Origin: Rosettibacter firmus | Lineage (GTDB): Bacteria; Bacteroidota; Ignavibacteria; Ignavibacteriales; Melioribacteraceae | Length of the DNA stretch: 64,000 nucleotides | Assembly (NCBI RefSeq): GCF_036860695.1 | Contig: NZ_JAYKGJ010000001.1 | Location: forward strand, 1,054,001-1,118,000 | Direction of reading: 5' to 3' | Shown: positions 1 through 64,000 of the stretch, in pieces | Position numbering within the stretch: position 1 is the first letter of the stretch | How the letters are laid out: each line of letters starts with the position of its first letter | Position numbers and translations under genes: made by a program | The notes under the pieces: model-generated | The model's database searches: none | What the model was told of the DNA's origin: nothing | The model's input: only the letters and a program-made list of their open reading frames with translations

Positions 1-139
1 CTGATGAAGCTGTAAAGTAATACTTCCCTGCTTCTTGTTCCATTAATTTTAAGACTCTATCAAAAACATCTGAAGATATTAATCCCTGTGTATAGTCAAT
101 AAGCTTGTTTATAAAATTTTCTGAAAAAGAAAAATTCAT
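1..139 (-). CDS. N-terminal fragment of an unidentified protein (runs off the window)
   Basis: The first 46 codons of a minus-strand gene start at the ATG whose first base is 139; the rest lies outside the window. The peptide begins MNFSFSENFINKLIDY and contains EQEAGKYYFTASS. It has no signal peptide and looks cytoplasmic. I do not recognise the family from so short a piece. A TAnnTTTG-like box on the minus strand (174-181) would give a leader of about 28 nt. It is divergent from secA. Confidence 0.5.
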   Translation of the reverse strand, partial: MNFSFSENFINKLIDYTQGLISSDVFDRVLKLMEQEAGKYYFTASS

Positions 140-173
140 TTTAAATACTTAATTATTTTCGTTGTTTGTATAA

Positions 174-181
174 CAAAAATA
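174..181 (-). promoter_or_regulatory. Candidate -7 box for the leftmost minus-strand gene
   Basis: Read on the minus strand this is TATTTTTG, matching the TAnnTTTG -7 element of Bacteroidota primary sigma factors. It sits about 35 bases upstream of the ATG at 139. A TTG lies roughly 21 bases further upstream. The match is short and the DNA is AT-rich, so this is only a candidate. Confidence 0.3.
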
Positions 182-218
182 ATCCATCAAAACATAAATA
201 GCACAATATTATTATTGG

Positions 219-226
219 TATATTTG
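219..226 (+). promoter_or_regulatory. Candidate -7 box for secA
   Basis: TATATTTG matches the TAnnTTTG -7 element exactly. Transcription would start near 233 and leave a leader of about 110 nt before the secA ATG at 347. I see no good -33 TTTG at the expected distance, which limits confidence. Confidence 0.35.
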
Positions 227-346
227 TAAAGTAAAATTAATGAAACTATTAAATAATGTAGCTTTATAAAGCACAGCAAAATGGAGTTCATTGCATTTCA
301 GAACCCCATTATTTAACTTTCAAAATGAGAAAAACAGGAGAGATTA

Positions 347-6017
<5,671 letters not shown>

Positions 6018-6034
6018 TTGGTTCAATAAATATT

Positions 6035-6691
6035 ATGAACCGCAGGAAAGTTTTGGAACTTATTGAAGAAGGAGAAGGTGTTCATATTGAATTCAAACAG
6101 AGATTTTCTACCTTTGAAAAAATTGCTAAAGAATTAATTGCATTTGCAAATACAAGTGGTGGCTATTTAATACTTGGAGTAGATGATGATAAATCAATTT
6201 ATGGAATTGAAAGCGAAAAGTCAGATTATGAATTAATTAAAGAAACTGCTGAAAAATATTGCGAACCACCTATCAAATTCAAAACTTATCTTTATGAAAT
6301 TGAAAATAAAGAAATAATGGTTATTGAAGTTGAAGAATCTCAAAATAAACCCCATCGCATTCAGGATTATAAAAAGCATTTAGACATCAATACTGCTCAG
6401 GTTTATTTGCGTATTAACGATAAAAGTGTATTAGCCAGCAAGGAAATGATAAAAATATTGCAGACTCAAAATAGCGATAAATCACTTGTTAATTACACTG
6501 TAGGTAAAAATGAAAAAATTGTTTTTGACTATCTTGATAAACATGAAAAAATAACAGTTAAAGAGTTAAGCAGAATTGCAAACATTTCAGAAAGAAGGGC
6601 TTCGAGAACTTTAATTAAACTTGTAAGAGCAAATATTCTTTTCATTCATTTGAAAGAAAATGGAGAAAGTTATTTCACCTATGCTGGTTAA
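6035..6691 (+). CDS. AlbA_2 (Schlafen-like) domain protein with winged helix
   Basis: A 218-residue protein. Residues 1-140 carry the AlbA_2/divergent AAA-4 fold: EFKQRF near 19-24, then FANTSGGYLILGVDD, and VIEVEESQNKPH, the usual strand before the PH turn. Residues about 150-216 form a helix-turn-helix/winged-helix region (ITVKELSRIANISERRASR). Such proteins are usually DNA- or nucleotide-binding regulators; the target is unknown. It begins 17 bases after the TPR lipoprotein gene and overlaps the convergent methyltransferase gene by 4 bases. The ribosome binding site is weak. Confidence 0.75.
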   Translation: MNRRKVLELIEEGEGVHIEFKQRFSTFEKIAKELIAFANTSGGYLILGVDDDKSIYGIESEKSDYELIKETAEKYCEPPIKFKTYLYEIENKEIMVIEVEESQNKPHRIQDYKKHLDINTAQVYLRINDKSVLASKEMIKILQTQNSDKSLVNYTVGKNEKIVFDYLDKHEKITVKELSRIANISERRASRTLIKLVRANILFIHLKENGESYFTYAG

Positions 6692-7224
6692 TTTGTATCA
6701 TAAATTCTTCTCAAATCAAATATTGCAATGCCATAAGCCACTGCAACATTTAATGATTGTTTAATTCCATATTGAGGAATTTCAATAGAAAAATCACACA
6801 AATCAAGTAAGTCTTGAGAAACACCACTAATTTCGTTTCCAATTAAAAGACATAATGGAAAATCATTTTTGGTAACATTATAATAAGGAATGCTCGAATC
6901 TGTTAATTCAAGTGCACAAATTTTAATTCCTTTGTTCTTAAGATCTATTATTACTTCTTTAGGATCTTTAACATACTCCCAAGTAACACTTTCTTGCGAG
7001 CCAAGTGCAGTTTTTAATACTTCTTTTTTTGGTGGATGAGGCGTATAACCACATAAATATAGTTTCTCAATCATTGCTCCATCAGAGGTACGAAAAATCG
7101 AACCAACATTATAACTACTACGAATACTATTTAGAACTACATAGACTGGCAATTTTTTTACTTGATGAAGTGTTTCAAGTGTACTTCTATTTTTAGAAAT
7201 TTCTTCGTGTGTAAGTTTTTTCAT
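6688..7224 (-). CDS. SpoU/TrmH-family RNA 2'-O-methyltransferase
   Basis: A 178-residue SPOUT-fold methyltransferase that methylates a ribose 2'-OH in tRNA or rRNA using S-adenosylmethionine. Motif 1 is SYNVGSIFRTSDG, motif 2 is LIGNEISGVSQDLLDLCD, and motif 3 is IPQYGIKQSLNVAVAYGI, the trefoil-knot SAM site. There is no extra N-terminal substrate-binding domain, so it is closer to short TrmL/TrmH types than to RlmB. It is the last gene of a minus-strand run and begins 5 bases after the SMR transporter gene. Confidence 0.9.
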   Translation of the reverse strand: MKKLTHEEISKNRSTLETLHQVKKLPVYVVLNSIRSSYNVGSIFRTSDGAMIEKLYLCGYTPHPPKKEVLKTALGSQESVTWEYVKDPKEVIIDLKNKGIKICALELTDSSIPYYNVTKNDFPLCLLIGNEISGVSQDLLDLCDFSIEIPQYGIKQSLNVAVAYGIAIFDLRRIYDTN

Positions 7225-7229
7225 AAATA

Positions 7230-7550
7230 TTAAGATTTGTAAGTGAGTCTTAAGCCAACTATTCCAATAATAATTAAAAGAATAAATCCAATGCGAAGCA
7301 AATCTTTTGATTCATTAAAAAATAAAATCCCATAAGTAGCAGTACCAACAGCACCAATGCCTGTCCATATAGCATAAGCAGTTCCTACTGGAATATATTT
7401 AACACCTAATGACAAAAAATAAAAACTGAGCAACATTGTAATAATTGTAAAAACACTTTCCTTTAATTGAGTTAGTCCGTTACTATACTTTAATCCAATT
7501 GCCCAGCTTATTTCAAATATTGATGCTATGATAATGTATAACCAGCCCAT
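7230..7550 (-). CDS. gdx: SMR-family exporter of the Gdx (SugE) guanidinium subtype
   Basis: A 106-residue four-helix inner-membrane protein, the usual size for small multidrug resistance transporters, which work as dual-topology dimers. It carries the residues that line the site of guanidinium exporters of the Gdx group: Glu13, Trp16, Ser42, Tyr59 and Trp62. The segments WAIGLKYSNG and TAYAIWTGIGAVG are typical of SugE/Gdx rather than EmrE. Predicted function is proton-coupled export of guanidinium. It lies 33 bases after a DUF4249 gene, leaving no room for a guanidine riboswitch, so control would come from the upstream operon promoter. Confidence 0.88.
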   Translation of the reverse strand: MGWLYIIIASIFEISWAIGLKYSNGLTQLKESVFTIITMLLSFYFLSLGVKYIPVGTAYAIWTGIGAVGTATYGILFFNESKDLLRIGFILLIIIGIVGLRLTYKS

Positions 7551-7583
7551 AAAATTCTTTTATTATTTTCAAAATATATAAAG

Positions 7584-8477
7584 TTATTTGAGTATTTTAA
7601 AATAAACTGTATCAGCAATGTAAGAACCGAAAACTCCTATTCCATCACCATTTATATTTAGTCTTGGATCATGAAAATTTCCATCTATTTCCTGTACATT
7701 TCTGTAAGTTAAAACAAATTGTCTGAAGTTTTCGTCACCAGCATAAACTATAACTCTATAATTACCATAGAACCATGTATCAAGCCAGTCTATTTTAAAG
7801 TTAATCTTTTCTATGGACGAGTTTATATTCTGCAACCATTTTAATTGATATTTATAATAGTCGAAATTTTTTTTCAAATCATTCTTATCAATTTCAAAAT
7901 ATGGATTATCAAAAATAAATGTTGATGTATCTGCATCTAATGCAACTATTGAAAATAAATAGAAAGTTGTTCCGTTTGATGGAGAAAAAGTGATTTCAAA
8001 ATTTTTTATTTCTCCTTTATCATCTGTTTCACGATATTTCAGTGAATCAAGAATGCTTTCTTCTCTCAAAATTTTAAAACCTTTCTTAGGAGTTTTAGTT
8101 ATAGAACTTGCTTCTAATTTTTTTGAATCCACATATGCTGATACGATAAGCTTATAAGATTTATCATAATCAATTACCAAATCATTTTTATTGTACTCAA
8201 AAGAATATTTTGAAGGATTATATTCCAATTGATATTCTTTATTTGTTTGAAGATCAATTAGTTTAACAACAGCATTTGATAGAATAATGCTACCAGGATT
8301 AGGTGTTGTATTCAAAGGAAAATTTCGTGTTATTCTAATGTTCTCAACTTTTTTCTCTGGAATTAAATATCCTTCAATAACAATTTTAGGTGAATATATA
8401 TCTGGACCAATATTTACAGTTGGTTCTCCACAAGAAATTAACATAACTATAAAAACTATCGACAAAAATACTCTCAT
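7584..8477 (-). CDS. DUF4249-family lipoprotein, partner of a TonB receptor
   Basis: A 297-residue exported lipoprotein with lipobox LISC (Cys16) followed by a short linker and VIEGYLIPEKKVENIRITRNFPLN, characteristic of DUF4249. Members are predicted beta-rich periplasmic or outer-membrane lipoproteins encoded next to TonB-dependent receptors. Here the gene begins 10 bases after the stop of such a receptor, so the two probably form a surface uptake pair of unknown substrate. No enzyme motif is visible. Confidence 0.85.
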   Translation of the reverse strand: MRVFLSIVFIVMLISCGEPTVNIGPDIYSPKIVIEGYLIPEKKVENIRITRNFPLNTTPNPGSIILSNAVVKLIDLQTNKEYQLEYNPSKYSFEYNKNDLVIDYDKSYKLIVSAYVDSKKLEASSITKTPKKGFKILREESILDSLKYRETDDKGEIKNFEITFSPSNGTTFYLFSIVALDADTSTFIFDNPYFEIDKNDLKKNFDYYKYQLKWLQNINSSIEKINFKIDWLDTWFYGNYRVIVYAGDENFRQFVLTYRNVQEIDGNFHDPRLNINGDGIGVFGSYIADTVYFKILK

Positions 8478-8487
8478 ACTTTCCTCA

Positions 8488-10830
8488 CTAAAATTTTATA
8501 CTCACACCAATACTTGGCAGAATTGGAAACATTGAGACATTATCGGTTTTAATCTTTATTATGCCTCCTTTAATTTCTTCTTCGTATCTAATAAACCATA
8601 CATTCTTACGATTTAATAGATTGAAAATTTGTAAGTATGGTGTAAGAGACCATCCTTTATAATGAATTTCGTAATTCAAGTTGAAGTCTAACCTTGCATA
8701 ATAAGGTAATCTATATTGATTAATAGACGAAGGATAAAGTGAAATACTCGGCAGCCCATATTCCCAGTCTGGTGCAGAATTAAAAAGATAAACAGAAGAT
8801 GGTAATGTAATTGGTTGTCCAGAAAAGTAAGTAAAACTCAAACCAGCAGTCCATTTCTTATCCGAGTTAATAAATGGTTTTCCTTTAATTTCATTTATAA
8901 TATTATTAAGATCAAAGTTTGTTACAATATTGATTGCATGAGTTCTATCGTGTCGTGGATTAAATGGTTTTCCATTATTAATATTTTCAATTGTAAATTC
9001 TGTGCGTGCCAGTGAATAAGCAAACCAGCCTGTTATTGCACCTGCATCTTTTCTAATTAATAATTCTATGCCATAAGATTTTCCATTACCACTGTTAAAA
9101 ATACCTTTTGTTGAACCATAAATAGGTTTACCTTCCTCTGTATAACCAACATTTTCAACATCAACATGCATATTGTAATTGTATGAATAAATGTTATTGT
9201 ATTTCTTATAATATGTTTCAAGTTCCAGTGTAATATTTTCCTGTATTTGTCTCTGGTATCCAATTATTGAATGAAGAGCACTTGAGCCTTTAACATATTT
9301 ATCAGAAGCTGTCCATATACTTACCATAAATACTCTTGGTATTTGATGAGCGTATTGATGTACAATTCCAGTAGATAGTTTTAAGTTACTTTTTTCACTC
9401 AAACGATATTTAATTGTAAGACGTGGATCGATACTGCTATAATTTTTATCTGATTCAAGATAGTCGCCACGAATACCTGCTTCAATATCCCACAATACAT
9501 TGGGTTTCCAGTTTGATGAAAAATATGCTGAGTAGAGTTTGGGATGTTTCGTTACATCAACTTTCCCTCCAGGAAGTTCTTCTTTCAAACCACCGTTTAC
9601 ATTTTTCCATTCCAAACCAAATTTAAAACTGAAAGATTCATTATAAAAATATTCCAGTGCACCTTTCAAAGTAAAATCTTCAATTCTATTTCTTTCTTCG
9701 AACTCAGCTTCATTAAATACAAATTCAGAAAAAAAGCCACTTGCAGTAAACCAGAAGTTACCAAATAATTTAGGAGTAATTACACTACGCCAGTTAATGC
9801 TACCTGTTTGATTTCCCCACTTGTAGTTAAATCCAAAAGATTGAGATCTGTCCTTATCAAATATATAATTCAAATCATCAATGCCACCATAAAAGCTAAT
9901 GCTTAGTTTGTTAGAATTATTCAAATCGAAAAATGCTTTGAAGTTACCATCAAGAAAATAATAATCGGGAATATCATCAATAAATTTTGCAACAGTTTGA
10001 TCGAGATAAGTTCTTCTTAACGAGCCAGATAAAGAACCAATTTTTCCAATTGGCATTTGTAATGTTGTATTAAATGAAAGTAAACTTAAAGATGCTTTCC
10101 CTTCAAAATTATTTCTATTACCATCATTATTAATAATATTGATCACAGAGGATAATCTACCTCCATATTCTGCTCCAAATCCTCCTTTATATACTTCCAC
10201 TTTTTTTATCGCATCTGTATTAAAAGTTGAAAACAATCCAAAAGCATGTTGAGGATTATAAACATCTGTACCATCTACAAGAAAAAGATTTTGATCGGGA
10301 GTTCCGCCTCTTACATAAATTGCAGATGAAAAATCGGATACTGGCAAAATACCTGGTAAACTCTGAAGTGTCCTCAATAAATCTGATTCCACCACCTGTG
10401 GAACTTTACTTATTTGAATGGGTGTAATTTCAATTTTTGATACTGGTTTATTAAATAATTTATCTACTAAACTAATTGAATCAGCAGAAACAACTATCTC
10501 TTCGCTTACAATTTCTGTTGGCTCTAATTTTATATCCAGCCTTTTCTTTTCGTCACTTTGAAAAACTATTTCTTTACTAAAAGTTTTATAACCAACATAG
10601 CTAACTATCAATTCATATTTACCAGGCGTTATATTTGGAATAACATAATAACCACTTAAATTTGTGCTTGCCCCTAAATTTATTCCTTTAAGATAAACAT
10701 TAGCCCCAATTAATCCTTCTCCAGTTGAAGAATCATATACAAATCCACTCAGTGATGCATTTTTATTTTGTGAGTATGAATTAATGTACAATAAAACTAT
10801 TGTTAAGCACGTAAATATTTTCTTCACCAT
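8488..10830 (-). CDS. TonB-dependent outer-membrane receptor (DUF4249-partnered)
   Basis: A 780-residue receptor for energised uptake across the outer membrane. A signal peptide ends near residue 21. A carboxypeptidase-regulatory-like beta-sandwich follows at about 25-110 (GEGLIGANVYLKG ... GKYELIVSYVGYK). The plug is at about 130-240 (SAIYVRGGTPDQNLFLVDG, KVEVYKGGFGAEYGGRLSSVINI), and the barrel ends in the terminal aromatic GVSIKF. The ligand is not evident: there is no SusD partner and no haem or siderophore cue. It heads an operon with DUF4249, a Gdx transporter and a methyltransferase. A candidate promoter box (10875-10882) and two 14-bp repeats lie upstream. Confidence 0.92.
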   Translation of the reverse strand: MVKKIFTCLTIVLLYINSYSQNKNASLSGFVYDSSTGEGLIGANVYLKGINLGASTNLSGYYVIPNITPGKYELIVSYVGYKTFSKEIVFQSDEKKRLDIKLEPTEIVSEEIVVSADSISLVDKLFNKPVSKIEITPIQISKVPQVVESDLLRTLQSLPGILPVSDFSSAIYVRGGTPDQNLFLVDGTDVYNPQHAFGLFSTFNTDAIKKVEVYKGGFGAEYGGRLSSVINIINNDGNRNNFEGKASLSLLSFNTTLQMPIGKIGSLSGSLRRTYLDQTVAKFIDDIPDYYFLDGNFKAFFDLNNSNKLSISFYGGIDDLNYIFDKDRSQSFGFNYKWGNQTGSINWRSVITPKLFGNFWFTASGFFSEFVFNEAEFEERNRIEDFTLKGALEYFYNESFSFKFGLEWKNVNGGLKEELPGGKVDVTKHPKLYSAYFSSNWKPNVLWDIEAGIRGDYLESDKNYSSIDPRLTIKYRLSEKSNLKLSTGIVHQYAHQIPRVFMVSIWTASDKYVKGSSALHSIIGYQRQIQENITLELETYYKKYNNIYSYNYNMHVDVENVGYTEEGKPIYGSTKGIFNSGNGKSYGIELLIRKDAGAITGWFAYSLARTEFTIENINNGKPFNPRHDRTHAINIVTNFDLNNIINEIKGKPFINSDKKWTAGLSFTYFSGQPITLPSSVYLFNSAPDWEYGLPSISLYPSSINQYRLPYYARLDFNLNYEIHYKGWSLTPYLQIFNLLNRKNVWFIRYEEEIKGGIIKIKTDNVSMFPILPSIGVSIKF

Positions 10831-10874
10831 AGAATTGAATTTATTTGATATGTAAAGCTATAAAATTAACTATA

Positions 10875-10882
10875 CAAAATTA
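10875..10882 (-). promoter_or_regulatory. Candidate -7 box for the TonB/DUF4249 operon
   Basis: On the minus strand this reads TAATTTTG, matching TAnnTTTG. It lies about 45 bases upstream of the receptor ATG (first base 10830). The first 14-bp repeat (10901-10914) sits just upstream, where a -33 element or activator site would be. Confidence 0.35.
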
Positions 10883-10900
10883 AAATCATTTTATGAACAA

Positions 10901-10956
10901 AGAAAAACATTAATATTTCCCGATTCTTTTCATAATCATGACAGAAAAACATTAAT
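10901..10956. repeat. Pair of 14-bp direct repeats, 42 bp apart, in a divergent promoter region
   Basis: AGAAAAACATTAAT occurs at 10901-10914 and again at 10943-10956. The copies have the same orientation and a start-to-start distance of 42 bp, about four DNA helical turns. They lie in the 264-bp space between the divergent TonB-receptor operon and tryptophanase gene. Spacing and place suggest binding sites for a regulator of one or both genes, but the sequence is AT-rich and this is inference. Confidence 0.5.
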
Positions 10957-11094
10957 GTAGCAATCACAGATTATTAAAAGCAAATGATGATTTGTTTCGA
11001 GTTATGAAAAAAATATTTGTAATTTAACAAAGGTTAATAATAAAATTCTATCTCTAAACATAATTTAGAATAAAAAATAATTACAGAGGTTTTC

Positions 11095-12468
11095 ATGAAA
11101 ACCATCATCGAACCTTTCAAAATAAAAACCGTTGAACCTATAAAATTTACCACTAAAGAAGAGAGAATTAAAATACTGAAAGAAGCTGGCTACAATACAT
11201 TTTTAATTCATGCAGATGATGTTTTAATTGATTTATTAACTGATAGTGGTACATCAGCAATGAGTTCAGAACAATGGAGTGGTATAATGAGAGGCGATGA
11301 ATCTTACGCAGGAGCAAAAAGTTTTTACAGGTTCGAAGCTGCGGTAAAAAAAATCACAAATCATAAATTTATAATTCCAACACATCAGGGAAGAGCTGCA
11401 GAAAAAATTCTTTTCTCTATTCTGGGTGGTAAAGGAAAATATTTTGTCAGCAACACTTTCTTTGATACAACAAGAGCAAATATTGAATTTACAGGAGCAG
11501 AAGCAATAGATTTACTTTGTGAAATTGGTAAGCATCCAGAACAGAGAGCTCCTTTCAAAGGAAACATAGACATAAATGCACTTGAAAATTTTATTAACAA
11601 AGTTGGTAAAGAAAATATCCCTCTCGTAATGCTTACAATAACTAATAATTCAGGTGGAGGTCAACCTGTTTCTATGGAAAACATAAGAGAGGTAAGAAAA
11701 ATATGCGATAAATATAATATACGCTTTTACTTCGATGCATGCCGTTTTGCAGAAAATGCTTACTTCATAAAACTTAGAGAAAAAGGTTATCAAAACAAAA
11801 CAGTTTTAGAAATTGTTCAGGAAATGTTTTCATATGTTGATGGCTCTACAATGAGTGCAAAAAAAGATGCACTTGTAAATATTGGTGGATGGCTTTCTTT
11901 AAATGATGAAGAATTAGCAACAAAATGTAGAAACTTATTAATTGTTACAGAAGGCTTTCCCACTTATGGTGGTTTAGCAGGAAGAGATCTCGAAGCAATT
12001 GCTCAGGGACTCGAAGAAGTTATTGATGAACATTATTTAAAATACAGAATTAGAAGTATTGAATATCTCGGCGAAAAACTTTTAGCTGCTGGTGTGCCAA
12101 TTATTGAACCACCAGGTGGACATGCTATTTATATTGATGCAAAAAGATTTGCTCCCCATATTCCACCAGAACAATATCCTGGACAATCAATTGTGTGCGA
12201 ACTTTACATTGAAGGTGGCTTAAGAACAGTTGAAATTGGTTCGGTTATGTTTGGAAAATATGATAAACAAACTGGGAAATTAATTCCTGCAATGATGGAA
12301 CTTGTTCGTCTGGCTATTCCTCGACGAGTTTATACTCAAAGTCATATTGATTATGTTGCTGAAGTAGTCACCGAAGTTTTTAATCATCGTGAACTTTTAA
12401 AAGGTTATAAAATTATTTATGAAGCTCCAGTGTTAAGACATTTCACAGCAAGATTTCAACCAATTTAA
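11095..12468 (+). CDS. tnaA: Tryptophanase (tryptophan indole-lyase)
   Basis: A PLP enzyme splitting L-tryptophan into indole, pyruvate and ammonia in the cytoplasm. The 457 residues align throughout with the tryptophanase/tyrosine phenol-lyase family: HQGR at 97-100, cofactor-binding FDACRFAENAYF with Asp214 and Arg217, and the Schiff-base lysine in SAKKDA at Lys257. Two positions favour tryptophanase over tyrosine phenol-lyase: Asp124 (FFDTT), where the latter has Thr124, and Ile381 in VEIGS, where it has the phenol-binding Arg381. AGAGG precedes the ATG. I saw no TnaC-type leader peptide. It opens a plus-strand run leading to the AMMECR1/MEMO genes. Confidence 0.93.
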   Translation: MKTIIEPFKIKTVEPIKFTTKEERIKILKEAGYNTFLIHADDVLIDLLTDSGTSAMSSEQWSGIMRGDESYAGAKSFYRFEAAVKKITNHKFIIPTHQGRAAEKILFSILGGKGKYFVSNTFFDTTRANIEFTGAEAIDLLCEIGKHPEQRAPFKGNIDINALENFINKVGKENIPLVMLTITNNSGGGQPVSMENIREVRKICDKYNIRFYFDACRFAENAYFIKLREKGYQNKTVLEIVQEMFSYVDGSTMSAKKDALVNIGGWLSLNDEELATKCRNLLIVTEGFPTYGGLAGRDLEAIAQGLEEVIDEHYLKYRIRSIEYLGEKLLAAGVPIIEPPGGHAIYIDAKRFAPHIPPEQYPGQSIVCELYIEGGLRTVEIGSVMFGKYDKQTGKLIPAMMELVRLAIPRRVYTQSHIDYVAEVVTEVFNHRELLKGYKIIYEAPVLRHFTARFQPI

Positions 12469-12479
12469 GGACACATTGA

Positions 12480-13292
12480 ATGAAAGCAAAAAAGTATTAT
12501 AAAGTAGATTATCCAAATCAAATCTGGAGATTATTAATATCAGACAAAGATAAATTAATAATCGAAACTCGTAATCCTGAAACAAAAGAAGCTTTCTTTA
12601 ATTGCTTCGACATCAATAATAAAAAAGTTTTATTCGACAATTTTCAATTAGAAGAAAAATATTATGTTGGAATAGAAACTGTACATAACGAAATCATATA
12701 TTTTCATAAATTTCCAAAACCTGATTTACCAAATCACAAAGAAATAATTGCTTTCGACATAAATTCTCAAAAAATATTATGGATAAATGATGAACTTTCT
12801 TTTCTCTTTGCTTTCGAAGATAAAATATTTGCTTTCAAACAAGGATTTGAAGAAAGATATTTTTATGCATTGAATTATTTTGATGGTAATTTAGTTGATG
12901 ATTTTGGTAATGATTATTTAAAAATAAATTCTTTAAGAAAGAAAGCAGAAGAACAAAAAGATTACAGCAATTATATTTTTCCTCAAGTATATTATAAAGA
13001 TGATAACCAGATTTCAGAAATAATAGATTACTTAATTAAAAAGAATATCACAGGAAACATAGAATTCAATCTCTATAAAAAAATCTTATTACTAAGTTTC
13101 CACTTAACTAATAATGACAACAACTTAAGCAATCATTTTATAGCCTTTGATTTAGAAAAAGAAAAAATTATAATTTCAGAAATATTAAATAAAAACACTA
13201 AATCATTCATGACAGATTCATTTTTTATGTATAAAAATTTTTTAATATTATTAAAAGAAAAAAATGGATTGATTATATATAAACTGGAATAA
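12480..13292 (+). CDS. DUF4905-like protein of unknown function
   Basis: A 270-residue, AT-rich, Lys/Asn-rich protein without signal peptide or membrane segment. The start QIWRLLISDKDKLIIETRNPE and repeated short strand motifs (EIIAFDINSQKILW, HFIAFDLEKEKIII) suggest a beta-propeller-like cytoplasmic protein and recall DUF4905 of Bacteroidota; I cannot confirm the family by eye. AAGGA precedes the ATG. It lies 11 bases after tryptophanase and 4 bases before the AMMECR1 gene, so it is probably in the same operon. Confidence 0.65.
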   Translation: MKAKKYYKVDYPNQIWRLLISDKDKLIIETRNPETKEAFFNCFDINNKKVLFDNFQLEEKYYVGIETVHNEIIYFHKFPKPDLPNHKEIIAFDINSQKILWINDELSFLFAFEDKIFAFKQGFEERYFYALNYFDGNLVDDFGNDYLKINSLRKKAEEQKDYSNYIFPQVYYKDDNQISEIIDYLIKKNITGNIEFNLYKKILLLSFHLTNNDNNLSNHFIAFDLEKEKIIISEILNKNTKSFMTDSFFMYKNFLILLKEKNGLIIYKLE

Positions 13293-13296
13293 AAAA

Positions 13297-13860
13297 ATGG
13301 AACTCTCACAAGAAGAGAAAAAAATCCTTCTTAAAGCTGCACGCACTTCAATAAGTTCAATTTTTACTGATGAAAAGTTACCGCAAGTCGATTATGAAAA
13401 ATATCCAGCATTAAAATCACATGCAGGAGCATTTGTTACATTAACAGAACATGGTCGACTGCGTGGATGCATTGGATATATAACTTCTGATAAACCTCTT
13501 TACGAAACAGTTTGTGATGCAGCTATAAGTGCTGCTATAAATGATCCACGCTTTCCCCCTGTAAGAGAATCTGAACTTGATGATATCGAGATTGAAATCT
13601 CAATTCTATCTGAGCCTTTTCCTCTCAACAGTTATGACGATATCATTATAGGAAAGCATGGTTTGATATTAGAAGAAAAAGGGAGACGGGGCTTACTTCT
13701 TCCTCAAGTTCCAATTGAACACAATATGAACAAAGAACAATATCTTGATGCTATCTGTCAAAAAACAGGTTTTCCTGCTGGCTACTGGAGAACTAAACAA
13801 TTAAAATTAAGTGGTTTTACAGCACTTGTATTTAATGAAAAAGAACTGGAGGAAAAATGA
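13297..13860 (+). CDS. amrA: AMMECR1-domain protein (AmmeMemoRadiSam system protein A)
   Basis: A 187-residue AMMECR1-domain protein with the hallmark LRGCIG at 55-60, followed by DPRFPPVRESELDDIEIEISILSEP and RGLLLPQVP, the conserved family surface. Bacterial homologues are called AmmeMemoRadiSam protein A and are usually encoded with a MEMO protein (B) and a radical SAM enzyme. Here B follows directly with a 4-base ATGA overlap, but no radical SAM gene is present in the window. The biochemical role is not established. Confidence 0.92.
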   Translation: MELSQEEKKILLKAARTSISSIFTDEKLPQVDYEKYPALKSHAGAFVTLTEHGRLRGCIGYITSDKPLYETVCDAAISAAINDPRFPPVRESELDDIEIEISILSEPFPLNSYDDIIIGKHGLILEEKGRRGLLLPQVPIEHNMNKEQYLDAICQKTGFPAGYWRTKQLKLSGFTALVFNEKELEEK

Positions 13861-14675
13861 AACAAGTAAGAGAGCCATCTGTTGCAGGAATGTTCTATCC
13901 TTCTTCTCCTTCAAAATTAAGAGAAGAGATTCAAATTCTTTTAGATACATCAAAGCTATCAGAAAATATAGATAATATTCTGGGAATTATAGCACCACAT
14001 GCAGGATATATATATTCAGGAAAAACTGCCGCATATGCTTATAATGCAATTAAAGGTAAAAATTATAATACTGTAATTATTATTTCACCAAGTCATCGTG
14101 AATATTTTGCAGGAATTTCTATATATAATGGAGACGCATATAAAACTCCTTTAGGAGAAGTGCCAATCAATAAAAATATCTCTTCGCAATTAACAGCTGG
14201 TAGCAAAATTATTTTTGAAGGGATTCAGGGGCATCGTGCTGAACATGCAGTTGAAGTTCAAATACCTTTTCTTCAAACTGTTCTTGAAAACTTTTCGATT
14301 GTTCCAATTGTTCTTGGCGATCAAAATCGTGTATTTGTTTATGAACTTGCAAACTCGCTTTCAAAAGTAGTGGATGAAAATACATTAATTGTAGCCAGTT
14401 CAGATTTATCACATTACTATTCAAAAAGAACAGCTGATGAATTAGATTCAATTGTAGAAAAACATATTTCAAACTTCGATTACGATGGACTTCAAAAAGA
14501 TTTAGAAAATAATAAATGCGAAGCATGCGGAGGCGGTGCTATCGTTGCATTAATGAGAACAGCCGACTTAATAAACAAAAGAAAATCTAAAGTTCTTCAT
14601 CGTTCAGATTCGGGAGATGTTTCAGGGGACTTTTCAGAAGTTGTTGGTTATCTTTCCGCTGCAATTTATAATTAA
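13857..14675 (+). CDS. amrB: MEMO-family protein (AmmeMemoRadiSam system protein B)
   Basis: A 272-residue cytoplasmic protein with the class III extradiol-dioxygenase-like fold of the MEMO family. It starts REPSVAGMFYP, as family members do. The metal-site residues known from human MEMO1 are visible: His48 (APHAGY), His80 (SPSH), His186 (SSDLSHY) and Cys224 (ACGGGA), with EHAVEVQIPFLQ at 129-140. Its start overlaps the AMMECR1 stop, implying translational coupling. A second, exported and divergent MEMO homologue is encoded at 25312-26364. Confidence 0.92.
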   Translation: MKQVREPSVAGMFYPSSPSKLREEIQILLDTSKLSENIDNILGIIAPHAGYIYSGKTAAYAYNAIKGKNYNTVIIISPSHREYFAGISIYNGDAYKTPLGEVPINKNISSQLTAGSKIIFEGIQGHRAEHAVEVQIPFLQTVLENFSIVPIVLGDQNRVFVYELANSLSKVVDENTLIVASSDLSHYYSKRTADELDSIVEKHISNFDYDGLQKDLENNKCEACGGGAIVALMRTADLINKRKSKVLHRSDSGDVSGDFSEVVGYLSAAIYN

Positions 14676-14705
14676 TACAATTTACAAAACATTAAAGGAT
14701 ATTAT

Positions 14706-15335
14706 ATGAATAAACTCCAGCACTTATTTATAAAAAACCAGAATTGGGCTACAAATATTAAAAAACATAATCCTGATTTTTTTACCAGGCTCTCACAACA
14801 ACAAAAACCAGAATACTTATGGATAGGTTGCTCTGATAGCAGAGTACCTGCTAATCAAATAGTTGATTTAATGCCTGGTGAAATATTTGTTCATCGTAAT
14901 ATTGCAAATGTAGTTGTACATACAGATTTGAATTGCCTTTCAGTAATCCAGTATGCCGTTGAAGTACTTGAAGTTAAACATATTATTGTGTGCGGGCATT
15001 ATGGTTGTGGAGGAATTAAAGCAGCTTTAGAAAATAAAGATCATGGATTAATTGATAACTGGCTACGTCATATAAAAGATGTTTATAGAATTCATAAAGA
15101 TAAGTTTAATGATATTACAGATGAAGAACATAAACTCAGTTTATTATGTGAATTAAATGTAATCGAACAGGTTAATAATGTATGCAATACAACTATTGTT
15201 CAAAATGCATGGAAATCAAATAAAGAACTTACTGTTCATGGATGGATTTATAGTATTAAGGATGGATTGCTTAAAGATTTAAACGTAAGCATATCTAACT
15301 TAGACCAGAGAAATACTTTTAATAAAAAGGAGTAA
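14706..15335 (+). CDS. can: Beta-class carbonic anhydrase
   Basis: A zinc enzyme interconverting CO2 and bicarbonate. In this 209-residue protein the zinc ligands Cys42, His98 and Cys101 and the gating Asp44-Arg46 pair lie in GCSDSRVPA and VCGHYGCGG, at the same numbers as E. coli Can. No signal peptide, so cytoplasmic. AAGGA lies 6 bases before the ATG. It is 30 bases after the MEMO gene and 3 bases before the next membrane-protein gene, so it probably belongs to the same transcription unit. Confidence 0.95.
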   Translation: MNKLQHLFIKNQNWATNIKKHNPDFFTRLSQQQKPEYLWIGCSDSRVPANQIVDLMPGEIFVHRNIANVVVHTDLNCLSVIQYAVEVLEVKHIIVCGHYGCGGIKAALENKDHGLIDNWLRHIKDVYRIHKDKFNDITDEEHKLSLLCELNVIEQVNNVCNTTIVQNAWKSNKELTVHGWIYSIKDGLLKDLNVSISNLDQRNTFNKKE

Positions 15336-15338
15336 AAA

Positions 15339-15764
15339 ATGGAACAAACTAATAATATTAATTTAGAGCAAAATTCTACAGAACAATCACAAACATTCTC
15401 TCCTTTTCAAATAACATTTGGTAAAATGATTAAAGATATGCGTTTTGTTGGTCTATTTACAATAATTTATGGAGCAATAACATGTCTTTCAATAATTGGA
15501 GCGATAATTGGAGTACCTATTATTTTAATTGGTCTAAGAATTAGAGAAGCTGCTGAACAATTTGAAATCTTTAAAGCAACTAACCAGGCAGGTGCATTAA
15601 GAACGGGATTTGAACTGCAGGGCAAATTTTTCCGTATAACAAAAATCTTAATTATTGTTGGTATAATTTTAACAATTATATGGATTGCTTTAATAATAAT
15701 TTTTATTGCTTCAGGATTAAGTACATTATGGGAAATGAAAAATTTTGAATACAATACAATATAA
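15339..15764 (+). CDS. Small DUF5362-like inner-membrane protein
   Basis: A 141-residue protein with a polar N-terminal 30 residues and two hydrophobic stretches: about 37-65 (GLFTIIYGAITCLSIIGAII) and about 100-128 (ILIIVGIILTIIWIALIIIF). They are separated by an amphipathic helical segment. The layout and YGAITCLSIIGAIIGVPIIL resemble DUF5362 of Bacteroidota. A strong AAAGGAG precedes the ATG, 3 bases after the carbonic anhydrase stop. Function is unknown; the neighbour hints at a membrane link to bicarbonate handling, but that is speculation. Confidence 0.75.
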   Translation: MEQTNNINLEQNSTEQSQTFSPFQITFGKMIKDMRFVGLFTIIYGAITCLSIIGAIIGVPIILIGLRIREAAEQFEIFKATNQAGALRTGFELQGKFFRITKILIIVGIILTIIWIALIIIFIASGLSTLWEMKNFEYNTI

Positions 15765-15817
15765 CTTACACCTGAAGACTAATTTTTTATCTAAATCTAA
15801 TTACAAAATAATTTCTC

Positions 15818-15837
15818 AATTACAGTGGTTACTGTAA
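15818..15837 (+). terminator. Weak hairpin after the carbonic anhydrase operon
   Basis: ATTACAG and CTGTAAT form a 7-bp stem around a 6-base loop, 53 bases after the DUF5362-like stop. The downstream sequence is AT-rich but not a clean T-run, so it may be a weak terminator or a leader hairpin of the next gene. Confidence 0.35.
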
Positions 15838-15895
15838 TAATTATTACTAAATTGTTAAAGCATTTATAAAATTTTTTTAATTAAATGGAGTTTTT

Positions 15896-16453
15896 ATGAA
15901 AAAAACTTTTTTAGCTCTCTTTTTATCTTGTGTTGTAATTTATGCACAAGATCAGCAAGATATGATGAAAGCATGGATGGAATATATGACTCCTGGTCCC
16001 ATGCATGAATTACTTTCAAAGAATGTTGGAACCTGGAAAGTAGATATGACAATGTATGATATATACACAGGTTCAGAAAACAAAATAGAAGGAACTTCGG
16101 TTACAGAATCTATTCTCGGTGGAAGATATTTTAAAACTACTTACAGTGCAGATATGATGGGAATGCCTTTTGAAGGGATTGCAATAGATGGTTACGATAA
16201 TAAAGAAAAAAAATTTTACAGTTACTGGATTGATAACATGGGAACTGGAATGCTAATTATGAAAGGCGATTTTGACAATGCAACAAAAACTTTTACATAT
16301 ACCGGAGAATCATTTGATCCTATGACTGGTAAACAACTAAAAATACGTTCAGTAACAAAAATTATAGACGAGAATAAATTTTCAAATGAAATGTTTTCTA
16401 TCTTTGAAGATAAAGAATACAAAATGTTTGATGCAGTTTATACAAGAAAATAA
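15896..16453 (+). CDS. Exported DUF1579-family protein
   Basis: A 185-residue protein with a cleavable signal peptide (MKKTFLALFLSCVVIYAQ) and a DUF1579 beta-barrel-like domain: LLSKNVGTWKVDMTMYDI, then GGRYFKTTYSADMMGMPFEG and SVTKIIDENKFSNEMF. The family's function is unknown; a lipocalin-like fold is possible. ATGGAG lies just before the start. It is the last plus-strand gene before a strong terminator. Confidence 0.85.
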   Translation: MKKTFLALFLSCVVIYAQDQQDMMKAWMEYMTPGPMHELLSKNVGTWKVDMTMYDIYTGSENKIEGTSVTESILGGRYFKTTYSADMMGMPFEGIAIDGYDNKEKKFYSYWIDNMGTGMLIMKGDFDNATKTFTYTGESFDPMTGKQLKIRSVTKIIDENKFSNEMFSIFEDKEYKMFDAVYTRK

Positions 16454-16455
16454 AC

Positions 16456-16485
16456 AAAGCCCGGGTATCACCGGGCTTTTTATTT
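16456..16485 (+). terminator. Rho-independent terminator after the DUF1579 gene
   Basis: A 9-bp stem AAAGCCCGG/CCGGGCTTT with a 6-base loop is followed by TTTTTATTT. Lying between convergent genes, the A-run on the other side may let it also stop the minus-strand gene. Confidence 0.9.
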
Positions 16486-17527
16486 AGAAATGACAATTCA
16501 ATAATGGTAATACTTTTGTAACACCAGTATTATTTTTTGCTATATTTATAAGTCCAAATTGAAATCCATATAATTCTTCTGCAATATTTACTACACCAAT
16601 TACAACACCTTTCTGAATACCATCAATTTTATGGAATGAAGAAATAGATACACCATGTAAATCATTTAATTCAACCCAGCCTGGAGTAATATTTAATCCA
16701 TAAAAACTATCTGCTTCCAATTTATAACCTGAGATATTAATTCCTTTAATTGAGCCTCTTGATACGCTTGCAAGTACAGCTTGATTCAATCCATATATGT
16801 TTCCACTGCTAACCAGTGCCAGACCACCTATATTAATTCCGCATATATTTTCTTTTGCAACTATTGCCAGGCCACCAACATTTATTCCTTCAACTTTATC
16901 TTTTGATACAATTGCAAGACCTCCAATATTCAATCCCTGAATTTTACCTTTTGACACTGTTGCTAAACCACCAATATTTATTCCTCTAATATTTTGATTA
17001 CTGATCAGAGCCATTCCTCCAAAGCTGAAACCAATAATATTTCCTTTTGCAATGGTAGCAAGTCCTGCAAAATTAATTCCCGAAATATTCTCTTTTGCAA
17101 CTGTAGCTAAACCTCCAAAATTAAATCCTTCCATATTACCACCTACAGTCGCAATGCCGCCAATATTTATTCCTCTTAGATGTTTTTTACCGAGAACAGC
17201 TGCAAGACCAATCGATATACCATTAATACTTCTACCAGCAGGTGCAAGACCTAAAGCTATTCCATTAATTGATAAATCCAGAGTATTTTTAGGATTCCAT
17301 AATGTGATATTAATACCACTAACTTTTTTTACATCACAATCAGTAACATTTAGTCTTATCCCATTCCAGTATTCTGAATTACCAAAGCTTATCCCGATTG
17401 ATTTTATTCCAATATCAATACTAGAATGAGAACATTTTACTTCAGTTGAATCTTCGTCCAAAATTTCAAACTGTGCATTATTAATAGTTATAGCAATAAA
17501 AAATAATATTAATAGCAATCGCTTCAT
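16484..17527 (-). CDS. Exported surface protein with tandem 16-residue Gly/Asn/Ile repeats (LA_2272-like)
   Basis: A 347-residue protein beginning MKRLLLILFF with a signal peptide ending near NNA-Q. From about residue 110 to 270 there are nine or ten 16-residue units of the form GINIGGLATVSKGNIx, with hydrophobic residues alternating with Gly. A looser C-terminal part has GVVIGVVNIAEELYGFQFGLINIA. This periodicity fits a beta-solenoid or beta-barrel surface protein and recalls the LA_2272 surface-repeat family. Function is unknown. An AAGGAG eight bases before the ATG at 17527 fixes the start; the upstream frame extension (MWICSSK...) is probably not translated. Confidence 0.8.
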   Translation of the reverse strand: MKRLLLILFFIAITINNAQFEILDEDSTEVKCSHSSIDIGIKSIGISFGNSEYWNGIRLNVTDCDVKKVSGINITLWNPKNTLDLSINGIALGLAPAGRSINGISIGLAAVLGKKHLRGINIGGIATVGGNMEGFNFGGLATVAKENISGINFAGLATIAKGNIIGFSFGGMALISNQNIRGINIGGLATVSKGKIQGLNIGGLAIVSKDKVEGINVGGLAIVAKENICGINIGGLALVSSGNIYGLNQAVLASVSRGSIKGINISGYKLEADSFYGLNITPGWVELNDLHGVSISSFHKIDGIQKGVVIGVVNIAEELYGFQFGLINIAKNNTGVTKVLPLLNCHF

Positions 17528-17596
17528 TTTTTTATAACTCCTTAATTTGTGCACCAATTTAGACGAACATATCCACAAATGAGTTACATCTAAATT

Positions 17597-18007
17597 CTAT
17601 TTCTTTTTAAGAATTTTATGTTTTTTAAAATGTTGATATGCTAAATATGCAGTAGCACCAACCTGAACATATCCAAGAAGTGATTTGTAAGTAGCATACT
17701 TTTGAGAAAATAAATAATTATTGTATAACGTGGTTGTCAATTCCTGTGAATTTAAGGAAGGCTCTTGTTGAAACTTTATATTATCAACATAATATTTTGT
17801 TTTAATCCATAATAATTCGGGATCTTTCAGTAATATATTATTAAATCCTTCTCTGTTCCCTAATGAAAGATCATTCAAAGATTGAATTTCTCTCAGTTCA
17901 TACAAAATATTTCTATTAAATGTTTTTAATGAATCCGAATCTTGAGAATATATAAATGAGAAAGAACAGAGTGCAAATAAAATAGTTTTAAAATTTATAG
18001 TCTTCAT
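17597..18007 (-). CDS. Small exported protein of unknown function
   Basis: About 136 residues starting MKTINFKTILFALCSFSFIYSQ, a clear signal peptide. A charged helical body follows, then a short hydrophobic stretch (YVQVGATAYLAYQ) and a basic C-terminal tail (HFKKHKILKKK), which could anchor it to a membrane. The start at 18007 (or 18010) is chosen because the signal peptide begins there; the longer frame adds a Met/Thr-rich extension that is read-through of the neighbour. It overlaps the 3' end of the upstream acidic-protein gene by 20 bases. I do not recognise the family. Confidence 0.6.
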   Translation of the reverse strand: MKTINFKTILFALCSFSFIYSQDSDSLKTFNRNILYELREIQSLNDLSLGNREGFNNILLKDPELLWIKTKYYVDNIKFQQEPSLNSQELTTTLYNNYLFSQKYATYKSLLGYVQVGATAYLAYQHFKKHKILKKK

Positions 18008-18503
18008 CATCACCATCATCGTTAAAAATATCGTCATCAAAACCAAAATCATCTTCTGTAAAATCTTCAGGTTCTTCTAAGTCATCTTCCATATCATCAT
18101 CAACATTTTTCTTTTTACCGGAATAGGATGATTCTTCAGGTTCAAGGAAGAAAGGATCTCGAGATGAATATTTTTCATCCATTCTATCCATTACTCTTCC
18201 TATCAATTCATCTAAAACATCAGCTTTCATTTCTTTTATATCTGTTTTTTCAACCATATCATATTTATCGACACCGTTGGGAGTTTCTTTCCACATTTCT
18301 GCTAAAGATTTTTTATCTAATTTGCTCAGGTACTTATCAATTTCATCCTCAATAATTTTAATATGTTGAGGATCCCATTGAGTTTCTTCGGTAAGCTGGT
18401 TTTTCATAAAATTCCAGAACGAACCAGTTTTTTTACCTGGCTCTGGTAATTTTTTTAATGAAGTAATTATTTCTTCGACAGCTTTTTTCATTTTGTAAGA
18501 CAC
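17988..18503 (-). CDS. Cytoplasmic protein with a very acidic C-terminal tail, unknown function
   Basis: A 171-residue soluble protein. The first 120 residues are helical and charged (KAVEEIITSLKKLPEPGKK, VLDELIGRVMDRMDEKY). The last 45 are dominated by Asp/Glu with a few Phe (EDDFGFDDDIFNDDGDDEDY). A GTG at 18503 is the likely start because AGGAG lies 7 bases upstream of it but 19 bases from the next ATG (18491). Acidic tails are often involved in contacts with basic proteins or in nucleic-acid mimicry, but nothing specific points to a function. It overlaps the following exported-protein gene. Confidence 0.6.
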   Translation of the reverse strand: MSYKMKKAVEEIITSLKKLPEPGKKTGSFWNFMKNQLTEETQWDPQHIKIIEDEIDKYLSKLDKKSLAEMWKETPNGVDKYDMVEKTDIKEMKADVLDELIGRVMDRMDEKYSSRDPFFLEPEESSYSGKKKNVDDDMEDDLEEPEDFTEDDFGFDDDIFNDDGDDEDYKF

Positions 18504-18619
18504 TTTTTATCTCCTTATAAAAATATTCTCAATGATAAATTAGTAAAAACTTTTTAAAGTCAATATATAATCTAAATTAATCTTTATTAATTTTATGATT
18601 ATTGATATTAATCAAGAAT

Positions 18620-18650
18620 TTGTTACAGATAATTTTTATTTTATTATAAA
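18620..18650 (+). promoter_or_regulatory. Possible promoter of tRNA-Arg
   Basis: TTGTTA (18620-18625) and TATAAA (18645-18650) are separated by 19 bases and lie 20 bases upstream of the tRNA 5' end. The position is suitable, but the surrounding DNA is almost all A/T, so chance matches are likely. Confidence 0.3.
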
Positions 18651-18669
18651 ATATTGTGTAATATTTTTT

Positions 18670-18741
18670 GCCCCCGTAGTTCAATGGATAGAACGCAAGC
18701 CTCCGGAGCTTGAAATGTGGGTTCGATTCCCGCCGGGGGTA
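18670..18741 (+). tRNA. tRNA-Arg, anticodon CCG
   Basis: A complete cloverleaf can be drawn: acceptor GCCCCCG/CGGGGGT with one G-T pair at the end, D-stem GTTC/GAAC, anticodon stem CAAGC/GCTTG with loop CTCCGGA (anticodon CCG, reads codon CGG), T-stem GTGGG/CCCGC with TTCGATT loop, and discriminator A. CCA is not encoded. It stands alone between minus-strand genes. Confidence 0.95.
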
Positions 18742-18808
18742 CAGTTATCTTTAATGTAATAAATTATCAGGTAATTCAATTACAAATAATCTTTTCATTT
18801 TGTTATTT

Positions 18809-19012
18809 TCATAATGGTGTGATTGATAAATCAATTTCTTCTTCCCATTGCTTTTCAATTGAATAAATATTTTTTTGATTTTCAATTAACTCAATAATTT
18901 TTTTTTCATTATGACAATTATATAAATTTTCTCCCAACAAATTATATCCACCCTGGTACATATCAGCAGATTTTTTATTCATATAAATTATTTCCCTTTC
19001 TTCATCACACAC
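18809..19012 (-). pseudogene. Remnant of a PAS-domain protein
   Basis: The 67 residues from a GTG at 19012 read as the first half of a small PAS domain (CDEEREIIYMNKKSADMYQGG, then GENLYNCHNEKK). The frame continues upstream as IINFEFGNSVAVTV with no ATG/GTG/TTG start near the AAAGGAG at about 19040, and the usual C-terminal strands of the domain are missing. Either it starts at a non-standard codon or, more likely, it is a decayed fragment. It lies just downstream of the TonB receptor gene on the same strand. Confidence 0.45.
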
Positions 19013-19059
19013 TGTAACTGCAACTGAATTTCCAAATTCAAAATTTATAATTTCTCCTT

Positions 19060-21246
19060 TTATAAATATAACTGAAAATTAAGTGATATATTTCTAAGCG
19101 GTGCAAGATTGCCAATGAATTCAACATAATAATAATTAAAAATATTTTTTGCATTCAAATAAATTTTAGCAGGCATTTTCATTACTATAAAATTATATCC
19201 TGCTGTAATGTCGGTAACATATACTGGAACTCTTTTATCGCCATCAATTACAAGTGCTAATGGAGGTTGAGTAATTTCAAAATCAATCTCTTCAACTTTA
19301 CTTGCATATCTAAAATCAATTCCAAATTCATAAGGCAATGGAGTCAATCTTAATTGTAAATTAAATGAGTTTCGTGGACGATATTTCATTGCTTTTTTCT
19401 TTTCAATATCTCTTGCCCACATATAATTATAACCAAGCATAACTTTTAATAATGATGGTATTATATGTAAATCGGTTATAATTTCAACTCCCAGTATTCT
19501 TGCTTTTGTAAGATTAACAAATTGAATCTTACCTTCTTTATTTAAATTAGGTTCAATGAAATTATTATATTCTGTTCTATATAAAGCAACATCGAAAGAT
19601 AGATTTGAAGAATAATTATACAAAGCACCTGTTTCTATAGAAAAGCTTGTTTCAGATTTTAAATTTGGATTTTCTTTAATATCGATACCACCTCCTACTC
19701 CAGCTGTTGTAAAAACTTCTGCTGGTGTTGGAGCTCTAAATCCAGTACCAATTGATGCTCTCAATATAAGTTTATCACTCAATTTATAATTCAAACCAGC
19801 GCGAGGTGTAATTGCATTTTTCCCTGATATTGTATCTTTAGAACCAGCAGGAATTAAATCTATGTAATCATAACGAATGCCAAGTGTGGCAATAAAATTT
19901 TTGAAAGCTTTATATTCTGTTTGAAAATATGTAGCAAAACCTCTGAATTTTGTGTTAGAAAAAATATTTGATTTAACATTAGAATAAGAAGCTTCAACTC
20001 CACCAACAATCAATAATTTTTCTGATACGTTATAATTAAACAAAGCTTCGCTACGGAATAAATTTGCTTCAGAAGTTGTAACTTCTAATCCATAGCCATC
20101 AAATCTTGTGTAATAATAACTAAATTTAAAATCCCCTGTTAAATTATCACTCAATTTATTATGATAAATTAATCCAGAGAAAACTCTATTAGATTTAACA
20201 ATTTTATTTGTATCCTCATCTTTAGGAACCAATGCATGTCTTGAATCTTTCCAGTATAAAAAATTTCCTCTGTTCATATTGAGATAATCAGTGAATAATG
20301 TTAATTCACTTTTATTATTAAGTTTATAATTCATTTTTAGATAGCCCAGATACTTTTTACTGAAGTTATCTCTTTTATAACTGAGGTCATCAAATTTTTT
20401 TAATGAAAAAGTATAGCCTAAATTTTCAATTGAGTTTGAATGTGTAACTTCGATACCATAAAAACTTCTATAATTCTTATTCCATCGCCACGATTCATAT
20501 TTAGGTTTATCATAAATACCATAATATGAGTTAATATTTGTTATCGGCGATTTTACTGGTTGACTAGTTATAATATTTATTACTCCCCCAATTGCAGAAG
20601 TTCCATATAATGAACTTGCAGGACCTTTAATAATTTCAACTCTTTCAATATCGGCTAAAGGTATCATTTCCCAGACGACATCACCGTTATCACCAGAAAA
20701 AAAAGGAATCCCGTTTATAGCTGCCAGTACTCTTGCTCCTACACCTTTACTATATCCACTCGAACCACGAATACTCACCTGTTCAAGATTCATTTGAATG
20801 CCTGGAATATCTCTCAAAAGCTCATCAAATGTTTTATAATTTTTTCTATTTATAAATTCCGGTTGAATGACAGTTGTACTAACTGTTAGATCTTCTTTTT
20901 TCTGTTCATATTTACCTGCACTTACAACTATTTGTTGTGTTTCTATTACCGATGTTTTTAATATAATTGTAAGAGGTTTAAAATTCTGATTAAAGTTTAT
21001 TTTAATACTTCTTTTTTCATAACCTATCGAAGAAATTCTCAATACATAATTTCCAAAAGGAATATTTTTTATTTCAAAATTTCCATTTTCATCTGTCGCT
21101 GCGCCATAAAAAGTCCCTTCGATTATAACATTAGCACCAATTACAGGTTGAGCACTCTCATTTATAACTCTCCCTTTAATATTACCTGTTTGTGCATACA
21201 CATCTAACGATAGTATTACAATCAATAGTACAAATATTTTTTTCAT
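19060..21246 (-). CDS. TonB-dependent outer-membrane receptor (BtuB/siderophore-like)
   Basis: A 728-residue receptor: signal peptide to about residue 19, carboxypeptidase-regulatory-like domain at 22-95, plug at about 120-230 (VSIRGSSGYSKGVGARVLAAINGIP, VEIIKGPASSLYGTSAIGGVINI) and a 22-strand-type barrel. The plug is of the classical BtuB/FepA kind, distinct from the SusC-like receptors on the right of this window. Ligand unknown; a metal chelate or vitamin is likely for this subclass. It follows a lipoprotein gene by 29 bases in the same operon. Confidence 0.92.
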   Translation of the reverse strand: MKKIFVLLIVILSLDVYAQTGNIKGRVINESAQPVIGANVIIEGTFYGAATDENGNFEIKNIPFGNYVLRISSIGYEKRSIKINFNQNFKPLTIILKTSVIETQQIVVSAGKYEQKKEDLTVSTTVIQPEFINRKNYKTFDELLRDIPGIQMNLEQVSIRGSSGYSKGVGARVLAAINGIPFFSGDNGDVVWEMIPLADIERVEIIKGPASSLYGTSAIGGVINIITSQPVKSPITNINSYYGIYDKPKYESWRWNKNYRSFYGIEVTHSNSIENLGYTFSLKKFDDLSYKRDNFSKKYLGYLKMNYKLNNKSELTLFTDYLNMNRGNFLYWKDSRHALVPKDEDTNKIVKSNRVFSGLIYHNKLSDNLTGDFKFSYYYTRFDGYGLEVTTSEANLFRSEALFNYNVSEKLLIVGGVEASYSNVKSNIFSNTKFRGFATYFQTEYKAFKNFIATLGIRYDYIDLIPAGSKDTISGKNAITPRAGLNYKLSDKLILRASIGTGFRAPTPAEVFTTAGVGGGIDIKENPNLKSETSFSIETGALYNYSSNLSFDVALYRTEYNNFIEPNLNKEGKIQFVNLTKARILGVEIITDLHIIPSLLKVMLGYNYMWARDIEKKKAMKYRPRNSFNLQLRLTPLPYEFGIDFRYASKVEEIDFEITQPPLALVIDGDKRVPVYVTDITAGYNFIVMKMPAKIYLNAKNIFNYYYVEFIGNLAPLRNISLNFQLYL

Positions 21247-21275
21247 ACTAACTCCTCAATGACTTAAAAATAAAA

Positions 21276-21794
21276 TTACATTGGTGGTTGAGGTGGTGGA
21301 TTATTAAAATCAACAATAATATTTACATTGGGAGTAATTTTACCTCGCTGGATTATTAACTTTGCTGGATTTGATTGATTTCCATTTACACAATAAACTC
21401 CAACTACAAACCAATCTTTTCTGTCAAGAGAAATTTCGGGAGTTCTCGATTGTGCCACAACTACATATGAATACACGCCTTCATCTAATTGTAAAATTGG
21501 AAGAAAATTATTTTCAATTGAATTATATACAAATTCTGTTGAATTATATGGAATAGAATCTGAAACAAAAGAAAGATTAGGTGGAAAAAAATCCTCACTT
21601 TTTTCTATTGGATTTTTAAAAACAACGATGTGAGTTCTTTTTATACCTTCAGGCCACTTACCTATAAATGTAACCTTACCCGAAAAACCCATTGGACCAG
21701 ATGGAATTTCTGGTTCGGGTTCAATTCCTTTATCACAACCATTAAAAATCGCTATAGCAAATATTGAAATAACAATTAATATTTTTTTTAGCAT
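21276..21794 (-). CDS. Lipoprotein partner of the TonB receptor, unknown function
   Basis: A 172-residue lipoprotein with lipobox FNGC (Cys20), a Pro/Glu linker, and a single beta-rich domain (FSGKVTFIGKWPEGIKRTHIVVFKNP ... YSYVVVAQSR ... GKITPNVNIIVDF) resembling a small Ig-like or transthyretin-like sandwich. It ends in a Pro-rich tail. Position immediately upstream of the receptor suggests a surface or periplasmic accessory for the same ligand. Family not recognised. Confidence 0.75.
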   Translation of the reverse strand: MLKKILIVISIFAIAIFNGCDKGIEPEPEIPSGPMGFSGKVTFIGKWPEGIKRTHIVVFKNPIEKSEDFFPPNLSFVSDSIPYNSTEFVYNSIENNFLPILQLDEGVYSYVVVAQSRTPEISLDRKDWFVVGVYCVNGNQSNPAKLIIQRGKITPNVNIIVDFNNPPPQPPM

Positions 21795-21972
21795 AGTTTA
21801 CTCTTCTTCATTATTAAATAAAGTAGAAATTACTAAAACAAAAATCTACGGTTTCACAAAAACAAAAAGTATTACACATTTTCTGGAAATAAAACATTAT
21901 ATTATAAAGATATAATAACCTTTTTCAAAAACATATTAACTTTTTATTAAAAAATAAATTCTTACTTTAATT

Positions 21973-21980
21973 TATATTTG
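21973..21980 (+). promoter_or_regulatory. Candidate -7 box for the His-repeat exported protein
   Basis: TATATTTG is an exact TAnnTTTG match, 22 bases before the ATG at 22002, predicting a leader of about 15 bases. No convincing -33 TTTG is seen in the poly-A/T stretch upstream. Confidence 0.4.
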
Positions 21981-22001
21981 TGAAACTAAATATGGAATAT
22001 T

Positions 22002-22709
22002 ATGAAACGAGTATTTCTCTTATTCGCAATAATTGCCTTCAATTGTTTTGCACAGGAATTAAAACTCAACGAAACAAAATCAGAAGTAAAAGAACTAACA
22101 GAGTTCCATGAAGTAATATATCAATTATGGCATACCGCCTGGCCTGAAAAAAATATTGATATGATGAAATCATTAATGCGCCCAATTGATGAGGGTTTTG
22201 AAAAAATAAAATATGCTGAACTTCCAGGAATTTTAAGAGATAAACAAGAAAAGTGGGACGAAGGAGTAAAAAAACTTGATGCAATAATTGAAAGATATAG
22301 AGTTGCACTCGTCAAAAATGATACAACTGCTATACTAAAAGCTGCAGAACAACTTCACTCACAATATGAATATCTTGTTAGATTAATCAAACCAGTTATT
22401 AAAGAACTTGATACTTTTCATCAAGAATTGTATTTACTTTATCACTATTATACTCCAAACTACAATTACGATAAAATAAAAGAGTCTGCAAAAATTCTAA
22501 AAGCAAAAATGCATGAATTAATGAATGCAACATTACCTGCACGTCTTAAAAGCAAGAAAGAAGAATTTGACAGATGTAAAGTTGAATTAAATAACGCCGT
22601 AATAAAATTAAATACAATAGTAAAGAAAAAAGATTTAAAGAAAGAAATCATTAATGCAGTTGAAGAAGTTCATTCAAAATATCAAAATCTTGAGAAAATT
22701 TTTGATTAA
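22002..22709 (+). CDS. Exported helical protein made of two His-containing repeats
   Basis: A 235-residue protein with a signal peptide (cleavage near CFA-Q18) and an all-helical body built from two copies of about 104 residues. Copy 1 has FH at 35-36, His44, LPGIL at 74-78 and LHS at 118-120. Copy 2 has FH at 139-140, His148, LPARL at 178-182 and VHS at 223-225. Three histidines therefore recur at equivalent places in each half. A periplasmic four-helix metal- or ligand-binding protein is a reasonable guess; there is no CxxCH haem motif. It is alone in its unit and convergent with the cation-transporter-like gene 6 bases away. Confidence 0.7.
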   Translation: MKRVFLLFAIIAFNCFAQELKLNETKSEVKELTEFHEVIYQLWHTAWPEKNIDMMKSLMRPIDEGFEKIKYAELPGILRDKQEKWDEGVKKLDAIIERYRVALVKNDTTAILKAAEQLHSQYEYLVRLIKPVIKELDTFHQELYLLYHYYTPNYNYDKIKESAKILKAKMHELMNATLPARLKSKKEEFDRCKVELNNAVIKLNTIVKKKDLKKEIINAVEEVHSKYQNLEKIFD

Positions 22710-22715
22710 TTAAAA

Positions 22716-23372
22716 TTAGTGCTCGCAGCTACAGCTTTTACCTGTTTTAACTTTTTCAAAAGCTTCTTTCCCTTCTTTAAATGAAAACCATGCAATAGCA
22801 AATGCACCCAATGAATCCAAGCCTCCTATGCCTGTTATTTCATAACCTAAACTTGCAATTAATAACGCAAAGGATAAATACAAACAGGTTTTTGTACAAT
22901 TAGCATCTGCAATTATTGCATTTGAATTTAAAAATCTTCCAACTTTCAATTTATAATAAATTAATATCGACATTGTAATAATAGAAATAGATGATACTAT
23001 AATTCCCCATAAAGTTGTTTCAGGTTTATGAAATGTAATTAAATTATAAATTGCAGTAATTATCAGACCTACAGCAAGCATATAAAAACCTGTACCTGTA
23101 ATTTTTAATGCTGTATTTTCAAATGCATCTCTTGATTCACCATTATTATTTCTTATTCTAATTAACATATGAAGAATTCCAATTCCAGAAATTACTTCAA
23201 CAAATGAATCGACTCCAAAACCAAATAGTGCAAGCGTTTCGTCTTCAAAACCAAACAATACTGAAACTATGCCCTCAATTATATTATAACCAATAGTTAT
23301 GTATGAAAGCAAAAATGCAGTTTTATATAACGATTCCTTATTATAAACTAAATTTATGCTCTCCATAATCAT
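22716..23372 (-). CDS. CDF-like cation transporter, membrane domain only
   Basis: A 218-residue protein with about six hydrophobic segments. LFGFGVDSFVEVISG in the second helix matches the metal-site Asp region of cation diffusion facilitators. The fifth helix begins ADANCTKTC instead of the usual HxxxD. There is no cytoplasmic C-terminal domain; the protein ends in a short KSCSCEH tail. Such short forms are related to TMEM163-type proteins and are annotated as cation transporters. Substrate unknown; the cysteines hint at a thiophilic metal. Confidence 0.78.
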   Translation of the reverse strand: MIMESINLVYNKESLYKTAFLLSYITIGYNIIEGIVSVLFGFEDETLALFGFGVDSFVEVISGIGILHMLIRIRNNNGESRDAFENTALKITGTGFYMLAVGLIITAIYNLITFHKPETTLWGIIVSSISIITMSILIYYKLKVGRFLNSNAIIADANCTKTCLYLSFALLIASLGYEITGIGGLDSLGAFAIAWFSFKEGKEAFEKVKTGKSCSCEH

Positions 23373-23503
23373 TCTCTTTTATTTTATCCAAAATACAATT
23401 TTTTATTAGATTTAGTTCAAAAAACATATTACTAAACTTTAACTTCTAAATATGTTTCTAATTCATTAAGTTTAAGCAGTGAATTTTGGAAGGAGAATAC
23501 AAA

Positions 23504-23953
23504 ATGAGATTTGCAAAGTACTATTTAATTGTTTTTATATCATTAATATTTTCTGGATGTGCTGCTGTTATTTTACAGCCGGCAGATTTTTCCTGGCCTA
23601 TAGAAAATGCACTCAAAGTAGACGAAAAAGGATTTATTAAAGAAGATCGCTACACATTTTCAATAAACGTAAAACGAATTTTTTATGAAGAGCATAAAGA
23701 TTCTAATTTAGCACTTGGTAAAGTAATTAGAATAATTAGAAATAAAGATGGTTATTATTTTATTACAGCTTCTAATTTCAAAAATGTATATGTATTTTTC
23801 CCGGTAGAAGGTGGAATGAAATTAATAAATAAAATTAAGATTTCTGAAACAGAATCTTTAAATCAACCTGCATTTAATCAAAAAGCACCTTATATTGAAT
23901 TAATTGATAACTCAAAAAAATTTTTACTGAATCATAAAGGTATTGTGAGGTAA
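23504..23953 (+). CDS. Small lipoprotein of unknown function
   Basis: A 149-residue lipoprotein starting MRFAKYYLIVF with lipobox FSGC (Cys19) and a single beta-rich domain (FSWPIENALKVDEKGFIKEDRY ... VYVFFPVEGGMK). The ATG at 23504 is preceded by GGAAGGAG; the longer frame from a TTG at 23486 overlaps that ribosome binding site and is rejected. The next gene starts 5 bases after its stop, so the two proteins are probably made together and may work together at the cell envelope. Family not recognised. Confidence 0.72.
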   Translation: MRFAKYYLIVFISLIFSGCAAVILQPADFSWPIENALKVDEKGFIKEDRYTFSINVKRIFYEEHKDSNLALGKVIRIIRNKDGYYFITASNFKNVYVFFPVEGGMKLINKIKISETESLNQPAFNQKAPYIELIDNSKKFLLNHKGIVR

Positions 23954-23958
23954 AAAGT

Positions 23959-25212
23959 ATGAAAACAGGTATTATAACAACTTTTATAATTGCTCTATTA
24001 ATATTTTCTGTAAGCAATGCACAATCAGATTTTGAAAAAACACAAAATTTCAAAAAGCAATACAAAATTCTCGAAGATGCAATTAAAGATGCATCATCAC
24101 TCGAAGAATGCAACGTTATTGGCGAAAGTATAATAAAATTTAAAAATGAATTTATTGCAGACAAAGAATTATTAGACAAAGCATTATATCCAGATAATTT
24201 TGAAAGTGCTTTTGAAAAACTTGAACGTGCTCTTGAAATTCGAAAAGGTGATTTTACTCAAATAACAGAATTAAGAACTGAAATTGGAGAATTAAAAACA
24301 CGAGTAACCGAATTAAGCGAAGAGAACCAGAATCTACTGGCTCAAATTAAAGCATTGAATTTACAGGTTAAAAAAGATGCTGCAACAATTGCTTCTTTAA
24401 AAAGATTGATAGCACAATTAAAAGCAAATATTCAACAAAGGGACATGCTTGTAAGAGATATTATTGATAGTTTATTAACAGAATTTGTGAAAACCCCAGC
24501 ATCATTAAACGAAGCCGAAAAACAGGCAATTATTACAAAAGTAGATAGTCGTAATTTATTTTATAACATCGAAAGAACTATAATGGATAATATTCAGTTC
24601 ATGAAGGTAACACAAATGACTCCAAACGATTTACGTGAAATGAAAAAGCAGTATAGAGAATTTAATAAATTATGGAAACAAATTGGTCCAAGATTAAGTG
24701 ATGTATATTTAACAAGACAGGATAAAGTTGCACAAATAGCAAATATCGATGGTATGTTTTACGAATGGAACTCCAGATTAAACGATGAAATATGGACACA
24801 GGTAAATCAATTATTCAGAGAAAAAAATTTAGCTGTTTTACCTTTCCGATCTGGTGAACAATTTGTAAATAGCATTTATGCATTTATTGATGATGAAATA
24901 AAAAATCTCGGAGTAAAAAATAAAGATGAATCTTTAAAAACATTTTACACTTTTACAGATAGTGTTTATTTCAAGACTGTTCAACCAGTATGGATTCCAA
25001 TTCTTATAGAAAATAACTTGATGACCGAAGAGAATAAAGATTCTATAGAAGCAAAAATAGCATTGTGGAAAGAAAAGCTATCTCCACCTTCAAAATTCTA
25101 CTGGATTTATTATTTAGCAGGTGGTATTGTTATTGTTGCATTGATAGTCACTTATTACATTAAAACAAGAAACAAACAAAAAGTTATTCCAGAACAACAA
25201 GAAGAAGCATAG
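23959..25212 (+). CDS. Exported coiled-coil protein with C-terminal membrane anchor
   Basis: A 417-residue protein: signal peptide (cleavage near SNA-Q22), a helical region, and a strong coiled coil at about 98-165 (ELRTEIGELKTRVTELSEE). Next is a helical domain at about 170-370. A transmembrane segment follows at about 378-400 (FYWIYYLAGGIVIVALIVTYY) with a basic stop-transfer and a short Gln/Glu tail. The topology puts the coiled coil in the periplasm, anchored in the inner membrane. Together with the lipoprotein encoded 5 bases upstream it might bridge the two membranes. Family not recognised. Confidence 0.75.
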   Translation: MKTGIITTFIIALLIFSVSNAQSDFEKTQNFKKQYKILEDAIKDASSLEECNVIGESIIKFKNEFIADKELLDKALYPDNFESAFEKLERALEIRKGDFTQITELRTEIGELKTRVTELSEENQNLLAQIKALNLQVKKDAATIASLKRLIAQLKANIQQRDMLVRDIIDSLLTEFVKTPASLNEAEKQAIITKVDSRNLFYNIERTIMDNIQFMKVTQMTPNDLREMKKQYREFNKLWKQIGPRLSDVYLTRQDKVAQIANIDGMFYEWNSRLNDEIWTQVNQLFREKNLAVLPFRSGEQFVNSIYAFIDDEIKNLGVKNKDESLKTFYTFTDSVYFKTVQPVWIPILIENNLMTEENKDSIEAKIALWKEKLSPPSKFYWIYYLAGGIVIVALIVTYYIKTRNKQKVIPEQQEEA

Positions 25213-25231
25213 TTTTAAATAAATTCCAGAT

Positions 25232-25279
25232 AATCCCGCATTGAATTTATATACAAGTTCATGCGGGATTTATTTTTTA
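25232..25279 (+). terminator. Rho-independent terminator
   Basis: Perfect 10-bp stem AATCCCGCAT/ATGCGGGATT with a 19-base loop, followed by TATTTTTTA. It ends the plus-strand lipoprotein/coiled-coil operon, opposite the convergent glucan-utilisation island. Confidence 0.85.
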
Positions 25280-25311
25280 CAGGACATTTTTAATTGAAAT
25301 AAAAACAATCT

Positions 25312-26364
25312 TTATTCAAGATAGAAACCCAGCGTAAAAAATCCTACCCAGTGTTTCAAAGAAAAAGGAGCGGTTAAACCCATAGACGATTTCTTGAATG
25401 GCAAAACTTTTTCTGAAAATGTATCTGAATAATTAAACAATCTCCCCTTAATTCTTCCTAAATTAAGATGATCATTTATATTCATTAAAGTTATTAAACC
25501 AAAAATTATTGGATATCTTCCACACCATAAAGGAATAGCCTTTTCATTTTTATCATCAGGAATAATTTCCGAAGCCAGACCCTGTATTTTTGTTTTGTTT
25601 AATATTCCAACAAGATAATTATTAATAATCTCTTTATCCTGTTCGGTTGCTTTTTGATGTGCAGATAAATCTAATCCATAAGGTGAATTATTAAAATCTT
25701 CTCCATAGTGATTAGCATCATTCGACATTAAAATAAAAATATCTTTACCTAATTTAAGTTTGTTTGTTTTTATATAATCTGAAATTATCAGTGATAAATC
25801 ACGAGAAATTTTTTCTACATTTTCCATTGACATCTGTGTTACCATAATTGGAGTAATTTTTACTTCAGGATTATAAAATTGAAGAAATGGAATTAGAGCT
25901 TCGATAGAATGTTCAATTTCATGTGCTTTGTTATTAATTACAAAATATTTTTTATTGAGTTTTGATTTTATAATGTCTCTAAGCGGCGATATCTTAACAT
26001 CATTATAAATTCCTTTCCATGCTTTATACTCATCAAATATAAGAACATCAGTAGGAGGATTTAATTCCTTTCTAACTGTTCCATGAGTAACACCAAATAT
26101 TATTACTTCTTTTGCATTTATTAACTTAAAAAGAGGATAATAAACTTTTCCAGCATACAAATAATCATCGTGAACAGAAATTGCAGCAATAAGATTTTCT
26201 TTTTCAAACTCTGGATTTTCATAAATACTATCCAGATAAGAAATAAAATTTTTCATTTCATTGTAATCCCAGCAAAATCCAATATTATCTCGAACTGGAC
26301 GTAAATCCTGAGCAAATGAATTACTTAGAATCAATAAACTAAATGTTATTATTTTCTTAATCAT
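25312..26364 (-). CDS. Exported, divergent MEMO-family protein
   Basis: A 350-residue protein with a signal peptide (cleavage near SFA-Q19), unusual for this family of cytoplasmic proteins. The four metal-site positions of human MEMO1 can be matched: His65 (SVHDDYLYAG), His94 (GVTHGT), His219 (SNDANHYG) and Cys281 (WCGRYP, compare CGRHP in human MEMO1); EHSIEALIPFLQ is at 151-162. The last 45 residues are an extra hydrophobic or beta-rich segment. It is the last gene of the minus-strand glycosidase run, 26 bases after the GH/CBM gene. Substrate unknown; a periplasmic or outer-membrane metalloenzyme is possible. Confidence 0.8.
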   Translation of the reverse strand: MIKKIITFSLLILSNSFAQDLRPVRDNIGFCWDYNEMKNFISYLDSIYENPEFEKENLIAAISVHDDYLYAGKVYYPLFKLINAKEVIIFGVTHGTVRKELNPPTDVLIFDEYKAWKGIYNDVKISPLRDIIKSKLNKKYFVINNKAHEIEHSIEALIPFLQFYNPEVKITPIMVTQMSMENVEKISRDLSLIISDYIKTNKLKLGKDIFILMSNDANHYGEDFNNSPYGLDLSAHQKATEQDKEIINNYLVGILNKTKIQGLASEIIPDDKNEKAIPLWCGRYPIIFGLITLMNINDHLNLGRIKGRLFNYSDTFSEKVLPFKKSSMGLTAPFSLKHWVGFFTLGFYLE

Positions 26365-26390
26365 ACTTACAATTAATCTTAACTTGAGTT

Positions 26391-29336
26391 TTATTTCATC
26401 AAAATTAATTTTTTAGTTGTTATATGATTACCAGCATTTAATGTATAAAAATATATTCCGCTTGTGATATTTTCTGCATTAAGTTTATATTCATAAAAGC
26501 CTGCAGGTTTAAATTCATTTACAAGTGTTTGCACCTCTCTACCAAGCACATCATAAAGTTTAATTGTAACATTTGACTCATCTGGAATTTGATATCTTAT
26601 AACAGTACTGCTATTAAATGGATTAGGAAAATTTTGTTCAAGTTTATATTCTTGTGGAATAGCACGACTCTCTTTAAGCTCTGTTCTTATTCCTTCACCA
26701 TAACATTCAATTCCAAACCACAATGTTTTATAAACTGTTTGATCTAAATTTAATAGAAAGTGATTAATTGTATATGGTTTTAAAACAAATGCTTGAGATG
26801 AAATCTCTTTTCCTTTATTATCAAGTGGATAAATCTTGATTGAATCTGCATAAATCATCAAATCGAGTTTTATTTTAAATGGATAAATTCGAGTTGGTGA
26901 ATGTCCCCAATTATTATTCAAAGTTGTAGTTCCATTCCATATCATTTCAGTATTTTGAATTTTTGTCCCTAATGTAATCAAAGATTTTTTAGATGAAGAG
27001 AGATTATAATTATCGAGCGAAAGCCATGTTAAAGTTGCAAAATCATCCTGAGATAAAATATCTTCAATATACATCTCGCCAATTCTTTTCCCTTTTAATT
27101 TAGAAAGATATCCTGTTATTCCATTAAATTTTTGAGTGGCAATAGTTAGTGTTCCATCACTCATGTTCCACACAATTTCATCGGTATCTGTTTTATATAA
27201 ATTTCCTGCAACTTGAGGAAGCTGTTTAAAATCAGTTGTATTTGTAGAAAAATAATTTTCGGTTTTGATTGAGTGAACAAGAGAAATTTTTCTATCATAA
27301 AATGAAGGACCATACCAGTTTGATGCATCGTTCTTTGGAAGTACATATAAAGTATCAATTGTGTAGTTAATTTTAATTGGATTAGCAGAAGGTTTAATCA
27401 AGCCATTTCTAAAAACATAAGAAATTGTGGGAAAGAAAGACATTAATACAGAATTTCTATTTATACCAAAGAATCCGCCAATGAAATCTTTTTCCCATTC
27501 AAATGCTTCACTGTAATCGAAATACATAAATGCATCTGCATCATTAAAAGATGAATAACCAGCACTAAATAAAATTGATTCTACTTGATAACGATTTGGG
27601 AATGGATGATTATATTCGCTTACTGTAAAAGGTTTTCCTGCTATAGGGACACCTGCATAGAGATAAGGTATTGTTCCACCATTAACATCTTTTACCATTG
27701 GAGTATTATTGATTAACCAGTTTGTAGATGACCAGGGTTCACCAGGAAATTGAGGATGATCCCAGTATGCATGATTATCAACATAATCTGCATCCGACAT
27801 CGAAGCTAAATCTGCTGCACCAACATTCCAGTTTGTACCAACTACTGGTACTTTAACTCCCAGTGTATCTTTTAAATACGATATCATTTCTTTGAAATAA
27901 TTTCTTTCAAGTGTAATATAAAATTCGGACATATCCTTTACTCTCTGATCAGAATACTGAACACATTTTGCATAATCAATCCTTGCGATATTTTTTAATT
28001 CGAGAGATTCATTCTCTTCTAATCCAATAACACCTGCTTTTGTAAAACTAATTTCATCAAACCAGAATGTTCCTGTTTCTTTTCCTAAACTGAAAGAGAG
28101 TCTTGTATGTCCAGCATTATTTTCAGGAGCTTTAATACTAAATGAAAATGTTTGCCAGTTTGTATTCAAATTTATTGAATACCAGCCATAAGAATTCCAT
28201 GGACTATTATCATTCATTATACTCACATTAATTTCTCTTAGAGAATCTGAACGTGCAGCAAAAGAAAGAGTGTAAGATGAATCTTTAATAATTGTTGCAG
28301 ATGGCATTTTGAATTGAATATGCCAATCTGTACCAGTAGCTTTATTAACAAAAACTTTGAAACTATAAGCTCCTTTAAATGCAACAGAATTGTCTCGTGC
28401 TGTATCTGCATCTGCTCCATTATGTTCTTCCAATGCCCAGTAATTTCTTGGATTGGGATTTTCAAATCCACCATTTTTAATTTGTTCATTTTGACCAAAT
28501 GGAATTATTCCTTTATTCCATGCATTCTGTAAATTCTGAGTTGATTTATATTTATCAAATAAAAATTCATTCCATAAACTATCAAGCATTTTAGAATAAT
28601 AATAAGGAAGCACACCACCTTTTGATATTGGTTTTAGTTGATTATCTCTCCAGAATTTATACAAAGAATTTTCATTAGTAATTTCAACCATTGCCATTAC
28701 AGGATCATCAACAAGTGGTTTGCCTGTATATGGATTTATATGTTTTAAAAGTTGTTGTGCATATTCTTTATGTAATTTTTTTATATATGGATCAAAAAAA
28801 TTTACACCTTTTCCAAACTCTGGAAGTGAATCATAATCAACAACACCATCAAAAATTCTAAAAGTTCTCGACACATGGAGATTCATATTAACATAAATTC
28901 CATTTTCTTTTAATCTTGCTATTATATATTCGAGAGTATCGAGATAAGCAGGATCAATCATTCTTGTATCACTTTTACCAACAAGACTTCTTCTTGACCA
29001 GGGATTATCTAAGTGATGCATACGTACCAGATTAAAACCAAACTTTCGAAGTCTTCCAGCTAATAAACCAGCTTTATCGCGTGGCGGGAAAGCATTATCA
29101 GCACCAAAGTTCGTTCCCCAGAATCTTATTCTTTTACCAGCAACTGAAAATTTTCCTTCTGAATCAATTGAAACAAATTCATTATCATTAATTCGATTAA
29201 CTGGAAACTGTGGAAGAAATTTCTGAGTACTTGTATCACTTGAAGGAAGATAAAAATTAAAATATTCAGTAAAATTTTGTGCATTTAAATTGATTATAAG
29301 TAAGAAAATAAATAAAAGTAATTTTTTGCAAATCAT
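26391..29336 (-). CDS. T9SS-exported glycoside hydrolase (GH5-like) with CBM inserted in the barrel
   Basis: A 981-residue secreted clan GH-A-type enzyme. After the signal peptide (to about 19) a TIM barrel starts (KRIRFWGTNFGADNAFPP, FNLVRMHHLDNPW) with acid/base Glu222 in ITNENS and the probable nucleophile Glu574 in TVSEYNHP. Residues about 286-432 between these two halves look like a CBM4/9-type beta-sandwich (GGFENPNPRNYW ... FWFDEISF). A beta-rich domain follows the barrel, then a T9SS type A sorting domain from about 898 (LEQNFPNPFNSST ... KKLILMK). Substrate is probably a beta-glucan, judged from the adjoining GH5 and GH3 genes. The exact GH family is uncertain. Confidence 0.82.
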   Translation of the reverse strand: MICKKLLLFIFLLIINLNAQNFTEYFNFYLPSSDTSTQKFLPQFPVNRINDNEFVSIDSEGKFSVAGKRIRFWGTNFGADNAFPPRDKAGLLAGRLRKFGFNLVRMHHLDNPWSRRSLVGKSDTRMIDPAYLDTLEYIIARLKENGIYVNMNLHVSRTFRIFDGVVDYDSLPEFGKGVNFFDPYIKKLHKEYAQQLLKHINPYTGKPLVDDPVMAMVEITNENSLYKFWRDNQLKPISKGGVLPYYYSKMLDSLWNEFLFDKYKSTQNLQNAWNKGIIPFGQNEQIKNGGFENPNPRNYWALEEHNGADADTARDNSVAFKGAYSFKVFVNKATGTDWHIQFKMPSATIIKDSSYTLSFAARSDSLREINVSIMNDNSPWNSYGWYSINLNTNWQTFSFSIKAPENNAGHTRLSFSLGKETGTFWFDEISFTKAGVIGLEENESLELKNIARIDYAKCVQYSDQRVKDMSEFYITLERNYFKEMISYLKDTLGVKVPVVGTNWNVGAADLASMSDADYVDNHAYWDHPQFPGEPWSSTNWLINNTPMVKDVNGGTIPYLYAGVPIAGKPFTVSEYNHPFPNRYQVESILFSAGYSSFNDADAFMYFDYSEAFEWEKDFIGGFFGINRNSVLMSFFPTISYVFRNGLIKPSANPIKINYTIDTLYVLPKNDASNWYGPSFYDRKISLVHSIKTENYFSTNTTDFKQLPQVAGNLYKTDTDEIVWNMSDGTLTIATQKFNGITGYLSKLKGKRIGEMYIEDILSQDDFATLTWLSLDNYNLSSSKKSLITLGTKIQNTEMIWNGTTTLNNNWGHSPTRIYPFKIKLDLMIYADSIKIYPLDNKGKEISSQAFVLKPYTINHFLLNLDQTVYKTLWFGIECYGEGIRTELKESRAIPQEYKLEQNFPNPFNSSTVIRYQIPDESNVTIKLYDVLGREVQTLVNEFKPAGFYEYKLNAENITSGIYFYTLNAGNHITTKKLILMK

Positions 29337-29372
29337 TTCGAATCAACAATTTATTAAATAAATTTTTGTTCA

Positions 29373-30398
29373 TTACTTATTGAGTTGTTCAAAAATAATT
29401 GTGTTTTTTGAAATAATATAACTTCTTATTGTTTTACCAGATAAAGTTAATTCATCTTCTTTCCAGTTTCCCTGAGTATTTGCACCTGGTTTTAATGCTG
29501 CTGAACTTTCATTCTTATCCATAATTGACCAGTTACAATTTGATAGCTTATTCATCTCCATAAAATTCATCCAGATATTTGCTTCGTTCAAATCAATATT
29601 TCCATTTCCACTTGCTTCACTAATTCCATATTCAGTAACAAATAAAGGAATCCCTTTATTTAATGCTATTGTTGCTTTATTCCTTAAAAATTGTTTATGT
29701 GTACTGGAATAAAAATGCAGAGCATAAGCAACATTGTTATCATTGATTGGATTATTTGCCGCAACATCCACATCCTGTGACCAGGTGGGAGTTCCTACAA
29801 CAATTAAATTGTCGGGATCATACTGGCGAATTGTTTTAATTACTTCTTCTGCATAAGGTTTAATTACATTTGTCCACGATACCTGAAGTGGTTCATTAAA
29901 TATTTCATAAATTAAATTGGGTTTATCGCCATATTTTTGTGCAATAGTTTTAAAGAATTCCTTTGCTTGCTCTTTGTGATTTTGTGCATTATGATCGTGC
30001 CAATCAACTATAACATAAATGCCATATTTAATAGCAGCATTAATTACAGTCTCAGCTTTTTGTAATTCAAGTTGAGGATTATTTAAATAACCACCGCTTT
30101 CAACTCCAATAGCAGCACGAACTATTGTACATTTCCAATCATCTCTTAACCATTTAATTACATTTTCATTATAAAAATGTCCACCCCATTGACTCCAGAA
30201 TAAACTCATTCCCCGCAAAACAACAACGCTATCATCTTTACAATAAATTTTATTCCCCTTAACCTGAAGATTACCATATAATTCAACTACTGTTTTGGGT
30301 GTAGAGTCTGAGGAAACTATTTCACTATCGTTATTACACGATAAGGCAAAAATTATAATAGCTAAAAAAATAATTTGATGAGTTTTAATTGTTATCAT
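29373..30398 (-). CDS. GH5 endoglucanase lipoprotein (cellulase, GH5_2-like)
   Basis: A 341-residue lipoprotein (lipobox ALSC, Cys21) with a short linker and one GH5 barrel. VVVLRGMSLFWSQWGG opens the barrel, VDWHDHNAQN is typical of subfamily 2 cellulases, the acid/base is Glu169 in YEIFNEPLQVSW, and the nucleophile is Glu256 in FVTEYGIS. Predicted to cut internal beta-1,4-glucosidic bonds at the outer membrane. No CBM or T9SS tail; lipid anchoring replaces both. It lies between the GH/CBM gene and a GH3 gene, with a palindrome upstream (30408-30432). Confidence 0.9.
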   Translation of the reverse strand: MITIKTHQIIFLAIIIFALSCNNDSEIVSSDSTPKTVVELYGNLQVKGNKIYCKDDSVVVLRGMSLFWSQWGGHFYNENVIKWLRDDWKCTIVRAAIGVESGGYLNNPQLELQKAETVINAAIKYGIYVIVDWHDHNAQNHKEQAKEFFKTIAQKYGDKPNLIYEIFNEPLQVSWTNVIKPYAEEVIKTIRQYDPDNLIVVGTPTWSQDVDVAANNPINDNNVAYALHFYSSTHKQFLRNKATIALNKGIPLFVTEYGISEASGNGNIDLNEANIWMNFMEMNKLSNCNWSIMDKNESSAALKPGANTQGNWKEDELTLSGKTIRSYIISKNTIIFEQLNK

Positions 30399-30407
30399 AT
30401 TGTTATA

Positions 30408-30432
30408 CCCTGCAGATTTTAAATCTGCAGGG
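30408..30432. repeat. Perfect 12-bp inverted repeat with a 1-base centre
   Basis: CCCTGCAGATTT and AAATCTGCAGGG flank a single T, in the 41-base gap between the GH3 and GH5 genes. It is more GC-rich than its surroundings and has no T-run on the minus strand. It could be an mRNA-stabilising or processing hairpin, a palindromic intergenic repeat, or a protein-binding site. Confidence 0.7.
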
Positions 30433-30439
30433 ATTTAAT

Positions 30440-32917
30440 TTATAAAGAAACTGAATATTTTAATTTAATATCTCTTGAAGAACTTCCAACTAAAATTTCA
30501 TAATCATCTTTATCAAGCTGCCATGATCGAGATTTTTCATTATAGTATGACAGAGATTCTTTTTTAAGTTCCAAAGAAACTTTTTGAGTTTCACCAGGTT
30601 TTAGAAAAACTTTTTTAAAGGCTTTTAATTCTTTAAAAGGTCTATCAACCTTCGGATTTTTTTGACTTACATAAAGTTGAACAACTTCTGCTCCTTCGAG
30701 TGTACCTGTATTTTTCAAATCGATAGTTACTTGAAATTTATCCCCTTTATCTTCAACCATAATATTTGAATATTCAAAAGTAGTATAAGATAATCCAAAA
30801 CCAAATGGAAATAATGGTTCAATATTATTTTTATCAAAATGACGATAACCTACATAAATATCATCTGTGTAATAAGTTCTTGCAGGATATTTTTTATAAG
30901 AATCGAAGGCAGAGCAATCTTCCCATCTCTTTGGAAAAGTAACTGGTAATTTCCCAGATGGATTATAGTTACCAAATAAAACATCAACAATAGCATTACC
31001 TCCTTCTGTACCAGCAAACCACATTTCGATTACAGAATTAACTTGGTTAATCCATTTATCCATTAAAATTGGAGCACCACTTGTTAAAATAACAATTGTT
31101 TTTCTATTAACTTCTGAAATTTTTTGTATTAATTCTTCCTGTTCGCCTGGCAAAATTAAATCGGGTCTATCCATTCCTTCTGTTTCTATTTTATCTGATG
31201 TCCCTACAAATAACAAAACCACATCTGATTGTTTAGCAATATTAATAGCCTCTTTCATTAAATTCTCTGATGGAGTTTGCCAGCCTAAAATAGCAGCAGC
31301 ATTACCGGTCTTTTCATAAAATTCCATTTTAATTTTGTAAAGTTTATTTTTCTCAAGGTTTACTTTTCTCGAAATAGTCATTACAGCATGGTCTGTCCAA
31401 TCATCTATAATTAATTCATCATTAAACCACAATCTTACACCATCATCTGTTGAAGTATTAATTATAAATTCTCCACTTTCAGGAGCTTTGAGATAACCAG
31501 TCCATCTTATTGAAAAATAATTATTGCCTATTCCTTCTACAGGTTTATTATCACTCCAAATGAAAGAAATATTTTTATCGATTCTTCTAACTTTGGGTTC
31601 TCCAGATAAATCAATATTATCAAAATATTCAGCATTTACACCATTAGTTTTTTGAGTTTCATCTGTAAATAAAAACTCTTCTGGAATTGCTTTTGCGTCT
31701 CCAGGAAGTATAACTCCTGGTGCATAATTTATTTTTATGTTTTTGGGTAATTTATTTTTTAATGCTGTAAGTGGGGAAACAGGATTAATTGGAGTAACAT
31801 AAGCACTTCCACCACCACTTGTTCTTGGTATTTCAGCAGAAGGACCAATAACAGCAATTGATTTTAGTTTATTTTTATTTAATGGTAAAAGACCATTATC
31901 ATTTTTTAATAAAACAATTGATGCCAGTGCAGTTTCGTATGCTATTTTTCTATTTTCAGCACTATTAACAAGTGCGGGATTCTCTTTCCATTCAGGTGTA
32001 TCAAATAAGCCAAGTTTGAATATCACTTTTAAAATTCTTCTTACCTTTTCATCGATCTTATCAATTGATAATTCACCTGATTCTATTGCTGGTAATAGAT
32101 TTTCTTTATTCATGAAAATTCCAGTTGGCATTTCTAAATCGCATCCACCTTTGGCAGTAGGAAGTGATGAATGAACTGCACCCCAATCACTCATTACCAA
32201 TCCTTTAAATCCCCATTCTTTTTTCAATTTATCGATCAAAAGATAATTATTTTCACTTGAGAAATATTGATTAACTTTATTGTAAGCACTCATTACACAT
32301 AAAACATCTGCTTCGGTTACTGCAGCTTTAAATGCTGGAAAATAAATTTCATTCAATGCTCTTTCACTTACTAAAACATCAACAAACATTCTTTCATGTT
32401 CTTGATTATTTGCAGCAAAATGTTTTACAGTAGCAGCCACGCCTTCTTTCTGAACACCTTTGATATATTCAACTGTCATACGTGATGCAAGAAATGGATC
32501 TTCACCAAAACCTTCAAAATTTCTTCCCCACATTGGTAATCGTGCAATATTTACACATGGACCTAAAATTACATGGCGTCCTTTCCCTTTGACTTCTCTT
32601 GCAATTGCACTACCAATACCACTAATTAGCTCTGGATCCCAGGTTGCAGCCATTGCGATAGAAGATGGAAATGCAGTAGAAGCCCCCCATCTTACTCCTA
32701 CTGGACCATCTGTCATTCTTAATTCTGGAATACCGAGACGAGGGATAGGTTTGGTTGCAAAACCAGTACCGCCAAGTAAATCAATTTTTTCATCCAGGGT
32801 CATTCGTGAAAGTAAATCTTCTACACGCTTTTCAATTGGTTGATTTACATCCTGATAAGACAGTTTTGTTTGAGCTATCATACTTGATACCATTAATAAA
32901 ATTAAAAAGTATTTCAT
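30440..32917 (-). CDS. GH3 beta-glucosidase with PA14 domain
   Basis: An 825-residue exported exo-glycosidase removing terminal beta-linked sugars. Signal peptide to about 15. The (beta/alpha)8 domain has GEDPFLASR, KHFAANNQE and the nucleophile Asp244 in VMSDWGA. The alpha/beta sandwich domain is interrupted by a PA14 domain at about 426-550 (AEYFDNIDLSG ... ILGWQTPS), and the acid/base motif ETEGMDR at 578-584 follows. A fibronectin-III-like domain closes the protein. This layout is that of PA14-containing beta-glucosidases. GGAGG precedes the ATG. No T9SS tail, so it is probably periplasmic. Confidence 0.93.
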   Translation of the reverse strand: MKYFLILLMVSSMIAQTKLSYQDVNQPIEKRVEDLLSRMTLDEKIDLLGGTGFATKPIPRLGIPELRMTDGPVGVRWGASTAFPSSIAMAATWDPELISGIGSAIAREVKGKGRHVILGPCVNIARLPMWGRNFEGFGEDPFLASRMTVEYIKGVQKEGVAATVKHFAANNQEHERMFVDVLVSERALNEIYFPAFKAAVTEADVLCVMSAYNKVNQYFSSENNYLLIDKLKKEWGFKGLVMSDWGAVHSSLPTAKGGCDLEMPTGIFMNKENLLPAIESGELSIDKIDEKVRRILKVIFKLGLFDTPEWKENPALVNSAENRKIAYETALASIVLLKNDNGLLPLNKNKLKSIAVIGPSAEIPRTSGGGSAYVTPINPVSPLTALKNKLPKNIKINYAPGVILPGDAKAIPEEFLFTDETQKTNGVNAEYFDNIDLSGEPKVRRIDKNISFIWSDNKPVEGIGNNYFSIRWTGYLKAPESGEFIINTSTDDGVRLWFNDELIIDDWTDHAVMTISRKVNLEKNKLYKIKMEFYEKTGNAAAILGWQTPSENLMKEAINIAKQSDVVLLFVGTSDKIETEGMDRPDLILPGEQEELIQKISEVNRKTIVILTSGAPILMDKWINQVNSVIEMWFAGTEGGNAIVDVLFGNYNPSGKLPVTFPKRWEDCSAFDSYKKYPARTYYTDDIYVGYRHFDKNNIEPLFPFGFGLSYTTFEYSNIMVEDKGDKFQVTIDLKNTGTLEGAEVVQLYVSQKNPKVDRPFKELKAFKKVFLKPGETQKVSLELKKESLSYYNEKSRSWQLDKDDYEILVGSSSRDIKLKYSVSL

Positions 32918-32941
32918 ATACCCTCCAATAATAACTTTACT

Positions 32942-34159
32942 TCAATTTATTAATCCCAGAGCTTTCAAGTAATCGGCATTAATCGTACAATTCTTAAATT
33001 TTATATTTTCCAGTAAATCATTCAAAGCTTTTTTTACAATTTCTTTTGGAGGTTTATTTTTTCTTATTTCTTCGAAATTTTTTCTTGAGCCTTCTGCATA
33101 TTTTATTATCTCATCCCACTCTTTTGTTTTTGTAAAAGATACAACACCTCGTGTAGATTCCATTTTTTTGTATGGCCAGAAACACCAGCCAATATTATTT
33201 TTTTCAAGTAGTTCTCTAAATGATTTTATCCAGTCATTATCATTCTCACCAGATTCTCCCAGCCAGATGGGTACATCATATTTATCTCTAAAATCGATAT
33301 ATTCTTGAATCTGCTTTTGTTCTACAGGCATCCAGTATTTATGAAAAGTATATGCAAGATTTGAATCAAATGGTTCACCAAATACTTGGAAGTTTGTATT
33401 CCATTGAGCTCCGCCCAAAAAGATAATATGATTTTTATCTACAGAACGAATCGTCTCTGTAATTTTTTTATATAATGGTTCTAATAGTTTATTCAATTCT
33501 TCTTTATTCTCCAGGAAATGAGGAATTGGTTCGTTTAATAAATCATATCCTATAACAATTGTTTCATCTTTATATCTTTCGGCAATTTTCTTCCAGAGAT
33601 TTATTGTTGCTCTCTGAGCTTCATGGCTTTCAAATAAAAATGGATATCCCCAGCTATCATCAATATTATCACCTGTTTGTCCACCAGGTGCAGCATGCAT
33701 ATCAAGAATTACATATAAACCAAATTCCTTACACCAGGAAATTACATCATCTAATCTTTTAAACCCTTCTTCAAGAAAAAGATCTGGTTCATCTTCAATT
33801 AAAAATAATTTGAAGTTGAATGGAACTCTAATATGATTAAATCCAGAATTTTTAATAAACGCGATATCTTCACGTGTTATGTAATTATCACGAAATGATT
33901 TCCAGAATTTTTTTGTTTCTTCAGGTCCAATTAGTTCTTTAATTACTTCATCAATCAATCTATAAGAATTCACATTTTTAAAATGAAACATATAACCTTC
34001 AGAGTTAAGCCAGTTACCAAGATTAATTCCTTTAAGTAAAATTTCGTTACCATTGTTATCAACAAAATTTTTACCTTCTACTCTTACAAAATTTTGTGAT
34101 TGAACATGAGTATTAAATACAATCATTAATAGTAAATAAATCAACCTATATAATTTCAT
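32942..34159 (-). CDS. Exported GH5-family glucanase
   Basis: A 405-residue enzyme with signal peptide (to about 22) and a GH5 barrel: ILLKGINLGNWLNSEG, ILDMHAAPGGQ (like exo-1,3-beta-glucanase types), acid/base Glu210 in YDLLNEPIPH, and nucleophile Glu302 in IWLGESGEN. About 50 residues of helical sequence follow the barrel. The subfamily cannot be fixed by eye; the neighbours suggest a beta-glucan or oligosaccharide substrate. It lies 24 bases upstream of the PA14-GH3 gene in the same direction and 48 bases after the esterase gene. Confidence 0.88.
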   Translation of the reverse strand: MKLYRLIYLLLMIVFNTHVQSQNFVRVEGKNFVDNNGNEILLKGINLGNWLNSEGYMFHFKNVNSYRLIDEVIKELIGPEETKKFWKSFRDNYITREDIAFIKNSGFNHIRVPFNFKLFLIEDEPDLFLEEGFKRLDDVISWCKEFGLYVILDMHAAPGGQTGDNIDDSWGYPFLFESHEAQRATINLWKKIAERYKDETIVIGYDLLNEPIPHFLENKEELNKLLEPLYKKITETIRSVDKNHIIFLGGAQWNTNFQVFGEPFDSNLAYTFHKYWMPVEQKQIQEYIDFRDKYDVPIWLGESGENDNDWIKSFRELLEKNNIGWCFWPYKKMESTRGVVSFTKTKEWDEIIKYAEGSRKNFEEIRKNKPPKEIVKKALNDLLENIKFKNCTINADYLKALGLIN

Positions 34160-34207
34160 TTAAAATCTCTCACAATAAATCCAGATTAAATTAAAGCATT
34201 ATATATT

Positions 34208-34942
34208 TTACTTTCTATCTTCAAGTGATTGTTTTAAAAGCCATTCATAAATTTCGGGATTATTATAAGTCTCTGTCCACGCATCGTGTTCAGCATCGGG
34301 ATAAATTGTTAATTTTGCATTACCACCACATGCTTTTAATCTTTCAACTAAATCTTCGGATGCCTTAACTGGAACTACTGGATCTTTAGCTCCGTGAAAA
34401 GCCCATACTGGCAATTTTCCAATCATGCAAACTTCGAATAAATCACCCCAGCCACAAATTGGTATTATAGCAGCAAGTCTTTCTGGAATTTTTGCAGCCA
34501 ATCTCCATGTACCATTTCCACCCATGCTTAAACCTGTAACATAAATCCTATTCTTATCAACTTTATAGTTATTGACAATGTAATCAAGAAGAGCAATTAA
34601 ATCGTCTGTATCCCATCTTTGATTTAAAGGGCATTGAGGACTAACAACCATAAAAGGAAATTTTTTACCTTCGTCAATTAATTTAGGTGGTCCATGTTTT
34701 TTTACAAGCTGTAAATCGTTACCTCGTTCTCCAGCACCATGAAGAAAAAGAAGTAAAGGAACTTTATCTTTAGAATCATAATCATCAGGTAAATAAAGTA
34801 GATAATTAATATTAACAATTTTTCGGAACTCTGTTTTAAGTGAGTGCTGTGTTTGTCCATCAGATTTGTTTTTTACAACCATTTGTGATGAGCATGCAAA
34901 TGCAAAGATTAATGAAAATAAGATAGCTATAAATTTTTCCAT
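34208..34942 (-). CDS. Alpha/beta-hydrolase lipoprotein, probable carbohydrate esterase
   Basis: A 244-residue lipoprotein (lipobox FACS, Cys17) with an alpha/beta-hydrolase fold: oxyanion region LLFLHGAGERGND, nucleophile Ser139 in GLSMGG, Asp187 in GAKDPVVP, and His219 in DAEHDAW. The sequence is of the phospholipase/CE1-like type often found among polysaccharide-utilisation genes, where such enzymes remove acetyl or feruloyl groups. The substrate is not known. It starts 7 bases after the GH3 (BglX-like) stop, so co-translation is likely. Confidence 0.82.
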   Translation of the reverse strand: MEKFIAILFSLIFAFACSSQMVVKNKSDGQTQHSLKTEFRKIVNINYLLYLPDDYDSKDKVPLLLFLHGAGERGNDLQLVKKHGPPKLIDEGKKFPFMVVSPQCPLNQRWDTDDLIALLDYIVNNYKVDKNRIYVTGLSMGGNGTWRLAAKIPERLAAIIPICGWGDLFEVCMIGKLPVWAFHGAKDPVVPVKASEDLVERLKACGGNAKLTIYPDAEHDAWTETYNNPEIYEWLLKQSLEDRK

Positions 34943-34949
34943 TAATGCC

Positions 34950-37157
34950 TCAATCTATTAATGTAAATGATTCTTCAAGTAGCTCAACAGAATTTTTTCC
35001 TACGAAAACTTTAAAATCACCTGGTTCTACAACATAATTCATATTGATATCATAGAATTTCAATTTATCTGTGGTCAATGTAAATTCAACTCTTTTAGTC
35101 TCACCGGGTTTAAGATTAATTTTCACAAAATCTTTTAATTCTTTTACAGGTCTTGTAACACTACCAACAAGATCTCTTATGTAGAGCTGAACAACTTCGG
35201 CTCCTTCATACTTGCCAGTGTTTTTTACATCAACGCTTATTTTAATTGACTCATTCATTCTAATTTGTTTTTTATCAATAGATAAGTTAGAATATTCAAA
35301 TGTTGTATAACTCAATCCATAACCAAAAGGATATAATGGTTCATTAGAAAAATCATTATAAAAAGAAGTATATCTTGGATTAGAAGGATTGTATGGTCTT
35401 CCTGTGTTTTTATGATTGTAGTAATAAGGAATCTGTCCAACATGTTTTGGAAAAGTAACCGGAAGTTTACCACCTGGATTATAGTCACCAAATAAAACAT
35501 CGGCTATTGCATTTCCAGCTTGAATACCTAAATACCATGTTTCAAGAATAGCAGGAATATTCTCATTAATCCAATTAATTGTAAGTGGTCTACCATTCAT
35601 CAAAACAACTACTATTGGTTTACCAGTCTTATGAAGTTCTTTAATTAGATCTTCCTGAACACCGGGTAAATCAAGTGTTGCACGTGATTGAGCTTCGCCA
35701 CTCATATCTCGAGATTCACCGAGAACTACAATAGCAACTTCAGAATTCTTTACTGATTCCATTGCTTTGGTAAAACCACTTTTATCATTGCCCTTCACTG
35801 AACAACCTTCTGCAAAATTTATTTTTACATTATTACCAAGTTTATTTTTAATTCCTTCAAGAACAGTAACAACATTTTCTGGTTTACCATCTTGAGCCCA
35901 TGGACCAAGTGGATCATCTTTTGAATTTGCAAGTGGACCAACAACTGCAATTGATTTTATATTTTTATTTAATGGCAAAAGATTATTTTGATTTTTCAAT
36001 AACACAATTGATTCGAGAGCTACTTTTTTAGTAGCATCAATCATTTCTTTACTGAGCACAGTATTTTTTTCTCTTTCTGAATTACAATATTTATATGGAT
36101 TATCAAATAGGCCCAGCTTAAACTTTGCAAGCAAAACTCTTCTAACAGCATCATCTACTAATTTTAAATCTACTTTTCCTTCATTAACAAGTTCAACTAA
36201 ATGATTGAAATATGCATTGCCTTCCATATCCATATCAACTGTAGCATTAATAGCACGATATGCTGATTCTTTCAAATCCTTAGCCAATCCATGAATCACA
36301 AGTTCACCAATAGAATTCCAATCGCTAACAACAAAAGCATCGGAGTTCCATTCATCTCGTAAAATTTGAGTTAATAAAAATTTATTAGCCGAAGAAGTAA
36401 TTCCACCGAGTTCATTAAACGAAGCCATAAGAGAGCCCACACCAGCATCGACTGCAGCTTTAAATGGTCGCAAATAAATTTCTCTTAAAGTTCTTTCTGA
36501 AATATCAACAGTATTATAATCTCTTCCACCTTCGGCAGCACCATATGCAGCAAAGTGTTTAGCACATGCAAGAATTGTATTTCCAGCAGATAAATCATTT
36601 CCTTGATAACCTTTAACACGAGCAGCAGCCATTACTGAACCAAGATATGGATCTTCACCACTACCTTCAACAATTCTTCCCCATCGTGGATCTCTTGCAA
36701 TATCAACCATTGGACTGAAAGTCCAGTGAATCCCTGAAGAAGATGCTTCTATAGCCTGCATTCTTGCAGAAAATTCAACCAATTCAGGATTCCATGAACT
36801 TGCTTCGGCAATAGGAACTGGAAAAGTAGATTTAAATCCATGAATTACATCGAGTCCAAATATTAGTGGAATTTTTAATCTTGATTCTTCGATTGCAATT
36901 TTCTGTAATCTTTTTGTCTCTTCTGCACCAAAGATATTCAAAAAAGAACCAATCTTTCCCTGTCGAATTAATTCTTCGTGACCTTTAGGTTTTAGAGTTT
37001 TAGTTCCTGTCTCACTCCCTGAAGTATATTGAACAAGTTGACCAACTTTTTCTTCGAGCGTCATTAAAGAAAGAAGAGAATCAACTTTCGGAATTAAAGA
37101 TTTTTCCTGTGCGTGAATAACAACAGAAAATAATATAAGGGATAAAAATATTTTCAT
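34950..37157 (-). CDS. bglX: GH3 beta-glucosidase, BglX type
   Basis: A 735-residue periplasmic exo-glucosidase with signal peptide (cleavage near IHA-Q17) and the three-domain GH3 layout: N-terminal barrel (GLDVIHGFKSTFPVP, GRIVEGSGEDPYLGS, nucleophile Asp279 in VVSDWNS), alpha/beta sandwich (VVLGESRDMSGEAQSR), and C-terminal fibronectin-III-like domain. The pattern closely follows E. coli BglX. Expected to release glucose from beta-linked oligosaccharides made by the GH5 enzymes. GAGG precedes the ATG; it lies 17 bases after the ExoP-like GH3 gene. Confidence 0.94.
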   Translation of the reverse strand: MKIFLSLILFSVVIHAQEKSLIPKVDSLLSLMTLEEKVGQLVQYTSGSETGTKTLKPKGHEELIRQGKIGSFLNIFGAEETKRLQKIAIEESRLKIPLIFGLDVIHGFKSTFPVPIAEASSWNPELVEFSARMQAIEASSSGIHWTFSPMVDIARDPRWGRIVEGSGEDPYLGSVMAAARVKGYQGNDLSAGNTILACAKHFAAYGAAEGGRDYNTVDISERTLREIYLRPFKAAVDAGVGSLMASFNELGGITSSANKFLLTQILRDEWNSDAFVVSDWNSIGELVIHGLAKDLKESAYRAINATVDMDMEGNAYFNHLVELVNEGKVDLKLVDDAVRRVLLAKFKLGLFDNPYKYCNSEREKNTVLSKEMIDATKKVALESIVLLKNQNNLLPLNKNIKSIAVVGPLANSKDDPLGPWAQDGKPENVVTVLEGIKNKLGNNVKINFAEGCSVKGNDKSGFTKAMESVKNSEVAIVVLGESRDMSGEAQSRATLDLPGVQEDLIKELHKTGKPIVVVLMNGRPLTINWINENIPAILETWYLGIQAGNAIADVLFGDYNPGGKLPVTFPKHVGQIPYYYNHKNTGRPYNPSNPRYTSFYNDFSNEPLYPFGYGLSYTTFEYSNLSIDKKQIRMNESIKISVDVKNTGKYEGAEVVQLYIRDLVGSVTRPVKELKDFVKINLKPGETKRVEFTLTTDKLKFYDINMNYVVEPGDFKVFVGKNSVELLEESFTLID

Positions 37158-37174
37158 TACATCCTCTTTAGTGT

Positions 37175-38983
37175 TTAATATGTTAGTCCATATCCATATG
37201 GAAATAGTGGGTCATAATTTTCATCGCCAATGTTAATTGGTACTTGATTCATACTTTTTGGCCATGAAAGAGATAATTTTCCGGTGGGTTTATAATCACC
37301 AAATAATACATCTGCAATTCCATCTCCTTCTGAACCTGGAAGCCATGCAGCTATAAAAGCATCACAATAATCAAGAAGATTTGTTATTATCATTGGTCTT
37401 CCTGATATCAAAATTGCAACTACAGGAATCCCTTTTGATTTTATATTCGTAATTAAGTTTATATCTTTTGTAGATAAATTTAGATCACTGCGATCTCCCT
37501 GACCTTCTGCATAAGGTTCTTCTCCAATTACAACTATAGCTACATCTGCATTATCAATTTCATTTCCATCAACTGAATATGAAACCAATGTATTTGGTGA
37601 TACAGCTTTCTTTATAGCTTCAAGGATAGTTGTTCCTATTGTAATATTACCCGATGAGCCCTGCCATGAGATTGTCCATCCACCACATTGAATGCCAAGA
37701 TCATTTGCAGCTTTTCCAGCAACAAGAATTCTTTTTGCATTTTTAGATAATGGTAAAATTTTATTTTCGTTTTTCAATAAAACTAAAGATTGTCTTACTG
37801 CTTCTCTTGCAATCATTCTGTGTTCCTGACTTCCAAATTTTGACAGAAGTGAGCGATCTGTATAAGGTTTTTCAAACAAACCAAGTTGAAACTTTACTTT
37901 CAGAATTCTTCGAACAGCATCGTCTATTCTACTTACAGGAATTCTTTTTTCATTAATGAGTTGTTTCATGGTAATGAAAAAATTTTTATAATCATAAGGT
38001 AACATAACCATATCAATACCAGCATTAATTGCTGTTTCGAGTTTTGATTTATAATCACCTGGCAATTGATCAACTCCACCCCAATCGCTAACAATAAAAC
38101 CCTGAAATTTCAGTTCACCTTTTAGAACATCTGTAAGCCAATACTTACTTCCATGCATTTTCAAGCCGTTGATGCTACTGTATGAAGCCATTATAGATCC
38201 AACACCAGCATTAATTGCAGAGATATAACCAGGGAGATGAATTTTTCTAATTGTTGCTTCATCAAGTTGTGTATCTCCTTGATCTTTACCACCTTTAGTT
38301 CCACCATCACCAAGAAAATGTTTTGCACAGGCAAGTATTGAAGAGTTACTACTTCCCAGAATTTCAGTTTGAAATCCACGAACTGCTGGTGCTGCCATCA
38401 TAACTGCCAATTCTGGAGTTTCACCAAAACCTTCATAAGTTCGTCCCCATCTTTCATCTTGAGGAACAGCAATGCAGGGTGCAAAAGTCCAATCTATTCC
38501 AGTTGCAGCTACTTCTTCGGCAGCAGCCCTTGCAACTTTTTCCACCAATTCTGGATTACGGGTACAACCCAACCCAATATTGTGTGGAAAAATTACAGCA
38601 CCATATACATTATTATGTCCATGTACAGCATCAATTCCATATATCAATGGTATTTTCAATCTTGTTTGAAGTGCATATGATTGAAATTGATCATACATAT
38701 CTGCCCATGCTTCGGGTGTATTAGTAGCTGGAGCAGAACCACCTCCACTTAAGATTGAACCTATATAATAATTTTTAATATCCTGTGGATTATTTATTAC
38801 AGCACTTCTATCTACTTGAATCATCTGTCCAATCTTTTCATCAATAGTCATCTTAGAAATTAATTCATCAACTCTTTTATTGATATCTTTTAATTTGTCT
38901 TCTTCAAAAGAATTGATAGTACTATTTCTACATGAAAGTAATGCAAGAAAAATTATTACGAGATAGAAATTTTTTTTACTCAT
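37175..38983 (-). CDS. GH3 beta-glucan exohydrolase lipoprotein (ExoP/barley ExoI-like)
   Basis: A 602-residue lipoprotein (lipobox LLSC, Cys18). It has the two-domain GH3 form without a fibronectin-III domain, ending at YGYGLTY as in barley ExoI and bacterial ExoP. The nucleophile is Asp300 in FIVSDWGG; GEEPYAEGQGD holds the acid/base Glu. Members remove glucose from beta-1,3/1,4-glucans and oligosaccharides with broad specificity. Its ATG overlaps the stop of the ROK kinase gene by 8 bases (ATGAGTAA), tying sugar release to phosphorylation in one operon. Confidence 0.93.
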   Translation of the reverse strand: MSKKNFYLVIIFLALLSCRNSTINSFEEDKLKDINKRVDELISKMTIDEKIGQMIQVDRSAVINNPQDIKNYYIGSILSGGGSAPATNTPEAWADMYDQFQSYALQTRLKIPLIYGIDAVHGHNNVYGAVIFPHNIGLGCTRNPELVEKVARAAAEEVAATGIDWTFAPCIAVPQDERWGRTYEGFGETPELAVMMAAPAVRGFQTEILGSSNSSILACAKHFLGDGGTKGGKDQGDTQLDEATIRKIHLPGYISAINAGVGSIMASYSSINGLKMHGSKYWLTDVLKGELKFQGFIVSDWGGVDQLPGDYKSKLETAINAGIDMVMLPYDYKNFFITMKQLINEKRIPVSRIDDAVRRILKVKFQLGLFEKPYTDRSLLSKFGSQEHRMIAREAVRQSLVLLKNENKILPLSKNAKRILVAGKAANDLGIQCGGWTISWQGSSGNITIGTTILEAIKKAVSPNTLVSYSVDGNEIDNADVAIVVIGEEPYAEGQGDRSDLNLSTKDINLITNIKSKGIPVVAILISGRPMIITNLLDYCDAFIAAWLPGSEGDGIADVLFGDYKPTGKLSLSWPKSMNQVPINIGDENYDPLFPYGYGLTY

Positions 38984-39947
38984 ACTTTTTCTCCAATTCG
39001 TTCCAGATTAAAGCTGCAGCTCCTAATACTGCTGCATTTTTTCCCATTAAAGCTGATGGTAAGATTTTGACTTTGTTTTTAAAGATATTCAATAAATTTT
39101 CTTCCATATACTTTTTAACAGGTTTAATTAATAATTCACCTGCAGAGACCAAGCCTCCAAAGAGTATTATTGCTTCTGGACTTAAGTGAGCAACAGTATC
39201 TGCAAGTTTATAACCCAGAATACGTGCAGTAATATCAAAACATTCAAGAGCGAGTTTATCACCTTTACGTGCAGCATCATAAATATCTTTTGAGCATAAT
39301 TTATCAAAAGGAATTTTTCTAAGTCTGCTTGGAGTTAAAGTTGATGCCATTAATTCAAAAGCAGTTCTTTTAATTCCACTTGCCGATGCATAAGTTTCAA
39401 GGCAACCTTTTCTTCCGCATCCACATTGACGACCATCTGGATCTACAATTGTATGACCAAGTTCTCCCGCAAAACCATCCGCACCATAAACTAATTTGCC
39501 ATCGACAACGATCCCACTTCCCAAACCTGTACCTAATGTAATGACAATAAAATTTTTCATTCCTTTTGCAGTTCCGAATAACATTTCACCCAAAGCAGCT
39601 GCATTTGCATCATTTGTTATTACAGAAGGAAGTGTGGTATGTTTTTTAATTAGTTTTAATATGTCAACCGTTCCCCATTTTAAATTAGGTGGGTTTTCAA
39701 CTGTGCCTTTGTAATAATTTGCATTAGGAGCTCCAATACCAATTCCAGCTACTTCTATTTTTTTTTCTAATTTTTTTTGTGCTTTATTTATTTCTAAAAA
39801 CAATCTTTGAAATAATAACTCTGCTTTTTCTTCTGCTTTTGTAGGAATTGATTTTTCATAATAACATTTTCCACGTTTGTCAATAAATCCAAATACAGTG
39901 TTTGTTCCACCTATATCAATTCCTACTACTGTAGTAATTTTAGACAT
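38976..39947 (-). CDS. ROK-family sugar kinase, probable glucokinase
   Basis: A 323-residue cytoplasmic kinase: ATP loop GIDIGGTNTVFG at the start, catalytic NDANAAALGE, TLGTGLGSG, and the ROK zinc motif CGCGRKGCLE with ELGH upstream. It would phosphorylate glucose, or possibly another hexose, released by the neighbouring enzymes. The ATG at 39947 has GGAG 7 bases upstream; a longer frame begins with TTG at 39962 but would include that ribosome binding site. First gene of the beta-glucan operon. Confidence 0.92.
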   Translation of the reverse strand: MSKITTVVGIDIGGTNTVFGFIDKRGKCYYEKSIPTKAEEKAELLFQRLFLEINKAQKKLEKKIEVAGIGIGAPNANYYKGTVENPPNLKWGTVDILKLIKKHTTLPSVITNDANAAALGEMLFGTAKGMKNFIVITLGTGLGSGIVVDGKLVYGADGFAGELGHTIVDPDGRQCGCGRKGCLETYASASGIKRTAFELMASTLTPSRLRKIPFDKLCSKDIYDAARKGDKLALECFDITARILGYKLADTVAHLSPEAIILFGGLVSAGELLIKPVKKYMEENLLNIFKNKVKILPSALMGKNAAVLGAAALIWNELEKKYE

Positions 39948-40324
39948 TAGATTACTCCGCAATATTTTCAGTTTTTAAATCAAACTTTTAAGGCAAAAAG
40001 TATGCCTTTATACATTGGATAAACAATGATTTAAAAACAGAAAAATTTATGATTGATACAAAATTAAAACGATAGATCAGCTACTTAAGATTATTATTTT
40101 GATAAATAGTGTTATTAAAATAATAAGACATATTAATAATTCTATGTGTACAAAAAACACTTTTAATGTAAACTTAAAAAAGTCTAATCTTCTCTTATTA
40201 CTACTAAGTTCATTTAATAGAAATAAAATTTAGAAATTACAATAATACTTATTATTCTTAATTAAAAAATGAGGCAGAAAAAAATTCTGCCTCTTTAATA
40301 AATTGTTTTAAAAAGAGTATTGAA
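39948..40324. other. 377-base non-coding region upstream of the beta-glucan operon
   Basis: It holds the terminator of the PorV-like gene on its right and the presumed promoter of the kinase/glycosidase operon on its left. A small stem (AAGGCA/TGCCTT, 39990-40008) lies in the predicted leader, about 45 bases before the kinase ATG. A minus-strand TAATTTTG (40059-40066) is a possible -7 box. No credible ORF or RNA gene is visible. Confidence 0.5.
40265..40293 (-). terminator. Rho-independent terminator of module A
   Basis: Stem GAGGCAGAA/TTCTGCCTC (9 bp) with a 5-base A loop; on the minus strand it is followed by ATTTTTTAAT. It lies 32 bases after the stop of the PorV-like gene and separates module A from the kinase/GH operon. 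Confidence 0.85.
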
Positions 40325-41368
40325 TTAGAAAGTTATACCGAGTGAAAATTTTTGGACATTAGTTAATCTTCCAAAACTACCGTAGGAATAATCAACCTTT
40401 ATAGCAACATTACCAAGAAATAATTGTTTTAATCCAAATCCAAAAGTTAGTGATTCTTCAGAATCTTTTAGGAAAAGTGATTTATAACCACATCTTAAAG
40501 AAAACATATCATTGAAAATGTATTCAATACCAGCATTTACACTTTCATAATTATCACTTGGATGCATTGCATCAATAGCAAGATTAAGCTTATGCATTTG
40601 AGAATCAATTGGTTTATATGCTATACCAACTCTGAAGTTTAAAGGTAATTCCCATCCTTCAGTTTGAAGATAAGCAGGAATTTGTCCATTATTGCCAGTA
40701 CTATATGGATCAAGATCAACAAGTACAAGCGCAGTATTTCCATCTAACTTCATTTTAGTACCAAAATTTGAAATTGACATTGCTAAAATTGCTCCATCGA
40801 ATGGAGTAACATATTGAACGCCCATATCAATTGCGATTGCAGTTGCTGTCATCTTCCAAATTTTTTGCATTACAAATTTTGGATTAAAACCAATTGCAAA
40901 GTTATCTGTAAGATTAATTGCATAAGCAAGACTAAACATCGCATCAGAAACACTAAAAGTTTCTCCTGTTCCTTCAGGTTCTTCAATCGTAGTTACTTTC
41001 ATTTCATCCATAGCTGAAGTAATAAAGCTTACTCCAACTGTACCAAAATTTCCAAGGTTATAAGAAGCTGCGAAGAAATTGTAATTGATATCTGCAATCC
41101 ATCTTGTATGATCGAATAGAATACCAACACCGGGTAATTTAGCAAGTCCAGCAGGATTCCAGTAAATTGCACTTTGATCATCGGCCAGAGCAACAAATGC
41201 ACTTCCCATTCCAGATGCTCTAGCTCCCTGACTTATTGAAAGAAATGGTGCAGCACTTGTTCCTCTTTTAGAAACATTTGATACAAATCTCTGCCCATTT
41301 ATTATTATAAAATCTGCAAAGAAAAGTAGAATTATTAAACACGAAATTAATTTTATATTCTTTTTCAT
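40325..41368 (-). CDS. PorV/PorQ-family outer-membrane barrel (module A)
   Basis: A 347-residue protein with signal peptide and the PorV/PorQ (UPF0164) signature: TSAAPFLSISQGARASGMGSA, ALADDQSAIYWNPAGLA, and FDHTRWIADINYN, followed by alternating strands to the terminal LGITF. It is a predicted FadL-like barrel. PorV carries T9SS cargo to the sortase in Bacteroidota. This copy is encoded 13 bases after a large surface protein with a T9SS-like tail and may serve it specifically. It is a paralogue of the 56571-57614 gene. Confidence 0.88.
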   Translation of the reverse strand: MKKNIKLISCLIILLFFADFIIINGQRFVSNVSKRGTSAAPFLSISQGARASGMGSAFVALADDQSAIYWNPAGLAKLPGVGILFDHTRWIADINYNFFAASYNLGNFGTVGVSFITSAMDEMKVTTIEEPEGTGETFSVSDAMFSLAYAINLTDNFAIGFNPKFVMQKIWKMTATAIAIDMGVQYVTPFDGAILAMSISNFGTKMKLDGNTALVLVDLDPYSTGNNGQIPAYLQTEGWELPLNFRVGIAYKPIDSQMHKLNLAIDAMHPSDNYESVNAGIEYIFNDMFSLRCGYKSLFLKDSEESLTFGFGLKQLFLGNVAIKVDYSYGSFGRLTNVQKFSLGITF

Positions 41369-41381
41369 ATCTTTTCTCCAC

Positions 41382-44300
41382 CTATTTAATTACCGCAAAT
41401 TTGCCAATATACTCACCAATTCCAGGTGCATCCACATGATAAATATATAATCCATAAGCTATCTCCATACCATCCTCGGAAATCAAATTCCAGGAAAGTG
41501 AACCATCTTCTGGACCTGAATTTTTATAAAGGGTTTTTACAAGTGCACCACTTACGGTATAAATTCTAATAGTGCATTCTGCAGGTAAATGAATGAAATC
41601 TATTCTTCGTTCTCCTCTTCCTGTTTGATTAAGATTTCTTCTTTCCCATATGTTAGCACTTATGTAAGGATTTGGTACAACTTGAATTTTACTTAGCTGA
41701 GAATTTGCAAGTGATTTATCAACAGTGGCTGCTTTTGTTTTAAATGAAAAATAATCACCAGTTTTAAATGGCTTTGAAATTGAAATTACAAATTTATCGC
41801 CTGCACTTGGCTCAATTACATCAACGCCTGCAGGAGCAGAATATGTAATTCTCCATGTTAACTTATAAGCAGCTCCAACATATTCAATGATTACAATATC
41901 ATCCCCTAAATCAAATTTTTTATTGCTATTGTTATCAAATACTTCGGCTTTTACAACATCACCTCTTGTTAAATTATGAACCTTAAAAGGAACACTTATT
42001 TTTGTAAACGGAGTAATTTCTGTTGGAGCATTTAGCCATTCTATCATATAATCGGCTGGCCAGGCAATATTTCTTGCAGGAGAACTTTTATCGGGAGTTA
42101 CAAGCATAACGACATTACTTTTACCAACTAACCAACCAGATTTTTCAGGTTGATATTGTATATTATTATCATTTATAACAGATACTGTTAATCCATCAAA
42201 TGGTGGACTATATTTTCCCTGACCAATATTTGAAGAATCAACATTTGCAATTAATGTATCAACTCTGTCTCCTGAAATTTTAAGAATAGAATAAGCAGTT
42301 GTTTTATAGTTATATTCATCTCCAGAGGATTTGAAAACAACTTTATACTCAGTACCTTCGGTAATAATATTTGGATTAAGAATTTCAACAGAAATTTTTC
42401 CAGTACCCACTCCCGAAGAAGGTTTACTTAAGTCCCCTTCAATTTGAGGTGGAACATAACCAGCAGCAGGAGCATTCGGTACAACTACTGCACAGTTAAT
42501 ATCTATAAATTGCAGAGCACCTACTAAATTTTCTGTAATAATTTTAGTTGTCTCAGAAGGAATCAATCCTTTAGTCCCAAAGTTTGGATCTCCTTTATCG
42601 TAAGCTACAACTGCATAATAATATTTTTGTCCATTCACTACATTAGTATCAACATATGAATGTTGTAATCCTGTATCATCACCTCTCCAGAAATGAGCAC
42701 CATTAATTCCAACAGGGTCTGGACCTTTAATTCCATCTTTCAAGTCGAATTGAGCAATTGGTTTCCAGTATTTTGGTTCACCTTTAGAATCAGTAATTAC
42801 TTTAATATCATTAAATTCTGGTTCCTGACTTCTATAAATCAAGTAACCTTCAAAATCTTTTTTGTAACCTTTACGCGGATCACCATCTTCATATCCAAGA
42901 AATGGATCACGAGATTCTTCTGCTTTTCTATCCCAGTAAAGAAATACTTTTCTATCGCCTGCCACTGCAGTAAGTGTAGGTTTATAAGGTGGTTTAGAGA
43001 AATTATAATTAGCATTATAAATTTGTTGAACAGTTTCTTTATTAAAGATCATATCTTCTTTATCGCTTCCAAAAACAAGAGCCATAGAAAATCTTTCGCG
43101 TCGATTTAATTTTAGAGGGAAAGGTCCCGAGCCAAAAACTATGCTTATGTTAGAATTTTGAAGTAAAGTATCAAAATTACCATAACTCATTTTACGCCAC
43201 ATAACTTCATCGTTTTTAGGCCAGCCATCTGTTGGTCCTTTACCAGCTAATCTATAAATTGAAAGACTTGTTAAACCAATCTGGTCAGATTCATCTTTAT
43301 CTGTTTTATCGAAATTTGGTTCGCCATCTGTGGGTACACCATCACCTTCGCCAGTATCCGGTCCTTTATATTGAGGATCCCAGGGACCAACACCATCCTG
43401 TCCTAAATCATCGTTTAAAGGTTCACCAACATCCCACACACCATTTGAATTAAGATCAATAAAAGAAACCCAATCGCCATCGTTATCAATTCCATCATCT
43501 CTTCTTTCATCAATTAATCCATCTTCATCATCATCGAAATTATTCCAAGGATTACCTGGACTTTCAAGATATGCATAACCTACATAACCAACTTTCCAGT
43601 TATCTGGTGGTGCTTTACCATCATTATCAAATCCATAAGCGATATCAAGTTTTGTATCATACGATGCACAGTCATCACCATTATCATCAACACCGCCAAC
43701 ACCTGTATCGCAATAAAATCCAAAGTATGTAGTATCATAATCGTAATCAGAGAGATTAACAATATCGAAGTGCCAGAAGATAATATCTTCTGCAAGAACA
43801 TGAGACCATTGAAAACCACGTACTTCAACTCTTAAACCCAAGCCACCGCGATTATGGTCTGAAGCAATTGGGAAATAATTATATGGTTGTCTTGTAAATT
43901 CTTTATCTTTAGAATCGTCCATTACATAGAAAGTCTCAAAATCTGCATTTTGAACACCGCGACCGAAGTAGCCATACCAGTAACCATCCCAGTTAGCATC
44001 TATATTTGGAAGAGCACGAGGCCATTTTTCTGGCCAGGAATATGGTTTAGTGCTAATTGCTGGTTCTTCAGAATTAGGAGCTGCATAACCTGGTACAGGT
44101 TCCATAACCCACAATTCGTTTGTAACAGGATCAAAATCTACTTCTTCGCGATAAGATGTTTGACATGGATGAATTAACTGACCATTTCCTGGAGCAATTA
44201 CAGCAGAACTAATTAAAGGAGTAACACCATCAATATAATTATGACCCGTACCTTTAGGCCATTCACCAGAAGGTCTATCTGGCCAGCTACCTACCTGACC

Positions 44301-44471
44301 ATCATTTCTAAAAATTGTTCTAATTAAATTTCCATCCATTATCCCTTTCTTTCTGTATGTTTTATCCCCGTATGGTTCATTTCTATATTTAAGAATCTGG
44401 GGATCAATTTGCGGAAAAATTATTCCCGCATTAAATAGAAAGAAAACTATTATCAATATATTTCGCTTCAT
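41382..44471 (-). CDS. Large calcium-loop surface protein with T9SS-like tail (module A)
   Basis: A 1029-residue exported protein without recognisable catalytic domain. Signal peptide to about 24; a conserved N-domain (GRGVQNADFETFYV, RGFQWSHVLAEDIIFW); acidic loops at about 300-400 (DDDEDGLIDE, DLNSNGVWDVGE) resembling thrombospondin-3/dockerin calcium sites. A fibronectin-III-like region at about 480-640 (YWDRKAEESRD, GQKYYYAVVAYDKGD) and a C-terminal FlgD-like/T9SS-like domain (VVPNPYISAN ... IGKFAVIK) complete it. GGAG six bases before the ATG at 44471 fixes the start. It lies between a TonB receptor and a PorV-like gene, exactly as its paralogue at 57626. Confidence 0.78.
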   Translation of the reverse strand: MKRNILIIVFFLFNAGIIFPQIDPQILKYRNEPYGDKTYRKKGIMDGNLIRTIFRNDGQVGSWPDRPSGEWPKGTGHNYIDGVTPLISSAVIAPGNGQLIHPCQTSYREEVDFDPVTNELWVMEPVPGYAAPNSEEPAISTKPYSWPEKWPRALPNIDANWDGYWYGYFGRGVQNADFETFYVMDDSKDKEFTRQPYNYFPIASDHNRGGLGLRVEVRGFQWSHVLAEDIIFWHFDIVNLSDYDYDTTYFGFYCDTGVGGVDDNGDDCASYDTKLDIAYGFDNDGKAPPDNWKVGYVGYAYLESPGNPWNNFDDDEDGLIDERRDDGIDNDGDWVSFIDLNSNGVWDVGEPLNDDLGQDGVGPWDPQYKGPDTGEGDGVPTDGEPNFDKTDKDESDQIGLTSLSIYRLAGKGPTDGWPKNDEVMWRKMSYGNFDTLLQNSNISIVFGSGPFPLKLNRRERFSMALVFGSDKEDMIFNKETVQQIYNANYNFSKPPYKPTLTAVAGDRKVFLYWDRKAEESRDPFLGYEDGDPRKGYKKDFEGYLIYRSQEPEFNDIKVITDSKGEPKYWKPIAQFDLKDGIKGPDPVGINGAHFWRGDDTGLQHSYVDTNVVNGQKYYYAVVAYDKGDPNFGTKGLIPSETTKIITENLVGALQFIDINCAVVVPNAPAAGYVPPQIEGDLSKPSSGVGTGKISVEILNPNIITEGTEYKVVFKSSGDEYNYKTTAYSILKISGDRVDTLIANVDSSNIGQGKYSPPFDGLTVSVINDNNIQYQPEKSGWLVGKSNVVMLVTPDKSSPARNIAWPADYMIEWLNAPTEITPFTKISVPFKVHNLTRGDVVKAEVFDNNSNKKFDLGDDIVIIEYVGAAYKLTWRITYSAPAGVDVIEPSAGDKFVISISKPFKTGDYFSFKTKAATVDKSLANSQLSKIQVVPNPYISANIWERRNLNQTGRGERRIDFIHLPAECTIRIYTVSGALVKTLYKNSGPEDGSLSWNLISEDGMEIAYGLYIYHVDAPGIGEYIGKFAVIK

Positions 44472-44517
44472 TCTCTTCTCCATTTTCTAAAAATCTATTT
44501 TTCATTAATTGATCATT

Positions 44518-47250
44518 CTAAAAATTTACATTTACACCAAGACTAATTCTTCTTGGTGCAGAAAAATTGCCAGGATTTTTTAAGTATTCATCTATTGTAT
44601 TCAAACCTATAATTGGTCCAGCAAATTTTACATTCAAATCTTTATCTGCTCTACCTGTACTTGGATAGACATTTACTTCGTTCTTAATATCAAAGAGATT
44701 ATAAACAAGTAAGAAAAAGTTGAAATCATAACCAAAAATTTTGAAATGCTTATTAGCTTTTAAATCAACATTAATGTATGAAGGACGACGACCATTATTT
44801 TCAAATCGAAGTCCTCTTGTATATCTTGGCTCTTCGGTATAAGGCATTCCAGAACCATAATTAAAAATTATACCTGCAACCCAATCAGCTGGATCTCCAA
44901 TGTTCAAGACAACATTAAGAGTATGTGTTTGATCCCAATTTAAAGGCACTACCTTTTTATTTGATTCGACAGGAGGATCAGATTGATTATTGTTATATTC
45001 TGCCATCGGGTCAGATGCATTACCAGCAGCAATTTGATATGTATAATCAATTCTTGCACTAAAGAAATCTACAAATCTTTTATCGAGTGATAATATCACT
45101 CCTTTTACATTACCATAATCTCTATTAATATATCTTCCAAAGATAAATCCTTCATAAGTCTCAAGGATTTCCATTCCAAGTAAGTTGCGGATATCGCTGT
45201 AATAAACAGACAAATCTATAGAAACATTTGGAAAGATAACTTGTTGCAAACCGAGTTCATATTTAACCGTTTTTTGTGCTTTCAATTCTGGATTTCCAAT
45301 ATACGATGAAAGTGATGTAGTCTGATCTATTATGTAATTTGGATTTGTATATAAATTCGAAAATGTTGGTATCTGGAAAAAGTGACCATAAGAGAAATGA
45401 ATTGCACCCTGATCGGAAATCGGAAACGAAACACCAAGACGAGGACTTATTTGATATTCAGAATTAGCTTTTCTTTTCTGATTAGCACCTGGAAAGTTTG
45501 GATTGTTAAGTGGATTTCTAATGTCTACTGGTAAATCGGCATTAGAATTAAAATAATCAAAACGAATTCCAGCATTAATTATCATTATATCATATTCCAT
45601 CTTATCTTGAATATAAGCAGAGATTTCATAAGGTTTTCTCTTGTATGACTGATTATATTTAGTTCCAGGATCACTATAACCAAGAGTAAAAATTGGATTG
45701 CCAAGAGAATCAAGTTGACCTTCTGTTAAATTTCTTATTGTCTTCCAGTGATCATACAAAGTATGTAATCTTCCTTCGATACCTAATTTTACTTTGTGTT
45801 CTTTAGTTATCTGAGATTCTAAAGTCCATTGTGCTATATAAGTTAATGTATAACGATTATATCTATCTGTTTGATTTCCACCCTGACTGAATGTATAATT
45901 CGAATAAGGACTTCCTTGATTTGGTTCTACATAACGAGGGTCATATTCATCAGCATATAAATGACCCCAGTATTTAAATAAATTAGAAGAAAGTTTTAAT
46001 GTGGAATATGTACTCTGTGAAGGATAAAAACTAATCTGGAAATTATTTGTTGTATTAACTCTATAATGATTATTTATTGCATCTGGTGTCCATCTATAAT
46101 AATGATTGTAATATTTATTCCAGTTATATTCCCATGCAAAATTATAACTTAACTTTACATATTTTGATGTATAAGTTAACTTACCATTGAAAGATCTTCT
46201 TTGAGTTGGATTCATTGGTACATAAGAACCATCGCCTGTATGTTGATCAATCCAGATTGTATTATCCATAGGATCGGGAAAGATTGGTCGGTTATCTGTA
46301 ACATTGTACACTTTTTTCCCATAGATATAGCCCTCGTCACCATAATATCTTCCTGATAAGAAAAATGTAAGATTATTTAAAACTTTTGTTGGACCACTTA
46401 AGCTGAATTGAACATCACGAGGACCTTTAGGATTAATTTTATTCAAATTATAAAATATATCTGTGTGATTGGTAAGATAACTTCCCATATATGCAGAAGC
46501 ATTTCCTTCAAATTTTTGACCACCATCTTTAGTAACAATATTAACAATGCCACTCATAGCCTGACCATATTCAGCATTGAAAGTGCCACTAATAACTTCC
46601 ATCTGTCGTATTGCATTATTTTCTATAAGAATTCCAAGGCCACCATTGTAAACATCGGTTACAGAGATACCATCAACAAGATAAGCAACCTCGCCACTAC
46701 GTCCACCTCTAAAATGCCCATCAACAACGCCAGCTTGAAGATTTACAATCTGATGTAAATTTTCAACCGGCATCAATTTTATATCTTCTGCAGAAACAAT
46801 AGCTGATGAAGCAGTCAAATCTTTTATGACAAGAGGTTGAGTAGCTGTAATAACAACTTCTCCTACACTAACTGCTGAGGAAGTTAATTTAACATCGAGG
46901 TTTGTAGTTAAATCTATTTTAATAACAACTTTTTCTATTGTAACTTTATTATATCCCACCATGCTCACAGTAACAGTATAAACTCCAGGAGGAATATTAT
47001 TTATATAGTAATATCCATCAGCATCGGCAGCAGCACCAAAGTTGGTTCCATTTAATATTATATTAGCACCCATTAAAGGTTCTTTTGTATCTGCATCAAT
47101 AACTCTACCTGCTAATTTTCCAGTGGTGCCAGCCTGTAAAATGTTTGATGTGAAAAACAGAAATAACAAAATTGTACTGAATTTTAAGATGTAATTAATA
47201 AAGTAAGATACAATCATTTTTTTTCTGAGCATTATATTTATCTTACACAT
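44518..47250 (-). CDS. SusC-like TonB-dependent receptor (module A)
   Basis: A 910-residue outer-membrane receptor: long N-terminus and signal segment to about 40 (LQAGTTGKLAGR), carboxypeptidase-regulatory-like domain at about 44-130, and plug with FRGGRSGEVAYLVDG and VISGTFNAEYGQAMSGIVNI. The barrel ends in GVNVNF. It is probably an importer of glucan oligosaccharides, judged from neighbours. No SusD gene follows; the large calcium-loop protein takes that position 46 bases downstream. A GAGGAT precedes the ATG at 47250. About 70 bases and a hairpin separate it from the CBM protein upstream. Confidence 0.9.
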   Translation of the reverse strand: MCKINIMLRKKMIVSYFINYILKFSTILLFLFFTSNILQAGTTGKLAGRVIDADTKEPLMGANIILNGTNFGAAADADGYYYINNIPPGVYTVTVSMVGYNKVTIEKVVIKIDLTTNLDVKLTSSAVSVGEVVITATQPLVIKDLTASSAIVSAEDIKLMPVENLHQIVNLQAGVVDGHFRGGRSGEVAYLVDGISVTDVYNGGLGILIENNAIRQMEVISGTFNAEYGQAMSGIVNIVTKDGGQKFEGNASAYMGSYLTNHTDIFYNLNKINPKGPRDVQFSLSGPTKVLNNLTFFLSGRYYGDEGYIYGKKVYNVTDNRPIFPDPMDNTIWIDQHTGDGSYVPMNPTQRRSFNGKLTYTSKYVKLSYNFAWEYNWNKYYNHYYRWTPDAINNHYRVNTTNNFQISFYPSQSTYSTLKLSSNLFKYWGHLYADEYDPRYVEPNQGSPYSNYTFSQGGNQTDRYNRYTLTYIAQWTLESQITKEHKVKLGIEGRLHTLYDHWKTIRNLTEGQLDSLGNPIFTLGYSDPGTKYNQSYKRKPYEISAYIQDKMEYDIMIINAGIRFDYFNSNADLPVDIRNPLNNPNFPGANQKRKANSEYQISPRLGVSFPISDQGAIHFSYGHFFQIPTFSNLYTNPNYIIDQTTSLSSYIGNPELKAQKTVKYELGLQQVIFPNVSIDLSVYYSDIRNLLGMEILETYEGFIFGRYINRDYGNVKGVILSLDKRFVDFFSARIDYTYQIAAGNASDPMAEYNNNQSDPPVESNKKVVPLNWDQTHTLNVVLNIGDPADWVAGIIFNYGSGMPYTEEPRYTRGLRFENNGRRPSYINVDLKANKHFKIFGYDFNFFLLVYNLFDIKNEVNVYPSTGRADKDLNVKFAGPIIGLNTIDEYLKNPGNFSAPRRISLGVNVNF

Positions 47251-47286
47251 AGTCTAATCCTCAAAAGTTTATAATAAATAAAATAC

Positions 47287-47312
47287 GGGCATAGCATATT
47301 TCAGCTATGCCC
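47287..47312 (-). terminator. Hairpin between the CBM protein and the SusC-like receptor
   Basis: Perfect 9-bp stem GGGCATAGC/GCTATGCCC with an 8-base loop, just after the stop at 47323. On the minus strand the downstream sequence is GTATTTTATTT, a weak T-run, so it may terminate partially or set relative expression of the two genes. Confidence 0.6.
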
Positions 47313-47322
47313 AGATAATAAA

Positions 47323-49968
47323 TTATTTAATAAGTATCATTTTCTTAATGCTTACAAATGAACCGCTTTCCAGTTTATAGAAATATACTCCTGTTGAAAG
47401 TTTTGAAGCATCAAAAGTAACTGTATAAACTCCAGGTTGTTGATAAGCATTTACAAGTTCTTCAATCTGTCGACCAAGTAAATCATAAATCTTTAATGTA
47501 ACATTACCTTCTTTTTCAATTGAATATTGAATTTGAGTCGTTGGGTTAAATGGATTTGGATAATTTTGTAATAATGAATAAGTAAGAGGAATATCTTTGC
47601 TTTCAACACTTGTAATTGGAGTCATTCTGTTACCAATAAATGTGTAAGTCCATCTTGAAACATCTGACCATGATTGATCCTGATTATCTGGTGAATAACA
47701 AAGAATTCCCTCACGATTTCCAGTAGCATCATTATCATTAATAGAAAAATCGATTGGAATTCTGTATCCTTCTTTTACATAAATCTTATCTTTTTTAGCA
47801 TCAGGGTTCTGTCTTTTATTCATTAAATCATCAAGAGGAATTCTTGCTTCGATGATATAACCAGCCGGGAATTTTTCCTGCCAGTAGTAGTTTGGTCCAG
47901 GAACAACGAGTGAATCTGTATCACTTCCACCACCTTCAAGTCTAATATGATTCTTATGAAATCTTAAATGATAATCTGGTGCAGAACCTCTCTGGTAAGA
48001 TGTGTGTTTCAAACCTTCCATATTGTATAAACCAATAAATAAATCTGGATTATCATTTAAATAGGATTCCGGACGAGAAGTTGGATTAACAATATCATCA
48101 TTAATATCAAATGCCACATATAGATTTTGTTGATCAATCGCAATCCAGGATTTTACTGAAAGATCATCATCATTATCTACAAAAGTATTTGGCGCAACAA
48201 AAGCTGTCCCCTGTTTAAGTTCAAAAGGAACAATATCCTGCCATTCATCTAAATTTCCATCTGGATTAAAGCTTACTGTTTTAACTGCAACAACAGGAAC
48301 TCCTTTTGCCAAATTGGTTACAGGATTATCAAGCATTGCCGGAAGTGAAGTGTTACCAGCTTTGTCTGTGCATGTAATTGCATAATAATAAGTAACATTT
48401 TGATCTGTTAGAGGAGCTCTCAAAACATGTTCAACTACACCAACACCTTCTGGAACATTTGCTTTTACAGAACTTACTTTAGGTGAGTTTAAATCTGTTA
48501 TAGGTTCCATGCTGAAGTAAATTGTATATTTTTCACTATTTTCCCCGGGTACATCATTCCAGGTAATTAAGTTTGTATAAGAACCTGGCACAACAGCTAA
48601 ACCTTGAGGAACTTCTGGTGGAGTTTTATCTGTTTCTTGATGACCTGATGGAATTAAGAAATCAAATAAAATTACTCCTTCAGCAATTACATCAGTTCCA
48701 ACCGGACCATTTGCATCAATAGAAAATTCAATTTTGAATCCACTTACAGCACTTGTATTAAACATTCTATCATCATTTCCCTGCCCATCGGGATTTTTAA
48801 AAGCACCAACCTGAAGTGCCCAATCATTTACATCTGCTTGAACTAAAGGAATGCGAACAGTTTTCCAATCGAATGCTTCATCAATATTAATATTAAATAG
48901 TGTAAACCAGCTTTCTTGTGTTGAACCGCTATTATCATAAAGAATTAATCTTGCCTGAAGTCTACCAGTTAATTTATTTGGTTCTAAATTTTTAATTGCA
49001 ATATATAAATCTGTATTAGCGGCTAAATTAACGGGTGCATCAAACTTATGTTCAAGGTTAACATACCCACCCCAGCTTTGAGAAGCAACAGCTTTATAAT
49101 GAACTTTAAGAGCAGATTCACCTTCGAATTTATCTGTAGTTTCATCGGATAATTCTAATTTTGTAATTGGAGCAGCAGCACCATCCCAATCCATTTTATC
49201 AATATTCCAGTAGCCTGTAGTTGCAGTATTATCGAAAGTAGATAAAGGAGTATATCTTGCACCAACAAGTGTAATTTGATCCCAGAGTATAACACCTTCA
49301 GCAAGTCCACCACCTGTTAATGGAGTTGTACATTCAATACTATAGCCAACAATTTTATCCAAATCCAGTTCACCATTATTTGCAACACCGCTCCAGCCAG
49401 GGAGTGTAAATCCACGATCATCTGGATTTGCAGTACCATTGTTTACAAGTGGTATTAATAATTCTTTCCAACCTGGTGTTGCATCGTAAGGAACAGCAGA
49501 TTCAAAATACCAATCTTCATGATCGCTTGGACTATCCCAATAATTTGCACCTCCACCCGCTTCGTGCAGTTTAAATCTCATATGTACATAACCTGGTTGA
49601 GAAGAAGGTACAAGATTATTATACCAGATACTTATATGAGTAGCCATACTCATATCTATATATTGTTTATATTCAGGACTTGCAGGATCAGTAGAATTTA
49701 GATGCATTACCTGAACAAATCCACCCCATGATTCTGTATAGTTTACATGCCATTCAATCTTTAATGCTCCAGTCCCAAATTTTTGCTGGGATGTTTCGTC
49801 AGAAAGTGTTACATAGCCTGTGCCTGTACCCAGTCCATGTAAATCCCCGGGTTCTGGATAATTCCAGAATTTTTTGGCAACAGTACTATCCAGTGTGTTT
49901 ACTACCCATTGTGCATTTGCAAACGAAGCAAACACAAACAGGATTAATGGTAGCATAAATTTCTTCAT
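47323..49968 (-). CDS. Non-catalytic multi-CBM surface protein with T9SS tail
   Basis: An 881-residue exported protein. After the signal peptide (NA-Q20) come two similar beta-sandwich modules (about 25-240 and 240-440) that look carbohydrate-binding: both have a WGGYVNLEH/WGGFVQVMH-type strand and an AEGVILWDQI/AEGVILFDFL end. Next are a fibronectin-III domain (about 450-560) and a CBM9/DOMON-like domain (GNLDEWQDIVPFEL ... IIEARIPLDDL, about 565-780). A T9SS type A sorting domain (LLQNYPNPFNPTT ... KKMILIK) ends it. No glycosidase residues are seen. It probably tethers polysaccharide at the cell surface for the adjacent importer, a role like SusE/F. Confidence 0.8.
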   Translation of the reverse strand: MKKFMLPLILFVFASFANAQWVVNTLDSTVAKKFWNYPEPGDLHGLGTGTGYVTLSDETSQQKFGTGALKIEWHVNYTESWGGFVQVMHLNSTDPASPEYKQYIDMSMATHISIWYNNLVPSSQPGYVHMRFKLHEAGGGANYWDSPSDHEDWYFESAVPYDATPGWKELLIPLVNNGTANPDDRGFTLPGWSGVANNGELDLDKIVGYSIECTTPLTGGGLAEGVILWDQITLVGARYTPLSTFDNTATTGYWNIDKMDWDGAAAPITKLELSDETTDKFEGESALKVHYKAVASQSWGGYVNLEHKFDAPVNLAANTDLYIAIKNLEPNKLTGRLQARLILYDNSGSTQESWFTLFNINIDEAFDWKTVRIPLVQADVNDWALQVGAFKNPDGQGNDDRMFNTSAVSGFKIEFSIDANGPVGTDVIAEGVILFDFLIPSGHQETDKTPPEVPQGLAVVPGSYTNLITWNDVPGENSEKYTIYFSMEPITDLNSPKVSSVKANVPEGVGVVEHVLRAPLTDQNVTYYYAITCTDKAGNTSLPAMLDNPVTNLAKGVPVVAVKTVSFNPDGNLDEWQDIVPFELKQGTAFVAPNTFVDNDDDLSVKSWIAIDQQNLYVAFDINDDIVNPTSRPESYLNDNPDLFIGLYNMEGLKHTSYQRGSAPDYHLRFHKNHIRLEGGGSDTDSLVVPGPNYYWQEKFPAGYIIEARIPLDDLMNKRQNPDAKKDKIYVKEGYRIPIDFSINDNDATGNREGILCYSPDNQDQSWSDVSRWTYTFIGNRMTPITSVESKDIPLTYSLLQNYPNPFNPTTQIQYSIEKEGNVTLKIYDLLGRQIEELVNAYQQPGVYTVTFDASKLSTGVYFYKLESGSFVSIKKMILIK

Positions 49969-50011
49969 AAAATACTCCTTATTTAGTTTGAAATTAATAT
50001 TTGGTTAACAA

Positions 50012-51619
50012 TTACATAAACATGTACCATAAACTTATTGCCAGTATTAGTATTATTCCCGATATCAGAATATTAAGTCTTACACTTTCTATTTTGATAT
50101 TTGCATTATCATTTTGAAAGCTCAGAATTGAAAAAGATTTTGAAGATGATAAATCTTTTTCACTCTGGAAAACATAATTAAGACCAATAAGCATTAATGA
50201 TGAAAATAGAAATAGAAAGATTGTAAAGTGCAGGTAATTAATTCTTGCATAATTCAAAAGTAATGGGTTAATAATCACACCAGACTTTGCCATCAGTTCA
50301 ATCACAAAGTGAGATAAACCAATAAATTCTCCTACTATTAATGTTATAAAAACACTTTTAGCATTTATCTTCTTAAAAATTAATCCCAGAAGAAAAACAG
50401 AAGTTATTGGAGCACTAATGAAAGCTTGAGTACCCTGAAGAAAAATATAAATCTGATTATTAATTAATCTTACGAATGGCACTAACAATAAAACAAATAC
50501 TACAATAAAAATTGTAACCATTCTTCCAATAAGCACCAATGTTCTTTCGGAAGCATCTGGATGTTTTGGTTTATAAAAATCGATTGTATATAACTCGCTA
50601 ATAGTATTAAAGGAAGCAGAAAGAGAAGACATCATAGCACCAAGAAATCCTGCTATAACAAATCCACGAATTCCAACTGGAATTATATTGCTGGATAGCA
50701 AAACCGGGAAAGCTTCATCTCCTTTAATGCCTGGATAAAGAGCAGCAGCAATCAATCCTGGTAAAACAAAAATAAACATAGGGAAGATTTTCAGAAAAGC
50801 TGCAAGTAAAGTTCCACCACGAGCTTCGTCAATACTTCGAGCACCAAGAACTCTTTGAACAATATAATTATCAGCACACCAATACCAGAATGCGATTATA
50901 GGAGCACCAAACAAAATTCCAGTCCAAGGAAATTCTGGATCGTCAATTGGCTTGAACATTTGAAAATATTCGGGTGGTAATTTGGCTGTTAAACCATTAA
51001 ATCCACCAACTTCAAATAATCCAAATAAAGTAAATACTATAGCACTTATAAAAAAGAATATTCCCTGAAACACCTGAGTTCTTACAACAGCAGTAAAACC
51101 ACCAACAAGTGTATATATTCCTGTTATCAAAACTATTGCTGATGCTGAATAAAAATTGCTCCATCCTAAAATCTTGTTGAACAAAATTCCACCAGCAAAA
51201 AGTGTAACCAAAATTTTTGTAACGATATAAGTAAAAATTGAAAGTGCTGAAAAAAACTTTCTGTTAATTGAATCAAATCTCAACTCAAGAAATTCAGGAG
51301 TAGTAAAAATTCCCAGTCTCTTATAAATTGGTGCAATAACCCATCCAAGTAGTATTAAAAAGAAAATCGCAATTAATTCAAATTGACTTACTGCAAAACC
51401 ACGTAAAGCACCTGAACCAGCAAGACCAATAAAATGTTCGCTTGAAATATTTGTAGCAAATAATGATATACCTATAACAAACCAGCCCAAATTTCTATCA
51501 GCAAGAAAATATTCAGAAGTATTTTTATCCCTATTTCTATATTTAAAACCAATTATTAAAACTACAGCAAGGTAAATAAATATTATTAAGCTGTCTAAAA
51601 ATGTAATTGTATTCTCCAT
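50012..51619 (-). CDS. Sodium/solute symporter (SSS family, SGLT-like)
   Basis: A 535-residue inner-membrane protein with about 13-14 hydrophobic segments. Family signatures: EYFLADRNLGWFVIGISLFATNISSEHFIGLAGSG is split here by helix 1, with NISSEHFIG as in sugar transporters of the SGLT type; FWYWCADNYIVQRVLGA; and GFLGAMMSSLSASFN near the sodium site. Predicted to import a mono- or disaccharide with sodium, the inner-membrane step for the surrounding glycan genes. It lies 43 bases upstream of the CBM-protein gene. Confidence 0.92.
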   Translation of the reverse strand: MENTITFLDSLIIFIYLAVVLIIGFKYRNRDKNTSEYFLADRNLGWFVIGISLFATNISSEHFIGLAGSGALRGFAVSQFELIAIFFLILLGWVIAPIYKRLGIFTTPEFLELRFDSINRKFFSALSIFTYIVTKILVTLFAGGILFNKILGWSNFYSASAIVLITGIYTLVGGFTAVVRTQVFQGIFFFISAIVFTLFGLFEVGGFNGLTAKLPPEYFQMFKPIDDPEFPWTGILFGAPIIAFWYWCADNYIVQRVLGARSIDEARGGTLLAAFLKIFPMFIFVLPGLIAAALYPGIKGDEAFPVLLSSNIIPVGIRGFVIAGFLGAMMSSLSASFNTISELYTIDFYKPKHPDASERTLVLIGRMVTIFIVVFVLLLVPFVRLINNQIYIFLQGTQAFISAPITSVFLLGLIFKKINAKSVFITLIVGEFIGLSHFVIELMAKSGVIINPLLLNYARINYLHFTIFLFLFSSLMLIGLNYVFQSEKDLSSSKSFSILSFQNDNANIKIESVRLNILISGIILILAISLWYMFM

Positions 51620-51751
51620 ATAAAAGAATTTTCAAAAAGAATACCATTCTATTTGCGGGTTAGATGGAGTTTTTTTAAGGGAAATTAATTTTATACAAAC
51701 ATGTCGATTATTATATTAATAAGTATTAGTTATTATTTTAATAAGTAATAT

Positions 51752-54619
51752 TTATTTGAGTAGAATCATCTTCTTTGTGTCAGAAAAATTTCCTGCTTGA
51801 ATTCTATAGAAGTAAACTCCACTTGGTAAATCTGAAGCATTAAATTTTATTTCATATCTACCTGCTTGTTGTACTTCATTTACAAGTGTTGTTACTTCTC
51901 TTCCAAGTATATCATACACTTTTAATATCACATTACTTGTTGAAGGAATTTGATAATTGATAAATGTGGTGGGATTAAATGGATTGGGATAATTTTGAGA
52001 TAAAGAAAAATCTTTGTTAATATTGGTTGAATTATTATCTATTGAAGTAATTAAATCTTTCCCATTTACCGGAGAAGGAATTTTCTTTGAAGTATAGATT
52101 CTAAATTCTCCCGGTTTTAATTCAATTGATACCTTTTTATTTTCTACTTTAATGCTATCGTTAGTAAAATACTCATACCAATAACCATCGTTTTGAAAAG
52201 TAAATTCATTTGTTCTTGAAATTACATCAAAGTTGCCAATAATACTTACATTCATTGTGCTATCATATAAATCTATTCTTTTTACTACAGGATAAGTGTT
52301 TAATGAAAAATTTGTTGTATTAAATACTTTATATTTTTTTCTCAATGATATTAACTCAGAGATGAACTTGAAAAGTTTTTGTCTTTCAGAAAAATTTTGG
52401 TTTGTATAGTAATCCCAGCGAATTGGTTTTTCACCAAGTCTACCATTGTAATCAATTGAATAATCATAACCTAACTCACCAAATTGCCATATCATTTTAG
52501 GACCAGGTATTGTTAAAAAGAATGCATTGACCAATTTCATTCTACTCAATGCGATATTAGTTTTCTTAATATCGTAAGAACCTAGAGCATTTCCCCATTT
52601 AATATTTTTATACATCAATCTTTCTTCGTCATGACTTTCCATATAACCTACAAGATGGGGTTTATCAAATAAATGTTCTCTGTAAGAAATTCTTTTGAAT
52701 TCAGATTTACCCCTATCATTCCATCCCATTGCTGCTTGTGAATACTGATAATTTAAATTTCCCCATACCATCATACCATAATCGGTCAACTCTTTTTCTT
52801 CTGTATCATCAGTAAAATGTTCTAAAATTACATAAGCATTAGAATCGACTGACCACACTTTATCTGCAATTCTTTTTAATATTCTAATCCTTGAAAGATC
52901 ATATTGACTTCCTTCGCCACGAGTATTTGTAAATCCTTTAGTAAAATCGAAACGAAATCCATCTGCTTTAAATTCTTTCAACCAGTATGATGTAACACGA
53001 TCAACATAATATTTGGTGTTTTTACTTTCATGATTAAAATCATATCCCCATGAATAAACTGGATTTGGTGAAACCTGATTAAACCATGGATTATTTGCTG
53101 CTGGTCTTGCATTTAATGTATCCCAGTACATTCTAACAAGTGGATTAAGTCCATAAACATGATTGAGAACAACATCAAGAATTACTGCGATCCCATTTGA
53201 ATGGCAGCTATCAATTAATTCTTTTAATTTATTTGAAGGACCATAATATTTATCCACTGCAAAATGCATCATTGAATTATAACCCCAGCTCGAGTTGCCT
53301 TCAAATTCCATAACTGGCATAAGTTCAATTGCATTAATTCCAAGTTTCTTAAAATAACTTATAGTATCGATTAATGTTTGAAAAGTATGTGTACTTGTAA
53401 AATCTCTTACAAGCAACTCATATATAATTAAATCTTCTTTTTTTGGCTTATTAAATTTTTCAACTTTCCAGTTATACACATCTTTCTTTGGCTTAAAAAC
53501 ACTTACAATATTTTCTGTTTTTCCATAAGGGTATGTTTTTAGAAATGGATAAACATTTGAAGGAATTGAGGAGTCGTTCCATGGATCGAGAATTTTTTCT
53601 GAATATGGATCTGGAATTCTCAGACTTCCATCTATCAAATATTGAAATGCATATTCAGTATTCTCATTCAGGTTATTTAATTTAATCCAATATAGAACAC
53701 TATCAGGACGAATTTCATAACGATTCATAAAGTAATTAGTATCAACTTTCCAATCGTTGAAATCTCCAATCACATAAACAAACTTTTTATATGGAGCAAA
53801 AAGAACAAGATAAACATCTGAGTTAACACGATTAATTCCATGTTCTAAACCTTGCGGCATTACTAAATTTTTTACTTCTGGATTTCGCATTATTACAAAA
53901 TAAACAGAGTCCACAAGTCCCGAAGTATCAACTGCAAAAATTTTTATATGATTTATAGAATTCGGATAATTTCTGGAATCAAATAAAAATGAAATTGAAT
54001 CTTGTTGAGTTGATAAAACATTGTAATTATTAATTTCCAGTTTCATTTCTCTGGTTTTTGTACCAATGGTTATTGATTTTGCAGATATTATTACCGAATC
54101 AAACTTTTCAATAAAGTACGGCGATCTTAATGGTTCTTTAAAAAGTATTTCAATTTCTGGATTTAATAATTTTACAGTAACACCTTTTTCATAAAGAGGA
54201 ATAAAAATATCTTCTGTTTGTTTAGAACCATCACTACTTCTTAACACAAAGCAAAGTTGAACAATTTTAAAGGATGGATCTGTTACATTATAAAACTTTC
54301 TCGGATTATTAATAGTTATTCTATATAAATTATTACCCAATCTAATTAATTTTGGTTGAACTGAATTATTGCCCCATGTACCAATTACATTTTGCCAGCT
54401 TGAGATCGAGCCATTCTGATATTTTAATGTTACACCTGTATGAGCATACACATCACCAGTATATCCAGCAATTTTATTTTGATGAGTTGCGTAAGTAACA
54501 TCAAATGTTATTACTATACTATCAGTTTCAACGGGATATTCTGGTATTGTTGTAAATTTTGTTTGAGCATAGAGTAATTCAAAAACAAAAATAAGGGCAA
54601 TAATAATTTTAGTTTTCAT
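51752..54619 (-). CDS. T9SS-exported GH13 alpha-amylase-type enzyme
   Basis: A 955-residue secreted enzyme. Signal peptide (YA-Q19), N-terminal beta domains, then a CBM48-type module at about 265-345 (VYVIGDFNDWKV) and a GH13 barrel. The barrel's four motifs are DVVLNH (481-487), GFRFDFTKGF with nucleophile Asp558, VILEHF with Glu600, and MESHDEER with Asp664. A C-terminal amylase beta-domain precedes a T9SS type A tail (LSQNYPNPFNPTT ... KKMILLK). Predicted to cut alpha-1,4-glucans outside the cell. The CBM48 resembles those of branching/debranching enzymes, so pullulanase-like or maltogenic activity cannot be excluded. Confidence 0.92.
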   Translation of the reverse strand: MKTKIIIALIFVFELLYAQTKFTTIPEYPVETDSIVITFDVTYATHQNKIAGYTGDVYAHTGVTLKYQNGSISSWQNVIGTWGNNSVQPKLIRLGNNLYRITINNPRKFYNVTDPSFKIVQLCFVLRSSDGSKQTEDIFIPLYEKGVTVKLLNPEIEILFKEPLRSPYFIEKFDSVIISAKSITIGTKTREMKLEINNYNVLSTQQDSISFLFDSRNYPNSINHIKIFAVDTSGLVDSVYFVIMRNPEVKNLVMPQGLEHGINRVNSDVYLVLFAPYKKFVYVIGDFNDWKVDTNYFMNRYEIRPDSVLYWIKLNNLNENTEYAFQYLIDGSLRIPDPYSEKILDPWNDSSIPSNVYPFLKTYPYGKTENIVSVFKPKKDVYNWKVEKFNKPKKEDLIIYELLVRDFTSTHTFQTLIDTISYFKKLGINAIELMPVMEFEGNSSWGYNSMMHFAVDKYYGPSNKLKELIDSCHSNGIAVILDVVLNHVYGLNPLVRMYWDTLNARPAANNPWFNQVSPNPVYSWGYDFNHESKNTKYYVDRVTSYWLKEFKADGFRFDFTKGFTNTRGEGSQYDLSRIRILKRIADKVWSVDSNAYVILEHFTDDTEEKELTDYGMMVWGNLNYQYSQAAMGWNDRGKSEFKRISYREHLFDKPHLVGYMESHDEERLMYKNIKWGNALGSYDIKKTNIALSRMKLVNAFFLTIPGPKMIWQFGELGYDYSIDYNGRLGEKPIRWDYYTNQNFSERQKLFKFISELISLRKKYKVFNTTNFSLNTYPVVKRIDLYDSTMNVSIIGNFDVISRTNEFTFQNDGYWYEYFTNDSIKVENKKVSIELKPGEFRIYTSKKIPSPVNGKDLITSIDNNSTNINKDFSLSQNYPNPFNPTTFINYQIPSTSNVILKVYDILGREVTTLVNEVQQAGRYEIKFNASDLPSGVYFYRIQAGNFSDTKKMILLK

Positions 54620-54637
54620 ATCAATTTATATTTTGAT

Positions 54638-54673
54638 TAAAAAAATGGGGAGAAATTATTTCAATTTCTCCCC
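54638..54673 (-). terminator. Rho-independent terminator after the starch-binding protein gene
   Basis: An 11-bp stem GGGGAGAAATT/AATTTCTCCCC with a 5-base loop, followed on the minus strand by ATTTTTTTAAT. It lies between the starch-binding protein and amylase genes, so the amylase needs read-through or its own promoter. Confidence 0.88.
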
Positions 54674-54695
54674 GATGAATTAGATTTCTAAAACA

Positions 54696-56531
54696 TTATT
54701 TGAGTAATAACATTTTCAATGTTTTAGTGAAGTTTGATGTTTTCAAAGTATAGAAATAAACACCACTGCTCAAACCTTGAGCTATGAAATCAACTTCGTA
54801 AGAGCCAGCATTCATTTCTTTGTTAATTAATTGTGCAACTTCTTCTCCAAGTGTATTGAATACTTTAAGAGTAACAAAATCTTTTGAAGGAATTGTAAAT
54901 CTAATTTTTGTTGTTGGGTTAAATGGATTAGGATAATTTTGTTCGAGAGCAAAATTTGCTGGAATACCAGATTGAATTTCTCTTACATCAGTAGGTAATC
55001 CTTTTGGCCATTGTTCTACTTGATCAGATTTATCTTCTTTATCTGTCCACTTATCAAGTGGTGCTGTATAAGGTTGAACAAACTGACGGGGACCTGTCAT
55101 TTCACAGAAACGTACTCTGTAAGCATTCTTTCCGAATCCAGCAGTTTCACGGTAAAATGAACCATCACGAGCTCTTTGAAATGCATAACGATATTCAAAT
55201 GCATTTATTCCGGGACCATTAACTGTAAGAGTTCCTTCGTAGATTTTATCTCCATCCGGATCTGTTAATTCAAAGTATGTCTGGTCATCACTATCAACCC
55301 ATTGCATTAATCTTGAGAATACAGGTTGTTCACTTATCCAGTAAACTTTATCGCCTAATTGCATTGGGTCGCCCATTTTATTTGGATCCATTGCATCAGT
55401 CATATCAACACGGAATTTAACAGAAATAGATTGACCTGCTGGAACAACAAATTGTGGATAAACATCATCATAATAAACCATATCCAGCACCTGATTATCC
55501 TGACCTGCAAAGTTAGCTACTCTATTTCCTCCACCCATAGACAATGGTCTTTCCCAGCCATCTGTCCACAATTCATCTGTATGACCTAAAGCAACATAGT
55601 ACTTAAATTCTTGTTTTGAATTAACCTCAGTTTTAACAAAAGGAACCTGTAAAAACCAATTAGTTGGAACTAAAGGATCCTGATTCATTACCGAACGTGT
55701 TGGATCGCTATCACTCCATCCATTAAATCCACCACGAACCTGTACTTTATCTACTGCAGGATCATAAATTCCAAGTTCTTCAAGAACACTCATATCTACG
55801 TTAAAAGTAATATTGCCATCAGCAAGTGTAACATTTGGATTAACATCATTAAAATATCTTTCAATTGTATTGTCACCATCATCAATCCATGCTTCACGAT
55901 TTGGATCTCCTTCCCATGTAGTTCCACCAGATTTATTTGTAAATAAGAATTTATAATAAATCATTTGACCTGAATTAATCTGAACTGTTTTAGTATAAAC
56001 AGAATCATTATCGTCATCTGTTAATTCATCTTGAGAAACACTCCAGCTATTAAAATTACCAGCAACAAAAACTTTTCCAGAGCCAACTACCAGTTCACCC
56101 TGTTTAATTGGAAGACGCATATCAGCTTTGAATGTAACATTTGCAGGATTACCAGATGGCATTGGAATATTATCGTAATAAACAACATCAAGAACCAAAT
56201 CAGAATTTACATTTGGTACAACTCTATCACTAATACTTTCCCAGCCACCATTTGTAGCTTTTGCACCATTATGGAAGAACTTGTATTTAAGTTCTCCAGC
56301 AGGAACTTGTGTTGTTACTTCATAAATTTTATCGCCATCTGCATCAGACATTGGAGTTTCACCCCAGCCATTAAAGCTTCCTCTTACAGAAACTTGATTT
56401 TGAGCAGGGTCAAACTTTCCTTTTGCAATTTCTACACTCATATTTACTTTAAATGTTACATTAAAGTTCTGAGCATAAATTGCAAAGGTTGTAAAAAATA
56501 GCATTAGAAAAAAAGGAATGATTTTTTTCAT
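54696..56531 (-). CDS. Four-domain starch-binding protein with T9SS tail
   Basis: A 611-residue exported protein without catalytic domain. After the signal peptide (YA-Q21) come four E-set/CBM20- or CBM48-like modules, at about 24-125, 130-225, 235-355 and 368-490. Each opens NVTFKVNMS-like and the first three carry a GxFNxW binding motif (VRGSFNGWGE, VAGNFNSWSV, VRGGFNGWSD); the fourth has VYWISEQPVF instead. A T9SS type A tail (LEQNYPNPFNPTT ... LKMLLLK) ends it. Probably binds starch or another alpha-glucan at the surface, a SusE/SusF analogue for the amylase encoded next. 39 bases after the module B PorV-like gene. Confidence 0.83.
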   Translation of the reverse strand: MKKIIPFFLMLFFTTFAIYAQNFNVTFKVNMSVEIAKGKFDPAQNQVSVRGSFNGWGETPMSDADGDKIYEVTTQVPAGELKYKFFHNGAKATNGGWESISDRVVPNVNSDLVLDVVYYDNIPMPSGNPANVTFKADMRLPIKQGELVVGSGKVFVAGNFNSWSVSQDELTDDDNDSVYTKTVQINSGQMIYYKFLFTNKSGGTTWEGDPNREAWIDDGDNTIERYFNDVNPNVTLADGNITFNVDMSVLEELGIYDPAVDKVQVRGGFNGWSDSDPTRSVMNQDPLVPTNWFLQVPFVKTEVNSKQEFKYYVALGHTDELWTDGWERPLSMGGGNRVANFAGQDNQVLDMVYYDDVYPQFVVPAGQSISVKFRVDMTDAMDPNKMGDPMQLGDKVYWISEQPVFSRLMQWVDSDDQTYFELTDPDGDKIYEGTLTVNGPGINAFEYRYAFQRARDGSFYRETAGFGKNAYRVRFCEMTGPRQFVQPYTAPLDKWTDKEDKSDQVEQWPKGLPTDVREIQSGIPANFALEQNYPNPFNPTTKIRFTIPSKDFVTLKVFNTLGEEVAQLINKEMNAGSYEVDFIAQGLSSGVYFYTLKTSNFTKTLKMLLLK

Positions 56532-56570
56532 GGTACCTCCATGTTTTTTAATAAGTTAATTTTTTCATAG

Positions 56571-57614
56571 TTAGAATCCAATAATAATTCCGAAACTATG
56601 AATATTATCTAGATACTTATATTTTTGATATGAGTAATCAACTGAAACTCTAAATAACTCTATTCCATATTTTAATCCAACACCTAAAGTTAAACCTTCT
56701 TGATTATCTTTCAGAAATAAACCTTTGTAACCTGCACGTATATTAAATAAATTATCAAACAATGATAATTCACCACCAACATTAACCCATTGATAATTAT
56801 CGTTAGGATGAATAGCATCTACAGCAAGAGTTAACTTTTGATTATTTAGAAACTGAAACTCTCGAGATAATCCTATCTGCAAACGAAGTGGTAATTCAAA
56901 TTCATCAGTTTTATAATATGCATCAAGAGTTGCGTTGTTACCTGCTCGTTGTGGATCTGGATCATGCCTGATTAACAAATCTTCGCCTTCAATTTTCATT
57001 TTTGTTCCGTAGTTTGTAATACTACTTGCGAATTTAATTCCATAGAAAGGTGTATTGAATATTGTTCCTATATCAATACCAAATCCTTGAGCAGATGAAT
57101 TAAAAATATCTTCTCTTATGTATTTGATATTAATTCCTATTGTAAAATCCTGAGTAATAAAACGAGCATAAGATAATCCAAAAGCATAACTTGCAGCATC
57201 AAATTTTTCACCTGTACCTTCCGGGAATAATTCAGTGGTTACATCCATTTCACCTATATTAAAAGCAGTGACATTTAAGCCAAAAGTACCAAGACTTCCA
57301 AATGGAATTGCAATACCCAGATAATTAACATTTAGGTCGGCAAACATTTTTGTATAAGTAAAAATTGTTTGCGTCTCATTAAGATTTGCAATACCAGATG
57401 GATTCCAGTACATCGAAGTGACATCATTAGAAACAGCACTATAAGCTCCGCCCATAGCATTAGCTCTTGGTCCAATTCCTATACTTAAAAACTTTGCTGC
57501 GGTTGTTCCAGTCTTTGTAACTTTTTGAGCTTCTGTATTATTACAAAGAATGAATATAAAAGCCAGAGCAATCAATAATAATTTATTCATTTTAAAATTC
57601 GGTTTTAGTTTCAT
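56571..57614 (-). CDS. PorV/PorQ-family outer-membrane barrel (module B)
   Basis: A 347-residue paralogue of the module A barrel: TTAAKFLSIGIGPRANAMGGA, DVTSMYWNPSGIANL, similar GTKMKIEG and DAIHPNDNYQWVNVG segments, and terminal FGIIIGF. Two starts are possible. The ATG at 57626 overlaps the upstream stop (TAATG). The ATG at 57614 has GGAG six bases upstream and is preferred. Either way translation is coupled to the large surface protein gene. Predicted T9SS shuttle or outer-membrane pore associated with that protein. Confidence 0.87.
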   Translation of the reverse strand: MKLKPNFKMNKLLLIALAFIFILCNNTEAQKVTKTGTTAAKFLSIGIGPRANAMGGAYSAVSNDVTSMYWNPSGIANLNETQTIFTYTKMFADLNVNYLGIAIPFGSLGTFGLNVTAFNIGEMDVTTELFPEGTGEKFDAASYAFGLSYARFITQDFTIGINIKYIREDIFNSSAQGFGIDIGTIFNTPFYGIKFASSITNYGTKMKIEGEDLLIRHDPDPQRAGNNATLDAYYKTDEFELPLRLQIGLSREFQFLNNQKLTLAVDAIHPNDNYQWVNVGGELSLFDNLFNIRAGYKGLFLKDNQEGLTLGVGLKYGIELFRVSVDYSYQKYKYLDNIHSFGIIIGF

Positions 57615-57625
57615 TTCAAACTCCA

Positions 57626-60600
57626 TTATTTAATGATTGCAAATTTCCCGATCTTAGTACCAATACCAGGTGCATCAACCTGATAAACATAAACACCATA
57701 AGAAATTGAAAGATTATCTTTGCTTAATAAATCCCATTCAGCCGAGCCATCATTCAGCGGGCTATCATGTTCAATTACATCAACGAGTTCTCCACTAACA
57801 GTAAATATTCTAATAGTACATTTATTTGGGAGATGAGTAAAATGAATTGAGCGAGGACCTCTTCCACTTGAATATGGATTTTTAGGTTCCCACAAAGCTG
57901 TTGCTACATAAGGATTTGGAACAACTTTAATTTTATCTAATTCTGCTTTGGCTTTGTCGGTATCTATAAATCCTTTCTTTGCAACAAATCTATATTTATC
58001 ACTCGATAAGAATGGTTTCCTTAATTTTAGATTAATAACATCACCTTTTTGAGGTAATCTTGTTCCTTTAGTAGGATTTGGAGTATCAAGTAAATAAAAC
58101 CACCATGTATAAACAGGGATATTATCTTTATTTGGTTCTATAAAAACTATTCTATCTCTCTTTGCACCAGAAGTTGATAAAACACCATCATTACCATCAA
58201 CTTCAACAAAAACAAAATCAATATACTTATTAGTGCTTACATTAAATACTTTGAAATTAACCTGCTTTGAAGGAAATACATTATTACCAAACTTAGCTTC
58301 TTTTGAAACTCCAAAACCCACATCGCCAAATTCAATTCTATAATCATTTGGTCTTTCTTCGCCACTTAATCCAGTAGGCCATACAAATTTTTCGAATTGA
58401 TAATTTACAATTGTAGTATCATTCCATTTCGATTCTTCTCTATTTAATTCAACTCTACTTTCATTTTTGAATTTGAGTTGAAAACCATGTTCTTTAATTA
58501 ATGCAGGTTGTTCAACATTTTCAGAAATATTTTTTGATTTATTAATAATAATTTTATTATCAGTTGAATCAATAAGAGTAAAATTCTTGGTGGTAAGTGT
58601 ATCTGGTTGACCAGCTTTTTTTGATACTTTAATTGTATCTTCAAAAACTATGTGATATACATGACCATCTTTAATTTTATTTATATCAACAATTTCATAA
58701 TAAATAACACCGGAAGAACTTCCTTCCACTCTTGTAACATTCCCTAAAGTTGGTGGTACATATCCAGCAGATAGTGCTTCCGGAGTAACACGAACAACAT
58801 TAGATCCCAATTTTACCGAGCCATCCTGTTGTAATGAAACTCTTATTGGAGATTCTGATGGAATGATTTCACCTTCTGGATAACCAAAATCATAAGCAAC
58901 TAAAGCATAATAATAAGTAAATCCATTTTTAACAGTAGTATCAACAAAAGTATGTTTAATTCCAGAATCAGTTCCAAGAAAATATTTTACACCATCAATA
59001 CCAACTGGATCAAAACCTTTAATTCCATCAACAAGGTCGAATTGAGCGATAGGAGTTTTAAATTGTTTATTACCGTAACCATTAGTAATGTTTTCAGCAT
59101 CAAGAAATGCCGGATCAGAAGAGCGATATAATTTATAGCCTTCAAAATCTCTACCATTACCACCAATTGCATCAATGTATGGATCAAAAGAAGACTCTGC
59201 TACATCATCCCAATAAAGTGTTACTTTATTATCTCCTGGAATAGCAGTTAAAGTTGGAATCAAAGGAGCATTAGCAAAACGATAGTCGTTATTATAAGTT
59301 TCCTGTGCACGAACTCTTTTTCTTAAAATTTCCTGTTTGCGATATTGTCCATTTGGATCTGGCACTGGTCCATTTGCTAAAAGAACAACAAGAGATATAG
59401 GTTCAGTTTGACCAGCTTTTAATGGGAAAAGTCCAGACGATACAAACAAATCATATTCACCTGCTACAACTTCCTGAGGATCATAAAATTTACCTGGAAT
59501 CATAAAATCGAACCACATTTGTGCATCACTATTTATATTCAATCCACCTGCTGGTACATAGTCAGCATTTGTAATTCCAATCTGGTCAGTTTCACTAACA
59601 TCAGTAACATCTACACTTGGTTCGCCAGGTAATCCGAAGCGAGCACCGGAAGTTGGTTTGCCATCATTCTCTCCCGGGTCTCCTGTATCTACAACACCAT
59701 CCAAGCCCACATCATCTCTTAGAGGATTCCAGTCATAATCATTATCAATTCCATCATCTCGAGCTTCATCTATCAAAACATCTATTCCATCATCAATTCC
59801 TTCGTCAATTGCACCATCATTATTATTATCAATACCATCAGCATATTTCATTCCTAAGGTTGATTGAACAACATTATAAAGAATAATTTTATCATTAACG
59901 CGATATCTGTAAAAAGGAGCATCTTGAGCTGCTTTGTTAATCATTTCTTGTGTTATTACAGGACTACCTTCTTCGCCATCTCCATCATTATCAATTCCAT
60001 CTTTGAATGGTAAACCAAGTTTATCTGATGTAACCATAATTAAATGAACTTGACCTTTTTGAAAATCATCGAGTGGTGGCCAAATTTTCCATTTATTTCC
60101 AGAAGCAACATCAATCATCTCCTGAGTTACTACAGGACTATTTTGTTCAACTTTAAATCTTGGATGCTTGGTTAAAAATTCTGGATCAACAGGTTGTGCT
60201 ATTCTATCTGCATATGTAACACCTCTTTGAACACCAAAGGGAATGTGAGTTTGGTTTTCGTCGATAAGTCCATTGCCATTATCATCAATTAAATTATCTG
60301 GTATTTCACCTTCGATCATTTCAGCTGAGATAAAATTATTTAACTCTGGGCTATCGCCATCGTTATCAATTCTATCAACTGCATTGCCCGGAGTTTCAAG
60401 AAAAGAGACAGCAACAATTCCCACCGGATCAGAACCAAACTCTGGAGCTTTATGATCATTATCTCTTGACCATGCAATATCTTCGAGCAAATCGAATTCA
60501 GAAATATCATCTTGAGAATCGCCATTACCACCAACAAAATCTGCATACCAGACAGTTACACCAACTTTTTTAATATCTTTTGTACCATCATTTTTTACAT

Positions 60601-61288
60601 AATGAAGAAGATATAATGCATCTTCAACAAGAACTTGAGACCATGCAAGAGCGCGAACATCAAGAAGGATTCCCAAACCTTTTCTGGTTAAGTCAGTTGT
60701 ATCCGGGAAATAATTAACATATCTATCATATTTATCATCTGATGCACGATAGAACATTTCCTGGTCTGCATTAAATACATTTTTACCGAAATAACCATTC
60801 CATGAGCCTCGCCAGCCTGGATCAACAGGATCGTTCATTCTATCTGGCCAGTAAGCAGGCCATGTTTCTTCGTCAACACTTGTAGCTATTTCATTTTTTC
60901 TTTCGTTGAAATATCCTGGCACAGGTTCAAAATTCCAGGTTTTACCTTCGGGCGAACGACGGAAATTAAAAACATCAATAATTCTCTGAGTTGCTCCTGT
61001 ATTATCAACAACTTCACCGCCAACAAAAACTCCAAGCATTGCGAGGTAAACGTGTCCAGTATTTTTAGGCCATTCATAAGGTGTTTGAACTGAGATTGGA
61101 TACTGTCCACCTTCGCGACCTGTCATACCAAAATTAAAGACAGTAGTTCTAATTCTATTCCCTTCCATCTGACCTTTTGTTCTTTTGGTTGGATCACCTC
61201 GTTCTTTACCTGGAATATATTGTGCATCAATGTTTATTGTCATTAAAAAAGAAATTAGCACACAAATAATTTTGAAAACCTTATTCAT
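57626..61288 (-). CDS. Large calcium-loop surface protein with T9SS-like tail (module B)
   Basis: A 1220-residue paralogue of the 41382 product. The signal peptide (MNKVFKIICVLISFLM) starts at the ATG at 61288, which has AGGAG 7 bases upstream; the longer frame would overlap the receptor gene. N-domain shared with module A (GKNVFNADQEMFYR, RALAWSQVLVEDALYLL); a larger set of acidic loops at about 320-590 (DRIDNDGDS, DGIDNNNDGAIDEG, DDGIDNDYDW); fibronectin-III-like region with GFTYYYALVAYDFG; and C-terminal VVPNPYVATA ... IGKFAIIK. Two internal SPVVTQEMI-type repeats sit among the loops. No enzyme motif; probably a calcium-stiffened surface protein. Confidence 0.78.
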   Translation of the reverse strand: MNKVFKIICVLISFLMTINIDAQYIPGKERGDPTKRTKGQMEGNRIRTTVFNFGMTGREGGQYPISVQTPYEWPKNTGHVYLAMLGVFVGGEVVDNTGATQRIIDVFNFRRSPEGKTWNFEPVPGYFNERKNEIATSVDEETWPAYWPDRMNDPVDPGWRGSWNGYFGKNVFNADQEMFYRASDDKYDRYVNYFPDTTDLTRKGLGILLDVRALAWSQVLVEDALYLLHYVKNDGTKDIKKVGVTVWYADFVGGNGDSQDDISEFDLLEDIAWSRDNDHKAPEFGSDPVGIVAVSFLETPGNAVDRIDNDGDSPELNNFISAEMIEGEIPDNLIDDNGNGLIDENQTHIPFGVQRGVTYADRIAQPVDPEFLTKHPRFKVEQNSPVVTQEMIDVASGNKWKIWPPLDDFQKGQVHLIMVTSDKLGLPFKDGIDNDGDGEEGSPVITQEMINKAAQDAPFYRYRVNDKIILYNVVQSTLGMKYADGIDNNNDGAIDEGIDDGIDVLIDEARDDGIDNDYDWNPLRDDVGLDGVVDTGDPGENDGKPTSGARFGLPGEPSVDVTDVSETDQIGITNADYVPAGGLNINSDAQMWFDFMIPGKFYDPQEVVAGEYDLFVSSGLFPLKAGQTEPISLVVLLANGPVPDPNGQYRKQEILRKRVRAQETYNNDYRFANAPLIPTLTAIPGDNKVTLYWDDVAESSFDPYIDAIGGNGRDFEGYKLYRSSDPAFLDAENITNGYGNKQFKTPIAQFDLVDGIKGFDPVGIDGVKYFLGTDSGIKHTFVDTTVKNGFTYYYALVAYDFGYPEGEIIPSESPIRVSLQQDGSVKLGSNVVRVTPEALSAGYVPPTLGNVTRVEGSSSGVIYYEIVDINKIKDGHVYHIVFEDTIKVSKKAGQPDTLTTKNFTLIDSTDNKIIINKSKNISENVEQPALIKEHGFQLKFKNESRVELNREESKWNDTTIVNYQFEKFVWPTGLSGEERPNDYRIEFGDVGFGVSKEAKFGNNVFPSKQVNFKVFNVSTNKYIDFVFVEVDGNDGVLSTSGAKRDRIVFIEPNKDNIPVYTWWFYLLDTPNPTKGTRLPQKGDVINLKLRKPFLSSDKYRFVAKKGFIDTDKAKAELDKIKVVPNPYVATALWEPKNPYSSGRGPRSIHFTHLPNKCTIRIFTVSGELVDVIEHDSPLNDGSAEWDLLSKDNLSISYGVYVYQVDAPGIGTKIGKFAIIK

Positions 61289-61304
61289 AATATTTCTCCT
61301 GCTT

Positions 61305-63983
61305 TTAGAATGATAATTCAATACCAAATTGAACTAATCTTGGTTCGCCATAATTTGTTGGATATCTTAAATATTCTTCTACTGTATTAGGTCTATTTGG
61401 ATCATAACCAATATTTTTTCCTTCTGTTGTATAGTCTGCTTTTCCAGTATCACCATAAACATTAACAACCACTCTTGTATCGAATAGGTTAAAAATATTC
61501 AGGAATGCAGTCATATCGATTCCAGCAATTTTAAATATTTTATGAAGTCTTAAATCGAAAACATATTGATTCGGTTTTCGTCTGCTATTTCTTTGTAATC
61601 CAGAAGTAATTCCTCTATCTGCAGTATATTGAGTAATTGATGGAGTATATGGAAGTCCAGTTCCATAACGGCTAACAAAAGAAATTCCCCAATCAACATC
61701 GCCAACAAAAACAGAAAGATTAAGTAAATGTCTTTGATCCCAATCTAATGGAATTAGATAAAGTGTTGGTTCGTTATTACCCAGCTGAGCAAAGAATTCA
61801 TCTTCGGGATTTGAGTTGCTTCCTTCTGCAACCTGGTAAGTATAATTCAAATCAATAGAATAATGATTGCTAAATCTTTTATTTAAATTAAGAGTTATTC
61901 CTTTTACATTAGAGTAATCTTTATTTATGTAAGTAGAATAACTTACAAGGTTGCGAGTCATAATAAGTGGTCCAGCAGTAATCCAGTTTCGTATATCGCG
62001 ATAAAATGTTGTTACATCCAGAGTAAAGTTTTCAAAAAATTCCTGCTTAAATCCAATTTCGTACATTGTTGTGCTTTGAGGTTTTAAATCAGGATTTCCG
62101 TAAGGTCCATAACTACTACCAGTATTTGGAACATAATAAGGACCAAGATTAAACAAATATTGAAATGTTGGTATCTGCAAGAATTGACCATATGAAAAAT
62201 GAAGTACTCCTTTATCGCTAATTGGATAAGCAATGCCAAAGCGAGGACCTATAGCCCATTTAGGAGTAGCTTTTTTATAAAAATATGGTTCACGTTCTTC
62301 AAGACTTAATTGAGCGAGTTCTGATCTTAAAGGTAGATTAATATTTGGATCGGTTGGATCGACAAGAACTTTTCCTTTTGAATCAAAGTAATCGAGACGT
62401 AAGCCCACATTAATTATTACACTTTCGAATTCAATTTTATCCTGGATGTATGCAGAAAATTCAACCGGTGCATTTTTGTATTTAGTTCTATTAGGTGTAT
62501 TTTCTGCAGGAATAGATGGAACAAAAGGTTCAACAGGTACTCCATTTTCTCTTAGTGGTTCAAGGTTATAATCATCAACTTTAAGTTCATGCCAGCGACC
62601 TTCAATACCCATTTTAATTAAATGCTTATTTGTAATTTGACTTGTAAAATCCAGTTTGGCAATTAATGTATTTGTTGTTCTAAAATATCGATGAAGATTG
62701 GTACCTTTTGATGCAAAGGCATATCCAACTGTTCTTAATGAATCGGGGTGTAAATATCTTGAATCAAATGGATCGTCATATAATTTTTCTTTAAAGTCTC
62801 TAAAGAAGTTTGATACTTTCAAAACATAGAAAGATTTACTAGAAAGTGTGTGAGTTAGTGTATAAGTAGCATTATAACTTTTATTAAACTTTTTTACATC
62901 GCCATCAGGATTTAATTTAAAGAAATGATTATAATCTTTGAAATCATTTGTTGAGTATAAAAGTTCTGCATTCATTTTTATTGAAGATACTGGATAAAAG
63001 CTTAAATTAATTTGTCCCAATAATCTTTTACTCCAATTCATTGGAACTAATTTATCATCTCCTTTTGAACCATCGGGATTAAATTTTCTTATACCATATA
63101 GATATCCATCATCATAAGTATATCGTAAATTTGAAAAGAAAGTTAGCTTATCTTTTGTAAAAGGAATGGGACCGCTTAAGCTACCCTGTAGATTATAATT
63201 TGTCAAAGGATTGAATTTATCTATTCCTGTGAAATATTCTGTAAAATTAGAAAGATAATCACTGCTATATAGCTTAATATTACCATCAAATTTTCTACCT
63301 CCTTCTTTTGTTACAACATTAACAATTCCAGATAATGCCTGACCATATTCTGCATTAAAAGTACCACTAATTACCTGTAATTCCTGCACACTGCTATTAT
63401 CAATATCAATACCTCTGCTATTATCATATGCATCTGTTATAGAAACACCATTAACCCAGTAAGCAATTTCTGTTGTTCTTCCACCACGAATGTGAAATTC
63501 ACCACCTGCACCTTTTGTAACTCCAGCCTGAAGTTGTAAAACATCGTTTAATTCTACTACTGGAAGATTATTTATTTCATCAGCGGTTACTTTTGCCTGA
63601 CTTGAAGTAATATCTTTTTGTATTCCCAGTACATTTGCTCTAACTACAACTTCACCAAGTGCTATTGTCGATTCTTCCATTTCAACATTCTGTACTGTAG
63701 TTAAATCAATTGATATCAATACATCTCTTACTATAACAGTATTATAACCAACAAATTGATATTTAACATTATATCTACCTGGTGGAATATTTAATATTAT
63801 ATAATTACCTTCTATATCTGTACTTCCTCCGAGATTTGTCCCTTCCAGTGTAATATTGACAAGTGGCAAGGGCTCCCGGGATTTTTTATCTATCACTTTA
63901 CCAACTAATTTACCTGTAGTGCCACCAAATAATAAATTCGTAGCAAAAACTAGAAATGTAATAATCGTAATTACTTTCTTCAT
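61305..63983 (-). CDS. SusC-like TonB-dependent receptor (module B)
   Basis: An 892-residue paralogue of the module A receptor with signal peptide (LLFGGTTGKLVGK), carboxypeptidase-regulatory-like domain at about 22-110, and plug containing FHIRGGRTTEIAYWVNG and VISGTFNAEYGQALSGIVNV. The barrel ends in FGIELSF. CAGGAG lies 5 bases before the ATG. The large surface protein gene follows by 16 bases and a PorV-like gene after that; no SusD is present. Given the downstream amylase and starch-binding protein, it may import malto-oligosaccharides, which is inference from context. Confidence 0.9.
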   Translation of the reverse strand: MKKVITIITFLVFATNLLFGGTTGKLVGKVIDKKSREPLPLVNITLEGTNLGGSTDIEGNYIILNIPPGRYNVKYQFVGYNTVIVRDVLISIDLTTVQNVEMEESTIALGEVVVRANVLGIQKDITSSQAKVTADEINNLPVVELNDVLQLQAGVTKGAGGEFHIRGGRTTEIAYWVNGVSITDAYDNSRGIDIDNSSVQELQVISGTFNAEYGQALSGIVNVVTKEGGRKFDGNIKLYSSDYLSNFTEYFTGIDKFNPLTNYNLQGSLSGPIPFTKDKLTFFSNLRYTYDDGYLYGIRKFNPDGSKGDDKLVPMNWSKRLLGQINLSFYPVSSIKMNAELLYSTNDFKDYNHFFKLNPDGDVKKFNKSYNATYTLTHTLSSKSFYVLKVSNFFRDFKEKLYDDPFDSRYLHPDSLRTVGYAFASKGTNLHRYFRTTNTLIAKLDFTSQITNKHLIKMGIEGRWHELKVDDYNLEPLRENGVPVEPFVPSIPAENTPNRTKYKNAPVEFSAYIQDKIEFESVIINVGLRLDYFDSKGKVLVDPTDPNINLPLRSELAQLSLEEREPYFYKKATPKWAIGPRFGIAYPISDKGVLHFSYGQFLQIPTFQYLFNLGPYYVPNTGSSYGPYGNPDLKPQSTTMYEIGFKQEFFENFTLDVTTFYRDIRNWITAGPLIMTRNLVSYSTYINKDYSNVKGITLNLNKRFSNHYSIDLNYTYQVAEGSNSNPEDEFFAQLGNNEPTLYLIPLDWDQRHLLNLSVFVGDVDWGISFVSRYGTGLPYTPSITQYTADRGITSGLQRNSRRKPNQYVFDLRLHKIFKIAGIDMTAFLNIFNLFDTRVVVNVYGDTGKADYTTEGKNIGYDPNRPNTVEEYLRYPTNYGEPRLVQFGIELSF

Positions 63984-64000
63984 TTTGGCTCCTGATCAAT

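Follow-up and report, generated by a model that had tools for sequence, protein, structure and literature searches.

MEMO proteins are conserved from archaea to humans and have been linked to cancer, with AMMECR1 as their usual partner domain. To our knowledge, the molecular function of MEMO has not been established, and we know of no O2 chemistry demonstrated for any Memo protein. As cited in PMC7694686, Burroughs et al. 2019 (JBC 294:10211) split the PCAD-Memo superfamily into 15 families. In crystal structures of human MEMO1 the metal ligands are H49, H81 and C244, and H131, D189 and H192 lie near the metal without coordinating it; no enzymatic activity has been proven for this protein, and none was seen on standard dioxygenase substrates (PMC11081632). 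MEMO1 has been shown to bind Cu(I) and, in vitro, to limit the redox chemistry of copper (PMC9477392). In one study, AMMECR1 tops the Pfam domains linked to anaerobes (PMC13386939).

Here we describe a MEMO-family protein with an export signal, encoded away from AMMECR1. Our literature search, with Burroughs et al. 2019 outside its reach, found no description of exported bacterial MEMOs, and the exported group may already be among the families of that work. The fold and the family are already known; export, the HDD motif and independence of AMMECR1 appear to be new.

The gene, its family and its export signal

The window, a stretch of 64,000 nucleotides from Rosettibacter firmus, encodes the 350-aa protein on its minus strand (please see Table 1 for the features of the protein and its surroundings). 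It matches Pfam Memo (PF01875) with an E-value of 1.1e-21 and 77.7 bits, the cut-off being 27, and NCBIfam AmmeMemoRadiSam protein B (TIGR04336) with 1.4e-21 and 76.9 bits (cut-off 26), only residues 38-251 being aligned in the latter case. AmmeMemoRadiSam protein B is accordingly its NCBIfam label. A single-sequence search of the PDB found no match at E<=1, and a PDB search with the family profile of the exported group matched MEMO1 at 2e-9. When positions 25200-26700 were scanned for promoters and terminators, there were zero terminator-like sites and promoter-like sites were not in excess.

Table 1. Features of the exported MEMO gene, its neighbours and the comparison MEMO. Positions are those of the window.
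Feature	Position	Strand	Evidence
Exported MEMO-family protein, 350 aa	25312..26364	-	ORF, Pfam, NCBIfam, model, structure alignment
Signal peptide, residues 1-18, predicted cleavage between SFA and QD	26311..26364	-	inspection and family statistics
H65-D66-D67: first metal ligand (MEMO1 H49), then the acidic pair specific to exported MEMOs	26164..26172	-	alignment
H94: second metal ligand (MEMO1 H81)	26083..26085	-	alignment
E151-H152: pocket residues (H152 aligned with MEMO1 H131)	25909..25914	-	alignment; MEMO1 pocket from PMC11081632
D216-A-N-H219: pocket residues (MEMO1 D189, H192)	25708..25719	-	alignment
C281-G-R-Y-P: third metal ligand (MEMO1 C244)	25510..25524	-	alignment
Loop 319-337, extended relative to other MEMOs; T331 and A332 conserved	25354..25410	-	alignment, model
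C-terminal strand 338-349, with conserved H338 and W339; aligns with the MEMO1 C-terminal strand	25318..25353	-	alignment, model
Glycosidase-like protein, 981 aa, CBM_4_9 and type IX secretion tail, upstream in all three genus genomes	26391..29336	-	Pfam, synteny
Glycosidase/esterase genes (GH5, GH3, GH5, esterase, GH3), same strand as MEMO	29373..37157	-	ORFs, Pfam
Comparison: canonical cytosolic MEMO (AmmeMemoRadiSam protein B), next to AMMECR1 (13297-13860)	13857..14675	+	

By inspection, the N-terminus (MIKKIITFSLLILSNSFA followed by QD) is built like a Sec signal, with KK, a hydrophobic core and SFA before the Q. The signal peptide claimed in the preliminary description can thus be recognised in its n-, h- and c-regions. 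An N-terminal hydrophobic segment precedes the Memo domain in 80 of the 80 exported-group homologues inspected (the best 80 of 295), compared to 0 of 47 stand-alone canonical cytosolic MEMOs and 0 of 7 members of a divergent group of about 420 aa. These counts come from a simple hydrophobicity rule, a mean Kyte-Doolittle value of at least 2.0 across ten residues, rather than from SignalP; the rule splits the exported group from the cytosolic controls completely. The Sec signal peptide would direct export, with cleavage probably after A18, and the mature protein is predicted to act in the periplasm or at the envelope. In a few distant relatives a lipobox takes the place of the Sec cleavage signal. 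We also considered whether the signal could be an isolated oddity or the result of a mis-called start, and rejected both because of the signals in all 80 homologues.

Fold, metal site and phylogenetic position

The AlphaFold2 model of the protein, computed from a 61-row alignment, has a mean pLDDT of 93.9. Foldseek and VIA-align gave MEMO1 as its top match (Z 31.9 over 279 residues, 2.4 A; against iron-bound 7kq8, Z 31.8 over 279 residues, 2.5 A). The likeness to human MEMO1 (PDB 3BCZ, 7KQ8, 7L5C) covers the fold (Z about 32), the three metal ligands, the pocket corresponding to H131, D189 and H192, and the letters CGRxP. However, the two proteins share only 17% identity, and MEMO1 lacks a signal peptide, has HAG where the exported protein has HDD, and has a shorter loop before the last strand. 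The next structural matches were extradiol dioxygenases of the PCAD type (LigB, DesB and 2-aminophenol 1,6-dioxygenase) with Z of 15-17. Two of the three metal positions are His in these enzymes as well, but their third ligand is Glu where our protein has the invariant Cys281, so that the 2-His-1-Glu iron site is absent from it.

The preliminary description also gave the protein about 45 extra C-terminal residues. Residues 18 to 350 of the model align on residues 4 to 297 of MEMO1 and the C-termini therefore coincide. The median number of residues after the metal Cys is 69 in the exported group and 48 in cytosolic MEMOs; the real excess is about 21 residues and lies in the loop before the last strand. 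We rejected the 45-residue extension on the basis of this structure alignment and the length counts.

The family profile places H65, H94, H219 and C281 onto MEMO1 H49, H81, H192 and C244, and D216 onto D189. The 2-His-1-Cys ligands H65, H94 and C281 are thus present at the MEMO1 positions. All four positions that had been named as the metal site are present and near-invariant, but H219 is a pocket residue rather than a ligand, since its MEMO1 equivalent H192 does not coordinate the metal. In the 61-sequence alignment H65, D66, D67, H94, E151, H152, D216, H219 and C281 are invariant, and the residues invariant beyond the three ligands include D66, D67, E151, S153, N165, W280, H338 and W339. HDD at the first ligand was found in 44 of 44 exported-group sequences, whereas HAG takes its place in all cytosolic (24/24) and fusion (26/26) MEMOs and in human MEMO1; Ile-Asp follows the first ligand His in the divergent 420-aa group. 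The Cys motif varies inside the exported group, being CG[RK][YF][PSTA] in most members.

Randomised metal residues among homologues had been named beforehand as a finding that would count against the first reading, and they were largely not seen. The metal and pocket positions are all kept in 42 of the first 43 orthologues, the exception being the copy of a congener, G001 (L050:5404-6447). This copy has the same gene order and keeps its frame, signal and scaffold, and has lost essentially the whole metal site, with changes in all of the VHDD, THG, EHS, DANHYG and WCG stretches. Relative to the window copy, dN is 0.44 for G001 and 0.21 for G002, compared to 0.15 for the adjoining glycosidase in both; replacement-site evolution of the G001 copy is thus about twice that of the window-G002 pair. 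Either the G001 copy is decaying or it has some other use. As it is intact and bears a signal without the site, the metal is not required in every member, and this natural protein without the site offers a built-in control.

A scan of GTDB genomes gave 295 coding stretches for relatives of the exported MEMO. The best 80 of these come from Ignavibacteria (including Melioribacter and Stygiobacter), Candidatus Aminicenantes, Acidobacteriota, KSB1 and Kryptoniota. In a set of 58 related genomes, 17 besides this one have full-length orthologues, and a profile search found the exported MEMO in 34 of 79 genomes of the taxonomic family; for the phylum the count was 35 of 395 sampled genomes. The preliminary description had proposed a MEMO phylogeny with signal prediction as a check. 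In a tree of 102 domains, built by a quick method with long branches and a midpoint root, the exported group, with its signals in 80 of 80 by the hydrophobicity rule, forms one side of a branch with SH-aLRT 100. This best supported branch separates it from every other MEMO in the tree, MEMO1 included. The Cys motif had been described as closer to that of human MEMO1 than to that of the AMMECR1-linked copy in the window. This likeness is confined to the letters CGRxP, and we regard it as local because MEMO1 lies across the branch. Closeness to MEMO1 was rejected from the tree position and from the search scores, the AMMECR1-linked copy matching MEMO1 at 9e-20.

Neighbouring genes and other MEMO proteins

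The exported MEMO gene is the last of a same-strand run of glycosidase genes. It had been described as following a beta-glucanase gene by 26 bases; the gap is correct (26365-26390), but beta-glucanase is not a clear assignment for the upstream gene, whose 981-aa product has CBM_4_9, a type IX secretion tail and a GH5 match below threshold. We clustered and scanned about 100 non-redundant loci for a constant operon partner and found none; in the great majority the neighbours are unrelated to glycosidases. Among 49 close same-strand upstream neighbours the commonest class was methionyl-tRNA synthetase, with a GH3 C-terminal domain in 4 and the 981-aa family in 3, and the 48 downstream neighbours included 7 amino acid permeases and 7 methyltransferases. 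Across the orthologues, glycosidase linkage was confined to the genus and a few further genomes. In the sister genera the MEMO gene stands beside a methyltransferase and homologues of window 23959-25212 and 23486-23953, without glycosidases. As the gene keeps its place there, the glycosidases appear to have joined it and not the reverse. Together with the differing neighbours outside the genus, this gene order shows that the glycosidase operon is a local arrangement. AMMECR1 and radical SAM genes are not direct neighbours in the window, nor are they among the recurring adjacent genes across the homologues. A fixed operon partner was rejected, as only lineage-specific repeats were seen (methyltransferase, amino acid permease, methionyl-tRNA synthetase, aspartate carbamoyltransferase). 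In 16 loci of the family a small methyltransferase (L034:1024-1668 and homologues) adjoins the exported MEMO, mostly directly downstream; the window lacks it.

The genome encodes three MEMOs. The exported protein resembles the canonical one of the window in passing the TIGR04336 cut-off and in having the same metal site. Unlike that cytosolic protein, which lies beside AMMECR1, it has no AMMECR1 or radical SAM partner, carries HDD and has a longer loop. The AMMECR1-MEMO pair of the window (13297-14675) has no adjoining radical SAM gene, its canonical partner lying on another contig (G000:C4:238242-239279). The third MEMO is a MEMO-AMMECR1 fusion with a lipobox (L001:1342-2928), and in L001:159-2928 (G000:C1 about 1447933-1450702) a radical SAM protein overlaps this lipoprotein-type fusion. 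The radical SAM protein belongs to the AmmeMemoRadiSam family (373 bits) and has a twin-arginine motif at its N-terminus and a CxxCH, like that of c-type heme, before the radical SAM domain. Twin-arginine-like N-termini beside fusions were also seen in L183, L191, L195, L241, L249, L252 and L264, with CxxCH in several. S-adenosylmethionine is cytoplasmic, and an exported radical SAM enzyme would therefore be very unusual.

Signals were found in 27 of the 28 MEMO-AMMECR1 fusions examined, the remaining one being truncated at a contig end. The fusions of L236-L255, nearly all with a signal peptide, come from Aminicenantes, Acidobacteriota and others. Such exported fusions share with the exported MEMO a signal peptide or lipobox and a Memo domain whose metal site is intact; they differ from it in their AMMECR1 domain, in the HAG motif and in grouping with the canonical MEMOs in the tree. 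MEMOs with a signal are therefore not confined to one line of the family. The premise that MEMOs are cytoplasmic thus goes too far, a fusion with a lipoprotein-type signal being encoded in the same genome.

Candidate functions

Our preferred reading, which we hold to be somewhat more probable than its contrary, is that the gene product is a member of a distinct exported Memo subfamily, metal-binding and probably an enzyme. It is predicted to hold a single metal ion by H65, H94 and C281, with iron or copper as the likeliest metals. E151/H152 and D216/H219 would line the pocket, and the invariant acidic pair D66-D67 would stand beside the first ligand, replacing the Ala-Gly of other MEMOs. Because many pocket residues are invariant, we infer an enzyme, most likely with a small molecule of the envelope or the extracellular space as its substrate, and it would work alone and not within a fixed operon. 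Its chemistry need not use O2, since the many Aminicenantes and Ignavibacteria among the hosts, and the place of AMMECR1 at the head of the anaerobe-linked domains, point away from such a requirement.

The main rival, which we consider unlikely, is a periplasmic protein that binds or buffers metal by sequestering copper or iron and is not an enzyme. MEMO1 gives a precedent with Cu(I) (PMC9477392), an exported protein would be well placed to handle periplasmic metal, and conserved pathway neighbours are absent; however, the many invariant residues beyond the three ligands suggest a substrate pocket, and no metal transporter or chaperone recurs as a neighbour. Still less probable is an enzyme that breaks down polysaccharides or plant phenolics as part of the glycosidase operon, a role of the kind first suggested for this gene. 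The upstream glycosidase is kept in all three genus genomes (gaps of 26, 44 and 7 bases), GH3 genes are directly upstream in a second genome group (L042/L120, L118, L127), and the cluster holds 3 of the only 6 GH3 genes of the genome. Nevertheless, most of the roughly 100 loci place the gene beside the lineage-specific neighbours listed above, the sister genera keep its gene order without glycosidases, and G001 has kept the glycosidase yet lost the metal site. A role in polysaccharide use is thus not supported.

We give as little weight to the reading that the protein is an extra B component for the exported AmmeMemoRadiSam set of the same genome, namely the MEMO-AMMECR1 lipoprotein and the Tat-type radical SAM protein. 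The presence of that set and the NCBIfam name would both agree with it. An exported solo MEMO occurs in 5 of 6 fusion-bearing relatives, a fusion-sized MEMO frame in 23 of 29 other solo-MEMO genomes, and in G042 the fusion and the solo MEMO are two genes apart; these co-occurrence counts, however, ignore kinship. Moreover, 12 of 17 solo-MEMO relatives have no fusion, and the fusion already brings a MEMO domain of its own, in which the metal site is intact.

As an exported, stand-alone group whose site is fully conserved, the subfamily narrows the candidate substrates to periplasmic or extracellular molecules and makes AMMECR1 and radical SAM partners dispensable, and its members could be purified and assayed on their own. 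Recognising the subfamily also puts right automatic annotation, under which exported MEMOs would be labelled AmmeMemoRadiSam protein B. A broader proposal, which we offer tentatively and hold to be doubtful, is that a widespread extracytoplasmic Memo branch with its own active site (His-Asp-Asp and 2-His-1-Cys), together with the exported fusions and the Tat-signal radical SAM proteins, represents envelope Memo chemistry. If true, Memo chemistry located at the envelope could explain the role of Memo proteins.

Two further kinds of MEMO were seen among the relatives. The divergent proteins of about 420 aa (L256-L262), a fourth MEMO type from Aminicenantes, are extended at the N-terminus by about 120 residues and lack a signal; they are perhaps the RRE-Memo fusions mentioned in PMC12710340. 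In addition, G481 has a second exported MEMO, of the distant subgroup (L298:417-1571), with the PHDDY and WCGR motifs intact.
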